NCBI RefSeq assembly: GCF_001614315.2 | Contig: NZ_LVEG02000004.1 | Span: forward strand, 248,001-312,000 | Reading direction: 5' to 3' | Length of the DNA: 64,000 bases | Origin: Halofilum ochraceum | Lineage (GTDB): Bacteria; Pseudomonadota; Gammaproteobacteria; XJ16; Halofilaceae | Program-made: the position numbers and the translations under genes | The notes under the pieces: generated by a model | What the model was told of the DNA's origin: nothing | Database searches by the model: none | The model's input: only the letters and a program-made list of their open reading frames with translations | In this document: in pieces, positions 1-64,000 of the stretch | How positions within the stretch are numbered: position 1 is the first letter of the stretch | Layout: each line of letters starts with the position of its first letter

Positions 1-2
1 GT

Positions 3-1490
3 GCCGAGAGCGATCCCCGCATCGCCGAACGGGCCGCGCGGTTGGCCGTGTACGCGGGGCGCATGGACGCGGCACTCGAAGCCGGCCGCCGCTGGGCCGA
101 ACTCGCACCGGACAGCCGCGAGGCGCATGCGATGCTCGCCAGGCTGCATCTGCGCGAGGGCAATGCCGATGAGGCCCTTGTCCATCTGCGGCGGGTGATC
201 GCGCTGACCGAAGGCGGCGCCGACGCCGGTCTGCGCGAGGTCGCGGCCCTGTTCGACGGCACCGAGCGCCCCGGCGCCGCGCTGCCGGCCGCCTCCATGC
301 TCGCCGACGAGTACCCCGACCGTGCGATCGCCTACGAGATGGTCGCCGATCTCGCGCATCGCGCCGGTGAGGGGGCCCGCGCGCTGGCCGCCGTGGAGCG
401 CGCGCTTGACCTCGACCCCGCCCGTACCCGGGCGCTGATCCTGCGCGCCCGGATTCTGATCGAGCGCGACCGCACCGAGGAGGCGTTCACCGGCCTTGAG
501 GCGGCGGTCGAAGATGCGCCCGGCGATCGCGAGCTCGCCCTCGGCTATGTGCGCCTGCTCGTGGAAGCGGAACGCAATGAGGCGGCGATCCGCGCCATGC
601 AGCGAACCTTCGAGCGCTTCGGTGATCATGCCTCGGCCGTGTACTCACTCGGGCTGCTGGCCATGCAGGTCCAGGCGTGGGACGACGCGAAAATCTATCT
701 GCAGCGTCTGGTGGCCATGGACGCCCGCACCGCCTCCGCGCATTACTACCTCGGCCGGATCGCAGAGCAGGATGGGGACTGCACCGGCGCGCTGCGCCAC
801 TACATCAAGGTCGGCCGGGGCGATCATCGCTTCGATGCCGAGTTGCGGGCGGCCGTCTGCATGGCCGAGGTCGATCGGGTCGATGAGGCGAGGCTCCATC
901 TGGAGCGGCTCGCGTCGCGCTACCGCGACGACCAGCCGAGCACGCGGATTACCCTGACCCGGGCGCGCGTCGAACGGATCGCGGGCAATCCCGATCAGGC
1001 CCTGAACATCATGGGCAATGCCGTCGAGGGCCGCCCGGATTCGATCGAGCTGCGCTACAACCGCGCGTTGATGGCCGCGGAGATGGACCGGTTCGAGCTG
1101 GCCCGTTCGGATCTGCGCCATATCCTGGACCTGGAACCGGACAATGCCCGCGCCTTGAATGCGCTCGGGTACATGCTGGCCGATCGCGATATGCAGCTGC
1201 AGGAGGCCCGCACCATGATCGAGCGGGCGCTGGAGCAGAACCCCGAGGACGCCGCGACGCTCGACAGTATGGGCTGGGTGCTCTACCGCCTGGGACAGCC
1301 GCGCGAGGCGCTCCAATACCTGCGCTCGGCATGGGATCGAAGTCGCGACGCCGAGATCGCGGCCCATCTGGGCGAGGTCCTCTGGGCCACCGGTGCCCGC
1401 GAAGAGGCGCGCGCCGTCTGGGACGAGGGCCGTGGACTGGATAATGGCAGCGATGTGCTCAAGGAGACCGTTGAGCGCCTCGACCCATGA
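3..1490 (+). CDS. TPR repeat protein (5'-truncated by window edge)
   Basis: The reading frame is open from base 3, so the true start lies before the window. The visible part is about 495 residues of tetratricopeptide repeats, e.g. helix pairs ending in EAFTGLEAAVEDAPGD and a strongly conserved last block (DNARALNALGYMLADRD, then DAATLDSMGWVLYRLG) typical of the TPR protein found before lolB in many gammaproteobacteria. TPR arrays are protein-binding scaffolds; in this family the protein is usually exported or outer-membrane attached, but the N-terminus that would show this is missing. Its stop overlaps the lolB start (ATGA), so the two are translationally coupled. No enzyme motif is visible. 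Confidence 0.85.
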   Translation, partial: AESDPRIAERAARLAVYAGRMDAALEAGRRWAELAPDSREAHAMLARLHLREGNADEALVHLRRVIALTEGGADAGLREVAALFDGTERPGAALPAASMLADEYPDRAIAYEMVADLAHRAGEGARALAAVERALDLDPARTRALILRARILIERDRTEEAFTGLEAAVEDAPGDRELALGYVRLLVEAERNEAAIRAMQRTFERFGDHASAVYSLGLLAMQVQAWDDAKIYLQRLVAMDARTASAHYYLGRIAEQDGDCTGALRHYIKVGRGDHRFDAELRAAVCMAEVDRVDEARLHLERLASRYRDDQPSTRITLTRARVERIAGNPDQALNIMGNAVEGRPDSIELRYNRALMAAEMDRFELARSDLRHILDLEPDNARALNALGYMLADRDMQLQEARTMIERALEQNPEDAATLDSMGWVLYRLGQPREALQYLRSAWDRSRDAEIAAHLGEVLWATGAREEARAVWDEGRGLDNGSDVLKETVERLDP

Positions 1491-2149
1491 CGCGCTGCGC
1501 CTGCAGGATCGGCGTACTGTTTTTGGGCGCCGCGCTGATCACCGCCTGCGCGACCGGGCCACGCTCCGTCCCCGGGGATCGCGAAGCCGCGTGGGCCGAC
1601 CACCGGGAGCGACTGGAGGCGCTGTCCGGCTGGCGTGCCGAAGGACGCCTTGCGGTGCAGACCCGGGATGATGCCGGCAATGCGAACTTCGTCTGGATCG
1701 AAGAGGGCGAGGACCGGTTCCGTCTCCGCCTGGAGGGCCCGCTTGGTCAGGGGGGAGGGCGTCTGATGGTGGATGGCGCTGGGGCGGTTTTGACCACCGG
1801 GGACGGTCAGCGCTACGCAGGATCCGACGCCGGCCGCCTGCTGGACGAACTCTATGGCTGGGATATCCCCGTGGCCGGTCTGCGCCAGTGGCTGGTCGGA
1901 CTTCCCGGCGCCGATGCCGATTACGACCTGGACCGTTTCGGCCGCATCACCGCCCTGGACTGGCGCGGCTGGCGTATCGAATACCGCCGGTACCGCCAGG
2001 TCGGCGAGCTGGATCTGCCCGCGACCCTGGTCGCCTCCCGGGCCGAGGCCGGTACCGAAATCCGGGTCGCGATCGATCAGTGGGTGCCGGAGGCCGGTAA
2101 CGAATCCCCGTCGGAGGCCGGTTCGACCGTACCGCTGATGGGTGACTGA
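1487..2149 (+). CDS. lolB: Outer-membrane lipoprotein receptor LolB
   Basis: 220 residues with a lipoprotein signal: a basic N-terminus, a hydrophobic run and lipobox LITAC with the lipidated Cys at residue 21. LolB accepts lipoproteins from periplasmic LolA and inserts them in the outer membrane. Motifs fitting LolB are the GWRAEGRLAV start of the mature barrel and FVWIEEGEDRFRLRLEGPLG. Position directly before ispE is the classical order. The start ATG overlaps the stop of the upstream TPR gene, and only 3 bases separate its stop from ispE, so the three genes form one operon. Confidence 0.93.
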   Translation: MTRCACRIGVLFLGAALITACATGPRSVPGDREAAWADHRERLEALSGWRAEGRLAVQTRDDAGNANFVWIEEGEDRFRLRLEGPLGQGGGRLMVDGAGAVLTTGDGQRYAGSDAGRLLDELYGWDIPVAGLRQWLVGLPGADADYDLDRFGRITALDWRGWRIEYRRYRQVGELDLPATLVASRAEAGTEIRVAIDQWVPEAGNESPSEAGSTVPLMGD

Positions 2150-2152
2150 GGC

Positions 2153-3046
2153 ATGTCGCAGGCCGATACGCGATGGGAGCGGGGGCGCTGGAGCTGCGGT
2201 TGGCCCGCGCCCGCGAAGCTGAATCTGTTCCTCCATATCACCGGGCAGCGCAGCGGCGGCTATCACGAGCTGCAGACGCTGTTCCAGTTCCTCGATCATG
2301 GCGATTCGCTCGCCTTCCGCGCGCGCGCCGACGGCGCCGTGCAGCGGTTGAGCGGGCTGGACGCGGTCGCGCCGGAGGGCGATCTGGCCGTCCGTGCCGC
2401 ACTGGCCCTGCAGGCGGTCGCGGGGATCGCGACGGGCGCGGACATCTGGATCACCAAGCAGATCCCGGCGGGTAGTGGTCTGGGCGGCGGAAGTTCCGAC
2501 GCCGCAACGACGCTGGTGGCGCTCAATCGGCTCTGGGGGGCCGGGTTGTCGCCGATGGAGCTGGCTGATATCGGTCTCGGCCTCGGCGCCGACGTGCCGG
2601 TCTTCGTCCACGGCCGGGCCGCCTGGGCGGAAGGGATCGGCGAGGAACTGGAACCGGCCGAGCCGCGCGAGCCCTGGTATCTGGTGATCGTGCCGCCCGT
2701 GGAGGTGTCGACCGGTGCCCTGTTCGGGGCGCCCGAATTGACACGCGATTGTCCTCCGATGACAATGCGCGACTTTCTCGCGCGCGGCGGCTCGAATGTG
2801 TTCGAGTTGCCGGTGCGGAGTCGGTACCCTGAGGTGGCCGAAGCGTTCGACTGGCTGTCGGCGCAGGGCGTCACGCCGCGGTTGACGGGGACCGGCGCCA
2901 GCGTCTTCGGCGCCTGGGGCAGCGAGTCGGAGGCCCGCCGCGCCCGCGAGCGCCTGCCGGCGGGCTGGTATGGTTTCGCCGCCCGCGGCAGCAACAGATC
3001 GAGGCTGGCGACCCGGATGACCGCGCTGGCCGAACAGGAACGCTGA
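2153..3046 (+). CDS. ispE: 4-diphosphocytidyl-2-C-methyl-D-erythritol kinase
   Basis: 297 residues. IspE phosphorylates the 2-hydroxyl of CDP-methylerythritol in the MEP isoprenoid pathway. The GHMP-kinase signature is clear: PAKLNLFLHITG at residues 19-30 with the catalytic Lys, and the glycine-rich ATP loop PAGSGLGGGSSDAA at 105-118. The C-terminal motif LTGTGASVFG is also present. Length is about 10 residues over the family norm because of an N-terminal extension (MSQADTRWER). It is the last protein gene before tRNA-Gln, in the conserved lolB-ispE-tRNA-prs order. Confidence 0.96.
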   Translation: MSQADTRWERGRWSCGWPAPAKLNLFLHITGQRSGGYHELQTLFQFLDHGDSLAFRARADGAVQRLSGLDAVAPEGDLAVRAALALQAVAGIATGADIWITKQIPAGSGLGGGSSDAATTLVALNRLWGAGLSPMELADIGLGLGADVPVFVHGRAAWAEGIGEELEPAEPREPWYLVIVPPVEVSTGALFGAPELTRDCPPMTMRDFLARGGSNVFELPVRSRYPEVAEAFDWLSAQGVTPRLTGTGASVFGAWGSESEARRARERLPAGWYGFAARGSNRSRLATRMTALAEQER

Positions 3047-3059
3047 ACAACCGGACAAC

Positions 3060-3134
3060 TGGGCCGTAGCCAAGCGGTAAGGCAACGGGTTTTGATCCCG
3101 TGATGCGCAGGTTCGAATCCTGCCGGCCCAGCCA
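3060..3134 (+). tRNA. tRNA-Gln (anticodon TTG)
   Basis: 75 nt including an encoded CCA. The 7-bp acceptor stem pairs TGGGCCG with CGGCCCA, the anticodon loop TTTTGAT carries TTG, and the T arm contains GGTTCGAATCC. It lies between ispE and prs, where gammaproteobacteria often keep tRNA-Gln. A second, unattached copy of its 3' end follows immediately (see repeat at 3117-3186). Confidence 0.95.
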
Positions 3135-3186
3135 AATTTAGGGGCCGCGCCATCCTGCCGGCCCAGCCAGATTCGAGGGCCGCGCC
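3117..3186 (+). repeat. 35-bp imperfect tandem duplication of tRNA-Gln 3' end
   Basis: Bases 3117-3151 and 3152-3186 are near copies. Each begins ATCCTGCCGGCCCAGCCA (T-arm remnant plus acceptor strand and CCA) and ends GGGGCCGCGCC or GAGGGCCGCGCC. Only the first belongs to a complete tRNA. A displaced tRNA 3' end is the classical footprint of a tRNA-targeting integrase, but no integrase is seen; simple tandem slippage is equally possible. Confidence 0.8.
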
Positions 3187-3205
3187 GACGGGGTCGGCGC
3201 GGCCC
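3177..3205 (+). terminator. Hairpin after the tRNA-Gln transcript
   Basis: Perfect 13-bp stem: GGGCCGCGCCGAC (3177-3189) pairs with GTCGGCGCGGCCC (3193-3205) around a 3-base loop. No T-run follows, so it may be a Rho-assisted or processing hairpin rather than a textbook intrinsic terminator. It separates the lolB-ispE-tRNA unit from prs. Confidence 0.5.
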
Positions 3206-3301
3206 GTAACAGACAGTCGCACGACGACGGTCGCGTGAGATCCGGTTCAACCGGAGCGCGGCTGCCAAGACCAGATTCTTCGCAAGCCGGAAGGCCCGCC
3301 C

Positions 3302-4255
3302 GTGTCCGAATCGTCCATGATGGTGTTTGCCGGGAACGCGAACCCGGATCTCGCCCAGTCTGTCTGTGAGCATCTGAACCTCCCGCTGGGCAAGGCCAAT
3401 GTCGGGAGTTTCAGCGACGGTGAGACAACCGTCGAGGTGCTGGAAAACGTACGGGGGAAGGACGCATTCATCGTCCAGTCCACCTGCCAGCCGACCAACG
3501 ACAACATGATGGAGATTCTGCTCCTGTGCGATGCGCTGCGGCGCGCCTCGGTCGAGCGGATCACGGCGGTGGTGCCGTATTTCGGTTACTCCCGCCAGGA
3601 CCGGCGCATCCGGCACCAGCGGGTGCCGGTCAGTGCGAAGGTGGTCGCGAACATACTCTGCACGGCCGGCATCGATCGGTTGCTGACCGTCGATCTGCAC
3701 GCGGACCAGATCCAGGGGTTTTTCGATATCCCGGTGGACAACGTCTACGCGTCGCCACTGCTGCTGGGCGATATCTGGCGCCAGAAGCACCCGAACATCG
3801 TGGTCGTCTCACCGGACGTCGGCGGCGTGGTCCGGGCGCGGGCGGTGGCCAAGCGCCTCGACGATTCGGATCTGGCGATCATCGACAAACGGCGGCCGCG
3901 CGCGAACGAGTCCGAGGTCATGCACATCATCGGTGACGTGCGCGATCGCACCTGCATCATTATCGATGACCTGGTCGATACCGCCGGCACGCTGTGTCAG
4001 GCCGCGAAAGCGCTCAAGGAGCACGGTGCGCGCGCCGTCGTCGCGTACGCGACCCATCCGGTCCTGTCGGGGCCGGCGGTCGAGCGCATCGACAACTCGA
4101 CGATCGACGAGCTGGTCGTTACCGATACGATCCCGCTGAGCGAAGCAGCGGCCGCGAGCCCGAGAATCCGGCAGCTCGGCGTGGCCGAGCTGCTCGCGGA
4201 GACCCTCCGCCGCGTACATCGCGAGGAGTCGGTGTCCTCGCTGTACGTCGACTGA
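3302..4255 (+). CDS. prs: Ribose-phosphate pyrophosphokinase
   Basis: 317 residues. Makes PRPP from ribose-5-phosphate and ATP for nucleotide, His, Trp and NAD synthesis. Family hallmarks: [12 protein letters not shown] at the start, the ATP region [27 protein letters not shown], and the PRPP-binding loop [12 protein letters not shown]. The GTG start at 3302 is preceded by GGAAGG at good spacing and gives the usual few residues before the FAGN motif; the ATG pair 15 bases on is the alternative. Gene order tRNA-Gln, prs, rplY, pth, ychF is conserved. Confidence 0.96.
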
Positions 4256-4289
4256 CGTAAACAGCGGACGGGCTGGTTTGCCGACGTCC

Positions 4290-4324
4290 GTAGGCCGGCT
4301 TGCGACCGAAGGGAGCCAGCCGGC
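4290..4324. repeat. 35-bp repeat, copy 1 (second copy at 6984-7018)
   Basis: An exact 35-base match to 6984-7018, beginning GTAGGCCGGCTTGCGACC and ending AGCCAGCCGGC, with internal GCCGGCT/AGCCGGC-type pairing potential. The two copies flank the rplY-pth-ychF block. It looks like one arm of a REP/BIME-type intergenic element. Confidence 0.75.
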
Positions 4325-4445
4325 AGCCGGCCCCGAACGGTTGAAACAGGATTTTCCAACAGTCGTCACTGGTCGCGGTGGCGGCGACCGGCTCTTCCAT
4401 GGGGGAAGGGCGCGGTTTTTCACGTAACGTAGAGAGAGTACTGCC

Positions 4446-5189
4446 ATGAGTGGTGACATCGAGTTCACGCTGGAGGCGCAGTCTCGCGAGGACGTGGGGA
4501 AAGGTGCGAGCCGCCGCCTGCGTCGCGAGAAAAAAGTCCCGGCTGTGGTTTATGGTGGCGGCAAGGACGCGCAGTCCCTGACGCTCAATCACAACGAGGT
4601 CTGGCGCAAGCTCCAGTTCGAAGCGTTCTTCTCCCACATCATCACGCTCGAGATCGACGGCAAGCAGAAGCAGCAGGCCATCGTGCGTGATCTCCAGCGG
4701 CATCCGTTCAAGCCGCTGATCGGCCATATGGACTTCCAGCGCATCGTCGCCGACCAGGAACTGCAGGTCCGCGTCCCGCTGCACTACATGAACGAGGAAG
4801 AGTCCGTCGGTGTCCGCATGAACGGCGGCGAGATCAGCCATCTCGAATCCGAGGTGCTGGTGGGCTGTCTGCCGAAGCATCTGCCCGAGTACATCGAGGT
4901 CGATCTCGCCAATCTGGACGTGGGCGATACCCTGCACATGTCGGATATCCAGCTGCCCGAGGGCGTGCGCCTGGTCGATCTCGACCATGGCGAGGAATAT
5001 GACCGGGGCATCGTCTCCTGCCATATGCCGCGCGTGACCACCGAGGAAGACCTCGAGGTCGAGGAGCCGGAAGGCGAGGAAGCGGCCGAGGCCGGCGAAG
5101 AAGCGGGCGAGGGCGAAGAAGCCTCCGGCGACGAGTCCGGCGAGGAATCCGGCAAGAAGTCGGGCGACTCCGAATCGGAAGAGGGCTGA
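4446..5189 (+). CDS. rplY: 50S ribosomal protein L25 (TL5/CTC type)
   Basis: 247 residues. Binds 5S rRNA in the large subunit. The N-terminal L25 domain (about residues 1-95) is followed by the TL5-type beta domain (to about 190, e.g. EVDLANLDVGDTLHMSDI). The last 50 or so residues are almost only Glu, Gly, Ser and Ala, a long acidic tail. E. coli L25 has only the first domain; the long CTC form is common in other gammaproteobacteria. ATG start with the purine-rich GAGAGAG upstream. Co-directional with pth 36 bases downstream. Confidence 0.95.
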   Translation: MSGDIEFTLEAQSREDVGKGASRRLRREKKVPAVVYGGGKDAQSLTLNHNEVWRKLQFEAFFSHIITLEIDGKQKQQAIVRDLQRHPFKPLIGHMDFQRIVADQELQVRVPLHYMNEEESVGVRMNGGEISHLESEVLVGCLPKHLPEYIEVDLANLDVGDTLHMSDIQLPEGVRLVDLDHGEEYDRGIVSCHMPRVTTEEDLEVEEPEGEEAAEAGEEAGEGEEASGDESGEESGKKSGDSESEEG

Positions 5190-5225
5190 TCCGGGGCCGG
5201 TCCGGCCGGACCCGGGACGCTTACC

Positions 5226-5819
5226 GTGGCAGGCGCGCGTGCGACGTTCCGGCTCGTGGCCGGGCTCGGCAACGTCGGCGCACGCTACGCCGGGACCCGG
5301 CACAACGCCGGGTTCTGGTATGCGGATGCCCTGGCGGATCGACTGAGGGCGGCCTTCCGGTCCGACCGCAAGGCCCAGGGCGAACTCGCGAAAGCCGCTG
5401 TCGGCGGTCGTGATCTGCGTCTGCTCAAACCCTCGACCCTGATGAACCACAGCGGCCGCTCGGTCGCTGCAGTGGCCCGGTTCCACAAACTCGCGGCGGC
5501 CGATGTACTGGTCGCCCACGACGACATGGATCTGCCCGCCGGCACGGTGCGCCTGAAGTACGGTGGTGGCCATGGTGGCCACAACGGCCTGCGCGATATC
5601 GACGGGCATCTGGGCTCGCGTGATTACTGGCGGCTGCGGATCGGCGTGGGGCACCCCGGCGACCGCGGCGGTGTCATCGACTACGTGCTGACGCGGCCAT
5701 CGCCGGACGAACGGCGTGCCATCGAGGATGCCATCGAGCGCGTGGTGGATGAGACCGATCGCCTGTTCGTCGATGGCGACGTCGAAGCGGCCATGAACGC
5801 GCTCCACGTGCGCGGCTGA
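5226..5819 (+). CDS. pth: Peptidyl-tRNA hydrolase
   Basis: 197 residues. Frees tRNA from prematurely released peptidyl-tRNA. The active-site block GNVGARYAGTRHNAGFW (about residues 15-31) contains the catalytic His; other signatures are LLKPSTLMNHSG and DDMDLPAGTVRLKYGGGHGG, and HNGLRDI follows. GTG start at 5226; no better ATG lies upstream in frame. It sits between rplY and ychF as in most gammaproteobacteria, with 22 bases to ychF, so co-transcription is likely. Confidence 0.96.
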   Translation: MAGARATFRLVAGLGNVGARYAGTRHNAGFWYADALADRLRAAFRSDRKAQGELAKAAVGGRDLRLLKPSTLMNHSGRSVAAVARFHKLAAADVLVAHDDMDLPAGTVRLKYGGGHGGHNGLRDIDGHLGSRDYWRLRIGVGHPGDRGGVIDYVLTRPSPDERRAIEDAIERVVDETDRLFVDGDVEAAMNALHVRG

Positions 5820-5841
5820 TCCTCCCTGACGGAGTAACCAC

Positions 5842-6933
5842 ATGGGTTTCAAGTGCGGCATCGTCGGCCTGCCGAACGTCGGCAAGTCGACGCTGTTCAA
5901 TGCGCTCACGGCGAACGGTATCGCCGCCGAGAACTATCCCTTCTGCACGATCGATCCGAACGTCGGCATCGTCGCGGTGCCCGACCCACGCCTCGATCAG
6001 CTCGCGGCGATCGCGAAGCCGCAGGAGGTCATCCCGACGACGATCGAATTCGTCGACATCGCCGGCCTCGTCGCGGGGGCCTCGAAGGGCGAGGGGCTCG
6101 GCAATCAGTTCCTCGCGAACATCCGCGAGACCGACGCCGTGGTCCAGGTCGTGCGCTGCTTCGAGGACGATGACGTGATCCACGTCAGCGGGCGGGTGGA
6201 TCCGGTGAGCGATATCGAGACCATCGCCACGGAGCTGCTCCTCGCCGATATGGACACCCTGGCGCGCGCGGTGGAGCGCGCCGCGAAGGCCGCGCGCTCG
6301 CAGGACAAGTCGGCCATCGCGCGGCATCGGTTCCTGGAGGATCTCAAGGCCCACGTCGACGCCGGCGAACCCGCGCGGACGTTCGAGGTGCCGGACGACC
6401 AGCGGGGCAACTTCCGGGAACTGCACCTGATCACCGCCAAGCCGGTGATGTATATCGCCAACGTCGACGAGGGCGGTTTCGAGGACAACCCGAAGCTGGA
6501 AGCGGTCCGTGCGACGGCCGCGAACGAGGGCGCGATCGTCGTCCCGGTGTGCGCGAAGATCGAGGCCGAACTGGCGCAGCTCGAGCCCGAAGAGCAGGCG
6601 GAATTCCTCGGCGAGCTGGGCCTGGATGAACCCGGCCTCAACCGCGTGATCCGCGGTGGCTACGATCTGCTCGGTCTGCAGACCTTTTTCACCTGCGGAC
6701 CCAAGGAGGTCAAGGCGTGGACGGTGGCGAAAGGCGCGACTGCACCGCAGGCCGCCGGCGAAATCCACTCCGATATGCAGCGCGGCTTTATCCGCGCCGA
6801 AGTGACCGCGTTCGACGACTTCGTCACCCACGGCGGCGAGCAGGGGGCGAAGGACGCCGGCCGCTGGCGTCTTGAGGGTAAGCAGTACGTCATGCACGAG
6901 GGTGACGTCTGCCACTTCCGTTTCAACGTCTGA
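5842..6933 (+). CDS. ychF: Redox-responsive ATPase YchF (OLA1 family)
   Basis: 363 residues, the family length. A TRAFAC-class P-loop protein that prefers ATP and associates with ribosomes. Walker A is GLPNVGKST at 9-17, switch II is [20 protein letters not shown], and the C-terminal TGS domain ends [17 protein letters not shown] then [18 protein letters not shown]. The usual NKxD guanine-specificity motif is replaced by NVDE, which fits ATP preference. ATG with GGAG upstream (ctgacGGAGtaaccac). Last gene of the rplY-pth-ychF unit. Confidence 0.97.
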
Positions 6934-6983
6934 GGCAATACGGCCAACCCCGAAGAAGTTTCTCGGGGCGAGGTGCCTTGAAG

Positions 6984-7090
6984 GTAGGCCGGCTTGCGAC
7001 CGAAGGGAGCCAGCCGGCGTCACGCCCGAAGCATGGGTACGCGGCACTGCGGACCGCCGGCGGTCGCCTTCGGCGAAAGACGGCCTACGA
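6984..7090. repeat. 35-bp repeat copy 2 plus REP-like arm
   Basis: 6984-7018 is an exact copy of 4290-4324. About 65 bases further on, TCGCCTTCGGCGA (7064-7076) forms a short hairpin and GGCCTAC at 7083-7089 is the complement of the opening GTAGGCC, so the whole 107-base block can fold as one two-arm element. The CGCCTTCGGCGAAA arm recurs near 31060 and 35030. Confidence 0.65.
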
Positions 7091-7165
7091 CGGCGGGAGA
7101 CCGGGAATGCCCGGCCGGAGTCTTGACAGTCCGGCGACCTGACGCCAGAATCTCGCGCCTGTCGT

Positions 7166-7242
7166 GGCGATGTAGCTCAGTCGGTTAGAGCACAGCATTC
7201 ATAATGCTGGTGTCGCTGGTTCAAGTCCAGCCATCGCCACCA
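7166..7242 (+). tRNA. tRNA-Met (elongator, anticodon CAT)
   Basis: 77 nt with encoded CCA. Acceptor GGCGATG pairs with CATCGCC, D arm GCTC/GAGC, anticodon stem CAGCA/TGCTG around loop TTCATAA, T arm GCTGG/CCAGC. The loop and the perfectly paired first base of the acceptor fit elongator Met rather than initiator; a CAT-anticodon Ile tRNA (C34 lysidinylated) cannot be fully excluded without comparison. Confidence 0.93.
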
Positions 7243-7366
7243 CTTACTCCCTGCCCGCTTTTCTCCGCATTCGCGTATCCCATCTGCCGTGAAGGCTGTC
7301 GCTGCCGTGCGCCGTTTGCCCGGCCCATTCATGGCATGTGGCCGCAGCGCGGCGGGCACCCGCTGC

Positions 7367-8251
7367 TCAGCGCGGCGTGGCCCGGTATGCGGTGGCCTCC
7401 AGGCGGAAACGGTCGTGCAGTGAGCCATTGACGCCGTAAAGCCGCGGAAACTCACGGAAGCCGAATACGCGGTAGAGCCAGAAGTGCTCGCGGTGCGTCG
7501 CCGCCATCGCGATCTCGTTGGCGGTCACGAAAAACGGGGTCTCGCGCCGATAGCGCGTGGTCTTGACCTTGATGTATCGATCGCGGCCGTCGGCATCGTA
7601 CGAATGAATGTCGAAACCGCCGCCCGCACCCTGTTCCGCCGATACATGCTCAATCGCGTCGGCATAGACACCGGCACCGGCCTCGTGCAGGCGCGCGACC
7701 TCATACTGAACCACGAACAGCTCGCCGGCCCAGGCGAGCGAGTGATTGCGCTGCTCGCGGGCGAGGAAGTCGATGCCGGAGATCGCGGTGCCGGTCGCAC
7801 TGTCGGCGCCGATCTCCGGGATATCGCCAGGCTCCGGTGCTCGGCTGGCGATTTCTTCAAGCCCGCGGCCACCGAGATCAGGCACCATGCCGGCAGGCTC
7901 GTCGACGTCCGCTTCCATCAGGCGCAGCAGTTCCGGGTGATTGCGGAGATAGGAGGCGACCGCATCGCGCATAGGCGCCGGGAAGTGCGGCACCGGTCGG
8001 TATGCACTGTGGAAGGGCAACCCCTGTTCGACCAGCACCGCCGCGATTTGCCGGAAGGCGGTTTCCGTGTCGCCGTTATCGCCGCTTCCATTGTCGCGCG
8101 CGAATACCCGGTGGCGATGGTTACGTCCGCGCAACTCGCCCTCGAGCATGGAGAAATACGCCCGCACGCGCGCGCGGATCTCATTATCGCTTCGTGCCAT
8201 GGTGTCCGTGGCGCCGGTTGGCACCGTGAGACGGTCTCGAACCGAGGCCAT
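7367..8251 (-). CDS. DUF3883 (PD-(D/E)XK-like) domain protein
   Basis: 294 residues. The C-terminal third has the DUF3883 pattern GFDIHSYDADG, RYIKVKTT, TPFFVTANE, WLYRVFGF. This domain is found in restriction- and defence-related proteins and resembles a PD-(D/E)XK nuclease core. The position usually written as E in IEVK is Lys here (IKVK). The N-terminal half (residues 1-170) has no motif I recognise. The start is set by GGGGGAG about 6 bases before ATG 8251; a second ATG at 8200 lacks such a site. It stands alone between tRNA-Met and hspQ, read against its left neighbours. Function unknown. Confidence 0.7.
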   Translation of the reverse strand: MASVRDRLTVPTGATDTMARSDNEIRARVRAYFSMLEGELRGRNHRHRVFARDNGSGDNGDTETAFRQIAAVLVEQGLPFHSAYRPVPHFPAPMRDAVASYLRNHPELLRLMEADVDEPAGMVPDLGGRGLEEIASRAPEPGDIPEIGADSATGTAISGIDFLAREQRNHSLAWAGELFVVQYEVARLHEAGAGVYADAIEHVSAEQGAGGGFDIHSYDADGRDRYIKVKTTRYRRETPFFVTANEIAMAATHREHFWLYRVFGFREFPRLYGVNGSLHDRFRLEATAYRATPR

Positions 8252-8503
8252 CGGTTATCTCCCCCTTGAATCGCCGATCTCCGCGGCCGGCCCCGCATGG
8301 CCCGAGCAGGTGCGGTGCCCGCTCGATTCCGCCCGATGTTTCCCGCTCGTGCCAGGGCCGTGATGGGCTCTGCGGCCGCGATCGGCTGGCCCATCCTACT
8401 GCAATGGTCCACGAGACGGGAAATGCACGCCTTCCTTTATGGCGTTCGATTGGACTGCTGCACTGAATCCAGGCGTGCCGCCAGGTGACGGCGCCGACTG
8501 CGA

Positions 8504-8812
8504 TCAGTGCCTGCGGCGCATGATGTAGCGCCCGTCCTCGAAGCGGTCGAAGAATTCTCCGAGGGCGGGATGCTCGACCTGTTTGCCAGTCGGATCCGTT
8601 TCCAGGTGTCGCTCGGCCACGTAGGTTGAATGCATGCCGCCATCGACCAGTACGTGATACCAGGGCGCATCCTTGGGAGGGCGGCTTCGGGCCATCAGCT
8701 CGTACCACTCCTCGGAACCGCTGTACTCCGCGTCCACGTCGACGATGACGCCGCGATAGTCGAACTTACGGTGATGGATGATCTGACCGATACCGAATTT
8801 CGGTGTCGCCAC
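8504..8812 (-). CDS. hspQ: Heat shock protein HspQ (YccV family)
   Basis: 102 residues. HspQ binds hemimethylated DNA in E. coli and acts as a Lon protease specificity factor. The family core is complete: KFGIGQIIHHRKFDYRGVI, then WYHVLVDGGMHSTYVAERHL. The start is GTG at 8812: GGAGG lies 6 bases upstream and it gives the usual family N-terminus (MATPKFGIGQ), while the frame continues upstream with unrelated sequence. The neighbours are co-directional but widely spaced, so it is probably a single-gene unit. Confidence 0.92.
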   Translation of the reverse strand: MATPKFGIGQIIHHRKFDYRGVIVDVDAEYSGSEEWYELMARSRPPKDAPWYHVLVDGGMHSTYVAERHLETDPTGKQVEHPALGEFFDRFEDGRYIMRRRH

Positions 8813-8899
8813 GATGCCTCCGGGAGTGCTTCGCTGCGTGTGCGGTCCGAGTGTAGCAATGCGAGGGGGTGGTCGTCGGCGGTGGCCTCTCGCGTGTCC

Positions 8900-8968
8900 G
8901 GTATCGCTGGCGCTCAACCTCATCTGCGTGTCGCTGGATCACAGGTTGGGTTGAGCGCCAGCGATACC
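8900..8968. repeat. REP-type 20-bp perfect inverted repeat
   Basis: GGTATCGCTGGCGCTCAACC (8900-8919) pairs with the complementary arm at 8949-8968, followed by CGACG. The right half reads AGGTTGGGTTGAGCG, like the GTTGGGTT REP hairpins widespread in gammaproteobacteria. A second member of this family near 36977-38725 is split by the IS element. Here it lies downstream of lpdA on the far side of its stop codon and could protect or end the pdh transcript. Confidence 0.85.
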
Positions 8969-9067
8969 CGACGAATCAGGGCCGCGCATGCGCTCCGCCG
9001 CTCAGGGGAGCTTTGCGGGATCAATCACGGATCCGGCAGGCCCCTGAGCGCAGCGGAGGCCTCCGGG

Positions 9068-10870
9068 TCATTTCTTCTTCGGCAGGTACAGATCCGTGAT
9101 CGTGCCTTCGCCGATCTCGGCCGCGAAGGCGACGGTCTCCGAGAGTGTCGGATGCGGATGGATCGTCAGCGAGACATCCTCGATGTCCGCGCCCATCTCG
9201 AGCGCCAGCGTCGCCTCGGCGATCAGGTCGCCCGCATGCGGGCCGGCGATGCCGGCGCCGAGGATGCGTTGCGTGTCCGGGTCGTAGAGCAGCTTGGTCA
9301 CGCCGTCCTCGCGGCCCATGCCCAGCGCGCGGCCGGAGGCCGCCCACGGGAAGCTGGCCTTCTCATACTGGATGCCTTTCTCTTTCGCCTCGGTCTCGGT
9401 CAGCCCCATCCATGCGACTTCCGGATCGGTGTAGGCGACCGACGGGATGGTGCGGGCGTCGAAGCCGGACTTGTGACCGGCGCAGACCTCGGCGGCGACC
9501 TTGCCCTCGTGCGTCGCCTTGTGGGCGAGCATCGGCTGGCCGACGATGTCGCCAATGGCGTGGATGTGATCGACGTTGGTGCGCTGGCGTTCGTCGACCG
9601 CGATGAATCCACGCTCATCGACCGTGACGCCGGCGTTGTCGGCGCCGATGTTGTGGCCGTTCGGTGTGCGGCCAACCGAGACGAGTACGCGATCGAACAC
9701 GTCCGTCTCCGGCGCCTTATCACCCTCGAAGTGCACCTTGATGCCCTGTTTTTGGGCATCGGCCTTGGCGACCTTCGATTTCGTGTAGATGTTCTCGTAC
9801 CGCGACTTGATCCGTTTCTCGAGGACCTTCACGAGGTCGCGGTCCGTGCCGGGCATCAGGCCGTCCGCCATCTCGCACACCGTGACCTTCGAGCCGAGCG
9901 CATCGTAGACGCAGGCCATTTCCAGACCGATGATGCCGCCACCGATCACCAGCAGGCGTTTCGGAATCTCGTCGAGTTCCAGCGCGCCGGTCGAGGTCAT
10001 CACGCGCTCGTCATCCCAGGGCAGGGACGGGATCTTCACCGACTGCGATCCCGCGGCGATGATCGCGCGCTCGAACCCGACCGTCTTCGTGCCGTCCTTC
10101 GTTTCGACGGCAACGCTGTTCGGCGAGGTGAAACTGCCATCGCCGTGCACGACGGTCACGCCGCGCTGCTTTGCCATGGACTTGAGGCCACCGGTGAGCT
10201 TGCCAACGACCTTGTCCTTCCAGCCCGATAGTTTCTTGGTGTCGATCTTCGGCTTGCCGAACTCGACACCGTGTTCGGCGGCGCGTTCGGCGCCGGTGAT
10301 GACCTCGGCAGTGTGCAGGTAGGCCTTGGACGGGATGCAGCCGACGTTCAGACAGACGCCGCCAAGCGCGTCGTAGCGCTCGACCAGCACCACCTCCAGG
10401 CCCAGATCGGCCGTGCGGAAGGCCGCGGTATAGCCACCCGGCCCGGAGCCGAGCACCAGCACCTGGCACTGGATGTCCGTGTCCGATGGAGCCGCCTTCG
10501 GGGCTGGCGCTTCTTTCTTCGCGGACGCTTCCTTCTCCTGTGTCTTCCCGCTTTCGTCTTTCTCCGCGGGCTCCGAGGCCTCCTGTGCGTCCGATCCGGA
10601 CTCACCCGCGTCCGACGTTTTCTCGCCTTCCTCGGCCTCGAGCGTGAGGATGACGTCGCCTTCTTTCACCTTCTGTCCGACCGATACCTTGACCTCTTTG
10701 ACCGTCCCGCCTTCCGGCGCGGGGATCTCCATGGAGGCCTTGTCCGACTCGAGCGTGATCATCGAGTCCTCGGCGGCGATCGAATCGCCGGGCGAGACAA
10801 GCACCTCGATGATCTCGACCTCATCGAAATCGCCGATGTCCGGTACGGGAATATCCTTGGTCTGGCTCAT
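9068..10870 (-). CDS. lpdA: Dihydrolipoyl dehydrogenase (E3) with N-terminal lipoyl domain
   Basis: 600 residues. Reoxidises dihydrolipoamide of the pyruvate dehydrogenase complex with NAD+. Residues 1-80 are a lipoyl domain with the lipoylated Lys44 in [10 protein letters not shown], then an acidic/Ala-Lys-rich linker (80-132). The flavoprotein follows: GSGPGG (141-146), redox disulfide C173/C178 in [16 protein letters not shown] loop [12 protein letters not shown], and catalytic His in HPHPTLSE near the C-terminus. E3 with its own lipoyl domain is known in Neisseria, Pseudomonas-like and related bacteria. The first 80 codons and the leader closely match aceF. Third gene of aceE-aceF-lpdA. 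Confidence 0.97.
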
Positions 10871-10925
10871 GGTCTGTATCCGATCTTCAGGCGTTTTCTG
10901 CCGCCCGGGGGAAGGTCAAAGGCGA

Positions 10926-11093
10926 GAACCACGAATGAACACGAATGGACACGAATGGGGTCAGTGGCAGCCGAGCGCGTGGTGGAGCTGCGCTGCTGTG
11001 CGTCCAAAGGCTGTCCCGGCACGTCCGCGAAGCGCCAAGGCGCTGAGCGGTGCCCCGGAACCATTCGTGTCCATTCGTGTTCATTCGTGGTTC
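10926..11093. repeat. Palindromic repeat element, copy A (33-bp perfect arms)
   Basis: The left arm (10926-10958) and right arm (11061-11093) are perfect 33-bp inverted repeats, each built of three about 11-bp units (CCACGAATGAA / CACGAATGGA / CACGAATGG). The about 100-bp core contains GGAGCTGCGCTGCTG, shared with copy B. It fills the aceF-lpdA gap; its edge is exactly 56 bases from the lpdA start, the same offset as copy B to aceF. No coding potential; MITE- or BIME-like. Confidence 0.9.
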
Positions 11094-11100
11094 CAGGGTT

Positions 11101-12495
11101 TTACAGCAACATCCGCCGCGTGTCCGAGAGGAGGCGGCCGACGTAGGTGGTGAAGCGGGCGGCCTCTGCGCCGTCGATGACGCGATGGTCGTAGGACAGC
11201 GATAGCGGCAGCATCAGGCGCGGGACGAATTCCTTGCCGTTCCAGACCGGCTCCGTGGTCGCCTTCGACGCACCGAGGATCGCGACCTCCGGGGCGTTGA
11301 CGATCGGCGTGAACGCCGTGCCGCCGACGCCGCCGAGACTCGAGATGGAAATGCAGCCGCCCTTCATCTGTTTCGGGCTCAGCTTCTTGTCACGCGCCTT
11401 CTGGCTGATGTCCATCAGTTCGCGGGCGAGGTCGTTCAGGCTCTTGCGGTCGACGTCGCGCAGTACCGGCACGACCAGTCCGTCGGGGGTATCGACGGCG
11501 ATACCGACGTGGAAGTATTTCTTGAAAATGAGGTTCTCGCCGGCCGGGTCGAGCGAACTGTTGAAGCGCGGGAACTCGCGCAGGGCCGATACCATGGCCT
11601 TGATCAGGAACGAGACCAGCGTGATCTTTACGCCGCTGTCCTTGTTCTCGGCGTTGAGCTCCTTGCGGAAGGCCTCGAGATCGGTGATGTCCGCTTTGTC
11701 GAACTGCGTAACGTGAGGAACCGTGACCCAGTTGCGGTGCAGGTTCTGGCCGGTGAGTTTGTTGATCTTCGTCAGCGGTTTCGTCTCGATCTCGCCGAAC
11801 TCGCTGAAATCGATCTCCGGCATCGGTGGCACGCCGAGCCCGCCACCGGCGGCGGCTGGTGCCTCCATCGCCTGTTTCACGTGAGCCTTTACGTCCTCTT
11901 TGAGAACGCGCCCCTTGCGGCCCGACCCGGTCACCTGCGTGAGGTCCACGCCGAGTTCGCGTGCGAACCGGCGGACCCCGGGGGAGGCGTGGGCCTTCAA
12001 GTGTTTTTCCTGCTCGATGTGAGCGGTCGGTGAACTCCGCTCGCGGCCGCCGGGTTTGGGCGGCTCGGTCGGCTCTTCCCCGGCCGGGGCCGTGTCTCTG
12101 GATGCCCCTTCTTCCTTCTGGCCGGACTTCTCCTTGTCGGCCGTGGATGCGCCGGTCGCCTCGTCAGCCTTTCCCCCCTCGGCTTCATCCTCGGCGGCCT
12201 GTTTCTCGTCGCCGGAATCCGACTCCTCTGCCTGATCGTCGGCCCCGCCTTCGTCACTGGGCTCGAGCGTCAGGATGGTGTCGCCTTCCTTGACCTTTTG
12301 ACCGACCTCCACCTTCACTTCCTTGACGGTGCCGCCCTCGGGCGAGGGGATCTCCATCGAGGCCTTGTCGGATTCCAGCGTGATCATGGAGTCCTCGGCC
12401 TCGATGGTGTCACCCGGCGAGACGAGCACCTCGATGATCTCGACCTCGTCGAAATCGCCGATGTCCGGTACGGGAATGTCCTTGGTCTGGCTCAT
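11101..12495 (-). CDS. aceF: Pyruvate dehydrogenase E2, dihydrolipoamide acetyltransferase
   Basis: 464 residues. Transfers the acetyl group from lipoamide to CoA and forms the core of the complex. One lipoyl domain (1-80, Lys44), a long charged linker (80-165), the peripheral-subunit-binding domain (about 170-206: [28 protein letters not shown]), and the catalytic domain from about 235 with the CAT-type motif DHRVIDG (His437, Asp441). E. coli AceF has three lipoyl domains, this one has one; the lpdA product supplies another. The ATG leader is nearly identical to that of lpdA. Confidence 0.97.
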
Positions 12496-12550
12496 AGTCT
12501 GTATCCGATCTTCAGGCGCCCGGGGCCGCCGTCACGAAGGTCAACTTCGG

Positions 12551-12708
12551 GAACCACGAATGAACACGAACGGTTCCCGTGTCACTCGAACGCGCGATGG
12601 AGCTTCGCTGCCATGCTTTGCATTATCGTGCGCGCCTATCCGCGTAGCGCCACGGCGTTGAAAGCGGTCCACGAAATATTCGTGTTCATTCGTGTTCATT
12701 CGTGGTTC
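12551..12708. repeat. Palindromic repeat element, copy B (eroded left arm)
   Basis: Arms 12551-12570 and 12689-12708 are perfect 20-bp inverted repeats (GAACCACGAATGAACACGAA). The right arm keeps a third unit (ATTCGTGTTC) that the left has lost. The core (GGAGCTTCGCTGCC, then CGCGTAGCGCCACGGCG) matches copy A. It fills the aceE-aceF gap, 56 bases from the aceF start. Confidence 0.88.
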
Positions 12709-12725
12709 CAGATCCCCGGTGGAGC

Positions 12726-15392
12726 CTACACGGTCAACGGATTCGGTTTTTCCGGGTCGATGCCGTACTTCTTGATGGCCTCGGTGACGCGTTTGGCCTC
12801 GACCGTGCCTTCGTCGGCCAGTGCCTTCAGCGCGGCGACCGTGACCCAGTAGCGATCGACTTCGAAGAAGCTGCGCAACGCCTCGCGCGTGTCGCTGCGG
12901 CCATAGCCGTCGGTGCCGAGAACCCGGAAGCGGTTGTTGATGAACGGGCGGATCTGATCCGGTACCGCTTTCATATAGTCGGTCGATGCGACCACCGGGG
13001 CATCGGAGGCGCCGAGACACTGCTGGACCCAGCTCGTGCGCTGTTTGCGCCCCGGGTGCAGCATGTTCCAGCGGTCGCAGTCGAGGCCGTCGCGGCGCAG
13101 TTCGCTGAAGCTGGTCGCGGACCACAGGGTGCTGGCCACGCCCCAGTCATCGCGCAGCAGCTCGGCGGCCTCGATGACCTCGCGGAAAATGGTGCCGCTG
13201 CCCGTCAGCTGCACCTCGGGGTGCTTTTTGTTCCCCTTCGGCTTCACCGAGTCGAACTGGTACAGACCCTTGCGGATACCCTCCTCGACGCCTTCGGGCA
13301 TGGCCGGGTGATGGTAGTTCTCGTTCATCACCGTGATGTAGTAGAAAACGCTCTCCTGCTCCTGGTACATCCGGCGCAGGCCGTCCTGGATAATCACGGC
13401 GAGTTCGTAGTTGAAGGTCGGGTCGTAGCTCACGCAGTTCGGGATCACCGTCATCGTGAGCTGGCTCTGCCCGTCCTCGTGCTGCAGGCCTTCGCCGTTG
13501 AGCGTCGTGCGCCCGGCGGTGCCGCCGAGCAGGAAGCCGCGTGCCTGCTGATCGCCGGCGGCCCACATGAAGTCGCCGACGCGCTGGTACCCGAACATCG
13601 AGTAATAGATATAGAACGGGATCATGTTGGTCCCGTGCGTGGAGTACGCCGTCGCCGCGGCGAGCCAGTCGCACAGGGCACCCGCCTCGTTGATGCCTTC
13701 CTCGAGGATCTGGCCCTTCTTGTCCTCGCGGTAATACATGATCGAGCCGGCGTCCTCCGGCGTGTACAGCTGCCCGACCGGCGAATAGATGCCGAGCTGG
13801 CGGAACATGCCGTCCATGCCGAAGGTGCGCGCCTCGTCGGGCACGATCGGAACGATGTTGGGGCCGATCTTCTTGTCGCGCGTGAGCAGCGTAAGCCCGC
13901 GCACGAAGCCCATCGTGGTCGACATGTCGCGGTCGCCGCTGGATTCCAGCAGGGGCTTGAAGGTGTCTAGCGTCGGTACCTTGAGCGGAGCCGCCAGCGT
14001 CTTGCGTTGCGGCAGGTAGCCGCCGAGCGCCTTGCGGCGCTCCTGCATGTACTGGATTTCCTCGCTATCGTCGCCCGGGTGGAAGTACTCGGCGTTGCGC
14101 GCCGCTTCCTCACTGATCGGGATACGGAACCGGTCACGCAGTTTTACCAGCTCATCGGCGTCCATCTTCTTCTGCTGGTGGGCGGTCATCTGGCCTTCGC
14201 CGGCCTCGCCCATGCCGTAGCCCTTCACGGTCTTGGCGAGGATGACCGTCGGCTGGCCGGTGTGTTTGGTAGCAGCGGCGTAGGCGGCATAGACCTTATG
14301 CGGATCGTGGCCGCCACGGTTGAGGCGCCACACGTCCTCGTCGGACATGTTCGACACCATCTCCTTGAGTTTTTCGTACTTGCCGAAGAAGTTCTCGCGT
14401 ACGTACGCGCCGTCCTTCGACTTGAAGGTCTGGTACTCGCCGTCGACGGCCTCGTCCATGCGCTGGCGCAGCAGCCCGTCGCTGTCCTTGGCCAGCAGCG
14501 GGTCCCAGTAGGAGCCCCAGACGACCTTGATCACGTTCCAGCCCGCGCCCCGGAAGATCGCCTCCAGCTCCTGAATGATCTTGCCGTTGCCGCGCACGGG
14601 GCCGTCGAGGCGCTGCAGGTTGCAGTTCACCACGTAGACGAGGTTGTCGAGCTTTTCGCGCCCGGCGAGCGAGATCGCGCCCAGCGATTCGGGTTCGTCG
14701 ACCTCGCCGTCGCCCATGAATACCCAGACCTTGCGGTCCTGGGCGGCGGACAGTTCGCGGTCGTTCATGTATTTCATGAACCGCGCCTGGTAGATGCCCA
14801 TCATCGGTGACAGGCCCATCGACACGGTCGGGAACTGCCAGAAATCGGGCATCAGCCACGGGTGGGGATACGACGACAGCCCTTTGCCGTCGACTTCGTG
14901 CCGGAACTCATCGAGCTGGTCGGTGTTGAGCCGGCCTTCGAGGTATGCGCGCGCGTAGATGCCGGGGGCGGAATGGCCCTGAATCATGACCAGATCGCCG
15001 CCGTGCGAGTGACTCGGCGCCCGGAAGAAATGGTTGAACCCGACGTCGTATAGCGTGGCCGCGGACGCGAAGCTCGCGATGTGGCCGCCGATGCCCTCGC
15101 TCTTCTTGTTCGCGCGCACCACCATCGCCGTGGCGTTCCAGCGGATGTAGGAGCGCAGTTTCCATTCGAGATCGTGGTCGCCGGGGCTGCGCTCTTCGCG
15201 GTGCTGCGGGATCGTGTTGACGTAGCCGGTCCGCGGGGAGAACGGGATGTTGATCCCCGCGCGCCGCGATTCATCGATCAGGCGCTCCAGCAGGAAGTGA
15301 GCGCGCTCGCCGCCATCGGCCTCGATCAGCGTATCGAGCGAGTCGAGCCATTCGCGGGTTTCCTGCGGATCGATGTCGTTTTCTTCGGCCAT
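12726..15392 (-). CDS. aceE: Pyruvate dehydrogenase E1 component (homodimeric type)
   Basis: 888 residues, the family length. The thiamine-diphosphate enzyme that decarboxylates pyruvate and acetylates lipoamide. Signatures: SPRTGYVNTIPQH and SHGGDLVMIQGHSAPGIYAR early, ThDP motif GDGEVDEPESLGA followed by VYVVNCNLQRLDGPVRGN, and YYSMFGYQRVGDFMWAAGDQ in the second half. The start is ATG 15392 with GAGGT 6 bases upstream; the frame is open another 90 codons upstream but that stretch is not E1-like. First gene of aceE-aceF-lpdA, divergent from argG; no PdhR-type regulator is adjacent. Confidence 0.97.
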   Translation of the reverse strand: MAEENDIDPQETREWLDSLDTLIEADGGERAHFLLERLIDESRRAGINIPFSPRTGYVNTIPQHREERSPGDHDLEWKLRSYIRWNATAMVVRANKKSEGIGGHIASFASAATLYDVGFNHFFRAPSHSHGGDLVMIQGHSAPGIYARAYLEGRLNTDQLDEFRHEVDGKGLSSYPHPWLMPDFWQFPTVSMGLSPMMGIYQARFMKYMNDRELSAAQDRKVWVFMGDGEVDEPESLGAISLAGREKLDNLVYVVNCNLQRLDGPVRGNGKIIQELEAIFRGAGWNVIKVVWGSYWDPLLAKDSDGLLRQRMDEAVDGEYQTFKSKDGAYVRENFFGKYEKLKEMVSNMSDEDVWRLNRGGHDPHKVYAAYAAATKHTGQPTVILAKTVKGYGMGEAGEGQMTAHQQKKMDADELVKLRDRFRIPISEEAARNAEYFHPGDDSEEIQYMQERRKALGGYLPQRKTLAAPLKVPTLDTFKPLLESSGDRDMSTTMGFVRGLTLLTRDKKIGPNIVPIVPDEARTFGMDGMFRQLGIYSPVGQLYTPEDAGSIMYYREDKKGQILEEGINEAGALCDWLAAATAYSTHGTNMIPFYIYYSMFGYQRVGDFMWAAGDQQARGFLLGGTAGRTTLNGEGLQHEDGQSQLTMTVIPNCVSYDPTFNYELAVIIQDGLRRMYQEQESVFYYITVMNENYHHPAMPEGVEEGIRKGLYQFDSVKPKGNKKHPEVQLTGSGTIFREVIEAAELLRDDWGVASTLWSATSFSELRRDGLDCDRWNMLHPGRKQRTSWVQQCLGASDAPVVASTDYMKAVPDQIRPFINNRFRVLGTDGYGRSDTREALRSFFEVDRYWVTVAALKALADEGTVEAKRVTEAIKKYGIDPEKPNPLTV

Positions 15393-15666
15393 GATGTACC
15401 TCGTAAGCGGCAGGCTCGGGGCCGGGGATGCGTCGATCCGCCAGCCGGCGCGCGGGCGGCTCCCGGCCGTGCAACGCGCAACGGAATGGATTGTGCCACG
15501 CGCCCCCGCGGGGTGGCTACTTGACGCCTTGCCGTCCCTGCACGGTATCCGGCCACCGTGAACGGCACGGGTGGCGGCGCGCGGCGCGCAGGGGTGGGGA
15601 TCGGCAGGCCGGCGGTCTGTAGTAGAATGCCGGCTTTTGGGTCGCGGACAGCGGGAGCAAGACAAG

Positions 15667-16887
15667 ATGGGGCAGATTCGAAAGGCCGTGCTGGCCTACT
15701 CCGGGGGGCTGGATACCTCGGTGATCCTCAAGTGGCTGGAGGAAGAATACGGCTGCGAGGTCATCACGTTCACCGCCGACCTGGGGCAGGGAGAAGAGGT
15801 CGAACCCGCGCGCGCCAAGGCCGAGGCCCTGGGCGTGAAAAAGATCTATATCGAGGATCTGCGCGAGGAGTTCGCCGCGGATTTCGTGTTCCCGATGTTC
15901 CGGGCCAACGCGATCTATGAAGGGGAATACCTGCTCGGGACCTCGATCGCGCGGCCGCTGATCGCGAAGCGTCTGGTAGAGATCGCGCGTGAGACCGGGG
16001 CCGACGCGATTTCCCACGGCGCCACCGGCAAGGGCAATGACCAGGTGCGCTTTGAACTGGGTGCCTACGCCCTGTCACCGGACGTCCACGTGATCGCCCC
16101 ATGGCGCGAGTGGGATCTGAACTCGCGCGAGCGCCTGCTAGCCTACGCCGAATCCCATGGCATCCCCATTGAGAAAAAGAAGGACGGCGGCTCGCCGTAC
16201 TCCATGGACGCGAATCTGCTGCATATCTCCTATGAGGGCGGCATTCTGGAGGATCCCGCGGCCGAACCCGAGGAAGAGATGTGGTTATGGTCAGTCTCGC
16301 CCGAGATGGCGCCTGACCAGCCGCAGTATGTCGAGATCGATTTTGAGGGCGGCGATGCGGTTGCGATCGACGGCGAACGTCTGTCTCCCGCTGGCGTTCT
16401 CTCCGAACTCAACCGAGTCGGCGGCGCGCACGGCATCGGCCGCCTCGACATCGTCGAGAACCGCTACGTGGGCATGAAGTCGCGCGGCTGCTACGAAACG
16501 CCTGGCGGGACGATCCTGCTCAAGGCGCATCGCGCGATCGAGTCCATTACCCTCGACCGCGAGGCGGCGCATCTGAAGGACGAATTGATGCCCCGCTACG
16601 CCGAATTGGTCTACAACGGCTACTGGTGGGCGCCGGAGCGCGAGATGCTGCAGGCGCTGATCGACCGCTCGCAATGGCACGTCAATGGCCGCGTGCGTCT
16701 CAAGCTCTACAAGGGCGCGGTCAGTGTGGTCGGGCGCCAGTCGGTCAGCGACAGCCTGTTCGACGCCGCTGTCGCCAGTTTCGAGGATGACCGTGGGGCG
16801 TACGATCAGAAGGATGCCGAGGGCTTTATACGGCTCAATGCACTGCGTCTGCGGACCGCCGCGCGCAGCCGTCTCGGACGCTCCTGA
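15667..16887 (+). CDS. argG: Argininosuccinate synthase
   Basis: 406 residues, the usual bacterial length. Joins citrulline and aspartate with ATP in arginine biosynthesis. N-type ATP pyrophosphatase P-loop AYSGGLDTS (residues 9-17), then LGQGEE, the citrulline/aspartate region [13 protein letters not shown], and [20 protein letters not shown] 15667 matches the family start ([14 protein letters not shown]); the frame is open 32 codons further up, without homology. Divergent from aceE with about 270 bases between. No other arg gene is adjacent. Confidence 0.97.
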
Positions 16888-16916
16888 TCGCGGTACGCCG
16901 GCCGCCGGATGGCAGG

Positions 16917-17270
16917 ATGGTTCCTGACTCGGACGATGAGCGATCGAAGCCGCTAAAACGGGCCCTCGATCCCGTGGTCCCGGCTGGCGCACCATCCCTG
17001 TTCCTGCGCCTCGCACGCGGGAGCTATCGGATTGCCCGGCGGCTGGTAATCGCGACCGTCGGCACTACGGTCGTGCTCGTCGGCGCCGTGATGTTCTTCA
17101 CGCCGGGGCCGGCCGTGGTGGTGATCCCGCTCGGGCTCGCCATCCTGGCGCTCGAGTTCGTCTGGGCGCGGCGCCTGCTGCGCCTTTTCCGGGTGCGTGC
17201 CCGCCAGGCCGCAAGGGCGTACCGGCGTGGCGATCGCGGCTACTGGCGCCGGTGGCTTTGGCCCCGGTAA
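16917..17270 (+). CDS. PGPGW-type small transmembrane protein
   Basis: 117 residues. A central hydrophobic hairpin (about 40-80) holds the family signature FTPGPAVVVIPLGLAILALEFVWARRLL, split by the GPA turn. The C-terminus is very basic (RVRARQAARAYRRGDRGYWRRWLWPR), suggesting it faces the cytoplasm. It matches the PGPGW putative transmembrane family; the biochemical role is unknown. It starts 30 bases after argG in the same direction and may ride on its transcript. Confidence 0.75.
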   Translation: MVPDSDDERSKPLKRALDPVVPAGAPSLFLRLARGSYRIARRLVIATVGTTVVLVGAVMFFTPGPAVVVIPLGLAILALEFVWARRLLRLFRVRARQAARAYRRGDRGYWRRWLWPR

Positions 17271-17279
17271 TCCGGGGCC
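17260..17279. terminator. Hairpin between convergent genes
   Basis: GGCCCCGG (17260-17267) pairs with CCGGGGCC (17272-17279), loop TAAT, which includes the stop codon of the PGPGW gene. It lies between convergent genes ending at 17270 and 17286 and could serve both. No T-run. Confidence 0.4.
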
Positions 17280-17285
17280 GCGCGG

Positions 17286-17810
17286 TCAGGCCACGGTTGC
17301 GCCTTCGGGGTCGGGCGCGGTCTCGTCCTCGAGGTCGGCGACCAGGCGCGGCGAGTATTCCACGGCCACGGCGCGGTCGGTATAGCTCAGGACGCCGGCG
17401 AGTTCGGCGCCGGGCCAACAGCGCTCCGCCTTGCCCATCGCACGCGTGAGTTCAGCGATATGCGCCCAGTTCGGGCGGCCCCCGTAGACACCGTCATGTC
17501 CCCGCACGACACGGATCGCGTCGCCGTCGACTGCACGGTAGATGGCCACATCGGGGGCGCGCACCAGCCGGAGACCGTGACGCCCGCCCCGCATAATCGC
17601 CTTGAGGCGGCCGCCCGAGCCCAGCGGCTGCCACTGGTCCGTGGCCAGCCCGTGACGCGATGCCGTATCCACCGACGGCGTTTCCCCGGCGGACGCGGTC
17701 GTACCGTCCTCCTCCGGCCGGGAAGCGGCGTTCCTCCGGCGCTGCAGCATCAGCAGGGCGATGAGGATCAGCAGGACCGCTCCGGCGGCGAGCATCATGG
17801 GAAGAGACAT
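17286..17810 (-). CDS. Hypothetical single-pass membrane protein
   Basis: 174 residues. An N-terminal membrane anchor (MLAAGAVLLILIALLMLQ, about residues 5-22) is followed by a low-complexity linker and a soluble domain from about 65 (LATDQWQPLGSGGRLKAIMRGGRHGLRLVRAPDVAIYRAVDGDAIRVVRGHDGVYG region). I recognise no family. Start chosen at ATG 17810 because GGAGGGAGGT lies just upstream; the frame is open 31 codons further but without a comparable site. Convergent with the PGPGW gene. Confidence 0.6.
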   Translation of the reverse strand: MSLPMMLAAGAVLLILIALLMLQRRRNAASRPEEDGTTASAGETPSVDTASRHGLATDQWQPLGSGGRLKAIMRGGRHGLRLVRAPDVAIYRAVDGDAIRVVRGHDGVYGGRPNWAHIAELTRAMGKAERCWPGAELAGVLSYTDRAVAVEYSPRLVADLEDETAPDPEGATVA

Positions 17811-18082
17811 CGGGCATACCTCCCTCCGGCGGTGCCGGTCGCATGCGGTGCCGATCACGGACAATATCGACACCGTGTGGCGGTTTGTGACGAAACGCGT
17901 CATCGGATCGCACGGTGCCGCGCGGCGAAATCGCGTTCATCGGATTCCGGTGCAGATGCCATGCCAGTGGGGACGAGCATGCCCATCGGGATGGTGCGTC
18001 CGTACGGCAGGGTGTCGTGAGACGGTCACCGTAGGCCGCAGTGCAGGCCCCAATGGCTACGCTCGCATGTCAGACGCTGCGG

Positions 18083-18307
18083 TTACTCGTCGGTGGCGTC
18101 TTCTACCGAATCGCCGGCCTCCTCGATAGCATCCCCGGCGGCTTCTGCGGCCTCGCCCGCGTCGTCCTGGAGTTTCTCGGCCGCTTCGTCGATCTCCTCT
18201 CCAGTTTTCTCGGCAGAGCCTTTTTCTTCACTGCAACCGACGAGCACCATGAACGCTAGAAGAGTACCGACTGCCAGAAGGGTTTTTCGGGGGCCGTACG
18301 GATGCAT
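18083..18307 (-). CDS. Small alanine/glutamate-rich lipoprotein
   Basis: 74 residues. Lipoprotein signal with lipobox VLVGC (Cys about residue 25), followed by about 50 residues of almost only Glu, Ala, Asp, Gly and Ser in heptad/undecad-like order (EEIDEAAEKLQDDAGEAAEAAG), expected to form one amphipathic acidic helix. It resembles entericidin-like or stress-induced small lipoproteins but no specific family is certain. Start ATG 18307 has CGGAGAT 7 bases upstream. Monocistronic by spacing. Confidence 0.65.
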   Translation of the reverse strand: MHPYGPRKTLLAVGTLLAFMVLVGCSEEKGSAEKTGEEIDEAAEKLQDDAGEAAEAAGDAIEEAGDSVEDATDE

Positions 18308-18500
18308 CGTCAAATCTCCGAGAGGGTGAAGCGCGCGCCTCGAATCACCGCGATGCCAAGGGGTACTGCAACAATCCCTGTTTAAGGGCAATGGATCAAC
18401 AGGCAAACCGCCGGCGCGCATCGGAATGTGAAGCATGTCACGCCGGGCGCGTACTGAACGGAAAAGTCAGCACCACGCGGACTGCCCAGAGCCGACTTGA

Positions 18501-19235
18501 TCAGCGGGTTTGACGGTCGACTTCGACATCCAGGCAGTAACCCCGACCCCAGACCGTGCGGATGACGTTCGGACGCGACGGCTCCGCCTCGACTTTCTTG
18601 CGCAACCGACGTACCTGATTGTCGATCGTCCGATCGAAAGGACGTCCCTTGCGGCCGCAGGTCATCTCAAGCAGTTCATCCCGCGCCAGCACCCGCCGCG
18701 GGTGGCGCAGGAACACCATCAGCAGCTCGTATTCGGCGGAGGTGAGTTCGTGTTCGTGCTCACCGCATAATGAGATCAGACGTTTCTTGCGGCGCTGCAG
18801 GTACCAGTGGTCGAAACGGATGGAACCGGAATCGGTCGGAATCGCCTCTGGGGGTGCGGCATGCCGTCGTCGTAGGATCGCCTTGATCCTTGCGATCAGT
18901 TCCCGCGGATTGAATGGTTTGACGATATAGTCGTCGGCCCCGACCTCCAGTCCCGCGATCCGATCGTTATCCTGGTCCCGCGCCGACAGGAAAATCACCG
19001 GTGTCGTGCACATGCCCCGCAGCGCCCGGCACAGTGACATCCCGTCTTCGTCCGGCATGACGATGTCCAGAAGGATCAGATCGATCTCATTCTGTATTGT
19101 TGCCAACCGAGCCTGACTTCCGTCTGCCGCAGTCAGTACCCTGAAACCGCTGTGCTCCAGATATGTGCCCAGCGTGGCGCGTAATGCCGGCTGGTCGTCG
19201 ACGACAAGGATCGTAGCTCGGTCTTCACTGATCAT
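18501..19235 (-). CDS. OmpR-family response regulator (orphan)
   Basis: 244 residues. Receiver domain: acidic pair in VVDDQ (13-14), phosphoacceptor Asp57 in ILLDIVMPDEDG, FLSARDQD, and IVKPFNPRELIARI. Then a winged-helix DNA-binding domain with LTSAEYELLMVFLRHPRRVLARDEL and VRRLRKKVEAEPSRPNVIRTVWGRGY. ATG 19235 is preceded by GGGAG; an upstream in-frame ATG at 19292 adds 19 unrelated residues. No histidine kinase lies beside it, so the partner is elsewhere. Targets unknown; the dyad at 19361-19393 upstream could be its own operator. Confidence 0.92.
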   Translation of the reverse strand: MISEDRATILVVDDQPALRATLGTYLEHSGFRVLTAADGSQARLATIQNEIDLILLDIVMPDEDGMSLCRALRGMCTTPVIFLSARDQDNDRIAGLEVGADDYIVKPFNPRELIARIKAILRRRHAAPPEAIPTDSGSIRFDHWYLQRRKKRLISLCGEHEHELTSAEYELLMVFLRHPRRVLARDELLEMTCGRKGRPFDRTIDNQVRRLRKKVEAEPSRPNVIRTVWGRGYCLDVEVDRQTR

Positions 19236-19780
19236 GCATGCTCCCTGGCCGATGTGGCCGCAGCGGAGTAGCACCATCCCAGGCAAGTGCACCAGCGCTG
19301 GACGGGATGACGAGGCGTGTCGGCGGATGTCTCAATCGCGGAAAAGGGAGAGCGATCCGCTGGTTATATCCCAGTAGGAGCGATTTATAACCATTTACAT
19401 GTCTACTTGCAAACGGATGTCCCGCAAGGTCCTCGGTTCATGGGGTGATAGTCTTCTGCTCCGGTACGAGGCCTGGCCCGGCGTTTAGCATTCCTGCAAA
19501 ACCGGTACCGAAGGATTGCATGGAATGTTTCCACAAGGCCGCCGCGGAACTCGCGGAACGGTTCCAGTTGGACGAGACGGACACCCGCCGCCGCGAGTCG
19601 GGCGAGAAACCATGAATCGAGATCACTTCGGGGTTGCCGATTGGCGCGTCAGGGGGTAGCGTCCGCGTCCCGCCGCGTGCCCGGCCCGGTTGATCGCGGC
19701 AGCAGGGCGGTGGTGCGCCCGCTTGTCGGGAGCGCACCGCAGCACCGATCGACGAGTCGTGCCCATGGGGGGCCGCCGCC
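19236..19780. other. Intergenic space between regulator and Kef-type antiporter
   Basis: About 545 bases, divergent promoters. The middle (19340-19420) is AT-richer than its surroundings and holds a dyad TGGTTATA (19361-19368)/TATAACCA (19386-19393), a possible operator for the upstream response regulator. A 31-codon reading frame with a good ribosome site is listed separately. Nothing else is evident. Confidence 0.5.
19520..19615 (+). CDS. Possible 31-residue small protein
   Basis: ATG at 19520 is preceded by AAGGA at 5-base spacing and reads MECFHKAAAELAERFQ, a charged helix, to TGA at 19613. The good ribosome site is the main argument. No homology is recognised and length alone gives little support, so it may be chance. 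Confidence 0.25.
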   Translation: MECFHKAAAELAERFQLDETDTRRRESGEKP

Positions 19781-21595
19781 ATGACCCTGTTGTATGAGGC
19801 CGCCATCTTCCTTGCCGCCGCGGTCGTCGCGGTGCCGCTGTTTCGCCGGATCGGGTTCGGTTCCGTGCTGGGATATCTGGCCGCCGGCCTCGCGATCGGG
19901 CCGCATGGCTTCGGGCTCATCACCGATGTCGAGGACATCCTCAAGTTCTCGAAAATCGGTGTGGTGCTGTTGCTGTTCATCATCGGGCTTGAACTGCAGC
20001 CGGCGCGCTTGTGGGTACTGCGCCGCAATGTCTTCGGCCTCGGCTCGCTGCAGCTGCTGGCCTGCTCCGGCGCGCTCGGGACCGCCGCGTGGATGCTTGG
20101 ACTGTCGCCCGGGGCGGCGCTGGTGGTCGGCGTGGGCCTCGCGTTCTCGTCCACGGCGCTGGTGCTGCAGTCGCTGGCCGAACGTGAAGCGCTGACCACG
20201 CGCCACGGCCGCGCCGCGTTCGCCATTCTGTTGTTCAAGTACATCGCGCTGCTGCCATTGCTGGCGGTGCTGCCCATCCTTGGCAGTGGCGCCGATGGCC
20301 TCGATCCGCGCGTGCTCGCGATCGATACCGTGATCAGCCTCGCCGTCATCGCGGCGATCGTGGCGGGCGGGCATGTCGCGTTGCGCCCGGTCTTCCGGCT
20401 GGTAGCGGCCTCCGGGACCCATGAGACGTTCGCGGCCACGGCGCTGCTGGTGGTGATCGGCTCCGCGCTGGCGGTCGATGCCACCGGCCTTTCGATGGGC
20501 GTGGGCGCGCTGGTGGCGGGCGTGTTGCTCGCTGACTCGGAATTCCGCCACGAGATCGAAGCCGACATCGAGCCGTTCAAGGGCCTGTTGCTCGGGTTGT
20601 TCTTCATCGCCGTGGGCATGTCGGCCGATCTGGGCCTGGTGGTGGAGCAGCCGGCCGTGGTGTTCGGTCTGGCCGGCGGGCTGATCGCCATCAAGCTCAC
20701 GCTCATCTATGCGATCGGCCGCGCATGGGGGCTCGGCGACGGCCAGGCGCGCTCACTCGCGGCGGTGCTCCCGCAGGGCGGGGAACTGGCCTTCGTCGTG
20801 TTCTCCTCCGCCGCCCAGGAAGGGGTGCTCACCGGTACCCAGGTCGATTACCTGATCGCCGCGGTGACCCTGTCGATGGTCGCCACGCCGCTGACCGTCC
20901 TGTTCAACGAGCGCGTGCTGGCGCCCCGCCTGGACCGCTCGGATGAGCGCATGTACGACACGATCGACACGCCCGCGCCCGGGGTGATCATCGCCGGCTT
21001 CGGCCGCTTCGGGCAGATCGTCGGGCGCGTGCTGCACAGCGCCAACGTCCCGTTCACCGCCCTCGAGATCAATCCGGTGCAGGTCGACTTCGTGCGCCGC
21101 TACGGTAATCGGCTCTATTATGGCGACGCCTCGCGGATCGACCTCCTGCGCTCCGCGGATGCCGGCGACGCGCGCGCGTTCGTCCTGGCCATCGATGATG
21201 TCGAGGCATCGGTGCGCACGGCCGAGGCCGTGCGCCGGCATTTCCCGAACCTGCCGATCTTCGCGCGTGCCCGAAACCGCCAGCATGCGTTCCGGCTACG
21301 CGATCTCGGGGCGCGGATCGTCGTCCGCGAGACCTTCCCGGCGAGTCTGGAGCTGGGCGAGGGCGTGCTCGCGTGGGCGACCGGCGACGAGGAGGAAGCG
21401 CGTCAGGCAGCGGCCGGCTTCCGCGAGCACGACGAGGCGATCCTCGAGCGCCAGTACGCGGTCCACCGCGAGCGCGATGCCCTGCAGCTGTCGACCTCGC
21501 AGGCGGCGGACGAACTGGAAGGGCTGTTCGAGCGCGACGACGCCGGGGACACGACGCCGAGTGACCCGGACGCATCGCCCCAGAGTGGACCGTAA
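19781..21595 (+). CDS. CPA2-family cation:proton antiporter, KefB/KefC type
   Basis: 604 residues. The first about 385 form a 12-13 helix antiporter domain (starting MTLLYEAAIFLAAAVVAVP; IGLELQPARLW; FSSTALVLQSLAE is the Kef signature). Then an RCK/TrkA-N domain (about 400-520) with Rossmann loop GFGRFGQIVGR, ALEINPVQVD and YGDASRIDLL. Kef systems expel K+ for H+ to acidify the cytoplasm under electrophile stress. No KefF/KefG ancillary subunit is nearby. The C-terminal 80 residues are charged and probably disordered. ATG start at 19781; I assign the family, not B versus C. Confidence 0.9.
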   Translation: MTLLYEAAIFLAAAVVAVPLFRRIGFGSVLGYLAAGLAIGPHGFGLITDVEDILKFSKIGVVLLLFIIGLELQPARLWVLRRNVFGLGSLQLLACSGALGTAAWMLGLSPGAALVVGVGLAFSSTALVLQSLAEREALTTRHGRAAFAILLFKYIALLPLLAVLPILGSGADGLDPRVLAIDTVISLAVIAAIVAGGHVALRPVFRLVAASGTHETFAATALLVVIGSALAVDATGLSMGVGALVAGVLLADSEFRHEIEADIEPFKGLLLGLFFIAVGMSADLGLVVEQPAVVFGLAGGLIAIKLTLIYAIGRAWGLGDGQARSLAAVLPQGGELAFVVFSSAAQEGVLTGTQVDYLIAAVTLSMVATPLTVLFNERVLAPRLDRSDERMYDTIDTPAPGVIIAGFGRFGQIVGRVLHSANVPFTALEINPVQVDFVRRYGNRLYYGDASRIDLLRSADAGDARAFVLAIDDVEASVRTAEAVRRHFPNLPIFARARNRQHAFRLRDLGARIVVRETFPASLELGEGVLAWATGDEEEARQAAAGFREHDEAILERQYAVHRERDALQLSTSQAADELEGLFERDDAGDTTPSDPDASPQSGP

Positions 21596-21716
21596 TCGCC
21601 GGCTGGCAGGCCGGTGCCGCATTGCCTACCATCGGCGCGGTTGACGGCCGGAAGCCTGTCCGGGTTTCCCCGACAGGCTCCTGGGGCCGTCCCGCGCCCG
21701 CAACCGGACCGAGTGC

Positions 21717-22841
21717 ATGCATTACGACTTCGATGAGCTGATCGATCGCCGAGGGACCGCGAGCGACAAGTGGGACCGTTTCCGCGAGCGCGACGTGCTG
21801 CCCATGTGGGTCGCGGATATGGACTTCCGCGCACCGCCGGCGGTGCTCGATGCCCTGCATGAGCGCGTCGATCATGGCGTGTTCGGCTACACCAGCGCGC
21901 CCGATGAGCTGGTCGATGTCACGGTGTCGATGTTGCGTGAGAGTTACGGCTGGCAGGTCGAGCCGGAGTGGCTGGTCTGGTTGCCGGGGCTTGTGCCGGG
22001 CATTCATCTCACGGCGGCCGCGGTCGGCGAACGCGACGATGCGGTGGCGACCTTCACGCCCGTGTATCCGCCGTTCCGAGCGGCGCCGGCGCGGGCCGGG
22101 CGCGAGCGGATCGAAGTGCCGCTGGCGTCCGCCGACGGCACCATCGACTTCGACCGGCTCGAAGCGGCCGTCACCGAGCGCACGCGCCTGCTGCTGCTCT
22201 GCAATCCGCAGAACCCCACCGGCCGCGTCTACCGCCGCGACGAGCTGGAAGCGCTGGCGGCCTTCTGCGAACGCCGTGATCTCATCATCTGCAGCGACGA
22301 AATCCACTGTGCCCTGATCCTGGACCCGGAGCGCCGCCATATCCCGATGGCTACCCTGGGCCCGGATATCGCGCGCCGCACGATCACCCTGATGGCGCCG
22401 AGCAAGACCTACAACATCGCGGGGCTCGGCTGCTCGCTCGCGATCATCCCGGACCCGAAACTGCGGCGGCGCTTCCAGTCCGCGCGTGCCGGATTCGTGC
22501 CGGGCGTGAACGCGCTCGGGTTCACTGCCGCGCTGGCCGCCTGGCGGGACTGCGACGACTGGCACGGCGCGCTGATCGACTATCTGCGCGGCAATCGCGA
22601 TCGAGTGGCGGCGGCCATCGCGGACCACCCGCGCCTGCGCATGGCCACGCCGGAGGCGACCTACCTCGCCTGGCTGGATGCGCGCGAACTCGGAGTGGAT
22701 GACCCGGCGGCCGCGGCGGAAGCGGTCGGAGTCGGTCTCTCCGATGGGGCCGACTTCGGTCTCAAGGGATTCCTGCGGCTCAATTTCGGCTGCCCCCGCT
22801 CGACGCTCGAAGAGGGCCTGCGCCGTCTCGCCCGGTTATAG
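21717..22841 (+). CDS. PatB/MalY-type PLP aminotransferase or C-S lyase
   Basis: 374 residues, fold-type I. Members cleave cystathionine or other C-S bonds, or transaminate. Motifs: DVLPMWVADMDFRAPPAV near the start, NPQNPTGRVY, SDEIHCALIL (PLP-ring Asp) and the Schiff-base Lys in APSKTYNIAGLGCS, and RLNFGCPRSTLEEGLRRL. The WVADMDF and SKTYN(I)AG sequences point to the MalY/PatB branch rather than AspC. Lies between the Kef antiporter and an MscS channel, with no sulfur or methionine gene adjacent, so the natural substrate is open. Confidence 0.88.
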   Translation: MHYDFDELIDRRGTASDKWDRFRERDVLPMWVADMDFRAPPAVLDALHERVDHGVFGYTSAPDELVDVTVSMLRESYGWQVEPEWLVWLPGLVPGIHLTAAAVGERDDAVATFTPVYPPFRAAPARAGRERIEVPLASADGTIDFDRLEAAVTERTRLLLLCNPQNPTGRVYRRDELEALAAFCERRDLIICSDEIHCALILDPERRHIPMATLGPDIARRTITLMAPSKTYNIAGLGCSLAIIPDPKLRRRFQSARAGFVPGVNALGFTAALAAWRDCDDWHGALIDYLRGNRDRVAAAIADHPRLRMATPEATYLAWLDARELGVDDPAAAAEAVGVGLSDGADFGLKGFLRLNFGCPRSTLEEGLRRLARL

Positions 22842-22886
22842 GCCCCGCCCGGCCGTGCCGTTAGACTGTCGCTTCGGCCCTGTCGC

Positions 22887-25307
22887 TTGATCGCCATGCT
22901 CTGTCTCCCGTCGCGTGTGTTCGCCACCCTGCTGCTGGCCGTCCTGTTGCCGCTCGCGGCGGTAACGGCCCATGCCGCCGCCATGCCCGAAGAAGAGGTC
23001 AAGGCGGCGGACGCGCGGCTGAACGCGATCAAGCAGGCGCTTGAAGCCGAGGAGACCCCGGAGCGCGATGTCCTGCGCGCGTACCTCGGTGAGATTCCGG
23101 CCGCCCGCGAGGTCGCCAACGAGTGTATCGAGCGCAATGAGAGCCGCCTCGCCAATCTCGAGGAGAGCCTCGCCACACTCGGGAAATCCGGACCACACGA
23201 GGCGGCGGGCGTCCAGCAGCAACGGGCCGCGTTTCAACTGCAGAAGCGCGACGTGGAGAATCAGCTCCAGCTCTGCCGGGTGATCCAGTTGCGCTCGGAC
23301 CAGCTGCAGGACCGCGTGACCCGCCTGCAGCAGGCCATCCTGACGGCCCGGCTGGCCGCGCGCGAGCAGCCCGCCTGGGAAGTGATCGGCGAAAACCTGA
23401 GCGAGCCCGCGCAGCTGTGGAACACCGCGCGACTGTTCCTGCTCCGCGAGAGCGGTCTCGATACACTGAACTGGATCGAGTTCATCGGCCTGCTCGGGCT
23501 CGCGCTGGTCGGCATCGGCGGCTCGCTCTACGCGCGCGCGCCGATGTTCGCCACGGCCGAACGCGTGCCCGAGACCGGAACCATCGCCGCGGGCTTCCTG
23601 CGCGCGCTGCTCGCCTGTGCCGCGAGCATACTGCCGGCACTGGTCACGTCCGTGGCGGTGGCGCTGTACCTCACCGTGGTCGGTGTGCGCGAACAGGGCT
23701 GGGCCTTCATCACGCTGCTGTCGTACGGTCTGGCGGGCTACTTCCTGTTCATACTGACCGTACGCGTGTTCCTGGCGCCGAGCCCGCCGGCGAAACCCTA
23801 TCTGCCGGCCCCGGCGCCGGTCCTGCGCTCGCTCACACGCCGACTGCGTGTCCTCGGCATCGTGATCCTGACGGTCTCGCTGTTCTCGGCGACCCTGGTC
23901 GTCGAGAGCTTCCCCGAGCCGGTGCGTGATCTCCTGCGGCTGCTGGTCTCGACGGTCCTGATCATCAATCTGATGCGGATCTTCTGGCTGGCGGGGGACC
24001 TGCTGCGCTGGCACGACACGCGGCTGCCGCGCCTCATCATCACCGCCGGCATGCTGGCCGCGCTCGGTGCCGAGTGGCTCGGGTACCTGGAGCTCTCCGA
24101 GTACATCGTTACCGGTATCGCCGGGACCATCGTCGTGTTCTGGGGCAGCTGGTTCATCTGGCACCTGTTCGGCGAGCTGTTCGATGGGCTCGACGAAGGC
24201 CGCCGGGGCTGGCATCGGGCCGTGCGCCGTTCACTGGGCGTGCGCGCCGATCAGTATATGCCCGGCCTGACCTGGCTGCGCTTCCTGCTGGCGATCGTCC
24301 TGTGGAGCGGTGCCCTGCTGCTCGCCCTGCTGATGTGGGGGCTCTCCGATACCGGTCTCGCGTTCATCATGCGCATGCTCAACGAGGGCATCGCGCTCGG
24401 CGAGTTCGAACTGGTGCCGATTCGCCTGCTCTGGGGGTTGATTGTCCTGATCGTGGGCATCGGGGTGACCGGCTGGTTCAAGCAGCGCCTGGACCAGCGC
24501 TGGCTCAGCCGCTCGCGCATGGAGCGCGGCGCGCACGAGGCCATCGTTACGGTCACGGGTTACCTCGGCGTGGCGCTCGCGCTGCTCGTCGGGCTCGCGG
24601 TGGCCGGCGTGAAGTTCACCAACCTGGCGATCATCGCGGGCGCGCTCTCGGTCGGCATCGGGTTCGGCCTGCAGAACATCTTCAACAACTTCGTCTCCGG
24701 CCTGATCCTGCTGTTCGAGCGGCCGGTCAAGACGAACGACTGGGTCGTGGTCGGCCCCACCGAGGGCTATATCAAGCGGATCAGTATCCGCTCGACCCAG
24801 ATCGAGACCTTCGATCGCGCCGACGTGATCGTGCCGAACTCCGAACTCATCCAGGGGCAGGTCACGAACTGGATGCTGCGCGATCCCTTCGGGCGCGTCA
24901 TCGTGCCCGTGCGCGCCGCCTATGGCACCGATCCGCAGCAGGTACGCGATCTGTTGCTCGGGATCGCCGAGCGGCATCCCCAGGTGATCAACGATGCGTT
25001 GCTTGCGCCCACGCCGATCGTGCTGTTCCGCCGCCTCGGGGAATTCGCGATGGAGTTCGAGATCCGCGCCTTCATTCGCGATATCGAATATTTCCTCTCG
25101 GTCGTAAGCGACCTCAATTTCGAGGTCGAGCGCGTGTTCCGCGAAAACGGCATCGAGATCCCGTATCCGCGCCAGGACATCCGCCTGCATCGCGCAGGCG
25201 AGGACGAACCGCGTCTCGAACGCGACGCCGGCTCGACCCGCCTGGTCCGCAGCGGCAAGGGGGGTGGCACCGGCGAGATGGGCGACGGCGGCTCACCCGA
25301 CGCGTGA
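22887..25307 (+). CDS. Large mechanosensitive channel of the MscS/MscK family
   Basis: 806 residues. A signal peptide (to about residue 31, AHAAAM) and a periplasmic coiled-coil-rich region (to about 165) precede about 10 membrane helices and the MscS core near 565-790: GVKFTNLAIIAGALSVGIGF pore helix, FGLQNIFNNFVSGLILLFERP, then the beta domain with PNSELIQGQVTNW. Such channels open under membrane tension to release solutes in hypo-osmotic shock; the long form resembles MscK/YbdG-like proteins. Start could also be the next ATG at 22896. Single gene, followed by a REP-containing gap. Confidence 0.88.
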   Translation: MIAMLCLPSRVFATLLLAVLLPLAAVTAHAAAMPEEEVKAADARLNAIKQALEAEETPERDVLRAYLGEIPAAREVANECIERNESRLANLEESLATLGKSGPHEAAGVQQQRAAFQLQKRDVENQLQLCRVIQLRSDQLQDRVTRLQQAILTARLAAREQPAWEVIGENLSEPAQLWNTARLFLLRESGLDTLNWIEFIGLLGLALVGIGGSLYARAPMFATAERVPETGTIAAGFLRALLACAASILPALVTSVAVALYLTVVGVREQGWAFITLLSYGLAGYFLFILTVRVFLAPSPPAKPYLPAPAPVLRSLTRRLRVLGIVILTVSLFSATLVVESFPEPVRDLLRLLVSTVLIINLMRIFWLAGDLLRWHDTRLPRLIITAGMLAALGAEWLGYLELSEYIVTGIAGTIVVFWGSWFIWHLFGELFDGLDEGRRGWHRAVRRSLGVRADQYMPGLTWLRFLLAIVLWSGALLLALLMWGLSDTGLAFIMRMLNEGIALGEFELVPIRLLWGLIVLIVGIGVTGWFKQRLDQRWLSRSRMERGAHEAIVTVTGYLGVALALLVGLAVAGVKFTNLAIIAGALSVGIGFGLQNIFNNFVSGLILLFERPVKTNDWVVVGPTEGYIKRISIRSTQIETFDRADVIVPNSELIQGQVTNWMLRDPFGRVIVPVRAAYGTDPQQVRDLLLGIAERHPQVINDALLAPTPIVLFRRLGEFAMEFEIRAFIRDIEYFLSVVSDLNFEVERVFRENGIEIPYPRQDIRLHRAGEDEPRLERDAGSTRLVRSGKGGGTGEMGDGGSPDA

Positions 25308-25477
25308 ATCGGTGTCCCGCCAAGTCCCGGACGCCAAGGCCGGGCGAACCGCCGAAGCGCGCGTGCGCTTCGCGCAAACGCGCCTCTCATAGGCCCCTTC
25401 AAGCGCAGGCGCGTGCGAGTGCGCGCATCGGTGGCAAATGAATTTGTGAGGGCGTGAAGGCAACCGGCAAATGACAC

Positions 25478-25560
25478 CGATCGCGAGCAAGCTCGCTCCT
25501 ACAGGTTTCGGCAGACCGCTGCGACTGTTTGGCCTGTAGGAGCGAGCTTGCTCGCGATCG
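25478..25560. repeat. REP pair, 28-bp perfect inverted repeat
   Basis: The arms at 25478-25505 and 25533-25560 read CGATCGCGAGCAAGCTCGCTCC(TACAGG) and its complement, perfect over 28 bp. This sequence belongs to the REP family best known from Pseudomonas. Further single copies lie at 35094-35119 and, diverged, at 30913-30944. It occupies the gap (25308-25651) after the MscS gene; the rest of that gap shows no gene. Confidence 0.9.
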
Positions 25561-25651
25561 TTCCCGCAGCAGGCTACGGCAACGAGCACGCCTGGGGACG
25601 CCGTACCGGTAAGCGCGTTGCCACCGAATGCTGGAGCGTGAACGACCGCCG

Positions 25652-26554
25652 TCAGACCACGGCGCGATCGGGATTCGTCTTAAGGGCGTCGGCAAGGCCG
25701 CTGTCCAGCGAGGGGTACTTCAGCGTTACGCCCAGTTCGCGCTGCATGCGGCCGATGTCGAGCCGACGCGACTCGCGCACGAACGACAGCATCGCCGGCG
25801 ACAGGGCCTGCGGGGCCTGCTCCAGCGGCACGGTGGCCGGGCGGGGCCGGCCCGTGGCATCGGCGACGCGGTTGAAATAGTCCGTCATGGTGGTCGGGTG
25901 GCCGTCGGCCACGTTGTACACCGCACCCGCCCGGCCATGGCGCGCAGCGGCCCGCAGCGTGGTCACGAGATCGTCCACGTGGATGCGGTTGCTCCAGGGC
26001 GCCTCTTCGGCCCGTATCAGCGTGGTTTTCGACAGCCGATCGATCGGCAACCGGCCCGGGCCATAGATGCCGCCCACGCGCAGGATGACCACGTCGATAC
26101 CGCGTTCCTCGCACCAGGCGCGGGCGAGCTCCTCGGCCGCGAGGCGCCGGCGGGCACGATCGGAGATCGGTGCGGGCGGGCGGCTTTCATCGACCCACTC
26201 ACCGTGGCAGTCCCCGTAAACCCCGGACGTACTCAGATAGACCAGCCGGCGAGGTACCGCCTCTTCACACGCGCGGAGGAAGTGGCGCAGTCGCGGATCG
26301 TCGTCCTCAGCATCACCGGGTGGCGGGACCAGGTAAAACACCGTCCCGTCGGCCGCCGCCGCAGGCGGCTCGTCGATCGGCCGATCGAGGTCGCTGGCGA
26401 CCGGGGCAATCCCCGTCCGTCCGAGTTCATCGGCCGAGCGCTGGGTGCGCACGAGCGCGACCGGGCGCTCGCCACGGGCGATCAAAAGGCGGGCGAGACG
26501 GCGGCCGACATAGCCGCATCCCGCGATCAATGGTGTGGAGGGAATCCCGGGCAC
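25652..26554 (-). CDS. NAD-dependent epimerase/SDR-like protein
   Basis: 300 residues. Extended-SDR fold: nucleotide loop LIAGCGYVGRRLARLL at the N-terminus and LVYLSTSGVYGDCHGEWVDES, with the catalytic Ser/Tyr region partly atypical (the YxxxK motif is replaced by RRRLAAEELAR). It resembles YeeZ-type predicted epimerases; the substrate is unknown. Start GTG 26554 is chosen because AGGAG lies 8 bases upstream, but that start codon is inside a 15-bp hairpin stem (26542-26587). A GTG at 26593 would add 13 residues. Downstream of and co-directional with amtB. Confidence 0.75.
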   Translation of the reverse strand: MPGIPSTPLIAGCGYVGRRLARLLIARGERPVALVRTQRSADELGRTGIAPVASDLDRPIDEPPAAAADGTVFYLVPPPGDAEDDDPRLRHFLRACEEAVPRRLVYLSTSGVYGDCHGEWVDESRPPAPISDRARRRLAAEELARAWCEERGIDVVILRVGGIYGPGRLPIDRLSKTTLIRAEEAPWSNRIHVDDLVTTLRAAARHGRAGAVYNVADGHPTTMTDYFNRVADATGRPRPATVPLEQAPQALSPAMLSFVRESRRLDIGRMQRELGVTLKYPSLDSGLADALKTNPDRAVV

Positions 26555-26587
26555 GGAGCCTGCTCCTGTAAACCGTGCCCGGGATTC
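26542..26587 (-). terminator. 15-bp perfect hairpin spanning the epimerase start codon
   Basis: GAATCCCGGGCACGG (26542-26556 on +) is perfectly complementary to 26573-26587, with a 16-base loop. On the minus strand the loop carries the AGGAG ribosome site and the stem covers the GTG start. It is placed 42 bases after the amtB stop, so it may end or attenuate the glnK-amtB transcript, or control translation of the next gene. No T-run. Confidence 0.55.
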
Positions 26588-26628
26588 TGCCACTCAGCCG
26601 CGTCCCTGGGCGAGGGTGGATGTGGAAA

Positions 26629-27903
26629 TCACCCGGCGGTGCCGCCGCGAGCCCCGACGAACTCGGGGTAGGCCTCGAGGCCGCACTCGGCGATATCCAC
26701 GCCCTCATATTCCTCTTCCTCGGTGACCCGGAGGCCCATCCCGAGCTTCACGAGGGCGAATACCACGGCGCTCGCGGCTGCCGTCCAGCCGATGATTGCC
26801 GCGAGCCCGAGCAGCTGCGGCCCGATCGAGGCACCGGTATTCGAGGCCGGCACGATCAGCACGCCCCAGATGCCGGCGGTGCCGTGGACCGAGATCGCGC
26901 CGACCGGGTCGTCCACGCGCAGCCGGTCCAGCGCCAGCACCGAGAATACGACGATGATGCCGCCGACCGCGCCGATCAGCGTGGCCGCCAGCGGGCTCGG
27001 CGCCAGGGGCTCGGCCGTGATCGCCACCAGACCGGCGAGGGCGCCGTTCACTGCCATCGTGAGATCCGCCTTGCCCCATTTGATCCGAGCCGTGATCAGC
27101 GCGGCCAGCAGGCCACCGGCAGCGGCGGTGTTGGTATTAACGAAGATCTTTGCCACGGCATTGGCGTCGGCGACGCTGGACAGCACCAGCTGTGAGCCGC
27201 CGTTGAAGCCGAACCAGCCGAGCCACAGGGCGAACATGCCGAGCGCCGCCAGCGGCATGTTGGCGCCGGGGATCGCCCGCGGCCGCCCCTCGGCGTCGTA
27301 TTTGCCCTTGCGCGGTCCGACCATGATCGCGCCGATGAGGGCGCCAACGCCGCCGCACAGATGCACGATGCCCGAGCCGGCGAAATCGGAATAACCCGCG
27401 GCCGACAGGAAACCACCGCCCCAGGACCAGTAGGCCTGCACCGGGTAGATGATGGCGGTCATGAACACCGCGAAGGTCAGGAACGACCACAGCTTCATGC
27501 GCTCGGCCACCGCGCCCGAGATGATCGACATGGTCGCCGCGACGAATACCACCTGGAAGAAGAAGTCCGAAGCGCCGGAGTAATAGGGTGCACCTTCGCC
27601 CCCGGCGAGCACGGCCTCCGTGGTGTTCTCGCCCGGCAGCAGGGCGCCCAGCGAAGGAATGACGCCGTTGATACCGTCGCCCCCGTACATGACCTGGTAG
27701 CCGAGCAGCAGGTACATCACGCAGGCGATCGAGTACAGCGCGACGTTCTTGGTCAGGATCTCCGCGGTGTTCTTGGAGCGCACGAGGCCGGATTCGAGCA
27801 TGGCGAAACCGGCCGCCATCCACATCACCAGTGCGCCACAAACCAGGAAGTAGAACGTGTCGAGCGCGTAGCTCAGTTCAATTGTCATGTTGGCTGTATC
27901 CAT
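26629..27903 (-). CDS. amtB: Ammonium transporter
   Basis: 424 residues, 11 predicted helices. Conducts ammonium across the inner membrane. Amt signatures: WMAAGFAMLESGLVRSKNT in helix 1, DFFFQVVFVAATMSIISGAVAERM, GGFNG-like WFGFNGGSQL, and VHGTAGIWGV with the second pore His. No cleaved signal is evident, unlike E. coli AmtB. Start ATG 27903 has GGGGAGC upstream. glnK ends 12 bases before, so the two are one operon, and PII regulation of this channel is well established. Confidence 0.96.
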   Translation of the reverse strand: MDTANMTIELSYALDTFYFLVCGALVMWMAAGFAMLESGLVRSKNTAEILTKNVALYSIACVMYLLLGYQVMYGGDGINGVIPSLGALLPGENTTEAVLAGGEGAPYYSGASDFFFQVVFVAATMSIISGAVAERMKLWSFLTFAVFMTAIIYPVQAYWSWGGGFLSAAGYSDFAGSGIVHLCGGVGALIGAIMVGPRKGKYDAEGRPRAIPGANMPLAALGMFALWLGWFGFNGGSQLVLSSVADANAVAKIFVNTNTAAAGGLLAALITARIKWGKADLTMAVNGALAGLVAITAEPLAPSPLAATLIGAVGGIIVVFSVLALDRLRVDDPVGAISVHGTAGIWGVLIVPASNTGASIGPQLLGLAAIIGWTAAASAVVFALVKLGMGLRVTEEEEYEGVDIAECGLEAYPEFVGARGGTAG

Positions 27904-27915
27904 GTCCGCTCCCCT

Positions 27916-28347
<432 letters not shown>

Positions 28348-28379
28348 TCAGTGATTTACGAACAGACCATGTCCGCCAC

Positions 28380-28396
28380 TGCACCGCACTGGCGCA
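28380..28396. promoter_or_regulatory. NtrC-type enhancer site
   Basis: TGCACC-GCACT-GGCGCA matches the NtrC palindrome TGCACC-N5-GGTGCA with one mismatch. It lies about 53 bases upstream of the -24 element of the sigma-54 promoter, on the correct side. A half site TGCAC occurs at 28411. Confidence 0.65.
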
Positions 28397-28434
28397 GACC
28401 GGAATGTCTATGCACTACGAAGGAGCAGGGAAAG

Positions 28435-28763
28435 GAACCACGAATGAACACGAATGGACACGAATGCTGCCGCATGGCTTATCGAGCCTGGAGGAGCGTT
28501 GCTGAAAGCGTGGTGGCCCTGATGTTGGGGATGAGAACCACAGATGAACACAGATGGACACTGATGAAAGTCAAAGGGGGTCTATGGCACACCGAGAGCG
28601 CATGATGTCACTGCGCTGCTGTTTTTGACCTTATCTGTGTTCATCTGTGTCTATCTGTGGTTCAGAAAGAGACACCATTCGCCGCAGATGTCTCAGCGAA
28701 GCTCCTGCGAGCCTAATAGGCCCTGCGGCAGCATTCGTGTCCATTCGTGTTCATTCGTGGTTC
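28435..28763. repeat. Nested palindromic repeat element, copy C
   Basis: Outer arms 28435-28474 and 28724-28763 are perfect 40-bp inverted repeats of the copy A/B family (CCACGAATGAA / CACGAATGGA / CACGAATG, then CTGCCGCA). Inside its core sits a second element, 28535-28663, with imperfect arms built on a different unit (CCACAGATGAA / CACAGATGGA / CACTGATG). The outer core is thereby split. No reading frame spans it. Confidence 0.9.
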
Positions 28764-28783
28764 TAAAAGGGGAGTGAAAGAAC

Positions 28784-28809
28784 GGCACGGGCGTGTGACC
28801 GCCCGTGCC
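28784..28809 (-). terminator. Terminator hairpin after fghA
   Basis: GGCACGGGCG (28784-28793) pairs perfectly with CGCCCGTGCC (28800-28809), 6-base loop. On the minus strand it lies 9 bases after the fghA stop and is followed by GTTCTTTC, a weak U-rich tail. Confidence 0.65.
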
Positions 28810-28817
28810 CGGAAGGA

Positions 28818-29669
28818 TTACGTCGAGCGGAGTTTTTCCGCGTGGTAGTAGACGTGGTCGCCCATGAACGTGGCGATGAAGTAGTAGCTGTGGTCGTAGC
28901 CCTCGTGGCGGCGCAGCTGCAGTGAGTGGCCCTGGGCGTTGCAGACCTCTTCGAGGCGCTCTGGCTGAAGCTGTTCTTTGAGGAAGACGTCGTCCAGGCC
29001 CTGGTCGACCAGCAGCGGGATGGGGTTGTCGCCTTTGGCCACGAGTTCGCAGGCGTCGTAGGCCTTCCACGCCTCGCGGTCCTCGCCGAGATAGCCGGAG
29101 AAGGCTTTCTCGCCCCAGGGTACCTGCGTGGGGGCGACGATCGGCGAGAACGCCGATACGGAGGCGTAACGGCCCTTCTCGTTCAGTGCCGCCACCAGGG
29201 CGCCGTGACCGCCCATCGAATGCCCGCTGATCGAGCGCTTGCCGGCGATGACCGGGAAGTGCTCCTCGACGAAGGCCGGAAGCTCATGCACGACGTAGTC
29301 GTACATGTGGTAATGCTTCGACCAGGGTTCCTTCGTCGCGTTGACGTAGAAGCCGGCCCCCGTGCCGAAGTCGTAGCTGTCGTCTTCGCCGGGCAGGCCC
29401 AGACCCCTCGGGCTGGTGTCCGGCGCCACCAGCGCGATGCCGCACTCGGCGGCATAGCGCTGGGCACCGGCCTTCGTCATGAAGTTGTCTTCGGTGCAGG
29501 TGAGACCCGAGAGCCAGTAGAGCACCGGCACTTCATGGTGTTCCGCCTGCGGCGGCATATAGATCGCGAATCGCATCGGGCAGCCACAGGCCTCCGATGC
29601 GTGCTCGATCGTGTACTGCCAGCCGTCGAACGTCTTGACCCGGGCGACGGGTTCGATCGTTGCCGTCAT
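28818..29669 (-). CDS. fghA: S-formylglutathione hydrolase
   Basis: 283 residues, esterase-D family. Hydrolyses S-formylglutathione to formate and glutathione, the step after AdhC in glutathione-dependent formaldehyde removal. Motifs: YWLSGLTCTEDNF, nucleophile elbow GHSMGGHGA with the catalytic Ser, Asp in DQGLDDVFL and His in GYDHSYYF. ATG 29669 gives a full-length family N-terminus. Only 10 bases separate it from adhC upstream, so adhC-fghA is an operon. No FrmR-type repressor gene is adjacent. Confidence 0.96.
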   Translation of the reverse strand: MTATIEPVARVKTFDGWQYTIEHASEACGCPMRFAIYMPPQAEHHEVPVLYWLSGLTCTEDNFMTKAGAQRYAAECGIALVAPDTSPRGLGLPGEDDSYDFGTGAGFYVNATKEPWSKHYHMYDYVVHELPAFVEEHFPVIAGKRSISGHSMGGHGALVAALNEKGRYASVSAFSPIVAPTQVPWGEKAFSGYLGEDREAWKAYDACELVAKGDNPIPLLVDQGLDDVFLKEQLQPERLEEVCNAQGHSLQLRRHEGYDHSYYFIATFMGDHVYYHAEKLRST

Positions 29670-29679
29670 GCAATCAACC

Positions 29680-31196
<1,517 letters not shown>

Positions 31197-32348
31197 TCAA
31201 TCGTCGAAAACGTTCAGACGCCCCTGTTCCACCCGCAGCGTTGAACGACCACGCGCCAGCGCATCCAGCTGATCGGCCACCAGCCCGGCCCGCCACCCGG
31301 CAAGCACATCGTGCGCCGACTCGCCCGAGGCGATGCGTGCGAGATCCTTGCGTGATGCCAGGCTCGCCGGATTGAGATCGACTTCCTCCGCGCGCAGGCG
31401 GATCACGGCGGAGAGGGCATCGGCGAGCGCCTCGCCCGCTGCGTCGAGGGTTACCTGGCGACCGCGTTGGGCCGGCAGCGGCGGCTTCGTCTGCCGCGAT
31501 TCCGCGACCAGTTCCAGCAGCCGTTCCCCGTGCCGGTCGATCAGGGGCCCGCGGACCGAACGCATCCGCCCGAGCTGGTCCCGGGACTTCGGCTGCGAAC
31601 GCGCGATATCGACCAGCACGTCGTCGCGCGCGATCCGTCCGCGCGGCACGTCCTGCTCGCGCGCGGTGTTCTCGCGCCACTCGGCCAGCACCTGCAGCGT
31701 GGCCCGCCCGCGGTCGGGCAGGCGGTCGCCGCCCTTCACGCGTTGCCACGCATTCTCGGCCGGCGGATCGTAGCGCGCCGGATCCGTCAGCCGCGCGAAC
31801 TCCGGCTCCAGCCATTCGAGTCGACCGCGTTCCGCGAGCTCGGCGTGGATCCGCTGGTACAGCGGTACGAGGTAACGCACGTCGTCCGCCGCGTAGGCGA
31901 GGGCATCCGCTGGAAGCGGCCGCCGCGACCAGTCGGTGCGGGCGTGGCCTTTCTCCAGATCGATGCCCAGCAGCCCGGATACCAGTCTGGCGAAGCCGGC
32001 CTGTTCCGGATGGCCCAGCAGCGGCGCGGCCACCTGGGTGTCGAAGATCGGCGCCGGCACCTTGCCGGTCAGGTGGTGGAAGATCTCCAGATCCTGGCCG
32101 GCCGCGTGGAACACCTTGGTGATCCCGGGATCCTGCATGAGGTCGAACAGGCCGCCGAGATCGTCCAGCGCGAGCGGATCGATGCAGGCCAGGAAATCGG
32201 GCGTCGCCACCTGCACAAGGCACAACCGCGGCCAGTAGGTCTCTTCACGGATGAATTCCGTATCGATGGCGAACCAGTCGGTCTGCGCCAGTCGGTTGAG
32301 GGCCTCTTCGAGGGTCGCGGGGTCGTCGATCAGCTGAGGGGTATCCAT
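31197..32348 (-). CDS. rnd: Ribonuclease D
   Basis: 383 residues. A 3'-to-5' exoribonuclease for tRNA and small RNA maturation. DEDD exonuclease motifs: Exo I WFAIDTEF (Asp29, Glu31), Exo II VFHAAGQDLEIFHH, Exo III YAADDVRYL; an HRDC domain follows (about 210-290, RATLQVLAEWRENTAREQDVPRGRI) and a second C-terminal helical domain. The start is ATG 32348, giving the family N-terminus; the frame is open 58 codons upstream without homology. Divergent from the gene at 32483. Confidence 0.94.
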   Translation of the reverse strand: MDTPQLIDDPATLEEALNRLAQTDWFAIDTEFIREETYWPRLCLVQVATPDFLACIDPLALDDLGGLFDLMQDPGITKVFHAAGQDLEIFHHLTGKVPAPIFDTQVAAPLLGHPEQAGFARLVSGLLGIDLEKGHARTDWSRRPLPADALAYAADDVRYLVPLYQRIHAELAERGRLEWLEPEFARLTDPARYDPPAENAWQRVKGGDRLPDRGRATLQVLAEWRENTAREQDVPRGRIARDDVLVDIARSQPKSRDQLGRMRSVRGPLIDRHGERLLELVAESRQTKPPLPAQRGRQVTLDAAGEALADALSAVIRLRAEEVDLNPASLASRKDLARIASGESAHDVLAGWRAGLVADQLDALARGRSTLRVEQGRLNVFDD

Positions 32349-32482
32349 GGGGCGCGGAGCATACCATCGACCGCAATGCCGCACGGGACGATCATGCCGC
32401 CGCTCGTGTCCGCGGTGCCGGTCGTGTACGCCGACTCCATGGCCCACTAGACTGTGCACCTCACAAGGCAGGGGTCCCACGC

Positions 32483-32785
32483 ATGCAGCCGTTCCGTTGT
32501 CCCAGTTGCGACGAACCCACAATCAGCCCGCGCCGCAAGTGGGGGGCGACGTCGTTGACGCCGACCACCTGTCCATCGTGCCGGGCGAGTGTGTATGTCA
32601 GCAGCCGCCTGTCGAGCCTGTGGCGCACCGTCGAGGCGCTGCTGGTCACGCTCATCGTGATCCGCCTGCTGATCGGCTTCTCGTGGTCGCTGGTCGTGCT
32701 GGCAGCGCTCGTGATCGTCGTGCTGGAGGCCGTGCGGCTGTGGTTCGTACCGCTGGTCGTGCTGCGGCGCAAGGGATTCGATTGA
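32483..32785 (+). CDS. Small zinc-ribbon membrane protein
   Basis: 100 residues. Two CxxC pairs (CPSC at 6-9 and CPSC near 30-33) suggest an N-terminal zinc ribbon of about 40 residues, followed by two adjacent membrane helices (about 47-85). It resembles the general cytoplasmic zinc-ribbon plus TM-hairpin layout of DUF983-like proteins, but I cannot assign a family. It ends 19 bases before sbcB and may be co-transcribed with it. Confidence 0.65.
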   Translation: MQPFRCPSCDEPTISPRRKWGATSLTPTTCPSCRASVYVSSRLSSLWRTVEALLVTLIVIRLLIGFSWSLVVLAALVIVVLEAVRLWFVPLVVLRRKGFD

Positions 32786-32804
32786 ACCGGCGGAGCCCTG
32801 GAAC

Positions 32805-34262
32805 ATGAGCGCGCGCACGCCCACCTTCTACTGGTTCGACTTCGAAACGACCGGCGTCGACGCGCGCCGCGACCGGCCGCTGCAGTTCGCCGGCCTGCGC
32901 ACCGATATGGACCTGCGCCCGATCGAGGAACCGACCGTGCTGTACTGCCGGCCGCCGGCCGATGTGCTGCCCGCGCCCGCGGCCTGCGCAATCACCGGGA
33001 TCGGTCCGGTCACCGCCGCCGAGCGCGGCGTGAACGAGGCCGAGTTCGCCGCCGCGGTCCTCGAGGAGCTAGGCCGCGCCGGCACCTGCGCGCTCGGCTA
33101 CAACACCCTGCGGTTCGATGACGAGGTCACCCGGCACCTGCTGTGGCGCAACCTGTATGACCCGTACGGGCGTGAATGGCGCAACGGCAACTCGCGCTGG
33201 GACGTGATCGACATCTTCCGCCTCGCCCACGCGCTGCGCCCGGATGGCCTGGAGTGGCCCGAGCGCGAGCCCGGTATCCCGAGCTTCCGGCTCGAGGATC
33301 TCGCCGCCGCGAACAACATCGAGCACGACGCCCATGACGCGCTCGCCGACGTCTACGCCACGCTCGAACTCACCCGGCGCCTGCGCGCCGCCCAGCCGAA
33401 GCTGTTCGACTACGCCTTCAGCCACCGCGACAAACGGAGTGCTGGTGATCTGCTCCGGCTGGATGCGACCGAGCCGGTTCTGCACGTCTCCGACAAATAC
33501 CCGGCCGCGCGCGGTGCCATCGCCCCGGTCGCCGCGCTCGCGCCGCACCCCTGGATCGGCAACCAGGTGCTGGTGGTCGACCTCGCCAGCGACCCTACGC
33601 CGCTGCTGGAACTCGACGCCGACGCACTCGCGGAGCGCCTGTTCCGACCGGCCAGCGAGCGCACCGACGGCGAACCGCCAGTGCCCGTGAAGACCGTCAA
33701 ACTGAACGCCGCGCCGGTTCTCGCGCCGTCGGGCACGCTCGCGCCGGAGGCCGCCAGCCGCCTCGGGATCGACCTCGACGCCGCCCGCGCCACCCTCACG
33801 CGCCTTCGAGGCGATGCCGGCCTGGCCTGGCGCCTGCGGGCGGCCTTCGACCGCGGCGCGAGCGAGCCGGGCGACCCCGATACCGCGCTCTACGACGGTT
33901 TTGTCGGCGACGACGACCGGGCCCGGATGGACGGCGTCCACCGCCGGGACCCCGAAAGCCTGGCCGGGTTCGACCCCGGCTTCAGCGACCCGCGCCTGCG
34001 CGAGATGTACTTCCGCTACCGCGCGCGCAACTGGCCGGATACGCTGGACGCGGACGAGCAGGCGCGCTGGCAGGAGCTGCGCTGGTGGCGTCTGTGCCGC
34101 GGAGAGGCCGGCAGCCCGCGGAGCCTGGCCGAGTTCGACGCCGCGCTCGCGGCCGATCACGCCAGCGGGCTCCTCGATGAAGCCATGCACGCGGAACTGC
34201 GCGCCTGGCGCAAACGGTTACTCGCCGACCTCCCGGCCTGTAACGATGCCGCCGATGTCTGA
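32805..34262 (+). CDS. sbcB: Exodeoxyribonuclease I
   Basis: 485 residues, close to the family length. A 3'-to-5' single-strand DNA exonuclease that supports RecBCD recombination and mismatch repair. DnaQ-like motifs: FYWFDFETTGVDA (Asp12, Glu14), GYNTLRFDDEV, and HDAHDALADVYAT. The ExoI-specific regions NLYDPYGREW and RYRARNWPDTL are present. ATG 32805. Its last 8 bases overlap the cobS start. Confidence 0.94.
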   Translation: MSARTPTFYWFDFETTGVDARRDRPLQFAGLRTDMDLRPIEEPTVLYCRPPADVLPAPAACAITGIGPVTAAERGVNEAEFAAAVLEELGRAGTCALGYNTLRFDDEVTRHLLWRNLYDPYGREWRNGNSRWDVIDIFRLAHALRPDGLEWPEREPGIPSFRLEDLAAANNIEHDAHDALADVYATLELTRRLRAAQPKLFDYAFSHRDKRSAGDLLRLDATEPVLHVSDKYPAARGAIAPVAALAPHPWIGNQVLVVDLASDPTPLLELDADALAERLFRPASERTDGEPPVPVKTVKLNAAPVLAPSGTLAPEAASRLGIDLDAARATLTRLRGDAGLAWRLRAAFDRGASEPGDPDTALYDGFVGDDDRARMDGVHRRDPESLAGFDPGFSDPRLREMYFRYRARNWPDTLDADEQARWQELRWWRLCRGEAGSPRSLAEFDAALAADHASGLLDEAMHAELRAWRKRLLADLPACNDAADV

Positions 34263-35016
34263 ACGCCTTCCCGCGTGGGCCCACGACGCCGCCACCGCCG
34301 TCATCTTTCTGACGCGGCTGCCGGTGCCGTGGACGGTGCCCGACGTGGCCGACCGCATTCACCGCTGCACGCCCTGGTTCCCGGCCGTGGGCGTGCTCGT
34401 GGGCGGCATCGGCGCGCTCGCCTGGTGGCTGGCGGCGCTGGTCTGGCCACCGGTCATCGCGGCGATCGTCGCGGTTGCCGTCACAGCGCTCGCGACCGGC
34501 GCGTTCCACGAAGACGGCCTGGCCGATACCTTCGACGGCCTCGGCGGCAGCCCGGATCGCGAGCGCGCCCTCGATATCATGAAAGACAGCCGGGTAGGGA
34601 CGTACGGGGTCACCGCGTTGGTCTTGGTGCTCGCCGGCCGCGTCGCAGCACTCACCGCGCTGGGCGGCGCCGCCCCGGCCGCACTGATCGGCGCGCACTC
34701 GCTCGCCCGCTGCTCCAGCCTGCCGCCCATCCGCTGGCTGAATTACGCCCGCAGAGAGGGCGGCACCGGCAAGCCCTTCGCCGGTGGCATCACGCTCAAT
34801 GGGCTCATCGCCGCGCTGGCCGCTACCGCGCTGCTCACCGTCGTACTGTTCGGTAACGTCGCAGTCGTCACCTGGATCGCCGGCGCCGTCGGTGCCGGGT
34901 TAATCGTCGCCTGGAGCCGCGCCCGCCTCGACGGCATCACCGGCGACACCCTCGGCGCCGCCAACCAGATCGCCGAACTCGCCGTCTACCTGGCCCTGCT
35001 CGCCGCCCTGGGCTGA
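34255..35016 (+). CDS. cobS: Adenosylcobinamide-GDP ribazoletransferase (cobalamin synthase)
   Basis: 253 residues, polytopic. Joins adenosylcobinamide-GDP and alpha-ribazole in the last part of B12 synthesis, in the inner membrane. Family signatures: FLTRLPVPW, HEDGLADTFDGLGG (metal-binding), RVGTYGVTALVL, and ITGDTLGAANQI near the C-terminus. Start ATG 34255 overlaps the sbcB stop; an in-frame ATG at 34246 is the alternative. No other cob gene lies in the window and I see no cobalamin riboswitch. Confidence 0.93.
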   Translation: MSERLPAWAHDAATAVIFLTRLPVPWTVPDVADRIHRCTPWFPAVGVLVGGIGALAWWLAALVWPPVIAAIVAVAVTALATGAFHEDGLADTFDGLGGSPDRERALDIMKDSRVGTYGVTALVLVLAGRVAALTALGGAAPAALIGAHSLARCSSLPPIRWLNYARREGGTGKPFAGGITLNGLIAALAATALLTVVLFGNVAVVTWIAGAVGAGLIVAWSRARLDGITGDTLGAANQIAELAVYLALLAALG

Positions 35017-35027
35017 CCCAAAACCGT

Positions 35028-35119
35028 GCGCGTTCGCCTTCGGCGAAAACGCACCTACGATCAGCGTGCCCGTATTCCACGCATCAGTTTTTTTGTAGGA
35101 GCGAGCTTGCTCGCGATCG
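35028..35119. repeat. Two REP-type hairpins in the cobS-NUDIX gap
   Basis: CGTTCGCCTTCGGCGAAAACG (35031-35051) is a hairpin of the family seen at 7064 and 31061, followed by CACCTACGATC. TGTAGGAGCGAGCTTGCTCG (from 35094) is a single arm of the Pseudomonas-like REP found paired at 25478-25560. Convergent genes lie on both sides. Confidence 0.75.
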
Positions 35120-35224
35120 TGCCCGCACAACGCATCGGCGATACAGCGGCCGGAAGACACCGGAGCCTCCTGCCCCCGGGCGAGACCGGAATCGCGCATC
35201 CCCGCGTCCGGCCCGAAACTCACC

Positions 35225-35854
35225 TCAACCGCTACGCCGCCAATCCAGCTCTGCCGGTCGTTCGGTACCGTCGTGGTGGCGCACCACGAGCACACCGCTC
35301 TCGGCCCGCTCGATATCGCCCATGTGCACCGGGAAGTGCCCGGCATCCCGATCGGCGAGATACAGCCGCAGCCCCTCGTGGATCACAGGGAACGCAAGCT
35401 CGTCCCAGGGCAGTTCGTGCGGCTCGAACCAGGCGGTCTCGAGGCTCTCCGGGCCGGCGTTGGCATGTCCGCCGGCCACACCGCCGCGGAAGAGCACATA
35501 TACCTGATTGATGTGCGGCAGGTTGAACACGGCGTAGAGCTGAATGCCCTCGGCGACCGCGTTGGCTTCCTCCCGGGTCTCACGCGCGGCGGCGGTGGCG
35601 AGGCTCTCGCCGTTTTCCATGAAGCCGGCGGGTACCGTCCAGAAACCGTGGCGCGGTTCGATGGCCCGGCGGCACAGCAGAATCCGCCCCTCGTGCTCGC
35701 AGATGCAGCCGGCCACGTTGCGCGGGTTGTGATAGTGGATCGAACCGCAGTCGTCACAGATCTGGCGTTCGCGGTCGTCGTCATCGGGGACCCGCCAGGC
35801 GAGGCGGGCCGAGCCGCAGCCGGGACAGAAACGGTGGGCGGGCGTGAACGCCAT
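35225..35854 (-). CDS. NUDIX hydrolase with N-terminal zinc ribbon
   Basis: 209 residues. The zinc ribbon (C10, C13, C33, C36) is followed by a NUDIX domain with box GFMENGESLATAAARETREE and adjacent residues. The combination matches the Nudix_N_2 group, ADP-ribose- or NADH-pyrophosphatase-like enzymes. Substrate cannot be told from sequence. The family start MAFTPAHRFCPGCG is at ATG 35854. It precedes oxyR's stop side by about 100 bases, so both are minus-strand but probably separate units. Confidence 0.88.
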   Translation of the reverse strand: MAFTPAHRFCPGCGSARLAWRVPDDDDRERQICDDCGSIHYHNPRNVAGCICEHEGRILLCRRAIEPRHGFWTVPAGFMENGESLATAAARETREEANAVAEGIQLYAVFNLPHINQVYVLFRGGVAGGHANAGPESLETAWFEPHELPWDELAFPVIHEGLRLYLADRDAGHFPVHMGDIERAESGVLVVRHHDGTERPAELDWRRSG

Positions 35855-35959
35855 CGATGGAAATCCTCCGGTTGATCGGGCTCGATAGACCGCGACCAGG
35901 GTACGGTCGGGTGACCCCCCATTATACCCGGGCCGGTCGCTTCGCGGCGGGCTTTGCGC

Positions 35960-36901
35960 TCATCCGCAGGCGTTGACTGCCCCGCCGACCGGCTCGACGC
36001 AACCAAGCTCGCAGGCGCGGATCGCCGCCTCGAGTGCCGCGAGTGCATCCGGTCGCGGGAAGCTGCGGCGCCAGGCCAGCGCCACGCGGCGGCGCGGCAC
36101 CGGATCGTCGAACGGGCGCACCGCCAGCAGCCCGCGCTCGTAGTCTTCGCGCGCGGCGGTGCAGGGCAGCACGGTCACGCCCATGCCGCTCGCCACCATG
36201 TGGCGGATCGTCTCCAGCGACGAGCCCTCGAGCTGGCGGTCGCCGCCCGGCGAGTCGACGTGCCCCCCGCAGTCCGGGCAGGCCGCCAGTACCTGGTCGC
36301 GGAAGCAGTGGCCGGCGCCGAGCAGCAGGACCTGCTCGCGCGACAGATCGGCCGCCGGTATCCGATCGAATGCGGTCCACGGATGGTTCGCCGGCAACAC
36401 CACCCGGAACGGCTCGTCATACAGCGGCCGCGTCTCGATCGACGGCTGCTCGAACGGCAGCGCCACGATGATGGCGTCGAGCTCGCCCTGGCGCAGACGC
36501 TCCGCCAGCGTTGCCGTGAAGTTCTCCTCGACCACCAGCGGCATCCGCGGTGCGGACTCGCGCAGCAGCGGGATCAGATGCGGGAACAGATACGGGCCGA
36601 TCGTATGGATCGCACCGACGCGCAGTGGCCCGCTCAGGGGGTCCTGCGACTGCTCGGCGAGCTGGCGCAGCGAGGCGGTCTCCGCCAGCACGCGCCGTGC
36701 CTGCTCGACGATCTGCCGGCCGATCGGCGTAATCCCGATCTCGCTGCGGCCGCGCTCGAACAGCGTGACCCCGAGCTCGTCCTCCAGCTTGCGCACCGCC
36801 ACCGACAGCGTCGGCTGACTCACGTTGCAGGCGGCCGCGGCGCGGCCGAAATGCCGCTCACGCGCGACGGCCACGATGTAACGGAACTCGGTCAGCGTCA
36901 T
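35960..36901 (-). CDS. oxyR: Hydrogen peroxide-sensing regulator OxyR
   Basis: 313 residues, LysR family. HTH at about 18-37 (GRAAAACNVSQPTLSVAVRK) and a periplasmic-binding-like domain. The peroxide-sensing cysteines keep E. coli numbering: Cys199 in GAGHCFRDQ and Cys208 nine residues on; an extra Cys211 makes a CPDC motif. SLETIRHMVASGMGVTVLP is the OxyR-type C-terminal motif. Start ATG 36901 aligns with the family start; ATG 36913 adds four residues. No peroxidase or catalase gene is adjacent; its right side is the IS element. Confidence 0.93.
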   Translation of the reverse strand: MTLTEFRYIVAVARERHFGRAAAACNVSQPTLSVAVRKLEDELGVTLFERGRSEIGITPIGRQIVEQARRVLAETASLRQLAEQSQDPLSGPLRVGAIHTIGPYLFPHLIPLLRESAPRMPLVVEENFTATLAERLRQGELDAIIVALPFEQPSIETRPLYDEPFRVVLPANHPWTAFDRIPAADLSREQVLLLGAGHCFRDQVLAACPDCGGHVDSPGGDRQLEGSSLETIRHMVASGMGVTVLPCTAAREDYERGLLAVRPFDDPVPRRRVALAWRRSFPRPDALAALEAAIRACELGCVEPVGGAVNACG

Positions 36902-36992
36902 GCGCCCGAGCATAGCAATGATGCCCCGCACCCGTCCGCGCCCCGCCGGTCGAACACGATCGACCGTGGACCGCAGGTTGGGTTGAGCGGCA

Positions 36993-38711
36993 GAGACCGT
37001 GAAAGTATTCCGCACCGGAAGGCCGGGCACCGCCGTTGCCGGCCGGTGAAGTCTGTCAGGCGGCCGCGGGCGCGCCGATGGACTGATGCTCGGTCCACGC
37101 GCGCATCGCCCGGAACAGGCGCGTGATGGCGGCACCGGAGCGGGAACGCGCGGAGCGGTGCCGGGCCCGCGCGGCGATCGCCGCGCGCAGCGCCCGCGGG
37201 CCGAGCACGTTGAGCACGCGCCGGAAGTTGTAGGCGAGCATCACCAGCCCGAGTTCGCCGTTGACCCGTTCGAGTCCGCGCACCAGGAAGTGATCCCAGC
37301 CGAGCCAGCGCTTGCCGGTGGCGAACGGGTGTTCGGACATCTCCGCACGCCGGCGCATGGCCTCGCGCCCGCCTTCTTCCATGCGCGGGCGATGCTCGCC
37401 CTCCAGCCACTCCTCGTGCTCGCTGCGGTAGATCTCGCGATAAGGCGTGCGCGCGGACAGGCAGGCTTCGCGGATCGGGCAGCACGCGCAGTCCGCGCGG
37501 TGGCTGGCGTAGTGGATCTGGCGCTGCCCCGAGCGGGTGATCACGCGCTGGCGCGCGAGGAACGCGCCCCGCGGACAGCGATAGCCGTCGGCCCCGGCGT
37601 CGAAGGTGAACGCCGCGCGCGCCACGCGCCCCGTCGCCGCCGAGGGGCCGCGGGGACGCGGCTCGGGCACATAAGGGGTGATGCCCGCGCCCTCGCAGGC
37701 CCGCATCTGTGCGGGGTTGAAGTAGTCGCCATCGGCGACCACCGTGAACCGCCCCATCCCCAGCGCGTCGGCGGCGCGCCCGGCCATCGGCTGCAGCTGA
37801 TGGCGGTCATTGCCGTCGCCGGTGGCCACCCCGTCGATGATCAGGCGCAGGCGCCCGTCGATCGCCAGCTGCACGTTGTAGCCGCACACCACGCGCCCGT
37901 TCTTGCTCAGACGCCGCGCATCCGGATCGACCTCGCTGAGCTGCGTCCCGCCGCTCGCCTGCAGGCGCGCCAGGCGGTCGGCCTCGCGCGCCTGGCGCTC
38001 GCGCAGGCGCTCGAGCTTCTCCCGCAGGGCGTCGGCGTCGTCATCGCCGCCCGGCGCCGCCGCTTCCGCTTCCGAGCGGTCCACCTCGTCCAGCGCCTGC
38101 AGATAGCGTTCGATGTCCGCCTCGATGCGCTGCACGCGCCTGTTCAGCTGATCGCGCGTGTGGATCCCCCTGGCGCCGGCATCACCGGCGAAAAACGAGC
38201 CGTCGATCGCCACCAGCTCGCGCCCGTACAGATCCAGCTCGCGGCACAGCTGCACGAAATCCCGGTGCACCGCCTGCAGCGCTTCGGCGTTGTCGCGGCG
38301 GAAATCCGCGATCGTCTTGTGGCACGGCTTCAGCCCCCGCAGCAGCCACATCACCTCCAGGTTGCGGTAACACTCCGCTTCCAGGCGGCGGCTGCTGCGC
38401 ACGCGCATCAGATAGCCATAGAGGTAGAGCTTCAAAAGCGCCGCCGGCGGATACGCCGGCTGCCCCGCGCTCACGCCGTCCGCCGTGTTCGTCACGCCCA
38501 GCGCGCGCAGATCCAGGCTCTCCACATACGTGTCCAGCGCCCGCACCGGGTTGTCTTCGGATACGTAGTCCTCCACCCGCATCGGCAGCAGCTGGCCCTG
38601 CCCGCGTTCCACGCCCGCCTTGTATCGCCGCGTCATGAAACGATCGCTCCGCTGGTCACAACGCGCGCGATTTTACCGGTACCGGAAAAACGCGAATACT
38701 TTTACAGTCTC
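36993..38711 (-). mobile_element. IS1182-type insertion sequence, complete
   Basis: 1,719 bp. Terminal inverted repeats: GAGACCGTGAAAGTATTC at 36993-37010, and at 38694-38711 the complement of GAGACTGTAAAAGTATTC (16 of 18 match). A 4-bp target duplication GGCA flanks both ends (36989-36992, 38712-38715). One transposase gene fills it. Removing the IS and one GGCA rejoins a REP palindrome (GTTGGGTTGAGCGGCA joined to GCGATACCCAAC). Confidence 0.9.
37056..38636 (-). CDS. IS1182-family transposase
   Basis: 526 residues, uninterrupted. N-terminal MTRRYKAGVERGQGQLLP, LYGYLMRVRSSRRLEAECYRNLEVMWLL and FRRDNAEAL are IS1182-type; DDE candidates are Asp in VAIDGSFFAGD, Asp in VVADGDYFNP and Glu in EMSEHPFATGKRWLG. 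A long coiled region (about 170-230) and a Cys-rich patch (CACCPIREAC) lie between. The frame looks intact, so the element may be active. Confidence 0.92.
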   Translation of the reverse strand: MTRRYKAGVERGQGQLLPMRVEDYVSEDNPVRALDTYVESLDLRALGVTNTADGVSAGQPAYPPAALLKLYLYGYLMRVRSSRRLEAECYRNLEVMWLLRGLKPCHKTIADFRRDNAEALQAVHRDFVQLCRELDLYGRELVAIDGSFFAGDAGARGIHTRDQLNRRVQRIEADIERYLQALDEVDRSEAEAAAPGGDDDADALREKLERLRERQAREADRLARLQASGGTQLSEVDPDARRLSKNGRVVCGYNVQLAIDGRLRLIIDGVATGDGNDRHQLQPMAGRAADALGMGRFTVVADGDYFNPAQMRACEGAGITPYVPEPRPRGPSAATGRVARAAFTFDAGADGYRCPRGAFLARQRVITRSGQRQIHYASHRADCACCPIREACLSARTPYREIYRSEHEEWLEGEHRPRMEEGGREAMRRRAEMSEHPFATGKRWLGWDHFLVRGLERVNGELGLVMLAYNFRRVLNVLGPRALRAAIAARARHRSARSRSGAAITRLFRAMRAWTEHQSIGAPAAA

Positions 38712-38920
38712 GGCAGCGATACCCAACGGGTCGAGGCGGCGCGTCTGGACACGCTCCGGCCCGATCACCGACGCTTGGCCCGCCGCATCGGGTTCCCTTC
38801 GTCAACCCGACCTGCACGAAGTGCGCTGCCACGAGTCCCGCGGGTCGGCATCCATTCGTCCCGCCACCCACCACCCAGGTACACTCGTCGCCGATTTTCG
38901 GATAACCCAGGGAGACCCCG

Positions 38921-39814
38921 ATGACGACATCCAGCGAACCCACCCCCCGGCGCGTTGCCTTCATTGGTCTCGGCGTGATGGGCGGCCCGATGGCCGGGCA
39001 CCTCGCAGCCGCCGGCCATGACGTGACGGTCTACAACCGCACGCGCGCGACCGCCCAGGCCTGGTGTGACACACATGGTGGCCGTTTGGCCGACACACCG
39101 GCCGAGGCCGCGCGCGACGCCGAACTGGTGTTTGCCTGCGTCGGGCGAGACGAGGACCTGCGGGCCGTGACGCTGGAGGCCGACGGTGCCTTCGAGACCC
39201 TCGGGTCGGGTGCGGTGTTCGTGGATCATACGACCGTCTCCGCCGAGATCGCGCGCGAACTGGCGGACGCGGCCCGGTCACGCGGGGCGGGGTTTGTCGA
39301 TGCCCCCGTATCGGGCGGTCAGGCCGGGGCAGAGAATGGGCGTCTGGCCGTCATGGCGGGGGGCAGCGAGGCCGATTTCGCGGCCGCCGAACCCGTGATT
39401 CAGGTCTACTCGGCCCGCGTCGTCCACATCGGCGAGGCCGGCGCCGGACAGCTCACCAAGATGGTCAACCAGATCTGTATCGCCGGGCTCGTGCAGGCCC
39501 TGTCCGAGGGCGTCGATTTCGCCGGCCGCGCCGGGCTCGATATCGAGCGCGTGCTGGAGGCCATCGGCGGCGGCGCCGCGCAGTCCTGGCAGATGGACAA
39601 CCGCGCCCGGACCATGGCCGAAGGGGAGTTCGATTTCGGCTTCGCCGTCGACTGGATGCGCAAGGATCTGGAGATCTGCATGGCCGAGGCCCGCCGCAAC
39701 GGCGCGACGTTGCCGGTCACGGCGCTGGTGGATCAGTTCTATGGCCAGGTGCAGGCACGCGGTGGCGGCCGCAACGACACATCGAGCCTGATTCGGCTCC
39801 TTTCGCAGCCCTGA
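38921..39814 (+). CDS. 3-hydroxyisobutyrate dehydrogenase-family oxidoreductase
   Basis: 297 residues. NAD(P)-dependent beta-hydroxyacid dehydrogenase (GlxR/GarR/MmsB group). Nucleotide loop GLGVMGGPMAGHLAAAG, substrate motif DAPVSGGQAGAENGRL, catalytic Lys in GAGQLTKMVNQIC, and DFGFAVDWMRKDLEI near the C-terminus. The natural substrate (tartronate semialdehyde, 3-hydroxyisobutyrate or another) is open, since no pathway genes adjoin. ATG 38921 with GGGAG upstream. It lies between the IS and the DnaA-box region. Confidence 0.9.
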   Translation: MTTSSEPTPRRVAFIGLGVMGGPMAGHLAAAGHDVTVYNRTRATAQAWCDTHGGRLADTPAEAARDAELVFACVGRDEDLRAVTLEADGAFETLGSGAVFVDHTTVSAEIARELADAARSRGAGFVDAPVSGGQAGAENGRLAVMAGGSEADFAAAEPVIQVYSARVVHIGEAGAGQLTKMVNQICIAGLVQALSEGVDFAGRAGLDIERVLEAIGGGAAQSWQMDNRARTMAEGEFDFGFAVDWMRKDLEICMAEARRNGATLPVTALVDQFYGQVQARGGGRNDTSSLIRLLSQP

Positions 39815-40001
39815 GCTGTTGACTTATGCACACGGCGCGTGCCGGGGGCACCGGATCAAGCGCAGGGTGCAACCGTTTGCGCGCCGTTTCATAAGTCACT
39901 GTTTTCCGGGGGTGTAACTGAATGGATAAAATCTGACCAGAGCCCACAAGGGCGCCGCGAGATGCCGGGACAGGGCAACAACGCCCAGACTTTCCACATG
40001 T

Positions 40002-40024
40002 TTATCCACAGGTTCTGGGGATAA
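40002..40024 (+). repeat. DnaA-box palindrome, copy 1
   Basis: Arms TTATCCACAG and CTGGGGATAA around GTT, one mismatch from a perfect inverted repeat. A weaker box CTTTCCACA starts 12 bases upstream (39990). Confidence 0.85.
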
Positions 40025-40335
40025 CCGGCGATACCCGCGTCGTGCCAGGCACTTACGTATTTTCCGTAGGCCAGGGGCTGGGATCGTGCTCTCTCTGCCG
40101 ACGTGAAGAGTACTTCAGCGCTGATAAAAAGGGTCTCTGTCAACCCGAAAATCCGATTTATCAACATGATTGAACAGTGGGTACGGGTCGGTCAGGGGCG
40201 CTGCCACACTTGGCGCGCGGTTTTGTAAGTATTTGATTGTTGGGGTCTTAAACAACTGTTCAGAGTTTGGCCAGCCCCCACTGGGTGGCCGCTGGAGGCC
40301 GGGCTGCGGCCATCTCCCCCAGATTATTCACAGAC

Positions 40336-40358
40336 TTATCCACAGGTTCTGGGGATAA
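40336..40358 (+). repeat. DnaA-box palindrome, copy 2
   Basis: Identical to copies 1 and 3 over 23 bp. TTATTCACA starts exactly 12 bases upstream (40324). 334 bases from copy 1. Confidence 0.88.
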
Positions 40359-40690
40359 CCGGCGTAAGTGCCGTTGTAACAACAAGTTAGCGCCGCTGTC
40401 ATAGCCACTGGGGGATGCCGGCCACCCCCGCAAACCGTGTTTTCGGTTCCAGTGGAAATCGAGGCCCGAAATATTTCTCGTGCGGATTGCCTGTCAAGGT
40501 CTTGACTCAAGTTATGCACAATGCATTGGCCGTCTTGCCGGATGTTGACTCGTCTGCGAGCGATAACATGCCTGTCTGCGTAACCATTTGTTTTCCCGGT
40601 AAAAAATCACATGAACAAAAAATGACCAAAGGCACCGGGAGCGCAGCAAGAGGCCGTGTAGCGACGTGTCCCCCCACATTATCCACATTG

Positions 40691-40713
40691 TTATCCACAG
40701 GTTCTGGGGATAA
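40691..40713 (+). repeat. DnaA-box palindrome, copy 3
   Basis: Identical 23-bp core. TTATCCACA starts exactly 12 bases upstream (40679), and an AT-rich tract with runs of A and T (40580-40628) lies 50 bases further up. 355 bases from copy 2. Confidence 0.88.
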
Positions 40714-40836
40714 ACCGCTTTCTCCTTTGGCCACGGGCACTTGGCGCCAACCGTTACAGTGGCCGCCGTCGACGCCCGGCGCGCGCTCGGCGATAATGCC
40801 CGGCTTCGGCCGGCCGGCCGCGAACCGATTCTGTCA

Positions 40837-43800
40837 GTGAGCCCATCCGTGATCGCATTCAACGGCTTCAGCTTCGACGAACTGCAGACCCCCGCCGGCC
40901 TGGCGCGGCTCGACGCGTGCTTCCGCGAACGCGTGGCCGCGGCCGACGGGGCGCTGGCCGAGCGCCTCGACGCTCTGCGGGGTGGCGAGCCACTCGGGCC
41001 GCGCGATCATTCCGCGCTGCTGCTCGAACTCGCGCCGCACCTGGAGCGTTTCGTCACCGGGCTCTTCGGCATCGAAGCGAGCGTCGAGGCCCTGCGCGCA
41101 GAGTTGACCCGTCACGATCCGGTCCTGCGCTTCAAGAATGAGTACGTCCTGCGCCGCACCCGCAAGATCCGCGAGCTGCCGGATGAAGACTTCGACCGCA
41201 TCGACGCCTGGCTGGAGCAGCAGCTCGACGCCGATTACAGCGACCGCGAGGCGGCCGTCGCCGCCTTCGCCAACGGCCTGCTCATCGACCCCGAGCGCAA
41301 CGAAGAAACGATCAACCGCATCGCCGAGTGGTGCGCGCTCGCGCAGCGCACGGAGGCCGGCGCGCGTGCCGTCAACGGCTGGACCGCCTTCAAGCTGCCG
41401 CAGAAGGTCGATCACACGGCCTTGGTGCCACTGGTCGCCGCCCACGAAGGCGAGGCCGATGTCCTCAACGCCAGTCCCGAGCGCCTGCGCCGCCGCGACG
41501 GCTTCCAGCTCACCGACCGCCGCATGGACACCCGCCACATCCAGGGCGAGGTCAACTACTGCATCTACTGCCACGAGCACAACGGCGACTTCTGCTCCAA
41601 GGGTTTCCCGGAGAAGAAGAAGCAGCCCGAGCTCGGCCTCAAGGTCGACCCGCTCGGCAACAAGCTGACCGGTTGCCCGCTCGAGGAGAAGATCTCCGAG
41701 ATGCACGTCTGCCGGCGCGACGCCATGCCCGTCGCCGCGCTGGCGATGGCCATGATCGACAACCCGATGATCCCGGCGACCGGACACCGCATCTGCAACG
41801 ACTGCATGAAGGCCTGCATCTACCAGAAGCAGGATCCGGTCGACATCCCGCAGATCGAGACGGGCACGCTCACCGATGTGCTGCGCCTGCCCTGGGGTGT
41901 GGAGGTCTACCACCTGCTGGCGCGCTGGAACCCGCTGCGGCCCGAGCAGTACGTCCAGCAGCCGGACAACGGCCGACGCGTCATGGTCGCGGGCATGGGC
42001 CCGTCCGGCTTCACCATGGCGCACCACCTGACCATGGCCGGCTGCGCCGTGCTTGGTATCGACGGCCTCAAGATCGAGCCGCTGCCGGAAGAGTTGCTCA
42101 ACGCGCCGGTACGCGACTGGGACGCGCTGGAAGAGCCGCTGGATGAACGCATCCTGCTCGGGTTCGGCGGCGTCGCCGAGTACGGCATCACCGTGCGCTG
42201 GGACAAGAACTTCCTGAAGCTGATCTACCTCACGCTCGCGCGCCGCCACAGCTTTGCCGTGCGCGGCGGCGTGCGTCTGGGCGGCACGGTCACCATCGAG
42301 GACGCCTGGCAGCTCGGTTTCGACCACGTCAGCGTCGCCACCGGCACCGGGCTGCCGCGCGTCGTCTCCATCGGCAACAGCCTCGCGCGCGGTATGCGCC
42401 AGGCGAGCGACTTCCTCATGGCGCTGCAGCTCACCGGCGCCGGCAAGGAATCGAGCATCGCCAACCTGCAGGTGCGCCTGCCCGCGGTGGTCGTCGGCGG
42501 CGGCCTCACCGGCGTGGATACCGCCACCGAGGTGCAGGCGTACTACATCAAGCAGGTCGAGAAGACGCTCTGGCGCTACGAAACGCTGGTCGCCGAGCGC
42601 GGCGAGGATGCCGTGCTCAGCGCCCTCGGCGACGAGGACCGCGAGATCCTCGCGGAATTCCTCGAACACGGCCGCGCCGTGCGCGATGAGCGCGCCCGCG
42701 CCGCCGCCGTCGGCGAGACGCCCGACTTCACGCCGCTGCTACAGGCCTGGGGCGGGGTGACCATCGCCTACCGCAAGGGCCTGAACGATTCGCCGGCGTA
42801 CACGCGCAACCACGAGGAAGTGGCCAAGGCGACGGAGGAGGGCATCCGCTACGCCGAGGGCCTCGATCCGCTGCACTGCGAACTCGACGACTACGGCCAT
42901 GTGCGTACGCTCATCTGCCGGCGCATGCACAACCAGGGCGGGCGCTGGCTGGCCGGCCGCGAGGAGGTCCACCTGCCGGCCAAGGCCGTGTTCGTCGCCG
43001 CCGGCACCGTGCCCAATACCATCTACGAGCGCGAATACCCCGGTACCTTCGCGCTCAATGGCGACTTCTTCGAGTCACACGTCGAACACCACGACCGCCT
43101 GCAGCCGGTCGCCCAGGCCGAGCACGCGAAATCACAGGAGTTCGGCCCGTTCACCTCGTACAACCAGGGCGGCCACAAGGTCAGCTTCATCGGCGACACG
43201 CACCCCGCCTTCCACGGCAGCGTGGTCAAGGCGATCGCCTCATCCATGCGCACGTACCCCGAGATCCTGGACGCGCTCGGCAGCGCGCCCCGCGCCAGCG
43301 ACGATCAACGCGACAGCGAAGCGTTCCTCGAGGAAGTCGCCGACCGGTTCCAGGCGACGGTCCTCTCGGTCAACACCAGCGACACCGCCATGGCCGAGGT
43401 CTGGGTACGCGCCCCCATGGCCGCGCGCAACTTCCGCCCCGGCCAGTTCTACCGCCTGCAGACCTTCGAGTCGCTGTCACCGGTCGTCGAAGGCACGCGC
43501 CTGCAGGTGCCGCTGCTGACCGTCTCCGGCACCGGCGTGAAGGACGACATGATCCGCCTCATGGTCCTGCAGTTCGGCGCCGGCCCACGCCTCGTCGGCC
43601 GTCTCAAACCCGGCGACCCGATCGTGCTCATGGGCCCGACCGGCAAACCCACCGAGATCCCGGAGAACGAGACCGTCATGGTCATCGCCGGCCGCTGGGG
43701 TGCCGCCGCCATGCTCGACATCGGCCACGCCCTGCGCGAAGGCGGCAACCGCGTCCTCTACATCGCCGCCTTCGGCAACGCCCGCGACGTCGATCTCCAG

Positions 43801-44343
43801 AGCGAACTCGAAAACGGTGCCGACCAGATCGTCTGGGCCACCGCCAATGAACCGACCATCGAGGCCCGACGCGAACAGGACCGCAGCGTCATCGCCACCG
43901 ACATGGTCGATCTCGTACAACAATACGGCGACGGCAAAGTCGCCGACGACCACACCATCGACCTGCAACAGGTCGACCGCATCCTCGTCATGGGCGGCAC
44001 GGGATTGCTGAGAGGCTTCCAGGGCGCACTCACCGAAGGCGCACTGACAAACCACTTCCGCCCCGACATCCAGGCCATGGGCACTGCCGGCAGCCCCATG
44101 CAGTGCATGCTCAAGGGCGTCTGCGCCCAGTGCCTGCAATGGCAGAAAGACCCCGAAACCGGCGAACGCACCCGACCCGTCTTCTCCTGCGCCGAACAGG
44201 ATCAGCCGCTGGCGTGGATCGACCTCGATAACCTGCAGGCGAGACAGCAGCAGAACCGGCTGCCGGATCGGCTCACGTCGATGTGGCTGGATTATGTGCT
44301 GGAGCGGGAAGGGCAATCGCCGGAGGGCGCGCGGGCCGGGTAA
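40837..44343 (+). CDS. Fused GltD-like / PyrK-like flavin oxidoreductase
   Basis: 1,168 residues. Early Cys motifs (CIYCHEHNGDFC, HRICNDCMKACIYQ; the latter 4Fe-4S-like as in GltD) precede a two-dinucleotide-fold region: GMGPSG after RRVMVA, and VVVGGGLTGVDTATEV. From about 865 a ferredoxin-reductase unit follows (FRPGQFYRLQTF, IVLMGPTGKPTEIP) ending in a PyrK-type 2Fe-2S motif (CMLKGVCAQC ... FSC). It is built to pass electrons between NAD(P)H, FAD and Fe-S centres; the substrate is unknown. The start is uncertain: GTG 40837 or GTG 40849 are preferred over a TTG at 40741 that falls beside the DnaA boxes. Confidence 0.8.
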   Translation: MSPSVIAFNGFSFDELQTPAGLARLDACFRERVAAADGALAERLDALRGGEPLGPRDHSALLLELAPHLERFVTGLFGIEASVEALRAELTRHDPVLRFKNEYVLRRTRKIRELPDEDFDRIDAWLEQQLDADYSDREAAVAAFANGLLIDPERNEETINRIAEWCALAQRTEAGARAVNGWTAFKLPQKVDHTALVPLVAAHEGEADVLNASPERLRRRDGFQLTDRRMDTRHIQGEVNYCIYCHEHNGDFCSKGFPEKKKQPELGLKVDPLGNKLTGCPLEEKISEMHVCRRDAMPVAALAMAMIDNPMIPATGHRICNDCMKACIYQKQDPVDIPQIETGTLTDVLRLPWGVEVYHLLARWNPLRPEQYVQQPDNGRRVMVAGMGPSGFTMAHHLTMAGCAVLGIDGLKIEPLPEELLNAPVRDWDALEEPLDERILLGFGGVAEYGITVRWDKNFLKLIYLTLARRHSFAVRGGVRLGGTVTIEDAWQLGFDHVSVATGTGLPRVVSIGNSLARGMRQASDFLMALQLTGAGKESSIANLQVRLPAVVVGGGLTGVDTATEVQAYYIKQVEKTLWRYETLVAERGEDAVLSALGDEDREILAEFLEHGRAVRDERARAAAVGETPDFTPLLQAWGGVTIAYRKGLNDSPAYTRNHEEVAKATEEGIRYAEGLDPLHCELDDYGHVRTLICRRMHNQGGRWLAGREEVHLPAKAVFVAAGTVPNTIYEREYPGTFALNGDFFESHVEHHDRLQPVAQAEHAKSQEFGPFTSYNQGGHKVSFIGDTHPAFHGSVVKAIASSMRTYPEILDALGSAPRASDDQRDSEAFLEEVADRFQATVLSVNTSDTAMAEVWVRAPMAARNFRPGQFYRLQTFESLSPVVEGTRLQVPLLTVSGTGVKDDMIRLMVLQFGAGPRLVGRLKPGDPIVLMGPTGKPTEIPENETVMVIAGRWGAAAMLDIGHALREGGNRVLYIAAFGNARDVDLQSELENGADQIVWATANEPTIEARREQDRSVIATDMVDLVQQYGDGKVADDHTIDLQQVDRILVMGGTGLLRGFQGALTEGALTNHFRPDIQAMGTAGSPMQCMLKGVCAQCLQWQKDPETGERTRPVFSCAEQDQPLAWIDLDNLQARQQQNRLPDRLTSMWLDYVLEREGQSPEGARAG

Positions 44344-44637
44344 CCCACTCAGTGCCTGCCCGGCAGGGAAAGTCGACCAATTCCCGCTGTACACTCCCAG
44401 GCACGCCTGCTAGCTTTTGCTCGCAGGCGCGGGATAGGCGGCGCAACGCCGTCTTTCGACAGCCAGCCGACGTGGAGGGATCCAGGATGGTTCGGGTTCG
44501 GCGCTTCTCAAATGCCTGGTATGGCCGGGACTCTCCTCGATTAACCAGCCGAGAGCCCACATCGCGGGTTCGCCCGGCCGTGCGCGATAGGCGGAAACTT
44601 GCCGTGTTTCATCACGGAATTCTTCCGTCCATGACCT
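44344..44637. other. Junction upstream of the cassette array
   Basis: About 290 bases. A small hairpin CGCCTGC (44404-44410)/GCAGGCG (44423-44429) may end the oxidoreductase transcript. Nearer the array, GGCGGAA (44591-44597) can pair with TTCCGTCC (44623-44630) through one bulged base, enclosing ACGGAATTCTTCCGT, and this ends at the core site GTTAGGC. It may be a worn attC or attI. No integrase gene is seen. Confidence 0.4.
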
Positions 44638-44655
44638 GTTAGGCAAGGGAGGCGT

Positions 44656-45198
44656 ATGGAACGTTCGCTCAATCGAAATAACGTTGAGGCCGCAATCAGC
44701 AAATACGAGGCCTCAATCGAAGAGATCGGCGAAACGATCTCGGATCTTCGGGGCGTCTCCTTATTTCAATCATTGAAACGTAGGCCGATTGGGGTCGGAC
44801 CCTATCCGCACGTCACGTTATTCGAAGCGGCAAACCGGATTATGACCGACCTTGTGATCCTGAAAGGAGTGCGTTTTCTTCTCCATTCAAACGCATTACC
44901 TTTCGACGAATACATCGTCGAGTACGGGAATGAGGACGCGAACGATCACGATATATCGGCCGAGAAAAGTGGCCAACGACTTATCGCCGAAGCGTTCAAT
45001 GTCGCCCCATCGTTCTTTCAGGGAAAAAAGAACGCCATGCGGAAAAAGCTCCGCACCAGCAGCGTGCGCGCAGACTATATGATTATCTTGGCCAATTCAG
45101 ACGCAGTACCGCAAGACTACGCTCCAAAGTACCTGGCGAAAGAATATTTCGTGTTTGTCGATTTGGAATCAGGAAAGGGTACTGTGATGCCTAACTAG
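44656..45198 (+). CDS. Cassette 1 protein, unrecognised
   Basis: 180 residues; codon usage and GC are unlike the chromosome around it. Starts 12 bases after the core site with GGGAGG just upstream; the stop codon TAG lies inside the attC site, as often in cassettes. An alpha-helical N-terminus (to about 35) is followed by PHVTLFEAANRIMTDLVILKG and a basic patch QGKKNAMRKKLR; the end is strand-rich (YFVFVDLESGKGTV). I cannot name a family; a nuclease-like fold is imaginable from EAFNV...QGKK but not supported. Confidence 0.7.
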   Translation: MERSLNRNNVEAAISKYEASIEEIGETISDLRGVSLFQSLKRRPIGVGPYPHVTLFEAANRIMTDLVILKGVRFLLHSNALPFDEYIVEYGNEDANDHDISAEKSGQRLIAEAFNVAPSFFQGKKNAMRKKLRTSSVRADYMIILANSDAVPQDYAPKYLAKEYFVFVDLESGKGTVMPN

Positions 45199-45268
45199 TC
45201 TTTCAAGCGGACCGCTGAAATCGCGGCTTCACCGCGCTTTCAGCGGCCGCTCAACTGAGGCGTTAGAT
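45189..45268 (+). other. attC site of cassette 1
   Basis: 80 bases from R'' GCCTAAC (45189-45195) to R' GTTAGAT (45262-45268). The inside folds as a long hairpin: AAGCGG with CCGCTC, then CCGCTGAAA with TTTCAGCGG, then CGCGG with CCGCG around CTTCA. Both boxes match the RYYYAAC/GTTRRRY consensus. Confidence 0.85.
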
Positions 45269-45306
45269 GGGAACACACAATTAATACCGTTACCTTGGAG
45301 AGCGAC

Positions 45307-45933
45307 ATGGCCGAATACACATACACTACCGTTCCCGGGAAGATGAGTAAGTTACTGGCCAAAATTCGCGAGGTGGGCGTACCTTCCAAGGTCAACTAGC
45401 GCTGGTTGGAGTCGATAGGCTTTAAATCCAGCAACGATCGTACTCTCCTGTCCGTTCTAAAATTTATCGATTTCGTCGATGATTCGAGCGTACCCACATC
45501 GCGATGGAGAGACTATCGGGGTGGTAATCACAAGCAGGTTCTCGCGAATGCGATACGCGAGGGCTATCGGGATCTATTCGACGTCTACCCAGACGCCAAC
45601 GATCGGACCGCTAGCGAAATCGAGCACGTTGTCAGCACAAACACATCGGCAGGGCGCCAGGCGGTCACGAAGGCAGTCCGCACGTTCCACACACTATGCG
45701 CGGAGGCAGATTTTACGGCTCTCGGGTCCGACGAGCCCGCGTCCACAAGTACCAGTAACGAGTCGGACACGGGCGCGGGCACGGTAGCCGCCGGGTCGGC
45801 GAACACGTCAGCGCCTAGTACGTCCGGGCCTTCTCTGCACGTGGATATACAGGTTCACATATCTCCGGAGGCATCCGCTGATCAAATCGATCAAATCTTC
45901 GAGAGCATGTCGAAGCACCTCTACAAGCAATGA
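45307..45933 (+). pseudogene. DUF5343 protein gene with in-frame amber codon
   Basis: ATG 45307 has TTGGAGAG upstream and reads MAEYTYTTVPGKMSKLLAKI, the typical DUF5343 start. After 30 codons comes TAG (45397-45399), then the same frame continues with RWLESIGFKSSNDRTLLSVL to TGA 45933. The family normally has Gln at that point (VNQ-W), so a single CAG to TAG change broke it. The C-terminal third is Ser/Thr-rich linker plus an acidic helix. Expression would need readthrough, suppression or a restart at TTG 45406. Its end overlaps the next gene (ATGA). Confidence 0.75.
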
Positions 45934-46448
45934 AGGACTTGGTAAAAGCGACACTTGAGGCAAGCCGGGCTGCGCAGTTTGACGCGACGACGCTCGCTGG
46001 GAGCGTCCCGGACGAAGGATTGCCCTCATACAGCCATCAGGTACTTCCAAAGTCGCTATACAAAAATACGCGCGGTTATATCGAAAAGGTCGCTAATCAG
46101 GTCAACGGCTGCTATGAGAAGGGATGGTTCGACGCAGCCGCTGTGATGGCGCGTCGTCTCCTTGAAACGCTAATAATCGAATGCTTTGAGAAGCACAATA
46201 TCGCTGCGAAAATAAAGAACAGCAATGGCGATTTCTACCACTTGCGAGATCTGGTCGGTCTCTTTTTGGGAGAAACCACGTGGAACGTTGGGCGTAACAC
46301 GAAACGCGCTCTGCCAAGACTAAAAGATATTGGAGACAAGTCGGCCCACAGCAGAAGATACACGGCACGACGCTCGGATCTCGACAAAGTCCGAGTTGAA
46401 CTTCGAGACGTTACCGAGGAGTTGCTCTACATCGGTGGTCTCAAGTAG
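45930..46448 (+). CDS. DUF4145/HEPN-like protein (cassette 2)
   Basis: 172 residues. The helical core WFDAAAVMARRLLETLIIECF and the motif LKDIGDKSAH match the DUF4145-like HEPN pattern (LRxxGNxAAH). The HEPN RNase motif R-x4-6-H is not met: the nearest Arg (R130) is ten residues before His140, so it may be a non-catalytic HEPN or use other residues. Start ATG overlaps the DUF5343 stop, so the pair is translationally coupled and probably works together. Lower GC than the chromosome. Confidence 0.7.
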   Translation: MKDLVKATLEASRAAQFDATTLAGSVPDEGLPSYSHQVLPKSLYKNTRGYIEKVANQVNGCYEKGWFDAAAVMARRLLETLIIECFEKHNIAAKIKNSNGDFYHLRDLVGLFLGETTWNVGRNTKRALPRLKDIGDKSAHSRRYTARRSDLDKVRVELRDVTEELLYIGGLK

Positions 46449-46451
46449 TGC

Positions 46452-46509
46452 CTCTAACTAGTTAATTCAGCCCAAAGACTCCGTCGGCGGCGGATTAAAT
46501 CCGTTATAA
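46452..46509 (+). other. attC site of cassette 2
   Basis: 58 bases from R'' CTCTAAC (46452-46458) to R' GTTATAA (46503-46509). TTAATTCAGCC pairs, with bulged bases, with GGCGGATTAA. R' departs from GTTRRRY, so this is a weaker site than that of cassette 1, but its boxes match the neighbouring cassette ends as expected. Confidence 0.6.
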
Positions 46510-46548
46510 CCAACCGCGTACGCGACCACGCGCAAAAGTGATTCAGCA

Positions 46549-47070
46549 ATGGAAGAACTAAGGAAATTCGACCGGCTAACAGAAATCGATGAACGGCACG
46601 AATTGCTTGCGCGCGTCACCGGACAGTTACTCGATATCGAGAAATTGCACAACGTGGTATCGAACGAGATTCTAACCAGCGGCGTCCCGGAAGATATACA
46701 CGGTCAATACAATGTGGCGCGGAACATGGCCGTTTATACCTACTACTTGTACTCATTAGCCCCAGAAGTCCATATGAAAACGTACGCTGTAATGGAGATG
46801 GGAGTCCGTCGGTATTACGGAGACGACGAACAGACGAATCTTAAGGCGCTGCTCCAAAAGGCGCTAGACAGAGGGGTTATTAGTGATTCCGGATTTCGGG
46901 ATTGCGAGAGTGCCTGCGGGACCTCTTACACCCAGACGTTTGTGGATACGTTTCCGAAGCTGCGGAACAGCGCGGCTCATGGAAGCTCTATGTTGGTGCC
47001 TCACTGCGTCGGCCACATTAGGCGATGTGCGGATTTCCTGAACCAGCTCTTTCCGGCGGAGGCGTGCTAG
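46549..47070 (+). CDS. HEPN-domain protein, possible RNase (cassette 3)
   Basis: 173 residues, mainly helical. The C-terminal part carries KLRNSAAHGSS: Arg139, Asn140 and His144 fit the catalytic R-N-x3-H form of the HEPN R-x4-6-H motif seen in toxin and defence RNases. The N-terminal half (EELRKFDRLTEIDERHELL) is a predicted helical pair, and YAVMEMGVRRYYGDDEQTNLKALL resembles the HEPN core helix. No antitoxin-like gene shares the cassette. ATG 46549 has only weak ribosome-site support. Function as an RNase is inference from the motif. Confidence 0.68.
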   Translation: MEELRKFDRLTEIDERHELLARVTGQLLDIEKLHNVVSNEILTSGVPEDIHGQYNVARNMAVYTYYLYSLAPEVHMKTYAVMEMGVRRYYGDDEQTNLKALLQKALDRGVISDSGFRDCESACGTSYTQTFVDTFPKLRNSAAHGSSMLVPHCVGHIRRCADFLNQLFPAEAC

Positions 47071-47143
47071 TTATAACAATATGCTGGAGACGACGCTGGA
47101 TTTCCCCCGTAAACTGGGCACCTGGCGTGCAAGAATTGAGTTT

Positions 47144-49399
47144 ATGAAGAAAAGTACCGCCCGCTCCGCGTGGTCCTGGCTGCGCGAGTACTGGCTTAGT
47201 CCGCGCCGAATCCGCTTCTGGGTCGCGGCCGTCGCGATCCTGTACACGGTTCTCGGCTTCCTGGTCCTGCCCTGGTTGGCGACCGCGTATGCGGTGAATG
47301 TGGCGGAGGACGATCTCGGCCGCGATCTGCGCATCGAAACGGTCCGTACGAATCCGTTCACGCTCACCCTGGAGATCGAGGATCTCGCGCTGGACGACTT
47401 CGATGGCCACGAACTCGTCGGCTTCGAGCGCCTGTTCGTCGATGTCGCCTGGTCGAGCCTGTGGGAGTGGACGACCGTTATACCCGCGGCGCAGCTGGAA
47501 GGCGCCCGCGTGCACGAGGAACAATTTGATTCGGGGGGAACCCGTTTCACCCGTCTGCTGGGCGAGTTCCAGCGCCGACCGCTGCCGCGCGCCGGTCCGG
47601 ACGAGGCCATCATCCGGCCCATACGGACCGATGGGGCCGCGCCGGTCGCGCTGCACGACATCGATTTCTCGCTCGAGGACTTCATTCTCGCCGACGGTGC
47701 GGTCGCACCTTTTCAGGTCAGCGGTCGCTTCGACCTCGGCGGGGCGTTCGCTTTTGATGGCAGCGTGCAGCTGCTGCCGGCGCTCGATCTCGCCGGGACG
47801 CTCGATGTTGATGACGTGGCTTTAGCGCTGGCGGAGCCCTTCGCCCAGCGTATCGCGAACATTCGGGTCGACAGTGGCAGCCTCAGCACGGAAGGCGAAC
47901 TGCGCAGCGGCCCAGACGATCCGCTGACCTATGCGGGGAGCGCCCGGATTGATGCCCTGGATATCGGCGAACGCGAGGGTGGCGAGGATGTCGTGGGCTG
48001 GCAGGCGCTCACGATCGATGAGATCGATTTCGGTCTCGGCACACGGTCTCTGGAACTGTCGGTTATCCGACTCGAGGGGCCATCCGCCCGGGTATTCATC
48101 GCCGAGGACCGCAGCACGAATCTGGGGGAACTGCTGGTGGATCAGCCCGCGGCGGCGGAGCCGGCACAGGAGCAGGAGACCGAGCCGTTCGATATCGTGA
48201 TCGGCGGCCTCCGCCTCGATGGCGGTGTACTCGCCTTTACGGACCGTTCTCTGCCGCTGCCGTTCGCAACACGCGTGCAGCAACTCAGCGGCGGCATTTC
48301 ACGGCTCGCGCCCGGGCAGGAGGAGCCGGCGCGGGTTGACCTGCAAGGTCAGGTCGCGGATTACGGTCAGGCCCGGATCGACGGGGAGTTGAACCCGTGG
48401 AATCCGCTCAGCAGCACCCGGGTCGATCTGGTTCTCGAGAACCTGGATATCCCGGAGTTGACGCCCTACGCGGTCCAGTTCGCAGGTCGCCGCATCGCCG
48501 CGGGCCGTATGGACCTCGATCTCGGCTACGTGCTGGATGACGGCCGTCTCGACGCGCGCAACAGTATTGTTCTGCGGGATCTGCAGCTGGGGGAACGCTT
48601 CGAACACCCGAATGCGACGAATCTGCCGCTGGGTCTGGCGATCGCGCTACTCAAGGACAGCGACGGCGTGATCAGTGTTGATATACCGGTCCAGGGGAAC
48701 GTCAACGATCCCGAGTTCTCGTTCGGACCGGCGATCCGGCAGGCGCTCACGGATATTCTGAAAGACATTGTCAGTTCACCGTTCAACCTGTTGGCCAGCA
48801 TTGTGGGCGGCGACCCCGATGAACTCGCAAAGGTGGCCTTCGCTCCCGGTTCCAGCGAGATTCCGCCGCCGCAGCGTGAACGCCTTGACCAGCTGCGCAG
48901 CGCGCTCGAGAAACGGCCGGAACTCGCGATCGAGCTCCCGGGGCCGTATGCACCGGAGTTGGATCGCCCGGCGCTCCAGCGCCAGCGTGCCCGGGCGGCC
49001 CTGGTCGAGCGGCTCGACGAGGCGGGCGTCGAGGTCGCCAACCCCAGCCTGAGTGCCGCGGATACCCGCAACACGCTGGAAGCGATGTTTGCCGATCGGT
49101 ATCCGCGGCGGTCGCTTGCCGAGGTCCGTGAACGCTTCACCACGGCGGAAAGTGACGAGGAGCCGGAGTTCGATGCCGCCGAGTACCGCGAGCACCTCGC
49201 CGCTGAGGTAAGCGCCGCCGAGGAGGTCACCGAAGAGGATCTCGCCGCGCTGGCGCAGGCCCGCGCCGACGCCGTCCGCAGCTACATCCTGGGCGAGGGT
49301 GACCCGTCGGTCGAACCTGGTCGGGTCCGCTGGCTGGCACCGGCAGAAGTGGAGGCCGATGACTCGGTCGTCCTGGAGATCGGTCTTGACGCCCAATGA
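47144..49399 (+). CDS. DUF748 (AsmA/YhdP-related) envelope protein
   Basis: 751 residues. An N-terminal membrane anchor (about 18-47) is followed by a long beta-rich region with repeated patterns (IETVRTNPFTLTLEIEDLAL; FDIVIGGLRLDGGVLAFTDRS; LPLGLAIALLKDSDGVISVD) and a helical C-terminus (EERARALV-like EPAQ stretches). DUF748 proteins are thought to sit between the membranes and relate to AsmA-type lipid transport. It is shorter than the usual 1,000 or more residues. Start ATG 47144 is chosen; ATG 47081 lies in the attC remnant of cassette 3. Confidence 0.85.
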   Translation: MKKSTARSAWSWLREYWLSPRRIRFWVAAVAILYTVLGFLVLPWLATAYAVNVAEDDLGRDLRIETVRTNPFTLTLEIEDLALDDFDGHELVGFERLFVDVAWSSLWEWTTVIPAAQLEGARVHEEQFDSGGTRFTRLLGEFQRRPLPRAGPDEAIIRPIRTDGAAPVALHDIDFSLEDFILADGAVAPFQVSGRFDLGGAFAFDGSVQLLPALDLAGTLDVDDVALALAEPFAQRIANIRVDSGSLSTEGELRSGPDDPLTYAGSARIDALDIGEREGGEDVVGWQALTIDEIDFGLGTRSLELSVIRLEGPSARVFIAEDRSTNLGELLVDQPAAAEPAQEQETEPFDIVIGGLRLDGGVLAFTDRSLPLPFATRVQQLSGGISRLAPGQEEPARVDLQGQVADYGQARIDGELNPWNPLSSTRVDLVLENLDIPELTPYAVQFAGRRIAAGRMDLDLGYVLDDGRLDARNSIVLRDLQLGERFEHPNATNLPLGLAIALLKDSDGVISVDIPVQGNVNDPEFSFGPAIRQALTDILKDIVSSPFNLLASIVGGDPDELAKVAFAPGSSEIPPPQRERLDQLRSALEKRPELAIELPGPYAPELDRPALQRQRARAALVERLDEAGVEVANPSLSAADTRNTLEAMFADRYPRRSLAEVRERFTTAESDEEPEFDAAEYREHLAAEVSAAEEVTEEDLAALAQARADAVRSYILGEGDPSVEPGRVRWLAPAEVEADDSVVLEIGLDAQ

Positions 49400-49835
49400 G
49401 CCCGAACTCCCGGGGGATGGAAGTCCAAAAAAAAGAGCCGCAGGGTATGCGGCTCGAAGGGGGGGAGGGGATTCCCTGATTGCCATTCATCGAACCACGC
49501 TTTCGGCTGTGTTCGATGCTGCGCATTATCCATATTCCAGGTGAACGGGGCCTTGTGACGCGGTTACGGCGTATTCATCCGCGCTCGGTGCCGTCGAGAT
49601 ATTGAGATGCTCGTGGTCTACCTTCCGATCGAGCAGGTCGGCGCAAGCCCCCGGGCACTGTCTCGAAATATGGATCCCGGCAACCGCAGTGCTTGCAGTC
49701 GTGGCGTAGTCGACACTATGCAATCGGCGCGATCATCTATGGGGACGTCGTCGAGGTTTACGTGGGTGCGTACGGTTCCGGCTCCGGATATATAATGAAC
49801 CTCCATGCCCGGTTGTTTACGGTGACGGAGTGACC
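49400..49835. other. Intergenic space after DUF748
   Basis: About 435 bases. A strong hairpin GAGCCGC (49435-49441)/GCGGCTC (49449-49455) has eight A on its left, so as an intrinsic terminator it reads on the minus strand; it may still end the DUF748 transcript through its stem. No credible gene is seen in the remainder; short frames on both strands lack ribosome sites and family features. Confidence 0.5.
49427..49455 (-). terminator. Intrinsic terminator (minus orientation)
   Basis: On the minus strand GAGCCGC-ATACCCT-GCGGCTC is followed directly by eight T. Stem 7 bp, loop 7. No minus-strand gene ends close by, which is odd; it may work in both directions or be a leftover. Confidence 0.55.
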
Positions 49836-50228
49836 ATGAGTGATGGACTGGGGGAGAGTGACCTTTCGCGTGTCGTGTTCCTCAGTGAAATCGGGGACGA
49901 TGTGGCTGCTGAGGAGGTCCGCGACGCGATGGCGAAGCGGTTCAATCTTGGTGCGGAGGCGCTCGCGCGCTTGTTTGCGGGCCCGCCCGTGGTCGTCAAG
50001 AGCAACCTCGATCCGGATACCGCCCTCCGCTATAAGCTCGCCATCGAGGCAACGGGCGCGAAGTGCAGGATCGAGACCATGCCCGCTGAGAGGGATACCG
50101 ATCGTCAGGGTTACCTCGATCGACGCCAGCACGAGCGCCGGCGAGGGCTGGACCGTCGCGAACGGACGCGTGCGGAAGCCATCACTCCCGACCGGCGGCA
50201 GGGCGATCGGCGCAAAGACTCAAAGTGA
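49836..50228 (+). CDS. Small protein with L7/L12-like ClpS-type segment
   Basis: 130 residues. The segment FAGPPVVVKSNLDPDTALRYKLAIEATGAKCRIE (about 47-80) resembles the L7/L12 C-terminal-like fold found in several uncharacterised proteins; the tail is strongly basic and repetitive (RRQHERRRGLDRRERTR, DRRQGDRR), possibly binding nucleic acid. The start ATG 49836 has GGAG 6 bases upstream; GTG 49830 is also in frame. It precedes the 50341 gene in the same direction. Role unknown. Confidence 0.6.
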   Translation: MSDGLGESDLSRVVFLSEIGDDVAAEEVRDAMAKRFNLGAEALARLFAGPPVVVKSNLDPDTALRYKLAIEATGAKCRIETMPAERDTDRQGYLDRRQHERRRGLDRRERTRAEAITPDRRQGDRRKDSK

Positions 50229-50340
50229 CGTGGTGACAGGGCACGGGGAAGGGTGGCATGAGGCCTCCGTCTTACGTGGTGGTGGGCGGTCTTCGAGCAG
50301 TGATGTCACTCGGCCCTCTGGTCAATCCGCTGGAGTTCGT

Positions 50341-51036
50341 ATGAATGCTGAGACACGGAACTGGTCCCACGAATCGATCTGTCTGCGTCCCCGGGAACTG
50401 GACGCGGAGTCGATCGCGGCGGAGGTCGCCCCGCGCACATGCCGGGTCGATTTCGACGCGCCCGGTTTCTGTGTCATTAACGTTGGGCGGGACATCAATC
50501 CGGTCGGCTTCCGGCAACTCATGGCGGATCTCAAGCGGGAGATGGCGGGGATCCACGAGGCTGCGAGCGGGAAGACGCTGGCGTACCTGTCGGCGGGGCG
50601 GTTCGATCAGCAGGAAACGACCCGGCTGCATCTCGACGGCGGGCCGGATGAGTGTCTGTTGATGCTCGGTTATGAGCCGTCCCGGGTTGATTCCGAAATG
50701 GCATTCGCGGACTACGCGAAATGTGCGTTCGATCTGGGATTGTCCCCGGAGCAGTTCATGTCCGAATACAACCCGATGTTCGGGCACGCAGACGACGTCC
50801 TGCGTCCTTACACAACCCGCGTGCCATGCTTCTCGCCTCGGGATTACCGGATCGTGTGTATCAACAACTCGTGTGCCGCGTATTCGGATTCGCGACCGGC
50901 CTGGCAGGGCGTTCTCCACGGTGCGACGGTTCCGGCGCCGGATGCGTCGGAATCCCGTGTGATCAACTCGACGATGCTTGCCTCCGTGCCAGCCGGTACA
51001 CCCGATACCGTCGACGTGTCGCAGCTGACCGATTGA
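50341..51036 (+). CDS. Possible Fe(II)/2-oxoglutarate-type oxygenase
   Basis: 231 residues. The order of His97 and Asp99 (RLHLDGGPDECLLMLGYE), His193 (GVLHGATVP) and Arg206 (SRVINST) matches the HxD...H...R set of Fe(II)/2OG dioxygenases and the spacing is normal for the fold. Family assignment is my inference. ATG 50341 has GGAG at short spacing. Lies after the 49836 gene and before a convergent molbindin gene. Substrate unknown. Confidence 0.5.
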   Translation: MNAETRNWSHESICLRPRELDAESIAAEVAPRTCRVDFDAPGFCVINVGRDINPVGFRQLMADLKREMAGIHEAASGKTLAYLSAGRFDQQETTRLHLDGGPDECLLMLGYEPSRVDSEMAFADYAKCAFDLGLSPEQFMSEYNPMFGHADDVLRPYTTRVPCFSPRDYRIVCINNSCAAYSDSRPAWQGVLHGATVPAPDASESRVINSTMLASVPAGTPDTVDVSQLTD

Positions 51037-51102
51037 GCGGTCATCACGGGGCACCGCTCTTGTGTCCGCGCTGTTGCGCCGCCGTCGACGACCGGCGTGG
51101 TC

Positions 51103-51528
51103 TCAGTCGCCCACCATCAGGATCACGGCCGACGCCTTGAAGAGACCCGCGGCGGACGTCCCGGCCGCGAGGCCCAGGCGCTCGACGCTGTCCTTCGTGA
51201 CGGTCGCCGTAAGGGCGCCATCACCGGGGAGGTCGATGGTTACGACGCTGTTGACTGCACCGGTTGCGACCTCGCTGACTTTGCCAGAGAGGAAGTTGCG
51301 CGCACTTGTACGGTTCTCGGTTTCGGTCGTCACGAGCACGCTTGTGGCCTTGATCAGCGCCGTGACCGCGCCACCTTCCGTCAGACCGAGGCGCTCGGCA
51401 CTGTCATTCGTGATGTTCGCCACGATCGCCCCGGATTCGCCGATATCTACGGTGACAAGCGTGTTAACCGCACCCTGCTGCAGGCCGGCGATACGGCCAT
51501 CGAAACGATTGCGGGCACTGGTCTGCAT
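51103..51528 (-). CDS. Molbindin with two Mop (TOBE) domains
   Basis: 141 residues: two tandem Mop domains of about 68 residues each (SARNRFDGRIAGLQQGAVNT and SARNFLSGKVSEVATGAVNS open them; each ends with a TALIKATSVLVTT / AGLFKASAVILMV strand). Such proteins bind molybdate or molybdopterin and store molybdenum in the cytoplasm. The start ATG 51528 has AGAGGTG 5 bases upstream. No modABC or Mo-enzyme genes adjoin. Convergent with the 50341 gene. Confidence 0.93.
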   Translation of the reverse strand: MQTSARNRFDGRIAGLQQGAVNTLVTVDIGESGAIVANITNDSAERLGLTEGGAVTALIKATSVLVTTETENRTSARNFLSGKVSEVATGAVNSVVTIDLPGDGALTATVTKDSVERLGLAAGTSAAGLFKASAVILMVGD

Positions 51529-51687
51529 GGTTACACCTCTTTGCAGGTAGTCTGAGGACAGAGTAACACCGCGGATACGCGCTGTCGGGCGTTGTGACTC
51601 TGACGCTGAGCGCCCGATCAAAGAACATCAGCAATGTTATTGCCAGGCGAAGAGCCCGCGGCCCCAATAGCCCGGATGGGGATGGCT

Positions 51688-52521
51688 TCAGGCGATCGGC
51701 AATGGACCGCTGGCCGCGGGCGGCGGAAACAGCCGATCCAGCTCGGCAAGCTGTTCCCGGTCGAGCGTCACCTCGGCCGCGGCGCGGTTCTCGGCCTGCC
51801 GGTCGGGGTTGCTCGTCTTCGGGATGGCGATGACGTCGTCCTGCGCCTGCAGCCAGGCGAGTGCGGCCTGGGCGGGCGTGATGCCGTTGCGCTCGGCGAA
51901 ATCGCGCAGGGCGCGCTGTCTCAGCAGGCGACCCTGGCCGAGCGGGCAGTAGGCCATCGCGGGGATCCCGTGCGCGCGCATCCAGGGCAGCGGATCGCGC
52001 TCGATGGCCCGTTCGCCGAGGTGGTACAGGAGCTGGTTGGCGCTGCAGGCGTCGCCGCCGGGCACCTGCCACAGATCGGCCAGATCAGCCGCGTCGAAAT
52101 TACTCACGCCCCAGTGGCGGATCAGTCCATCGCGCTGCAGATCCTCGAACCCGGCGACCGCTTCGGCGAGATCGGCGCCGCCGCGCCAGTGCAGCAGGTA
52201 GAGATCGATCCGGTCCGTGCCGAGGCGTTCAAGGCTCGCCTCGCAGGCCGCTCGGACCCCGGCGCGTGAGGCGTTGTGTGGGTAGACCTTGCTGAGGAGG
52301 AAGAGCGCCTCGCGCCGGTTCCCCATGGCCTCGCCGACGATGCGCTCGGCCTCACCGTCGCCGTACATCTCCGCCGTGTCGATCAGCGTCAGACCGGCGT
52401 CGATGCCGGCGCGCACGGCCGCGACCTCACGCTCGCGTTCCCGGCGCCTGTCGCCCATGTGCCAGGTACCCTGGCCGAGCGTGGGAACGTATTCACCGCT
52501 GGGCAGCGCAACGTTTTTCAT
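51688..52521 (-). CDS. Aldo/keto reductase
   Basis: 277 residues. NADPH-dependent carbonyl reduction; the catalytic tetrad is Asp48, Tyr53 (IDTAEMYGDG), Lys78 (LLSKVYP) and His111 (YLLHWRG). GVSNFDAADL and AIPKTSNPDR are the family's substrate- and cofactor-binding motifs; the short length and LPSGEYVPTLGQGTW start suit the bacterial AKR5-like group (YeaE/DkgA relatives). Substrate cannot be read from sequence. Single gene. Confidence 0.92.
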   Translation of the reverse strand: MKNVALPSGEYVPTLGQGTWHMGDRRREREREVAAVRAGIDAGLTLIDTAEMYGDGEAERIVGEAMGNRREALFLLSKVYPHNASRAGVRAACEASLERLGTDRIDLYLLHWRGGADLAEAVAGFEDLQRDGLIRHWGVSNFDAADLADLWQVPGGDACSANQLLYHLGERAIERDPLPWMRAHGIPAMAYCPLGQGRLLRQRALRDFAERNGITPAQAALAWLQAQDDVIAIPKTSNPDRQAENRAAAEVTLDREQLAELDRLFPPPAASGPLPIA

Positions 52522-52770
52522 CGGGACTCCTGATGCTCAGCGGACGCGCAATGGCCTACTCCGATTGTACCGGTTGACCCGGGACGATCGGGATATCGGA
52601 GGTCGATCTTCAGAGTGCTTACTCCATGGCTACGTGCATACGGTCGTGCCTTGCACCCGGTATGGCGTACCATTTCACGGGATACGCCGGTCCCGAGCGG
52701 GCCGTACACGGGGCATGGCCCGTTCGTCTTCCCCGCGATCCCGTTACCCCCCGCACTGGAGCAACAAGCG

Positions 52771-53313
52771 ATGAGCAGCTTTACCGAACGCGTGATCGGC
52801 GCGGCCAAACTCGAATCCCGCATCTACGAAGAGGTCGAGCACGACAAAGGCGCCATGGGCCAGGCCATCGCTGTCGTGTTGCTGTCCAGTGTCGCCGCCG
52901 GCATCGGCAGCGCGCTCTACATGGATCTGGGAACCGCCCTGGTCGTAGGCAGCATCGCCGCGCTGGTGGGTTGGCTCGTCTGGGCGTTTCTGACCTGGCT
53001 GATCGGGACGAAGCTGCTGCCGGAAGCGGAGACCGAGGCCGACATGGGGCAGTTGCTGCGCACCGTCGGCTTCGCCTCCGCGCCGGGCATGCTGCGTTTC
53101 CTGGGTGTGCTCCCGGGCATCGGCGGGCTGCTCGTGCTCGCCTGTGATCTGTGGATGCTTGCCGCCATGGTCGTCGGTGTTCGCCAGGCCCTAGACTACA
53201 AGAGTACCTGGCGGGCGCTGGGCGTCTGCGTGATCGGGTGGGTCGTGCTGATCGTGGTGCAGGGCGCGGTGTTCGCGATGGTCGGTGCCCCCGGGACGCC
53301 GGCGAGCGCGTGA
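52771..53313 (+). CDS. YIP1-family membrane protein
   Basis: 180 residues, about five membrane helices between 25 and 172. SFTERVIGAAKLESRIYEEVEHD at the start, WLIGTKLLPEAETEADMGQLLRTVGFASAPGMLRFL in the middle and DYKSTWRALGVCVIG near the end match the bacterial YIP1 family. Role unknown. ATG 52771 is preceded by GGAG about 10 bases up; the frame is open upstream without homology. Confidence 0.82.
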   Translation: MSSFTERVIGAAKLESRIYEEVEHDKGAMGQAIAVVLLSSVAAGIGSALYMDLGTALVVGSIAALVGWLVWAFLTWLIGTKLLPEAETEADMGQLLRTVGFASAPGMLRFLGVLPGIGGLLVLACDLWMLAAMVVGVRQALDYKSTWRALGVCVIGWVVLIVVQGAVFAMVGAPGTPASA

Positions 53314-53367
53314 GACCCATGGTGGCGCTCCGGCCTCCGGAATCCGACTGACCCGTACCAACGGTGG

Positions 53368-53862
53368 TTACTCCGCGGCTTCTCCGCCCGCCAGAGCGGT
53401 TTCGATCGTTTCGATGACATCCGCGGAGCGCGGCTCGGTCTGACTGTCCCAGAGGCCCGCCAGATCGCCGTCGGTGCCGACGAGGTATTTGTGGAAGTTC
53501 CATTGCGGGCGGGCGACGTCGCCCAGTTCGGACGCGATGTCGCGATAGAAGGGGTGTTCGTCCGGCGGTATCACATGCTGCTTCGCCGTCAGGGGAAACG
53601 AGACCCCGTACTCGCGTCTGCAGAACGCGCGGATCTCCTCCTCGTCGCCAGGCTCCTGCTCACCGAAATCGTTGGACGGTACGCCGATCACCGTCAGTCC
53701 CTGGTCGGCGTACTGTTCGTGCAGCGCCTGGAGGCCCGCATACTGCGGTGTCGTGCCGCACTCGGACGCGGTGTTGACGACCAGAATCGGACCGTCGGCA
53801 TGATCCCGCAGGCGAATCGTGCCGCCGTTGATCGCGGGGAATTCATGGTCATGGAGATGCAT
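53368..53862 (-). CDS. Glutathione peroxidase family protein
   Basis: 164 residues. Thioredoxin-fold peroxidase; the peroxidatic Cys35 lies in NTASECGTTPQY (usual NVASKCGxTxQY), with GVPSNDFGEQEPGDEEEI and WNFHKYLVGTDG completing the active-site Gln/Trp set. Likely reduces peroxides with thioredoxin or glutathione. Start ATG 53862 gives a typical family N-terminus; the open frame upstream is unrelated. No regulator adjoins except the divergent LuxR gene. Confidence 0.9.
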   Translation of the reverse strand: MHLHDHEFPAINGGTIRLRDHADGPILVVNTASECGTTPQYAGLQALHEQYADQGLTVIGVPSNDFGEQEPGDEEEIRAFCRREYGVSFPLTAKQHVIPPDEHPFYRDIASELGDVARPQWNFHKYLVGTDGDLAGLWDSQTEPRSADVIETIETALAGGEAAE

Positions 53863-54187
53863 CGGCAGCCTTGACGCGTTGGGTCCCGTGGCAGGGTCGC
53901 GCTGAACGGGCATCCGTTCAAGAGGCGCTGGATCCGGGCCTCCGTATATGGGGCGGACCCGGATCGCGCGGGCGGCGATCCTGAACGCCGTCGGCGACGA
54001 TCGGGTCAGGACTCTGCAGGGCCGTTTTCCGCGGTCGCGCTGGCGCACGCCCTTTCGGGGAGGCACGATAGCAGGTGACCGTCGGCGGTAGTTACCGGGG
54101 TGGCCATGGTCTATTCGGTGGCATTTTTCGTGCATCCCGCAGCAGGGATCGGATCGGTCGCTCAGGCATGGCGATGGAGGGGGAGCG
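53863..54187. other. Intergenic space between gpx and LuxR-type gene
   Basis: 325 bases between divergently read genes. A GGGGGAGCG ribosome site lies at the right end. I see no gene, hairpin or clear operator. Confidence 0.4.
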
Positions 54188-55372
54188 ATGGGTGTGCGAC
54201 GTCGACAGGGGGCGAAACGCATCAGCGATCGCGACCTGAACGAGCTGACGGGCGCGATCTATTCAACGGTTGAGGCGCCCGATCAGTGGCCCTCCGTGCT
54301 TGCGCGGATCGCTGCCGCCCTCCACGCGAAATCCGGCCTCGTGCGCATGCTGGATCTGCGCGAGCGACGCGCCGTCCTGTCCAGCCACCATTACAACCTC
54401 GATACCGATCTGCAGACCGAGTATTGCGGTGGGCTCGTGATGAACGATCCCTATCTGGAGGCACTCAAGCGGTTGCCCGTGGGGCAAATGGTTACCAACG
54501 ACGGGCTCATCGATCTCGATCGAATGCGGGATACGGAGTTCTACCAGGAGTACATGAGGCCACTGGACAATCACTTCATTGTCGGCGGCTTCCTCGAACG
54601 CGCAGACGACGGGCGCCATTCGATCATCGGTTTTCATCGGCATTCGGGCAGCGAGCAGTTCTCGCGGTCGGAGCTCCGTGTGATTCAGTGGCTCGCCCCC
54701 CACGTGAAACAGGCGATGCACCTGCAGCGCGTTCTGGGTCACCATCGCAACCGCGCCGATTCGGCCGAGCGCGCGCTCGATACGATGGCGGTGGCGTGCC
54801 TGCTTCTCGATCGACAGGGCCGTATGGTGCATGCCAACGAGACGGGCGAGCGGCTCGTGCGCCTGGGGTGCGGTTTGCGGGTTCGGGATGGACGGGTCGT
54901 GTCGGACGATTCCCGTGTCATGACCATGATCGCCGAGCTGACGGCCCAGGCGGAGAACGCCCCGGCGGGGCGGGAATGCCTCGCATCCCGCAGTGTGCTC
55001 GTCCCCGCCGCTGAGTCCGCTGCGGCAAACCTGCTCGTGGTGGGGATGCCCATCGCGCAAGCGGTGTCGACCATGGGGGAGGAGTGGCCGGCGGCCCGCG
55101 TGGCGCTGTACGTCGGTGATCTCGACGATACCGGTGTGCTGCGCCCGGAGGTCCTGTGCGCGATCTATGACCTGACGCCGGCCGAGGCGCGTCTCGCGGT
55201 CGCGGTGGGGCGGGGACGCGAACTCTCCAGACTGAGCGCGGACTGGAACGTCTCGAACGAAACGCTGCGCAGCCAGCTCAAGGCCGTCTTTGCAAAAACC
55301 GGCGTCAACCGCCAGGTCGAGCTCGTTCGGCTTCTCGCCGGCGCCCCCTGGAAAGTGGCCGCACCGGCATAA
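54188..55372 (+). CDS. LuxR-type helix-turn-helix regulator, paralog 1
   Basis: 394 residues. The first about 190 look like a GAF/PAS-type sensor (DLNELTGAIYSTVEAPDQWPSVL, VIGFHRHSG-like), the middle a PAS-like half (ALDTMAVACLLLDRQGRMVHAN), and the C-terminus a LuxR/GerE-type HTH: YDLTPAEARLAVAVGRGRELSRL, SNETLRSQLKAVFAKTGVNRQVELVRLL. The same arrangement and closing motif occur in the gene at 60274. Ligand unknown. ATG 54188 with GGGGGAGCG upstream. Confidence 0.85.
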   Translation: MGVRRRQGAKRISDRDLNELTGAIYSTVEAPDQWPSVLARIAAALHAKSGLVRMLDLRERRAVLSSHHYNLDTDLQTEYCGGLVMNDPYLEALKRLPVGQMVTNDGLIDLDRMRDTEFYQEYMRPLDNHFIVGGFLERADDGRHSIIGFHRHSGSEQFSRSELRVIQWLAPHVKQAMHLQRVLGHHRNRADSAERALDTMAVACLLLDRQGRMVHANETGERLVRLGCGLRVRDGRVVSDDSRVMTMIAELTAQAENAPAGRECLASRSVLVPAAESAAANLLVVGMPIAQAVSTMGEEWPAARVALYVGDLDDTGVLRPEVLCAIYDLTPAEARLAVAVGRGRELSRLSADWNVSNETLRSQLKAVFAKTGVNRQVELVRLLAGAPWKVAAPA

Positions 55373-55500
55373 CCCGGACCCGCGCCTCGCCGGCACGGCA
55401 GCCGGTCCACCGTGGAATCGGAAAGCACATTCGGGAACCGGCGAGGCAACCCCCCGCTTTTGCGGCTATGTTCGTGCAACCGGCACTGCACGCGAGGCGA

Positions 55501-55971
55501 ATGGAACGCCAGGAGGTGCACGCATTGATCCATGGTCGTTCCCGCATCGACATCGCGCGCCCCGTGGCGACGGTCTATGACTTCGTCGTAGTGCGTTTCT
55601 TCGAGAATTACCCGCGCTGGTCCCCCGAGGTGCGCGAGCTGCGGGCCATGAACGATGGGCCCGTGCGCCTCGGCACCCGTGGCCGTCAGGTGCGCGTCGA
55701 CCATGGGCGGCGCAGCGAGACGACCTTCGAGGTCACCCGACTCGAGTCCGAGCGGGCCGTCGATTTCGATGGCGATCGCCAGGCGCGTTTCGCCATCCGC
55801 TATCGCTTCGAGCCGAATGGCCCGGAGTCCACCACGCTGTATCTGGAATTCGAGCTCAAGCAGCTCGACCTGTTCATGCGTCCGTTCGAGAAACTGATCC
55901 GGCATGCGATCCAGGACGGCACCGACACAACCGTGCGCAACATCAAAGGCTTGATCGAGCGCGAACACTGA
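55501..55971 (+). CDS. SRPBCC (START/Bet v 1-like) family protein
   Basis: 156 residues from ATG 55501. A helix-grip fold is suggested by RSRIDIARPVATVYDFVVVRFFENYPRWSPEVREL and the C-terminal helix EKLIRHAIQDGTDTTVRNIKGLIE. Such domains bind hydrophobic ligands. AGGAGG at 55511-55516 lies 8 bases before an in-frame TTG (55525), which may be the real start. The LOV gene begins 22 bases after its stop, so the two are probably an operon. Confidence 0.75.
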   Translation: MERQEVHALIHGRSRIDIARPVATVYDFVVVRFFENYPRWSPEVRELRAMNDGPVRLGTRGRQVRVDHGRRSETTFEVTRLESERAVDFDGDRQARFAIRYRFEPNGPESTTLYLEFELKQLDLFMRPFEKLIRHAIQDGTDTTVRNIKGLIEREH

Positions 55972-55993
55972 CCGGACTGGTCAGGAGGCGAGC

Positions 55994-56461
55994 ATGGAGT
56001 TCACCGTCGAGAAGGACGAGGGTCCGATTCCATACGTGCTGACACAGATCCTCGACGCCTGTGTCACCGGCATCACACTATCCGATCCGGATCAGGAGGA
56101 TAATCCGATCGTGTTCGCGAATGCCGCCTTCGAACGGGTAACCGGTTACCCACGCGCGGAGATCCTCGGGCGCAACTGCCGGTTCCTGCACGGAGAGGAT
56201 CGGGATCAGCCGGCCCTGGATGAGATCCGGCACGCCATCGCCACGCGCAGTGAGACGACCGTCACGCTGCGCAACTATCGGCGGAACGGCGAGCTCTTCT
56301 GGAACCGGTTCACTCTGCAACCGCTGACCGACCGGAACGGACAACTGATTTACTTCCTGGGCGTGCAATACGATGTCACCACCGAGATCGAAGCACAGGA
56401 CGAGGTGGAACGCCTCAGGCGGCTGTTGGCGGACCAACAGGTAGCGGATAAAGACTCATGA
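55994..56461 (+). CDS. Short LOV blue-light sensor
   Basis: 155 residues, one PAS/LOV domain and little else. The flavin-adduct Cys62 lies in GRNCRFLHG (usual GxNCRFLQ), Asn94/Asn104 and Gln125 (FLGVQYDVT) are the flavin-contact residues. A C-terminal helix (EIEAQDEVERLRRLLADQQ) resembles the J-alpha coil that dimerises short LOV proteins such as those of Pseudomonas putida. No kinase or output domain is attached. AGGAGG 6 bases before ATG 55994. Partners are probably the SRPBCC neighbour or the LuxR regulators. Confidence 0.93.
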   Translation: MEFTVEKDEGPIPYVLTQILDACVTGITLSDPDQEDNPIVFANAAFERVTGYPRAEILGRNCRFLHGEDRDQPALDEIRHAIATRSETTVTLRNYRRNGELFWNRFTLQPLTDRNGQLIYFLGVQYDVTTEIEAQDEVERLRRLLADQQVADKDS

Positions 56462-56630
56462 GGGCGCCCTGTTTACAGCCGGGACTCCGTCGATTTTCGC
56501 GCACCCAACTCCCTGAACGGGAACAAGTAAGGTAGTGGCGAAGATCGCGTGATGCACATGATGGACGTGCTGTTCGGGCGGATGTCCGACTCGGAGGCGA
56601 CTGCCGAGATCAACTGACAAGGCCCCGGGG

Positions 56631-57575
56631 ATGGCAGTGCTGCCCGCGATCGTAATACATGCCGACTGGAGCACGGCGCCGAACAAGCGCTGGATGGCGA
56701 CGGCCTGGCTGCGGGACGGCGTGTACCGGGTGGCACCGCCGGAACCTGTCCGGGCGCCCGGGACCCTGCTTGAGTCCTGCCGCCGAGAAGCGCTCGGCGG
56801 TGGCGCGCTTATCGGTTTCGATTTCCCCATCGGCCTGCCGCGTGCGTATGCCCGGCGGGCGAGGATCGCGGATTTCCGCGGCACGCTGCCGGCGTTCGGG
56901 ACGGGGCCGTGGCATCGGTTCTACGAACTGGCCGAGCGACCGGAGGAGATCGCCCTCGAGCGGCCTTTCTATCCCGCGCGGCCGGGCGGGACCCGCCAGG
57001 CGCATCTGGTCGACGGGCTGGGTGTGGCGTCGATGGACGACCTCCTGCGCGAGTGCGAGCGCGGCGGGGGCGATCGCCGGCGCGCGTGTTCGCTGTTCTG
57101 GACGCTGGGCGGCAACCAGGTCGGCCGGGCGGCGATTGCCGGCTGGCGCCATGTGCTGGTGCCGGCGAGTGAACGGATGGGCACCGCACTCGGGTTATGG
57201 CCGTTCGAGGGGGATCTCCAGGCGCTGCTGGCAACGCGAGCCTGCGTGGTCGCGGAGACATATCCGGCCGATGCCTGCGTGCAACTGGGGTTGCGCACGC
57301 CGGGGCGAGGCTGGAGTAAGCGCGACGCCTCGGACCGTCGTGAACAGGTCCGCCGATTGCTGCAGTGGGCAGCGGACAAGCCGATCGACCTCTCCGCGGT
57401 ACGGGGTACGGTGGAAGATGGATTCGGATCGAGCGCGGCCGGCGAGGATCCATTCGATGCGTGGGTCGGACTGCTGGGGATGCTGGCCGTCGCGCTGGGA
57501 CTGCAGCCGGAGGGCGGGCCGGGCGATCGCGAGGGGCGTCGCATCGAGGGCTGGATTCTCGGACGCCGCGGGTGA
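56631..57575 (+). CDS. DUF429-like protein
   Basis: 314 residues. The opening HADWSTAPNKRWMATAWL, then GFDFPIGLPRAY, ACVVAETYPADA and DPFDAWVGLLGMLAV fit the DUF429 group, predicted RNase H-like fold nucleases. The catalytic acids could be the Asp of ADWS, of GFDFP and of DPFDAW, but this is inferred from pattern only. ATG 56631. No neighbour gives a functional hint; convergent with the MarC gene. Confidence 0.75.
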   Translation: MAVLPAIVIHADWSTAPNKRWMATAWLRDGVYRVAPPEPVRAPGTLLESCRREALGGGALIGFDFPIGLPRAYARRARIADFRGTLPAFGTGPWHRFYELAERPEEIALERPFYPARPGGTRQAHLVDGLGVASMDDLLRECERGGGDRRRACSLFWTLGGNQVGRAAIAGWRHVLVPASERMGTALGLWPFEGDLQALLATRACVVAETYPADACVQLGLRTPGRGWSKRDASDRREQVRRLLQWAADKPIDLSAVRGTVEDGFGSSAAGEDPFDAWVGLLGMLAVALGLQPEGGPGDREGRRIEGWILGRRG

Positions 57576-57624
57576 CGCGTGCGGCGATTCCGCGCTCGGC
57601 CGCGCGGTCCGGGAGACTCCGGGA

Positions 57625-58266
57625 TCAGCCGGCCTCGCGCGCGACCTCGATCAGACCGCCCGTGATTCCGTCGAATATGAACTGGACCGCGAGCGCGGCC
57701 AGCAGCAGGCCCATCACCCGCGAGATCACGTGCAGGCCGGTTACACCGAGCACGCGCTGAACGGCGGGGGCGACCAGCATCAGCAGCAGGGTCACGGCCA
57801 GCACGCATAACAGCATCGCCACCACCAGGAATGCCGAACCGGTACTCGCGCTGTCGGCGATCAGTACGATCGTCGCCCCGATCGTACCCGGGCCGGCGAT
57901 CAGCGGCGTCGCGATCGGGAAAACCGAGATGTCTTCGCGCTGTCGTGCTTCGGCCTCTTCCTCGGCGGTCGTCGCCACGCCCCCCGAATCCCGCGCGAAC
58001 ACCAGATCGACGGCGATCAGGAACAGCAGCAGCCCGCCGGCGGTCTGTAGCGCCGCCAGGGAAATCCCGAAGGCCTCCAGCACGCTGCTCCCGAACAGGG
58101 CGAACGGCAGCAGGATGGCTATGGCGATCAGGGTCGCGCGCATCGCCAGCCAGCGGCGGCGCGCGGCGGTCGCATGGGTGGTCAAGGCGGCGAATACCGC
58201 CGCCACGTCCGGCGGCCCGACGGTCGCAAAGAATGTGGTAAAGGCGATCAGGGCGGTCTCAAGCAT
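57625..58266 (-). CDS. MarC/YhgN-family membrane protein
   Basis: 213 residues with six membrane helices. MarC signatures: FATVGPPDVAAVFAALT near the start, VFPIATPLIAGPGTIGATIVL and ISRVMGLLLAALAVQFIFDGI at the end. Function unknown (not antibiotic efflux in E. coli). Start ATG 58266; GTG 58272 adds two residues. Confidence 0.9.
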   Translation of the reverse strand: MLETALIAFTTFFATVGPPDVAAVFAALTTHATAARRRWLAMRATLIAIAILLPFALFGSSVLEAFGISLAALQTAGGLLLFLIAVDLVFARDSGGVATTAEEEAEARQREDISVFPIATPLIAGPGTIGATIVLIADSASTGSAFLVVAMLLCVLAVTLLLMLVAPAVQRVLGVTGLHVISRVMGLLLAALAVQFIFDGITGGLIEVAREAG

Positions 58267-58609
58267 GCGCACACTCTATCAGCGGCATGTGTCGGCACCG
58301 AGCCCCGTGTGGCGCGCGGTCCCTGCGCGGCGCTCGTGTTCTGGCGGCGCCGGGCCGCGGCCTCGGCTATAAAACTCAGTAGCGGTAGTAGGCCTCGGGT
58401 ACGTCCGCCGGCGCGAAGCAGCGTGTTACCCGCACCCGCTGGTGCAGGTATCGGTCGGTCCAGTGCTCCGGTCCTGGTCGTTGTCCGCCCGGAATCTGGC
58501 TTCTATAAATGGGTTCCGGGGCGTGGTCTCAGTGTTGGTATCGATGGGCGCGCCGACAGCGGGAACCGCGCGCACCGCGTATCAATCCCGACGACGGGGT
58601 ACGGGCGTC
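58267..58609. other. Intergenic space, possible gene remnant
   Basis: About 340 bases. On the minus strand the frame 58380-58526 is open for about 50 codons without a start and ends WTDRYLHQRVRVTRCF then FAPADVPEAYYRY and a stop, which looks protein-like. It may be a C-terminal gene fragment, or chance in GC-rich DNA. Otherwise nothing is seen. Confidence 0.3.
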
Positions 58610-58918
58610 ATGGCGAGATTCCGCAGAATCCTGCTCGGTGTACTGATCATGTTTCCCTGGGCCGCGGCGCCCGCCGCATCGGATTACGTGCCCGGCGACG
58701 GGCGTACCTGCGAGCGCGGGAAGGGGATCGAGCGCACCCTCGGCATGCATGGTTATCGGGTCGTGGTCTCCGGTGGTACGCGCGGACCGCGTGACGGGCG
58801 GGTGAAAGTGCAGGTCTGGCAGAACGAGCGCGATGACTGGGTGATCACGGAGCGGTTCCTGCGCGAGCGGCGCACCTGCGTGGTTCGCTCCGGTGGTCGT
58901 CTGCACATGATGTATTGA
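58610..58918 (+). CDS. Small exported protein, unrecognised
   Basis: 102 residues. Signal peptide (MARFRRILLGVLIMFPWAAA, cleavage near PAAS), then a small basic domain with two Cys (CERGKG and RRTCVVRS), which may form a disulfide. Pattern VKVQVWQNERDDWVITERFLRE suggests a beta-rich fold. Family unknown. ATG 58610; the open frame upstream lacks a signal. Followed 63 bases on by a TPR gene. Confidence 0.6.
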   Translation: MARFRRILLGVLIMFPWAAAPAASDYVPGDGRTCERGKGIERTLGMHGYRVVVSGGTRGPRDGRVKVQVWQNERDDWVITERFLRERRTCVVRSGGRLHMMY

Positions 58919-58981
58919 GTCGAGTCGCGGACGTGGTCGCCGCAAAGCGTGGCGATGCCCGGAGCGGCCGGGAGGCGGCAT

Positions 58982-59539
58982 ATGCGAGCGTGGATGGCCG
59001 GGCTGATCGTGTGCATCGGGTTGAGCCTTGCGCCGGCGCTGCCGGGGGCGCAGGACGATCCGCGGCTGGATGACCTGTTCGCCGAGCTGCAGGCGTTGGA
59101 CAAGCGGCGCGATGACCGCGCGCGGATGTTGCAGGCGGAGATCTGGCAGATCTGGTTCGAGCATGAGGACCCGGCGGTAACCCGGATCATGGGCACCGGG
59201 CTGGACGCGCTGGCCAGTTCCCGTCATAAGGCCGCGATCGAAGCGTTTACGCGCGCGGTCGAGCGGGACCCGGAATATGCCGAGGCGTGGAATCGGCGCG
59301 CCACCACCTATTATCTGGTCGATCGTTACCGCGATTCGCTCGAGGACATCGATCGGGTGCTCGAACTCGAGCCCCGGCACTTCGGTGCAATTGCCGGGCG
59401 CGGGCTTTGCCTGAAGGCGCTTGGTCGTACCGCTGAAGCGATCGATGCGTTCGAGCGCGCGCTCGAGATCAACCCGCACATGGATCGCGTCTACATCGAA
59501 CTGCTGCGCCTGCGCGCCCGCCCGGGCACGGCGACATGA
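58982..59539 (+). CDS. Exported TPR protein
   Basis: 185 residues. Signal peptide (about residues 1-24, cleavage after LPGA), then three TPR units (HKAAIEAFTRAVERDPEYAEAWNRR; YRDSLEDIDRVLELEPRHFG; AEAIDAFERALEINPHMDR). Likely a periplasmic scaffold. Start ATG 58982 has GGGAGG upstream at 6 bases. Confidence 0.85.
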   Translation: MRAWMAGLIVCIGLSLAPALPGAQDDPRLDDLFAELQALDKRRDDRARMLQAEIWQIWFEHEDPAVTRIMGTGLDALASSRHKAAIEAFTRAVERDPEYAEAWNRRATTYYLVDRYRDSLEDIDRVLELEPRHFGAIAGRGLCLKALGRTAEAIDAFERALEINPHMDRVYIELLRLRARPGTAT

Positions 59540-59618
59540 TTTGTTCCGGCCGTTTCGCTGTAGCGTCCTGCGCGGGGGGGAGTGGTACGATCACAGCCTT
59601 AGTCGTTGAGAGCGTGAC

Positions 59619-60254
59619 GTGTACCTGCCAGAGCATTTCGAGGAAGCGCGGACAGAGGAATTGCTGCAGACGATCGCGGCGTGGCCGTTCGGCGCGCTGG
59701 TCGTGAATGGACCGGGCGGACTCGACGCGAATCATCTGCCGTTCCTGGTCGACGAGGCCAGCGGTGGCAGGAAACTCCTCGCGCATGTGGCACGAGCCAA
59801 CTCGTTATGGGAACAGGCGACGGATGGTCAGGAGGCGCTCGTGATCTTTCGCGCGGGTGACGCGTACCTGTCGCCCAACTGGTACCCGAGCAAGCACGAG
59901 TCCCATCAACAGGTGCCTACCTGGAACTATCGGGTCGTCCACGTCCATGGACGGCTGCATGTCCGTGACGACGAGCGGTTCGTGCGCGGTGTCGTCGCCC
60001 GGCTGACCCGCACGCATGAGCAGCGGGCGGAATCGCCGAGACCCTGGAAGATGACAGACTCCGCGCCCGAGTTCATCGATCAGATGCTGGCGAACATCGT
60101 CGGCATCGAAATCGAGGTCACGAAAATGGTCGGCAAGTGGAAGCTCAGCCAGAACAAGGAGGAGCGGGATCGTGCGAGCGCGGCAGACGAACTCCGGCAA
60201 CGCGGTGAACAGTCGATCGCCGAGGCCATGATCAACGCGGGGCCCGATAAGTAA
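59619..60254 (+). CDS. FMN-binding negative regulator (PaiB family)
   Basis: 211 residues, the family length. MYLPEHFEEARTEELLQTIAA, YLSPNWYPSKHES and VPTWNYRVVHVHGRL are PaiB signatures, with the conserved W-N-Y motif; later IVGIEIEVTKMVGKWKLSQNK. PaiB in Bacillus represses sporulation and protease genes, while the Gram-negative relatives are uncharacterised split-barrel FMN proteins. GTG start at 59619. Confidence 0.93.
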   Translation: MYLPEHFEEARTEELLQTIAAWPFGALVVNGPGGLDANHLPFLVDEASGGRKLLAHVARANSLWEQATDGQEALVIFRAGDAYLSPNWYPSKHESHQQVPTWNYRVVHVHGRLHVRDDERFVRGVVARLTRTHEQRAESPRPWKMTDSAPEFIDQMLANIVGIEIEVTKMVGKWKLSQNKEERDRASAADELRQRGEQSIAEAMINAGPDK

Positions 60255-60273
60255 GTACTGATGTAACACCCGT

Positions 60274-61407
60274 TCAGTCGTTGTCCGCCCCGATGCGGGT
60301 GGCGCTGATCAACAGCTTGCGCATGAGCTCCGGCTGGCGGTTGACACCCGTTTTCTGCATGGCCGATTTCATCTGGGCGCGGGCGGTGTGGATCGAAATG
60401 CCGAGACGCGCGGCCGATTCATGCAGGTCGAGCCCGCGCATGAACTCGCCGAGCAGACGGATCTCCGCGGGCGTGATTGCGTAGAGTTTGATCATCCGCT
60501 CACTGTCGAGCGGTGTCGGGCGCGCCGGATCGACAAGGAAGGCGAGCACGGTATCCGAGCCTTCACTCGGCAGGCCAAGGGATGTAGCGCGTGGCCCGCG
60601 GTCTACCAGCACGAGGGCGGCGCCATCGAGCCCGAGCGTTACCGTCTGTACCGGTCCATTGCCGGCGTTGAGTGCGTCCATCGCGGTGCAGAGACCGCCG
60701 TCGAGTGCCCGGTCCTTCAGGGCCAGTCGTTCTCCCGACAGCCCGAGACCCAGCGCGCCGGCACGCATCGCCTCTTCGGCGGGTGCGTTGGCCCAGCGGC
60801 AGTGGAATCGACGGTCGAGGATCCAGATGCCGTAGGGCAGGTCGTCCAGGGCACGGCGTGCTGCACTCAACGCGCACTCGTATTCACCCAGACGTCGGGT
60901 GATGCGCGCCACACGCCGCAGGTGGGGTGAGAAGTGCTGCAGCGTCTCGCGTTCCGCATGCGTGAAGGGGCCATGGCGGCGCGGGCGGTGGACGCCGATA
61001 TGCATCGCGCTGTCATCCCACCGTTCGAAATGCGCGCCCATCGCGTAGAAGTTGCCGTTCGGACGGAAGACGCGCTCGTAGTGGGGGCTACGCTCGAATT
61101 CGCGATCGGGGACGATCCGGTGGCTCGCCTGGATCACGCCAAGTGGGGCGGCCGCGAGGGTGTCGCGGAAGAGGTCGATATCGACCCCGTCCTCGGCATA
61201 CATGCGGTTGATCCGTTCCTCGAAACCGACCGTGTAGTAGGTATAGACAAGGGGGGTGGACAGGTCCGTGACGCGCACGGTCGCGGTACCGGTCTGGAAC
61301 AGCGCGGACAACCGGTGGAGAAATGCCTCCCAGCCGCTCGGCTCGACGGCCGCGTTATAGAGGTCATCCAGCAGTGCAGCCACACCCCCACGGTCATTTT
61401 CCGCCAC
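60274..61407 (-). CDS. LuxR-type helix-turn-helix regulator, paralog 2
   Basis: 377 residues. Same architecture as the 54188 gene: sensor (LLDDLYNAAVEPSGWEAFLHRL, AMHIGVHRPRRHGPFTHAERETLQHFSP), a PAS-like middle (ALDDLPYGIWILDRRFHCRWAN) and a LuxR-type HTH (YAITPAEIRLLGEFMRGLDLHE; SIHTARAQMKSAMQKTGVNRQPELMRKLL). Start GTG 61407 is chosen for GGGGGAA 7 bases upstream; GTG 61443 adds 12 residues. The two paralogs are 6 kb apart. Confidence 0.83.
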   Translation of the reverse strand: MAENDRGGVAALLDDLYNAAVEPSGWEAFLHRLSALFQTGTATVRVTDLSTPLVYTYYTVGFEERINRMYAEDGVDIDLFRDTLAAAPLGVIQASHRIVPDREFERSPHYERVFRPNGNFYAMGAHFERWDDSAMHIGVHRPRRHGPFTHAERETLQHFSPHLRRVARITRRLGEYECALSAARRALDDLPYGIWILDRRFHCRWANAPAEEAMRAGALGLGLSGERLALKDRALDGGLCTAMDALNAGNGPVQTVTLGLDGAALVLVDRGPRATSLGLPSEGSDTVLAFLVDPARPTPLDSERMIKLYAITPAEIRLLGEFMRGLDLHESAARLGISIHTARAQMKSAMQKTGVNRQPELMRKLLISATRIGADND

Positions 61408-61549
61408 TCTAGGTTCCCCCGATACTCCGCCTGATTGGAGCACGGATCGTCCGGGAATTCGAGTCGGCCGGCCAAGTGGGGGTGCCTGCGCCTTTTGTGG
61501 AGACGTTCGGGTGTCTCAGGCGGCATTCGCGGACTCCGTTGACCGCAAA

Positions 61550-61581
61550 GAAGCCGGAATCCCGTTTGGCATTCCGGCTTC
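61550..61581. terminator. Terminator after the TonB receptor gene
   Basis: GAAGCCGGAAT pairs perfectly with ATTCCGGCTTC (11-bp stem, 10-base loop). On the minus strand, just after the receptor stop codon (61604), it is followed by TTTGCGG, a short U-run. Confidence 0.7.
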
Positions 61582-61603
61582 GATCCGGTGATCACCGGCG
61601 GGC

Positions 61604-63673
61604 TTACCAGCGGTAGCTGACGCTGGCCTGGTAGCGGCGCTGCGCACCGTAGTAGCACCAGTAGTCGCAACTGGCGACGTATTCCTCGTCGGTCGCGTTG
61701 TTCACGTTGACCTGTGCACTCCAGTTGGCGCCGAAGTCGTAGCGGGCCATCAGATCGAGCACGGTGTAGGAGGGGACCGTGACGTCACGGAACTTGTCCT
61801 CGCTTTCGCCGTTGTAGCGCACGCCACCGCCTATCTTCAGCCCCGGGGCCGCGTTATCAAAGGCGTAGTCGAGCCACACCGACGCCATGTTTCGAGGGAT
61901 CAGCGGTGCACGAGCCTCGCTGCCGCTGGTAGCGGTGTTGCGGGTGACCGAGTCGTTATACGTGTAGGCCAGGGTCGCCTGCAGCTGCTCCGTGAAGTAG
62001 GCGACACTTTCGATCTCGAAGCCGTCGGTATTGCGCTCGCCGACCTGGGCCTGGGCGCCGCCGCCGGTGGTCGCCAGCGTGTTCTCTTCCTCGATCCGGT
62101 AGGCCGCAGCCGTCACGTAGCCGTCGAGGTGGCGCGGCGCATATTTGACGCCCGCCTCGAGCTGACGCCCCTGAATGGGGTCGTACAGGTCGCCATTCTG
62201 GTCGGTGCCGGCGATCGGCTCGAACGACTCGGTGTAGCTGAGGTACGGATTGAGGCCGTTATCGGCGATGTACATCAGCCCGGCCGACAGCGAGGTCTCG
62301 TCGACATCGGCCTCCTGGCCGCTGACCCTGTCGCTCACATCGGCCTGGTCGTGGCGCGCCCCGGCGAGCAGCACCCAGCGGTCGTCGATGCGCAGCTGGT
62401 TCTGGGCGTAAAGCCCGATCTGCTCCTTGTTGATGTGCTGGTCCATGATCTGTGCGCCGCTCGGCGGCGTGAAGTTGCCGTACTGCGGATCGAACAGGTC
62501 GATCGTGCCGAAGGTGCCGAACAGGTTGGCCTGCTCGCCCTGTTTTTCGAGATCCTGGTAGTCGAGGCCGAGCAGGAGCGTGTTCTCGGTACGATCGGTA
62601 AACCATTTGCCGACGACCCGGTTGTCGAGTGTCCACGAGTCGATCCGGCCGTCGCGATACGTCAGCCCCTGGGCGCCGGTGCGAGGACCGGTCTGGAATG
62701 CGATATAGCTGCTCCGCAGCAGCAGATCGACCTCGCTGTAACGCATGCGTTGTTCGACGCGCCAGGTGTCGTCGATGCGGTGGTCGAGTTCATAGCCGAT
62801 CCGGCTCTGCTCGCGCTCATTGGTGTCGTAGCTGGGCTCGCTGTAGCTGGTCGAGGGGTCGACTTTGCCGAAGGGCGTGTCCTGGACCGTGCCGTACGGC
62901 AGCTTGAAGCCGTTGTAGGGAACCGCGTCATCCTTCTGGAAACTGGAGAGCAGTGTCAGTTCCGTATCCTCGGTGACGTCCCATTCCAGGCTCGGGGCGA
63001 GGTAGTAGCGCTCGTTCTCGGTGAAGTCGATGTCGCCTTCGCCGGAGCGGAACAGGCCGACCATACGGTAGCGGACATCGTCGGTTCCCGCGGCCGGGCC
63101 GGAGACATCGATGCCGACCTGCCGATGCTCATAGTTTCCGGCCTGGACCTCGACCAGCCCACGCGATTCTTCGGTCGGCCGCTTGCTGATCGCGTTGATC
63201 ACGCCGCCGGGCGGTGTCTCCCCATACAGGATCGAGGCCGGTCCCTTGAGCAGTTCCACCCGCGACAGGCCGAACGGCTCGGGCAGCCACTGGTAGAAGC
63301 CATCGCGGTACACCCGCAGCCCGTCCTGATAAGTGGACTGGTCGTAGCCGCGGATCTTGAACCAGTCCGTGTCATTGTCGTCGCCGAAGTGTCCGGAGAG
63401 AACGCCAGCGCGGTACCGGAACGTCTCGTCCAGCGACTGCACGTTGCGTTCATCGAGCTCCTCGCGCTCGACCACGGACGCCGGGCGCGGCGTCTCCACC
63501 AGCGGCACGTCGACCTTCAGCGCGGTCTCGGTGACCACCACGGCTTCCATCTCCCCGGTTTCATTCTCGGCGGCCGCTGCGATGGTGGCGGGTGATGCAG
63601 TCAGGAGGATGGCAGGCAGCGCGTGGAGTGTGGCGCGTATCACACGACAAGCAGGCATTGGCTCACGGGACAT
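61604..63673 (-). CDS. TonB-dependent siderophore receptor
   Basis: 689 residues. Outer-membrane barrel for ferric siderophores. A signal peptide (about 1-35, cleavage near AAAAE), plug domain (about 45-200) with VERE and IRGYDQSTYQDGLRVYRDGFYQW, VELLKGPASILYGETPPGGVINAISKRP, then a barrel ending in Trp (YQASVSYRW), as OMP insertion requires. It is of the FhuE/FpvA-like group (no N-terminal signalling domain). ATG 63673 has GAGGTGA upstream; the Fur-like site is at 63781-63799. Confidence 0.94.
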   Translation of the reverse strand: MSREPMPACRVIRATLHALPAILLTASPATIAAAAENETGEMEAVVVTETALKVDVPLVETPRPASVVEREELDERNVQSLDETFRYRAGVLSGHFGDDNDTDWFKIRGYDQSTYQDGLRVYRDGFYQWLPEPFGLSRVELLKGPASILYGETPPGGVINAISKRPTEESRGLVEVQAGNYEHRQVGIDVSGPAAGTDDVRYRMVGLFRSGEGDIDFTENERYYLAPSLEWDVTEDTELTLLSSFQKDDAVPYNGFKLPYGTVQDTPFGKVDPSTSYSEPSYDTNEREQSRIGYELDHRIDDTWRVEQRMRYSEVDLLLRSSYIAFQTGPRTGAQGLTYRDGRIDSWTLDNRVVGKWFTDRTENTLLLGLDYQDLEKQGEQANLFGTFGTIDLFDPQYGNFTPPSGAQIMDQHINKEQIGLYAQNQLRIDDRWVLLAGARHDQADVSDRVSGQEADVDETSLSAGLMYIADNGLNPYLSYTESFEPIAGTDQNGDLYDPIQGRQLEAGVKYAPRHLDGYVTAAAYRIEEENTLATTGGGAQAQVGERNTDGFEIESVAYFTEQLQATLAYTYNDSVTRNTATSGSEARAPLIPRNMASVWLDYAFDNAAPGLKIGGGVRYNGESEDKFRDVTVPSYTVLDLMARYDFGANWSAQVNVNNATDEEYVASCDYWCYYGAQRRYQASVSYRW

Positions 63674-63780
63674 TCCGGATCACCTCGGCGGTTGTGAATG
63701 GCGACTGGTGACGAGACTTGAGCGAAACGGCGGTGTAGTTGTTATGAATCGCGAAGCGTGAATCCTGCAGATTACGAAGT

Positions 63781-63799
63781 GTTAATGCAAATCAATCTC
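63781..63799 (+). promoter_or_regulatory. Fur-like operator before the receptor gene
   Basis: GTTAATGCAAATCAATCTC matches the 19-bp Fur consensus at 14 of 19 positions. It lies 108 bases before the receptor start codon, in its promoter region. Iron-repressed control is inferred. Confidence 0.65.
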
Positions 63800-63897
63800 A
63801 CTCGCGAAGCCGCCTTCCGCCTTCCGCCTGAACCGATACGCAACGGCAACTCCCAGGAAAGCTCTGAGCAAAACCAGGCAGCGCGTTGGGGGAACGA

Positions 63898-63964
63898 TGT
63901 AGGTCGGGCTTATAGCCCGACAGATCAGAGGGTTACGGGTGTCGGGCTGTAAGCCCGACCTACA
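63898..63964. repeat. REP pair (GTCGGGC family)
   Basis: TGTAGGTCGGGCTTATAGCC (from 63898) and its partner ending GTAAGCCCGACCTACA (to 63964) form a 25-bp inverted pair with one mismatch, each arm also folding alone. The rest of 63674-64000 holds the receptor promoter and no gene. Confidence 0.85.
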
Positions 63965-64000
63965 GGGCTCCCTGCAATCAGAGGTTCCCGTGGTGGGCCC

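Follow-up and report, generated by a model that had tools for sequence, protein, structure and literature searches.

What is the role of a dense cluster of DnaA boxes with neither dnaA nor mnmG beside it? The window, the whole 64,000-nucleotide stretch of DNA analyzed here (C4:248001-312000 of genome G000, which has 3.64 Mb in 35 contigs), holds a box-rich region of about 930 bp in the intergenic gap 39815-40833. In the original prediction, this region was proposed to be a replication origin, of the chromosome or of a second replicon, or a DnaA-titrating locus like datA, and it was rightly pointed out that dnaA and mnmG do not lie there; both were found on contig C17. The gap is flanked by a 3-hydroxyisobutyrate dehydrogenase-type oxidoreductase gene on the left (38921..39814, + strand; PF03446, PF14833) and by a large FAD/NAD(P) oxidoreductase gene on the right (PRK06567-like; 40834..44343, + strand, start codon assumed). 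Further to the left, a transposase gene (DDE type, DUF772) is located at 37056-38636.

Exact matching in the window gave seven copies of TTATNCACA, all on the + strand as predicted, at 39824, 40002, 40324, 40336, 40512, 40679 and 40691. The chance expectation in the 64-kb window is 0.22, and none of 100 shuffles reached seven. The locus holds 7 of the 18 TTATNCACA in the entire 3.64-Mb genome and is the densest cluster of perfect DnaA boxes genome-wide. The other boxes were also found where they had been described, TTATCAACA at 40158 (+) and TTATCCCCA on the − strand at 40016, 40350 and 40705, together with a 23-bp near-palindrome repeated in steps of 334 and 355, which proved to be an identical 23-mer, TTATCCACAGGTTCTGGGGATAA, at 40002, 40336 and 40691. 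The three clusters had been thought to follow one plan, a 9-mer and then the palindrome; the 23-mer repeat stands, but the 9-mer ahead of the first palindrome is imperfect (CTTTCCACA). Since the distance from a lone upstream box to the palindrome is constant (178, 178 and 179 bp in units 1, 2 and 3), the repeat unit is larger than initially described, and this single upstream box, rather than the 9-mer and palindrome, is the better starting point for counting the units.

Each unit, read on the + strand, runs from a distal box through an IHF-like site at −110 and a Fis-like site at −78 to a core, in which box III and box II are 3 bp apart and an inverted box I follows after a further 5 bp. Unit 1 (39824..40024 from distal box to core box I, according to the box map) starts with the distal box TTATGCACA at −178 (39824..39832), followed by the IHF-like site TAAGTCACTGTTT with two mismatches (39892..39904; shuffle frequency 6.5e-4), the exact Fis-consensus site GGATAAAATCTGACC (39924..39938; shuffle frequency 6e-4) and the core at 39990..40024, with CTTTCCACA as box III, TTATCCACA as box II and TTATCCCCA as inverted box I. 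Unit 2 (40158..40358) has a distal box with one mismatch, TTATCAACA, at −178 (40158..40166), exact IHF (TAAGTATTTGATT, 40226..40238) and Fis (GTTCAGAGTTTGGCC, 40258..40272) consensus sites, and the core TTATTCACA, TTATCCACA and inverted TTATCCCCA (40324..40358). In unit 3 (40512..40713), the distal box TTATGCACA lies at −179 (40512..40520), the IHF-like site TAACCATTTGTTT has one mismatch (40581..40593), the Fis-consensus site GAACAAAAAATGACC is exact (40613..40627), and the core at 40679..40713 contains TTATCCACA as both box III and box II, with TTATCCCCA as inverted box I, presumably a weak DnaA box in all units. The AT-rich tract at 40580-40628, for which a function as unwinding element had been suggested, coincides with the IHF-like (left part) and Fis-like (right part) sites of unit 3, which argues against that function.

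The interior of the units was evaluated by comparison with other loci. When the region was compared with 143 relatives by blastn, many families gave short matches to the palindromic portion, and from these matches 26 comparison loci were obtained by core similarity only. In 19 of these 26 loci, an equally oriented DnaA box was present between −187 and −200 relative to box II, versus 0.014 expected. Common to the loci are an IHF consensus (TAAnnnnTTGATW) at −110/−111 and, at −77 to −79, a Fis consensus (GnnYAnnnnnTRnnC), both as quoted in PMC8682772. In the window units, the offset of the IHF-like sites is exactly −110 (with 2, 0 and 1 mismatches), and that of the Fis sites, which match the consensus exactly, is exactly −78. 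An IHF site and a Fis site at the given offset each arise in no more than roughly 0.1% of shuffled interiors. The interior sites count as independent evidence, because only the core had served to retrieve the loci. With a matrix of the interior alone, excluding DnaA boxes, the three units ranked 1st, 4th and 7th among 1.06 million positions of C4, and all the positions ranked between them come from a single AT-rich stretch at 482 kb. In addition, genes for DnaA, Hda and IHF-alpha are present in genome G000, as is one for a protein whose C-terminal domain is Fis-like; this Fis homologue scores below the NCBIfam curated cut-off and lies in a longer open frame.

The arrangement corresponds to that of the DnaA-reactivating sequences DARS, whose function was worked out in E. 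coli. Their core is defined by three DnaA boxes whose spacing does not differ between DARS1 and DARS2 and of which box I runs against boxes II and III (PMC5742627; also PMC8682772). All three window units have this three-box core with the inverted box I at the 3-bp/5-bp spacing, in an intergenic site (39815-40833) away from oriC, as judged by a contig other than that of dnaA and mnmG and by the lack of a skew switch. Mismatches to the 35-bp core are 3, 1 and 1 in units 1, 2 and 3, compared with 2 in E. coli DARS1, 3 in DARS2, 6 in datA and 9 in oriC. A model, R1, was then built on 19 elements outside the genus, from other gammaproteobacterial families and with E. coli excluded. On the window, it recovered the three units with 69.4 bits for unit 3 (40507-40715, E 1.4e-20), 55.1 bits for unit 2 (40218-40360, E 3.6e-16) and 51.4 bits for unit 1 (39817-40026, E 5.1e-15). 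E. coli DARS1 was matched with 32.1 bits (E 4.5e-9) and DARS2 modestly, with 19.4 bits (E 3.5e-5). E. coli oriC and datA were used as negative controls, since a phylum-wide search was unsuitable because many genomes outside the class matched too; oriC gave no match, and datA gave a marginal, partial one (11.7 bits, E 0.0085). The region is thus probably, with a probability of roughly 0.8, a tandem triple DARS that would recharge ADP-DnaA to ATP-DnaA, a biochemistry that we infer from its sequence architecture. IHF and Fis sites were found at −110 and −78 and not at the DARS2 positions, where IHF adjoins the core and the essential Fis sites lie farther out; therefore, the units are DARS-type and not strict DARS2.

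The alternative of a datA-type locus, where a box cluster with IHF promotes ATP hydrolysis or acts as a passive sink, is improbable. Like the window locus, E. coli datA is a DnaA-box cluster with an IHF site away from oriC, and many high-affinity boxes with IHF-like sites, or any such box cluster, would titrate some DnaA. However, the box arrangement of datA around one IHF site was not found at the locus; E. coli datA lacks the three-box core (6 mismatches at best versus 1, 1 and 3 in the window) and is only partially matched by R1. Moreover, a box I inverted against box II at 5 bp is a DARS hallmark, and passive titration leaves the fixed IHF and Fis offsets across families unexplained. What the original prediction had right in suggesting datA is the DnaA theme and a non-origin locus; the architecture matches DARS1 and DARS2 instead.

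Elements matching R1 were found in 251 of 276 Gammaproteobacteria genomes, often two in each, and also in genomes of other classes. In family f194 of the same phylum but another class (e.g., G326, G329 and G389), 5-9 well-scoring, mostly near-full-length DARS-type elements per genome were observed. Reviews state that DARS-like sequences exist in many proteobacteria; a class-wide DARS architecture was not found in the literature searched, and no title or abstract matched tandem DARS or DnaA boxes upstream of priA, an absence that is not proof of novelty. Elements upstream of priA were seen in 26 genomes, which represent about 23 families; their distance from the gene is 83-150 bp in every case, and the core always faces priA (loci L067-L089 and L155-L187). 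The priA-linked copy of G000 is on C2, between priA and pntB. A weak element of 23.9 bits at G000:C17:145664-145876, about 100 kb from dnaA, has boxes III and II and no box I; it may be a decayed copy or something else.

These settings bear on a further reading, a promoter region of the downstream gene controlled by DnaA, IHF and Fis. The core of unit 3 faces the oxidoreductase gene at a distance of about 143 bp, and in other families every priA-linked element likewise faces priA from a similar distance. Beyond priA, however, the settings are varied, with the downstream gene on the opposite strand in many cases and some elements between apparently convergent genes (L169, L174, L184 and L090), which argues against a promoter role; the two loci of G000 also adjoin unrelated genes. 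Outside the genus, nearly all relatives carrying the oxidoreductase gene have no box cluster upstream of it, so the array location is not conserved beyond the genus. A promoter is thus quite improbable, more so than a datA-type locus. Nothing seen at the locus hinted at an RNA.

The origin reading was assessed from gene order and base skew, with skew and scanning done on two contigs of G000. On C17, dnaA lies between dnaN on one side and rpmH, rnpA, yidC, mnmE and mnmG on the other (rpmH, rnpA, yidC and mnmE recognized by their translations). GC skew along C4 (531 kb) is mostly positive, dipping slightly at 270-290 kb; in the 100 kb to the left and right of the locus, it amounts to 0.0168 and 0.0376. 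The prediction had noted by eye no clean switch in base skew, which proved correct, and had proposed a contig-wide skew check; this check showed an unchanged sign across the locus, against an origin. The dnaN-dnaA gap (G000:C17:41106-41346) contains TTTTCCACA, two more one-mismatch boxes and an AT-rich stretch. Since it is the densest kilobase of such weak boxes on C17, it is the natural oriC candidate of G000 on sequence grounds. An oriC at the window locus was rejected, and an origin, chromosomal or of a second replicon, is the least probable reading: despite the densest perfect-box cluster in the genome, an AT-rich stretch and only weak boxes in the dnaN-dnaA gap, the locus is within a 531-kb contig with positive skew on both sides and has dnaA, dnaN and mnmG on another contig, an IHF-like and Fis-like pair as its AT-rich tract, and a DARS-like architecture unlike E. 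coli oriC, which R1 does not match, such elements being 55 kb to more than 1 Mb from dnaA in the complete genomes examined.

Returning to the tandem DARS, the same place in the genus carries three units in G001 and one in G002. Orthologous units of G000 and G001 are 78-81% identical, whereas paralogous units are 52-63% identical; therefore, the triplication predates the split of G000 and G001. The predicted sites were retained as the spacers diverged. Another triple tandem array was found in G224 (C206:51219-52075) and tandem pairs in G288 (C167), G139 (C11), G437 (C1), G194 (C122), G225 (C209) and G283 (C1); the arrays in other families are apparently independent of the window array. Distal-box distances cluster near 178, 189 and 199; each step corresponds to roughly one helical turn, which would fit looping. 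A tentative scenario, held at somewhat less than even odds, is an ancestral gammaproteobacterial DARS plan (distal box at about −190, IHF at −110, Fis at −78, core), usually with a priA-fixed copy and a movable second one. DARS1 and DARS2 would be its reduced and rearranged descendants, respectively, and in some lineages, including this genus, tandem arrays would have grown from the movable copy, providing heritable dosage control over DnaA recharging.

In the proposed mechanism, ADP-DnaA would bind boxes III, II and inverted box I of the core in each unit, the molecules on boxes I and II meeting head to head. Bending of the DNA would fall to IHF at −110; Fis at −78 and the distally bound DnaA would bring the flank back onto the core, with a stimulating effect. 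ADP would then be released, and the departing apo-DnaA would take up ATP, giving ATP-DnaA competent for initiation at the genuine oriC, located elsewhere. With three units instead of one, a single chromosomal locus would recharge more DnaA. Binding of the proteins, exchange of the nucleotide and a dosage effect at the array are what we infer by analogy with the E. coli mechanism (PMC4245941, PMC8682772, PMC5742627), where an additional DARS2 carried by an F plasmid increases the number of origins per mass (PMC5010248). The genus offers a natural test of DARS copy number against replication timing, since a single unit is present in one species and three units in two relatives. In general, dense DnaA-box clusters should be checked for an inverted I-II pair before an origin is called.

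Comparison with the named systems places the array among known elements. E. coli DARS1, in the bioD-uvrB intergenic region, has the core TAATACACA-TGG-TTATCCACA-GGAAT-AGTGGATAA, with a geometry identical to that of the window units, but it is a single copy, unlike the three units of the window. Between its core and the distal position, there is no exact IHF or Fis consensus, unlike in the window, and the only possible distal box is TTATCCCCA at −209. DARS1 has been reported to be active without IHF or Fis (PMC5742627). Despite this reported independence, the class-wide interior signature is in exact register in DARS1 (L147 2107-2259), where the interior matrix ranked it 1 of 40,604 positions; DARS1 may be a reduced form.

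E. coli DARS2, in the rppH-mutH intergenic region, has the core TTCTTCACA-ACT-CTATCCACA-GAAAA-GGTGAATAA with the same geometry as the window units. Its IHF and Fis sites also lie toward the box III end of the core, and a distal DnaA box of consensus sequence stands some 190-200 bp away from the core. Unlike the window, it is a single copy, its distal box at −197 is inverted relative to that of each window unit, IHF is at −99 rather than −110, and the Fis-consensus match lies beyond IHF, at −137, whereas it lies between IHF and the core, at −78, in the window units. The interior matrix did not find the signature in register in DARS2. Box I is imperfect in E. coli too, though at positions other than in the window TTATCCCCA.

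Within G000 itself, the priA-upstream element (C2:141199-141426; 74.8 bits) is built like the window units, with a distal box, IHF and Fis sites and the core. It differs from the window in having one unit, a distal box at −199 and not −178 (elsewhere, priA-upstream elements have it mostly at −187 to −200), and TTATCCACA as box I instead of TTATCCCCA. The putative switch at this locus is thus of a known kind, its core and geometry already known from E. coli, here as three tandem copies.

Follow-up and report, generated by a model that had tools for sequence, protein, structure and literature searches.

The array and its flanking genes

The stretch of DNA analysed here (64,000 nt, hereafter the window; C1, C5 and C24 denote other contigs of the same genome, G000, and G001 and G002 are same-genus genomes used for comparison) contains an integron cassette array of three cassettes and four genes, flanked by an oxidoreductase-like gene on the left and a DUF748 gene on the right (Table 1). 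As the initial annotation had stated, all of the cassette genes point forward and the array is low in GC (0.50–0.59, as against about 0.64–0.72 outside it). The same annotation had identified three core sites and, for each cassette, an R'' box complementary to that cassette's own left core. All three pairs are located where it placed them, although the matching carries weight only for the first two. Specifically, in a set of 50 adjacent cassette pairs, drawn almost entirely from intI-linked arrays, the R'' box matches its own left core at 7/7 positions in 37 and at 6/7 in 6, whereas random box pairs reach 7/7 complementarity in 12%. Because these benchmark pairs show the same pattern as cassettes 1 (7/7) and 2 (6/7), the latter look like true cassettes. 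In contrast, the third 7/7 match is trivial and therefore weak as evidence, since the octamer GTTATAAC is its own reverse complement and any repeat of it yields 7/7.

Table 1. Features of the array and its surroundings (window positions).
Feature	Position	Strand	Remarks
Left flanking gene, 1200-aa oxidoreductase-like	40741–44343	+	conserved in both same-genus genomes
Possible leftover of LexA-box-like intI promoter	44386–44393	+	GCTGTACA; same 8-mer in the same place at the C5 intI head
Head, first inverted repeat	44433–44457	+	GATAGGCGGCGCAACGCCGTCTTTC; repeat unit in three heads
attI-like block	44583–44644	+	second repeat 44586–44616; first core GTTAGGC (G/TTAGGC) 44638–44644; 40/62 to C5
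Cassette 1 gene, 180 aa	44656–45198	+	no known family
attC1	45189–45268	+	R'' box GCCTAAC 45189–45195; cassette 2 core GTTAGAT 45262–45268; 30.7 bits, E 2.3e-5 in 64 kb
Cassette 2 gene A, DUF5343/PADLOC PDC-M34A	45307–45933	+	TAG at 45397–45399
Cassette 2 gene B, 172 aa, predicted HEPN fold	45930–46448	+	weak DUF4145/AbiJ similarity
attC2 (degenerate), probable	46452–46509	+	R'' box CTCTAAC 46452–46458; cassette 3 core GTTATAA 46503–46509; 13.9 bits; 39/58 to C24 attC
Cassette 3 gene, 173 aa	46549–47070	+	HEPN-type RX4H motif RNSAAH (by eye)
attC3, left half only (R''-spacer-L'')	47071–47096	+	R'' box TTATAAC 47071–47077; half-site profile 14.9, second in window
Right flanking gene, DUF748	47144–49399 (start approximate)	+	Pfam DUF748 E 4e-188

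The attC sites were scored with a covariance model trained on 28 attC sites adjoining intact intI genes, all from other genomes; as none came from the genome under study, the scores are free of circularity. Of the two sites for which the initial annotation had proposed such a check, attC1 is accepted outright, and its DNA folds with a z of −6.5 on the − strand. attC2 passes only marginally by the model alone, with an E of 0.4 in 64 kb and of 0.019 in a 3-kb region, and its fold z is −0.4. However, its identity with an attC on C24 (L100:12101-12158, 23.4 bits) was reached by 0 of 2000 interior shuffles, and the model score combined with this same-genome homology suggests that attC2 is a genuine site. 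Judged against the hits in intI-linked loci, which score between the high teens and 47 bits, attC1 is typical and attC2 degenerate. At the right end, a half-attC profile (R''-spacer-L'', 26 columns) was applied to all 127,950 window positions; attC1 takes the top score (23.6) and TTATAACAATATGCTGGAGACGACGC at 47071 comes second, with the next sites at 14.6 and 14.0. This half site directly adjoins the stop codon of the final cassette gene, and no hairpin was found at this third site; as the right half of attC3 is missing, the array is cut at its right end. Isolated attC-like matches elsewhere (C1:679932 at 20 bits, others at 15.5 bits or less) were treated as noise or as single uncertain sites.

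The left flanking gene is 94% identical in G001 and 72% identical in G002, and G001 keeps a fragment of the DUF748 gene. The initial annotation had held that identical flanks without cassette variation in relatives would speak against the array; G001 instead diverges, its DNA similarity to the left flank stopping at 44364 with different sequence beyond. No empty insertion site was found in G001 or G002.

Gene content of the cassettes

The protein of cassette 1 has no match in Pfam, PADLOC or NCBIfam and no relative among 368 other genomes. Cassette 2 carries two genes. Gene A matches the PADLOC family PDC-M34A over the protein (E 5e-37), but its homologues are open where an in-frame TAG stands in this copy, and the DUF5343 score is 127 bits with the stop read through and 91 bits without the first part. 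The broken frame of this first gene is a correction to the initial annotation. Gene B is predicted to adopt a HEPN fold: its AlphaFold2 model (pLDDT 82) finds HEPN domains as the best Foldseek matches in the PDB, with a top probability of 1.00, although the E-values are only 0.2–0.7. The protein of cassette 3 has no significant family match and distant relatives in two genomes (G129 and G186), and its structure model (pLDDT 43) is too poor for use. None of the proteins of cassette 1, gene B or cassette 3 has a match in plasmids.

The two genes of cassette 2 resemble PDC-M34A (DUF5343) genes and their HEPN-fold partners elsewhere, which stand next to each other in six loci (in Xanthomonas, Acidobacteria, Uliginosibacterium and a MAG) and also in G151. 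The MAG has an attC (17.4 bits) 7 bases past the second gene of the pair; likewise, a relative of gene B sits between attCs in G240, and in G096 a DUF5343 gene comes after an attC. The pair is conserved outside integrons too, in Xanthomonas massiliensis, Acidobacteria and Uliginosibacterium (L120-L125, L165). No described function was found for it. Unlike those other pairs, the one in the window forms a single attC cassette with gene A interrupted, and it is a candidate defence system only. The other arrays of the genome carry SIR2, PIN_12, HEPN and PD-T7-5-like genes. Defence is the likely content of the cassettes, and their genes may act against phages.

Integrase genes and the sequence ahead of the first cassette

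No convincing remnant of intI was found by tblastn with five IntI proteins in the window and 20 kb on each side, in agreement with the initial annotation, which had reported none within that distance. The genome-wide search that it had proposed does find an intI, albeit a dead one: the single clear relative of the integron-integrase family lies in pieces on C5. Profile positions 1-71, 198-238 and 232-314 are spread there over different frames, an in-frame stop is present, and positions 72-197 are deleted, a part to which the surroundings of the first catalytic arginine in IntI proteins belong. An intI with catalytic residues, as in a complete integron, is accordingly absent at the window and wrecked on C5. 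Beside the dead gene lies an attC array (C5:430413-433031; 38.3, 35.3, 25.7 and 15.8 bits) with, by eye, at least one further attC at about L026:7107-7175, and upstream of the dead gene is the LexA-box-like TACTGTTTATTTGTACAG, also found by eye. In G002, an intact IntI with a LexA-box-like promoter lies at a contig end (L067, G002:C114, about 172-1137); the attC model found no attC in that genome, and no similar head occurs within the ~170 nt available before the contig end.

The sequence directly left of the first core (44433–44644), not recognised for what it resembles in the initial annotation, is homologous to the C5 attI region, that is, to the sequence that separates the first cassette there from the dead intI. 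Both of these heads contain, in one order, GCGGGATAGGCGGCG...CGCCGTCTTTC, TGCCGTGTTTCATCACG and ACCTGTTAGG, and the C24 array opens with the same head. In the ungapped 62-nt block that ends at the core, C5 and C24 agree at 45/62 positions, window and C5 at 40/62, and window and C24 at a modest 35/62, compared with maximum identities of 30–33 in 20,000 shuffles. The 17-mer TGCCGTGTTTMATCACG is exact only at the window and C5 in a genome search, and weaker matches outside the C24 head, where inspected, lack the following CCTGTT. Similarly, the repeat unit occurs at 0–1 mismatch only in the window, C5 intI and C24 heads (~1 Mb of genome searched). A fourth head, at C5:224720-224781, emerged from a profile search of 0.99 Mb; it agrees with the C5 intI head at 43/62 positions and has the LexA-box-like promoter CTGTACAAATAACCAGT upstream, but it is decayed and no longer shows a clear core. 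When aligned locally with the C5 intI head, this fourth head scores 138 (shuffle maximum 57), the C24 head 91 (59) and the window head 79 (56). Furthermore, in leave-one-out profiles over 1.77 Mb, each omitted head beats every site outside the head loci (31.5 for the window head, as against 20.7 for the best such site). The GCTGTACA left of the window head may, tentatively, be an 8-base remainder of the intI promoter.

Downstream (3′) of the fourth head are a gene for a 186-aa protein, a sequence that by eye looks like a ruined attC (AATCACTGCAACCGACGC...GACCGCTGAGCCTTTTTGTTGAG) but that the attC model did not detect, and a SIR2-domain gene. In this locus (L197 1-6450, G000:C5:220001-226450), SIR2-domain and PDDEXK-like genes follow the head, and an intact 409-aa phage-type tyrosine recombinase adjoins it. 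The C24 array (L100 8366-13219, G000:C24) is integrase-less, with four attC, and lies near a contig end; its genes are PD-T7-5-like, SIR2 (ThsA-like) and PIN_12.

The window head is probably a true attI, a name given for its position and similarity. It could instead be a shared promoter or regulatory region for cassette expression, copied along with the arrays, and no recombination site at all. Its inverted repeats do resemble operators, and expression near attI comes from a promoter there (PMC9024848). We regard this as very unlikely, given that the head ends exactly at the G/TT core in 3/4 copies and that a sigma-70 scan found no promoter-like site in the head or before the array; moreover, a sequence may be attI and promoter at once.

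Origin of the locus

With at least two attC in the same orientation (attC1 and attC2, the third being a half site) and no integron integrase found inside the window or within 20 kb of it, the locus belongs with the CALINs, which are about as common as complete integrons. To our knowledge, attI is not recognised outside class 1, so that for a CALIN it is usually undecidable whether it is a beheaded integron or a set of cassettes at stray sites. In the window, however, the question becomes answerable because the dead intI elsewhere in the genome supplies an attI sequence. The initial annotation had left the choice between a CALIN-type array and one split from its integron; the former label is right, and the latter origin is favoured by the attI-like head that directly precedes the first cassette. 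The homology of the heads at four loci likewise points to an attI-headed remnant of a multiplied platform, and not to cassettes dropped at a random site. Hence, the window locus is most likely a beheaded integron, with its attI-like head kept and its last attC only half present, and we consider it probable that it is an integrase-less remnant (CALIN) of a platform whose head was multiplied to at least four loci.

An IntI acting in trans could, on the other hand, have inserted the cassettes at an ordinary chromosomal site of the attG type that was never an attI, the likeness of the heads being due to target preference or to a dispersed repeat. Cassette insertion by IntI at attG sites has precedent (Loot et al. 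2024, as cited in PMC12901181), and the window has points in common with such insertions: its cassettes lie away from the integrase gene, intI is fully absent, and the head has palindromic units. As for unrelated sequence at the first core, the similarity of G001 ends at 44364, short of that core, and there is no empty site to compare. The homology of the heads nonetheless argues against an insertion of this kind, in that what stands before the first cassette is a relative of attI and not unrelated chromosomal sequence. At four loci the likeness extends, with its order unchanged, over ~160–230 bp; one head lies between intI and the first cassette and another has a LexA-box-like promoter; no further copy occurs in the half of the genome searched (about 1.77 of 3.64 Mb); and an attI region is not something that a secondary insertion would bring along. 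We therefore think an attG origin improbable. Even less credible, and in our judgement close to negligible, is an assembly artefact in which a contig break or misjoin separated the array from the C5 integron. The assembly is indeed a draft of 35 contigs, and the C24 array runs towards a contig end, but the window array is internal to a contig of 531 kb and has its own head and a conserved chromosomal gene directly to its left, and on C5 the array possesses both a complete head and cassettes of its own.

The beheaded integron could have come about as follows. A platform head, an attI region of ~160–230 bp with inverted repeats and a G/TT core, would have given rise to related copies at at least four loci, two of them keeping the LexA-box-like intI promoter. 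From what is known of integron biology, an active IntI would have put circular cassettes in at the core, and successive insertions would have led to the three cassettes and four genes of the window, including the DUF5343 and HEPN-fold pair. Decay would have come later, with intI lost at the window and wrecked on C5, attC2 drifting, attC3 halved and a stop appearing in gene A of cassette 2. The cassettes, then, presumably entered at the window head, and the array is presumably immobile now; as no working IntI was found, they should be frozen unless an outside integrase arrives. For the multiplication of the head, duplication of the platform followed by loss of intI fits best, because two heads have the intI promoter (one with the wrecked intI) and two have the attI part only. 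It is also conceivable, although we think it rather unlikely, that a single LexA-controlled IntI acted in trans on attI platforms at four or more chromosomal sites, with selection for this shared IntI keeping the heads alike after they had lost, or without their ever having had, an intI of their own. In that case, several sites would have been open to cassette loading and expression.

It is informative to set these loci beside Xanthomonas, in which inactivated sedentary chromosomal integrons occur with satellite CALINs (PMC12444791). The two cases are alike in having a dead intI at one locus and cassette arrays elsewhere; unlike in Xanthomonas, for which we found no such report, the satellite arrays and the intI locus here share a homologous head. 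CALINs are known and common, and several attI-like heads in one genome are a modest novelty, shared heads not having been found described in a limited literature search. The comparison of array heads within a genome could be extended to other CALINs, and the presence of several heads in one genome leads to the testable idea that one integrase can serve many platforms.

A further observation concerns the left flanking gene, ahead of which (39954–40718) are three 76-nt direct repeats with four exact DnaA boxes (TTATCCACA), where 0.06 would be expected by chance in the window. GC skew does not turn at these boxes (40002–40699), and a replication origin there is therefore unlikely. Each repeat also carries TTATCCACAGGTTCTGGGGATAA, and similar repeats precede the same gene in G001 and G002.

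What the first reader, a model, noticed from the sequence alone, without database searches (positions are those of the whole stretch)
45307..46448. DUF5343 + HEPN-like two-gene unit in one cassette, with an amber codon in the first gene
The DUF5343 frame is intact except for one TAG at 45397-45399, where the family has Gln; the second gene overlaps by ATGA, so expression is coupled. Two-gene modules with a HEPN partner are often defence or toxin-antitoxin systems. Either the break silenced the system recently, or TAG is suppressed. The HEPN partner lacks the R-x4-6-H motif, so it may be a structural or effector-recruiting HEPN. Function is inference.
Basis: partly seen in the sequence, partly recalled or inferred. 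Interest (0 to 1): 0.8.

Follow-up and report, generated by a model that had tools for sequence, protein, structure and literature searches.

The report
Broken, partner-swapped two-gene defence candidate
A two-gene unit in a small foreign stretch of a bacterial chromosome looks like a known phage-defence candidate whose second protein has been exchanged for another type, and in this genome its first gene is cut short by a stop codon and is probably switched off.

Summary
A DUF5343 gene (45307-45933) has one in-frame TAG at codon 31 and overlaps by ATGA a HEPN gene (45930-46448) without R-x4-6-H. The family does not 'have Gln' there: 4 of 15 relatives do. The pair is recurrent: 14 of 15 genomes with a DUF5343 match over cut-off carry a HEPN gene directly downstream. 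PADLOC lists DUF5343 + Swt1-type HEPN as the candidate PDC-M34 (10 of the 15). Here gene A fits PDC-M34A over its whole length, but gene B is a different, DUF4145-like HEPN (4 of the 15), so this is a partner-swapped variant. A C-terminal strand-helix tail of A co-varies with the HEPN type, which suggests that it docks B. The pair lies in a three-ORF low-GC stretch behind a clear attC site, far from a dead integron integrase, and is best read as an integron cassette. TAG suppression is not supported: RF1 is intact and no CTA tRNA was found. The likeliest state is a silenced copy; intact copies exist elsewhere. Defence function, the sensor-effector mechanism and the active site of B are inferred. 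Sequencing error at the TAG cannot be excluded.

The parts
44656..45198 (+). ORF of the preceding cassette (180 aa), no known family
   Evidence: its stop abuts the attC start
45189..45268 (+). attC recombination site (GCCTAAC ... GTTAGAT, 80 nt)
   Evidence: both core boxes 7/7; bottom strand folds at -26.6 kcal/mol, z -6.03, 0 of 200 shuffles as good; the only hit of a strict scan of the 64 kb. A cruder scan with a different score did not separate it from shuffles
45307..45933 (+). Gene A: DUF5343 / PDC-M34A-like protein (208 codons plus stop, one internal TAG)
   Evidence: PF17278 127 bits; PDLC04589 2.8e-44 over residues 3-205; model pLDDT 80.2
45397..45399 (+). in-frame TAG, codon 31, at the start of the second helix of the predicted N-terminal domain
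45406..45408 (+). TTG, the only ATG/GTG/TTG in frame between the TAG and 45600; possible but poor restart (AAGG about 14 nt upstream)
45832..45930 (+). C-terminal strand-helix tail of A, presumed docking element for B
   Evidence: shared and partner-specific among A proteins; modelled after a disordered linker
45930..45933 (+). ATGA stop/start overlap of A and B
45930..46448 (+). Gene B: DUF4145-like HEPN protein (172 aa), intact
46332..46349 (+). GDKSAH (residues 135-140): His kept, canonical Arg replaced by Gly
   Evidence: G135 and H140 in 12 of 12
46452..46508 (+). possible degenerate attC closing the cassette
   Evidence: weak: fold z -0.83, 41 of 200 shuffles as good
46549..47070 (+). 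third ORF of the low-GC stretch (173 aa), with an R-N-S-A-A-H HEPN-like signature

Best explanation
This is an inactivated copy, probably carried as an integron gene cassette, of a two-gene anti-phage-type unit: a variant of PADLOC's candidate PDC-M34 in which the usual Swt1-type HEPN is replaced by a DUF4145-like HEPN. Gene A would be the sensor/adaptor: a winged-helix-like, probably nucleic-acid-binding N-terminal domain, a disordered linker, and a strand-helix tail that docks the HEPN. Gene B would be the effector: a HEPN domain that, once A senses the invader, acts on RNA or translation and stops the infected cell. In this genome the TAG at codon 31 ends A early and, through the ATGA coupling, probably lowers B too. 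Shown: gene anatomy, TAG, recurrence, family assignment of A, predicted fold of B, partner-specific tail, attC. Inferred: nucleic-acid sensing, docking, effector chemistry, defence, silence.
For: A fits PDC-M34A end to end. HEPN directly downstream in 14 of 15 genomes with DUF5343 over cut-off (ORFs in 27, 40, 56; HEPN type in 39, 57, 86). The same DUF5343 + DUF4145-like pair is in 8 loci counting the window (L009, L011, L013, L072, L080, L081, L090). In two congeneric genomes, beside purD, B has dN/dS 0.026 and A downstream of L081's lesion 0.11. The tail is HIS-type in 8 of 8 A genes with a DUF4145-like partner and LP-type in 10 of 10 with a Swt1 partner; tail scores 43.3 against 17.7 shuffled (sd 3.8), linker control 19.7. 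Defence neighbours: mREase_II and PDC-S35 (L009), MTase_II (L011), REase_II (L010) and TIR (L023). attC and a GC drop to 0.50-0.57. RF1 and tRNA set. Integron cassettes as stores of often unexpressed anti-phage genes: PMC12409362 (passages read).
Against: No experiment on DUF5343 pairs was found: 'DUF5343' and 'PDC-M34' each gave 0 papers. B does not match PDC-M34B, and the B profile has no detectable kinship to the Swt1-type profile (hhalign probability 0.25%). A's fold has no convincing solved relative (best VIA Z 4.5 to the BpuJI DNA-binding domain), so DNA binding is a guess. The downstream attC is weak and the crude attC scan was not significant for this window. 5 of 9 loci with scanned neighbours had no PADLOC hit, and the choice of neighbours was not systematic.
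Confidence: 0.5

Rival explanations
1. Toxin-antitoxin pair: B is a HEPN toxin and A its antitoxin and autoregulator.
For: Overlapping small genes; HEPN toxins with partner antitoxins are known, and HEPN toxin structures are among the fold matches of B. PD-T4-5, matched at 2e-6 by the PDC-M34-type B of L010, is described as TA-like with abortive-infection defence (PMC9519451, passages).
Against: In 3 of 18 pairs A is broken while B is open: window, L081 (10-bp deletion), L010 (tail out of frame); B is open in 18 of 18. An essential antitoxin should not be lost first, although coupled translation may lower B as well, and 3 against 0 is a small number.
Confidence: 0.2
2. The TAG is a base error of this assembly and the pair is intact and active here.
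For: It is a single lesion; all other codons of A and B are open, and the reading frame after it scores 88.8 bits.
Against: No positive evidence; the surroundings look decayed (dead intI; weak downstream attC) and other copies of such pairs are broken too (L081, L018).
Confidence: 0.15
3. TAG is read through (suppressor tRNA or recoding), so full-length A is made.
For: Only that the frame is open on both sides of the TAG.
Against: Intact RF1 (537.8 bits, no stops); 44 tRNA genes, none with CTA; 4 of 29 long ORFs in the window end in TAG, and so do the two neighbouring ORFs and gene B. Caveat: tRNA-Ile(gat) and Ala(tgc) were not found, so the tRNA set in the assembly is not quite complete.
Confidence: 0.03
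4. N-terminally truncated A from the TTG at 45406 is the working form.
For: A TTG lies three codons behind the TAG; in L081, too, a TTG-started frame follows the lesion.
Against: The restart has no well-placed ribosome-binding site and the product would lose the first helix of a confidently modelled domain; 6 of 8 same-type copies keep the full N-terminus.
Confidence: 0.07

Closest known systems
PDC-M34 (PADLOC-DB 2.0.0 candidate: PDC-M34A + PDC-M34B)
   Same: A: full-length match 2.8e-44; two tightly coupled genes, A first; HEPN as B; strand-helix tail on A
   Different: B is not PDC-M34B: DUF4145-like HEPN without R-x4-H, where PDC-M34-type Bs keep R-x4-H in 10 of 10; tail of the HIS type; A broken here
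DUF4145 / AbiJ-like HEPN domains
   Same: HEPN fold; Pfam DUF4145 21.2 bits; PADLOC AbiJ 18.7 bits over 70 residues
   Different: under Pfam's cut-off; stand-alone partner of a DUF5343 protein; canonical Arg replaced by Gly in 12 of 12
Integron-cassette HEPN family (PDB 3jrt) of Anantharaman et al. 2013, PMC3710099 (passages read)
   Same: HEPN protein carried by an integron
   Different: that family is listed as keeping Rx4-6H and without a DUF5343 partner; not compared by sequence here
Integron anti-phage cassettes (Darracq 2025, Kieffer 2025, Getz; seen only as described in PMC12409362)
   Same: small units in cassettes, often unexpressed at their locus
   Different: identity with any of those named systems was not tested

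Membership tests
PDC-M34 | component A matches PDC-M34A | tested here: met
   PDLC04589 2.8e-44, residues 3-205 of 208, read with TAG as a residue
PDC-M34 | component B matches PDC-M34B (Swt1-type HEPN) | tested here: not met
   no PDC-M34B match up to E 0.1; hhalign of the two B profiles 0.25%
PDC-M34 | tail of A of the LP type seen with Swt1 partners | tested here: not met
   HIS type
HEPN superfamily | four-helix HEPN fold | tested here: met
   VIA Z 13.4 (2hsb), 11.5 and 11.1 for other HEPN-type entries; B is a helical bundle, for which the tool calls Z under about 13 unsafe
HEPN RNase | R-x4-6-H motif | tested here: not met
   H140 kept, Arg position is Gly135 in 12 of 12
DUF4145 (PF13643) | score over the curated cut-off | tested here: not met
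   21.2 against 23.1 bits; one relative, L015, passes with 26.4
Integron gene cassette | attC site upstream (end of the preceding cassette) | tested here: met
   (the cruder score did not single it out)
Integron gene cassette | own attC downstream of the genes | tested here: inconclusive
   46452-46508, fold z -0.83
Complete integron | functional intI beside the array | tested here: not met
   none of 7 tyrosine-recombinase matches lies on C4; the IntI-like gene on C5 has a stop, a deletion and a frameshift
Toxin-antitoxin system | B toxic alone, neutralised by A | not testable with these tools
   needs expression assays
Anti-phage defence system | protection shown by challenge | not testable with these tools
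   needs phage assays

The most novel reading that the evidence does not exclude
DUF5343 proteins are a common sensor chassis whose short C-terminal strand-helix tail is an exchangeable docking code: one tail type recruits Swt1-type HEPN RNases (PDC-M34), the other recruits a DUF4145-like HEPN with a re-arranged active site (H140 with R75/R76/E79 in place of R-x4-H). The same HEPN family also pairs with at least two other kinds of winged-helix gene, so sensor and effector are mixed like plug and socket, with integron cassettes among the vehicles.
Probability: 0.3. Interest if true: 0.6.

Novelty: new variant of a known kind. Interest (0 to 1): 0.42.

Why it matters
It extends a listed but untested defence candidate to a second effector type and offers a concrete handle: a 30-residue tail that appears to decide which HEPN an A protein works with. 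That makes the A-B division of labour testable by tail swaps. It also adds another defence-type two-gene unit in what looks like an integron cassette. The stop codon itself is of little interest: in a decayed cassette stretch a nonsense mutation is expected.

Tried and rejected
Recombination of A (N-domain from PDC-M34, tail from the other kind): pairwise scores look mosaic (N-domain of window/L080/L090 nearer to the M34 type, tail nearer to L009/L011/L013/L072), but the N-domain tree does not decide it: the tree that keeps all DUF4145-partnered N-domains together is only 0.03 log units worse (AU p 0.474). I therefore claim co-variation of tail and partner, not exchange.

Third ORF as a relative of B: BLAST E 0.65, no relative in viral contigs. 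Plasmids: no match for A, B or the L080 B protein; phages: none for B. PDB by sequence: nothing usable for A or B. The Foldseek and VIA matches of A to DEAH-helicase, Roquin and GntR domains are too weak to use. attC by a home-made box-pairing score: window site 10.5 against a shuffle 95th percentile of 11.5, so not significant there; L015 (14.5 against a largest shuffle of 13.0) and L016 (18.5 against 15.5) were. A DNA search with the attC found no second copy in the genome.

Rows dropped before the 14-of-15 count: G628 (20.1 bits, under the family cut-off). Kept as a miss: G542 (28.8 bits, partial, no HEPN next to it). HEPN loci without a DUF5343 partner: L014 (HEPN shortened, one TAA), L015, L074, L016, L017, L018 (decayed), L091, L092, L093, L094 (fragment).

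Full report
What is in the sequence. Gene A runs from ATG 45307 (preceded by GGAG) to TGA 45931-45933 with one in-frame TAG at 45397-45399, codon 31; gene B runs from ATG 45930 to 46448 and overlaps A by ATGA. Read with the TAG as a residue, A scores 127 bits to PF17278 (DUF5343, cut-off 27); the 175 codons after the TAG alone score 88.8. B scores 21.2 bits to DUF4145, just under its cut-off of 23.1, but its model (pLDDT 85.5) matches HEPN structures: Z 13.4, 2.6 A over 119 residues to 2hsb, and most of the following rows down to Z 9.0 are HEPN entries (Foldseek's first rows are HEPN-type entries too). B has no R-x4-6-H.

The Gln claim. In the alignment of A with 15 relatives the column of codon 31 holds Gln in 4, His in 3, Leu in 2, Pro in 2 and Thr, Ala, Glu, Ile once each. 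The residue is not conserved, so relatives do not tell what stood there.

Is TAG a stop here? RF1 (prfA) is intact at C4:245240-246313 (537.8 bits). Rfam finds 44 tRNA genes; ARAGORN reads the anticodons over these places (the 30 returned loci plus 13 fetched stretches) and none is CTA. Ile(gat) and Ala(tgc) are missing from the list, so the set is not quite complete. Of 29 long, non-overlapping ORFs in the window 4 end in TAG. TAG is a stop; suppression has no support. A base error cannot be tested with these tools.

Setting. The stretch 44.8-47.2 kb has GC 0.50-0.57 between flanks of 0.60-0.68. It holds three ORF units. Between the first and the pair lies GCCTAAC ... GTTAGAT, 45189-45268: both core boxes perfect, bottom strand folding at -26.6 kcal/mol (z -6.03, 0 of 200 shuffles as good), and the only hit of a strict scan of the whole 64 kb. 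I take this as an attC site. The expected second attC behind B (46452-46508) is degenerate and does not fold better than shuffles (z -0.83), and a cruder pairing score did not separate even the first site from shuffles. No tyrosine-recombinase match lies on the window's contig (7 matches in the genome). One, on C5 (L005/L020), reads as an integron integrase by eye (recalled motif knowledge, no family search), with a stop, a deletion and a frameshift. I read the region as a small cassette group cut off from a dead integron.

Recurrence. PF17278 passes its cut-off in 7 of 369 genomes of the class and 10 of 398 of the phylum, together 15 different genomes (two are in both samples). In 14 of the 15 the next gene downstream is a HEPN gene: 10 carry a Swt1-type HEPN (Pfam HEPN_Swt1 over cut-off in 10 of 10: L010; L021-L024 and L075-L079) and 4 the DUF4145-like HEPN (the window, G151, G395, G684). 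The miss is G542, a partial 28.8-bit match. Outside these samples the DUF5343 + DUF4145-like pair also occurs in L009 (a Pseudomonadaceae MAG), L011 and L072 (viral-contig collection) and L090: 8 loci with the window. The HEPN itself was found in 7 of 369, 5 of 398 and, in the genus of G395, 6 of 146 genomes. A and B lie within a few bases of each other in these loci, overlapping by up to 11 or separated by up to 6 bases, except L010, whose A frame ends early; the start of B in L090 was not fixed.

What it is called. PADLOC's PDC-M34A model matches the window's A at 2.8e-44 over nearly its whole length. The Swt1-type partners that I scanned match PDC-M34B (L010 2.6e-39; L021 1.3e-70 and L076 3.3e-41; 3 of the 10 were scanned). 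The window's B does not, nor does the B of L080, and profile comparison finds no kinship of the two B families. So A belongs to PDC-M34A, B does not belong to PDC-M34B: a variant with another HEPN. PDC stands for 'phage defence candidate' (PMC11514479, passages). I found no paper naming DUF5343 or PDC-M34; only the held open-access library was searched.

The tail. A's model is a compact, winged-helix-like N-terminal part (helices 10-22, 31-36, 42-53, 65-70) with a helical continuation to 133, a disordered stretch 141-175 and a final helix 191-206 behind an extended segment (pLDDT 80.2). That tail carries HIS...QI..IF in all 8 A genes with a DUF4145-like partner (window, L009, L011, L013, L072, L080, L081, L090) and LP...IF in all 10 with a Swt1-type partner (in L010 in a shifted frame). 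Tail-to-tail scores between the two sets (6 and 9 proteins) average 43.3 against 17.7 for shuffles (sd 3.8) and 19.7 for an equally long piece of linker, so the tails are related; and their type follows the partner. These are not 18 independent cases. I take the tail as the likeliest docking element for B. Whether N-domains and tails were recombined stays open.

The active site. PDC-M34-type Bs keep R-x4-H in 10 of 10. In the DUF4145-like Bs the Arg place is Gly in 12 of 12 while the His stays; R48, R75, R76, E79 and R159 are invariant, and K or R stands eight residues before the His in 11 of 12. The HEPN survey (PMC3710099, passages) notes a family that lost the Arg but has other conserved basic residues that could replace it. 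So B may still be a nuclease; this is inference.

Selection and decay. L080 and L081, same genus and both beside purD, show dN/dS 0.026 for B (45.5 synonymous, 5.5 non-synonymous differences) and 0.11 for A behind the lesion, although L081's A carries a 10-bp deletion. Counting all 18 pairs, A is interrupted in 3 (window, L081, L010) and B in none. This speaks mildly against A being an antitoxin that the cell cannot lose, but the number is small and coupling may silence B.

Defence context. Neighbours scanned with PADLOC gave known or candidate defence genes at L009 (mREase_II 3.6e-33, PDC-S35 5.4e-109), L011 (MTase_II 5.7e-169), L010 (REase_II 9.6e-96) and L023 (TIR, PDC-S66 1.1e-67) and none at L022, L072, L076, L078 and L080; the neighbours were picked by hand. 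L072 has a phage-type integrase directly behind the pair (called so by sight). A review (PMC12409362, passages) reports that about a tenth of Vibrio cholerae integron cassettes gave phage protection when expressed, and that most are thought silent at their locus. The finding fits that picture.

Mechanism, by step. Shown: two coupled genes, recurrent; A's family; B's predicted fold; tail type follows B type; TAG. Inferred: A senses nucleic acid of the invader; the tail brings B; B stops the cell, by RNA cleavage or otherwise; here the unit is off. I put the whole chain at 0.5, the identity of the unit alone at about 0.85.

Noticed in passing
window 40002-40699 (intergenic 39815-40740): Four perfect TTATCCACA boxes on one strand (0.06 expected in 64 kb), three of them in a longer repeat with GGTTCTGGGGATAA behind it, and GC skew turns from negative (32-44 kb) to positive (44-64 kb): a candidate replication origin about 4 kb from the cassettes; dnaA is on another contig (C17).
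   Followed up: partly
window 46549-47070: Third ORF of the low-GC stretch carries R-N-S-A-A-H, a canonical-looking HEPN signature, but matches no family and not B.
   Followed up: partly
window 44656-45198: First cassette ORF, 180 aa, no family found in Pfam, PADLOC or NCBIfam.
   Followed up: partly
L020 about 9700-10350 (G000:C5 near 434 kb): Integron-integrase-like gene with an in-frame TAG, an internal deletion and a frameshift; attC-like sites beside it.
   Followed up: partly
L015 and L074: The same HEPN family behind another kind of first gene (helical start plus winged-helix-like end, by sight); in L015 the unit starts right behind an attC-like site and others follow it.
   Followed up: partly
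L016, L017, L018, L092, L093: Third architecture: the first gene begins with a strand-helix-like stretch resembling A's tail, the second is winged-helix-like plus HEPN; the resemblance was not tested.
   Followed up: no
L010 1480-2007: PDC-M34-type gene A whose tail lies in a shifted frame, while the Swt1-type HEPN is open.
   Followed up: partly
L014 1498-1902 (minus): Solo HEPN of this family, shortened with one TAA, with no DUF5343 gene beside it.
   Followed up: no
window 37056-38924: A transposase-like ORF (526 aa, minus; by sight IS1182-like) overlapped by a 612-aa antisense ORF, probably an effect of high GC.
   Followed up: no
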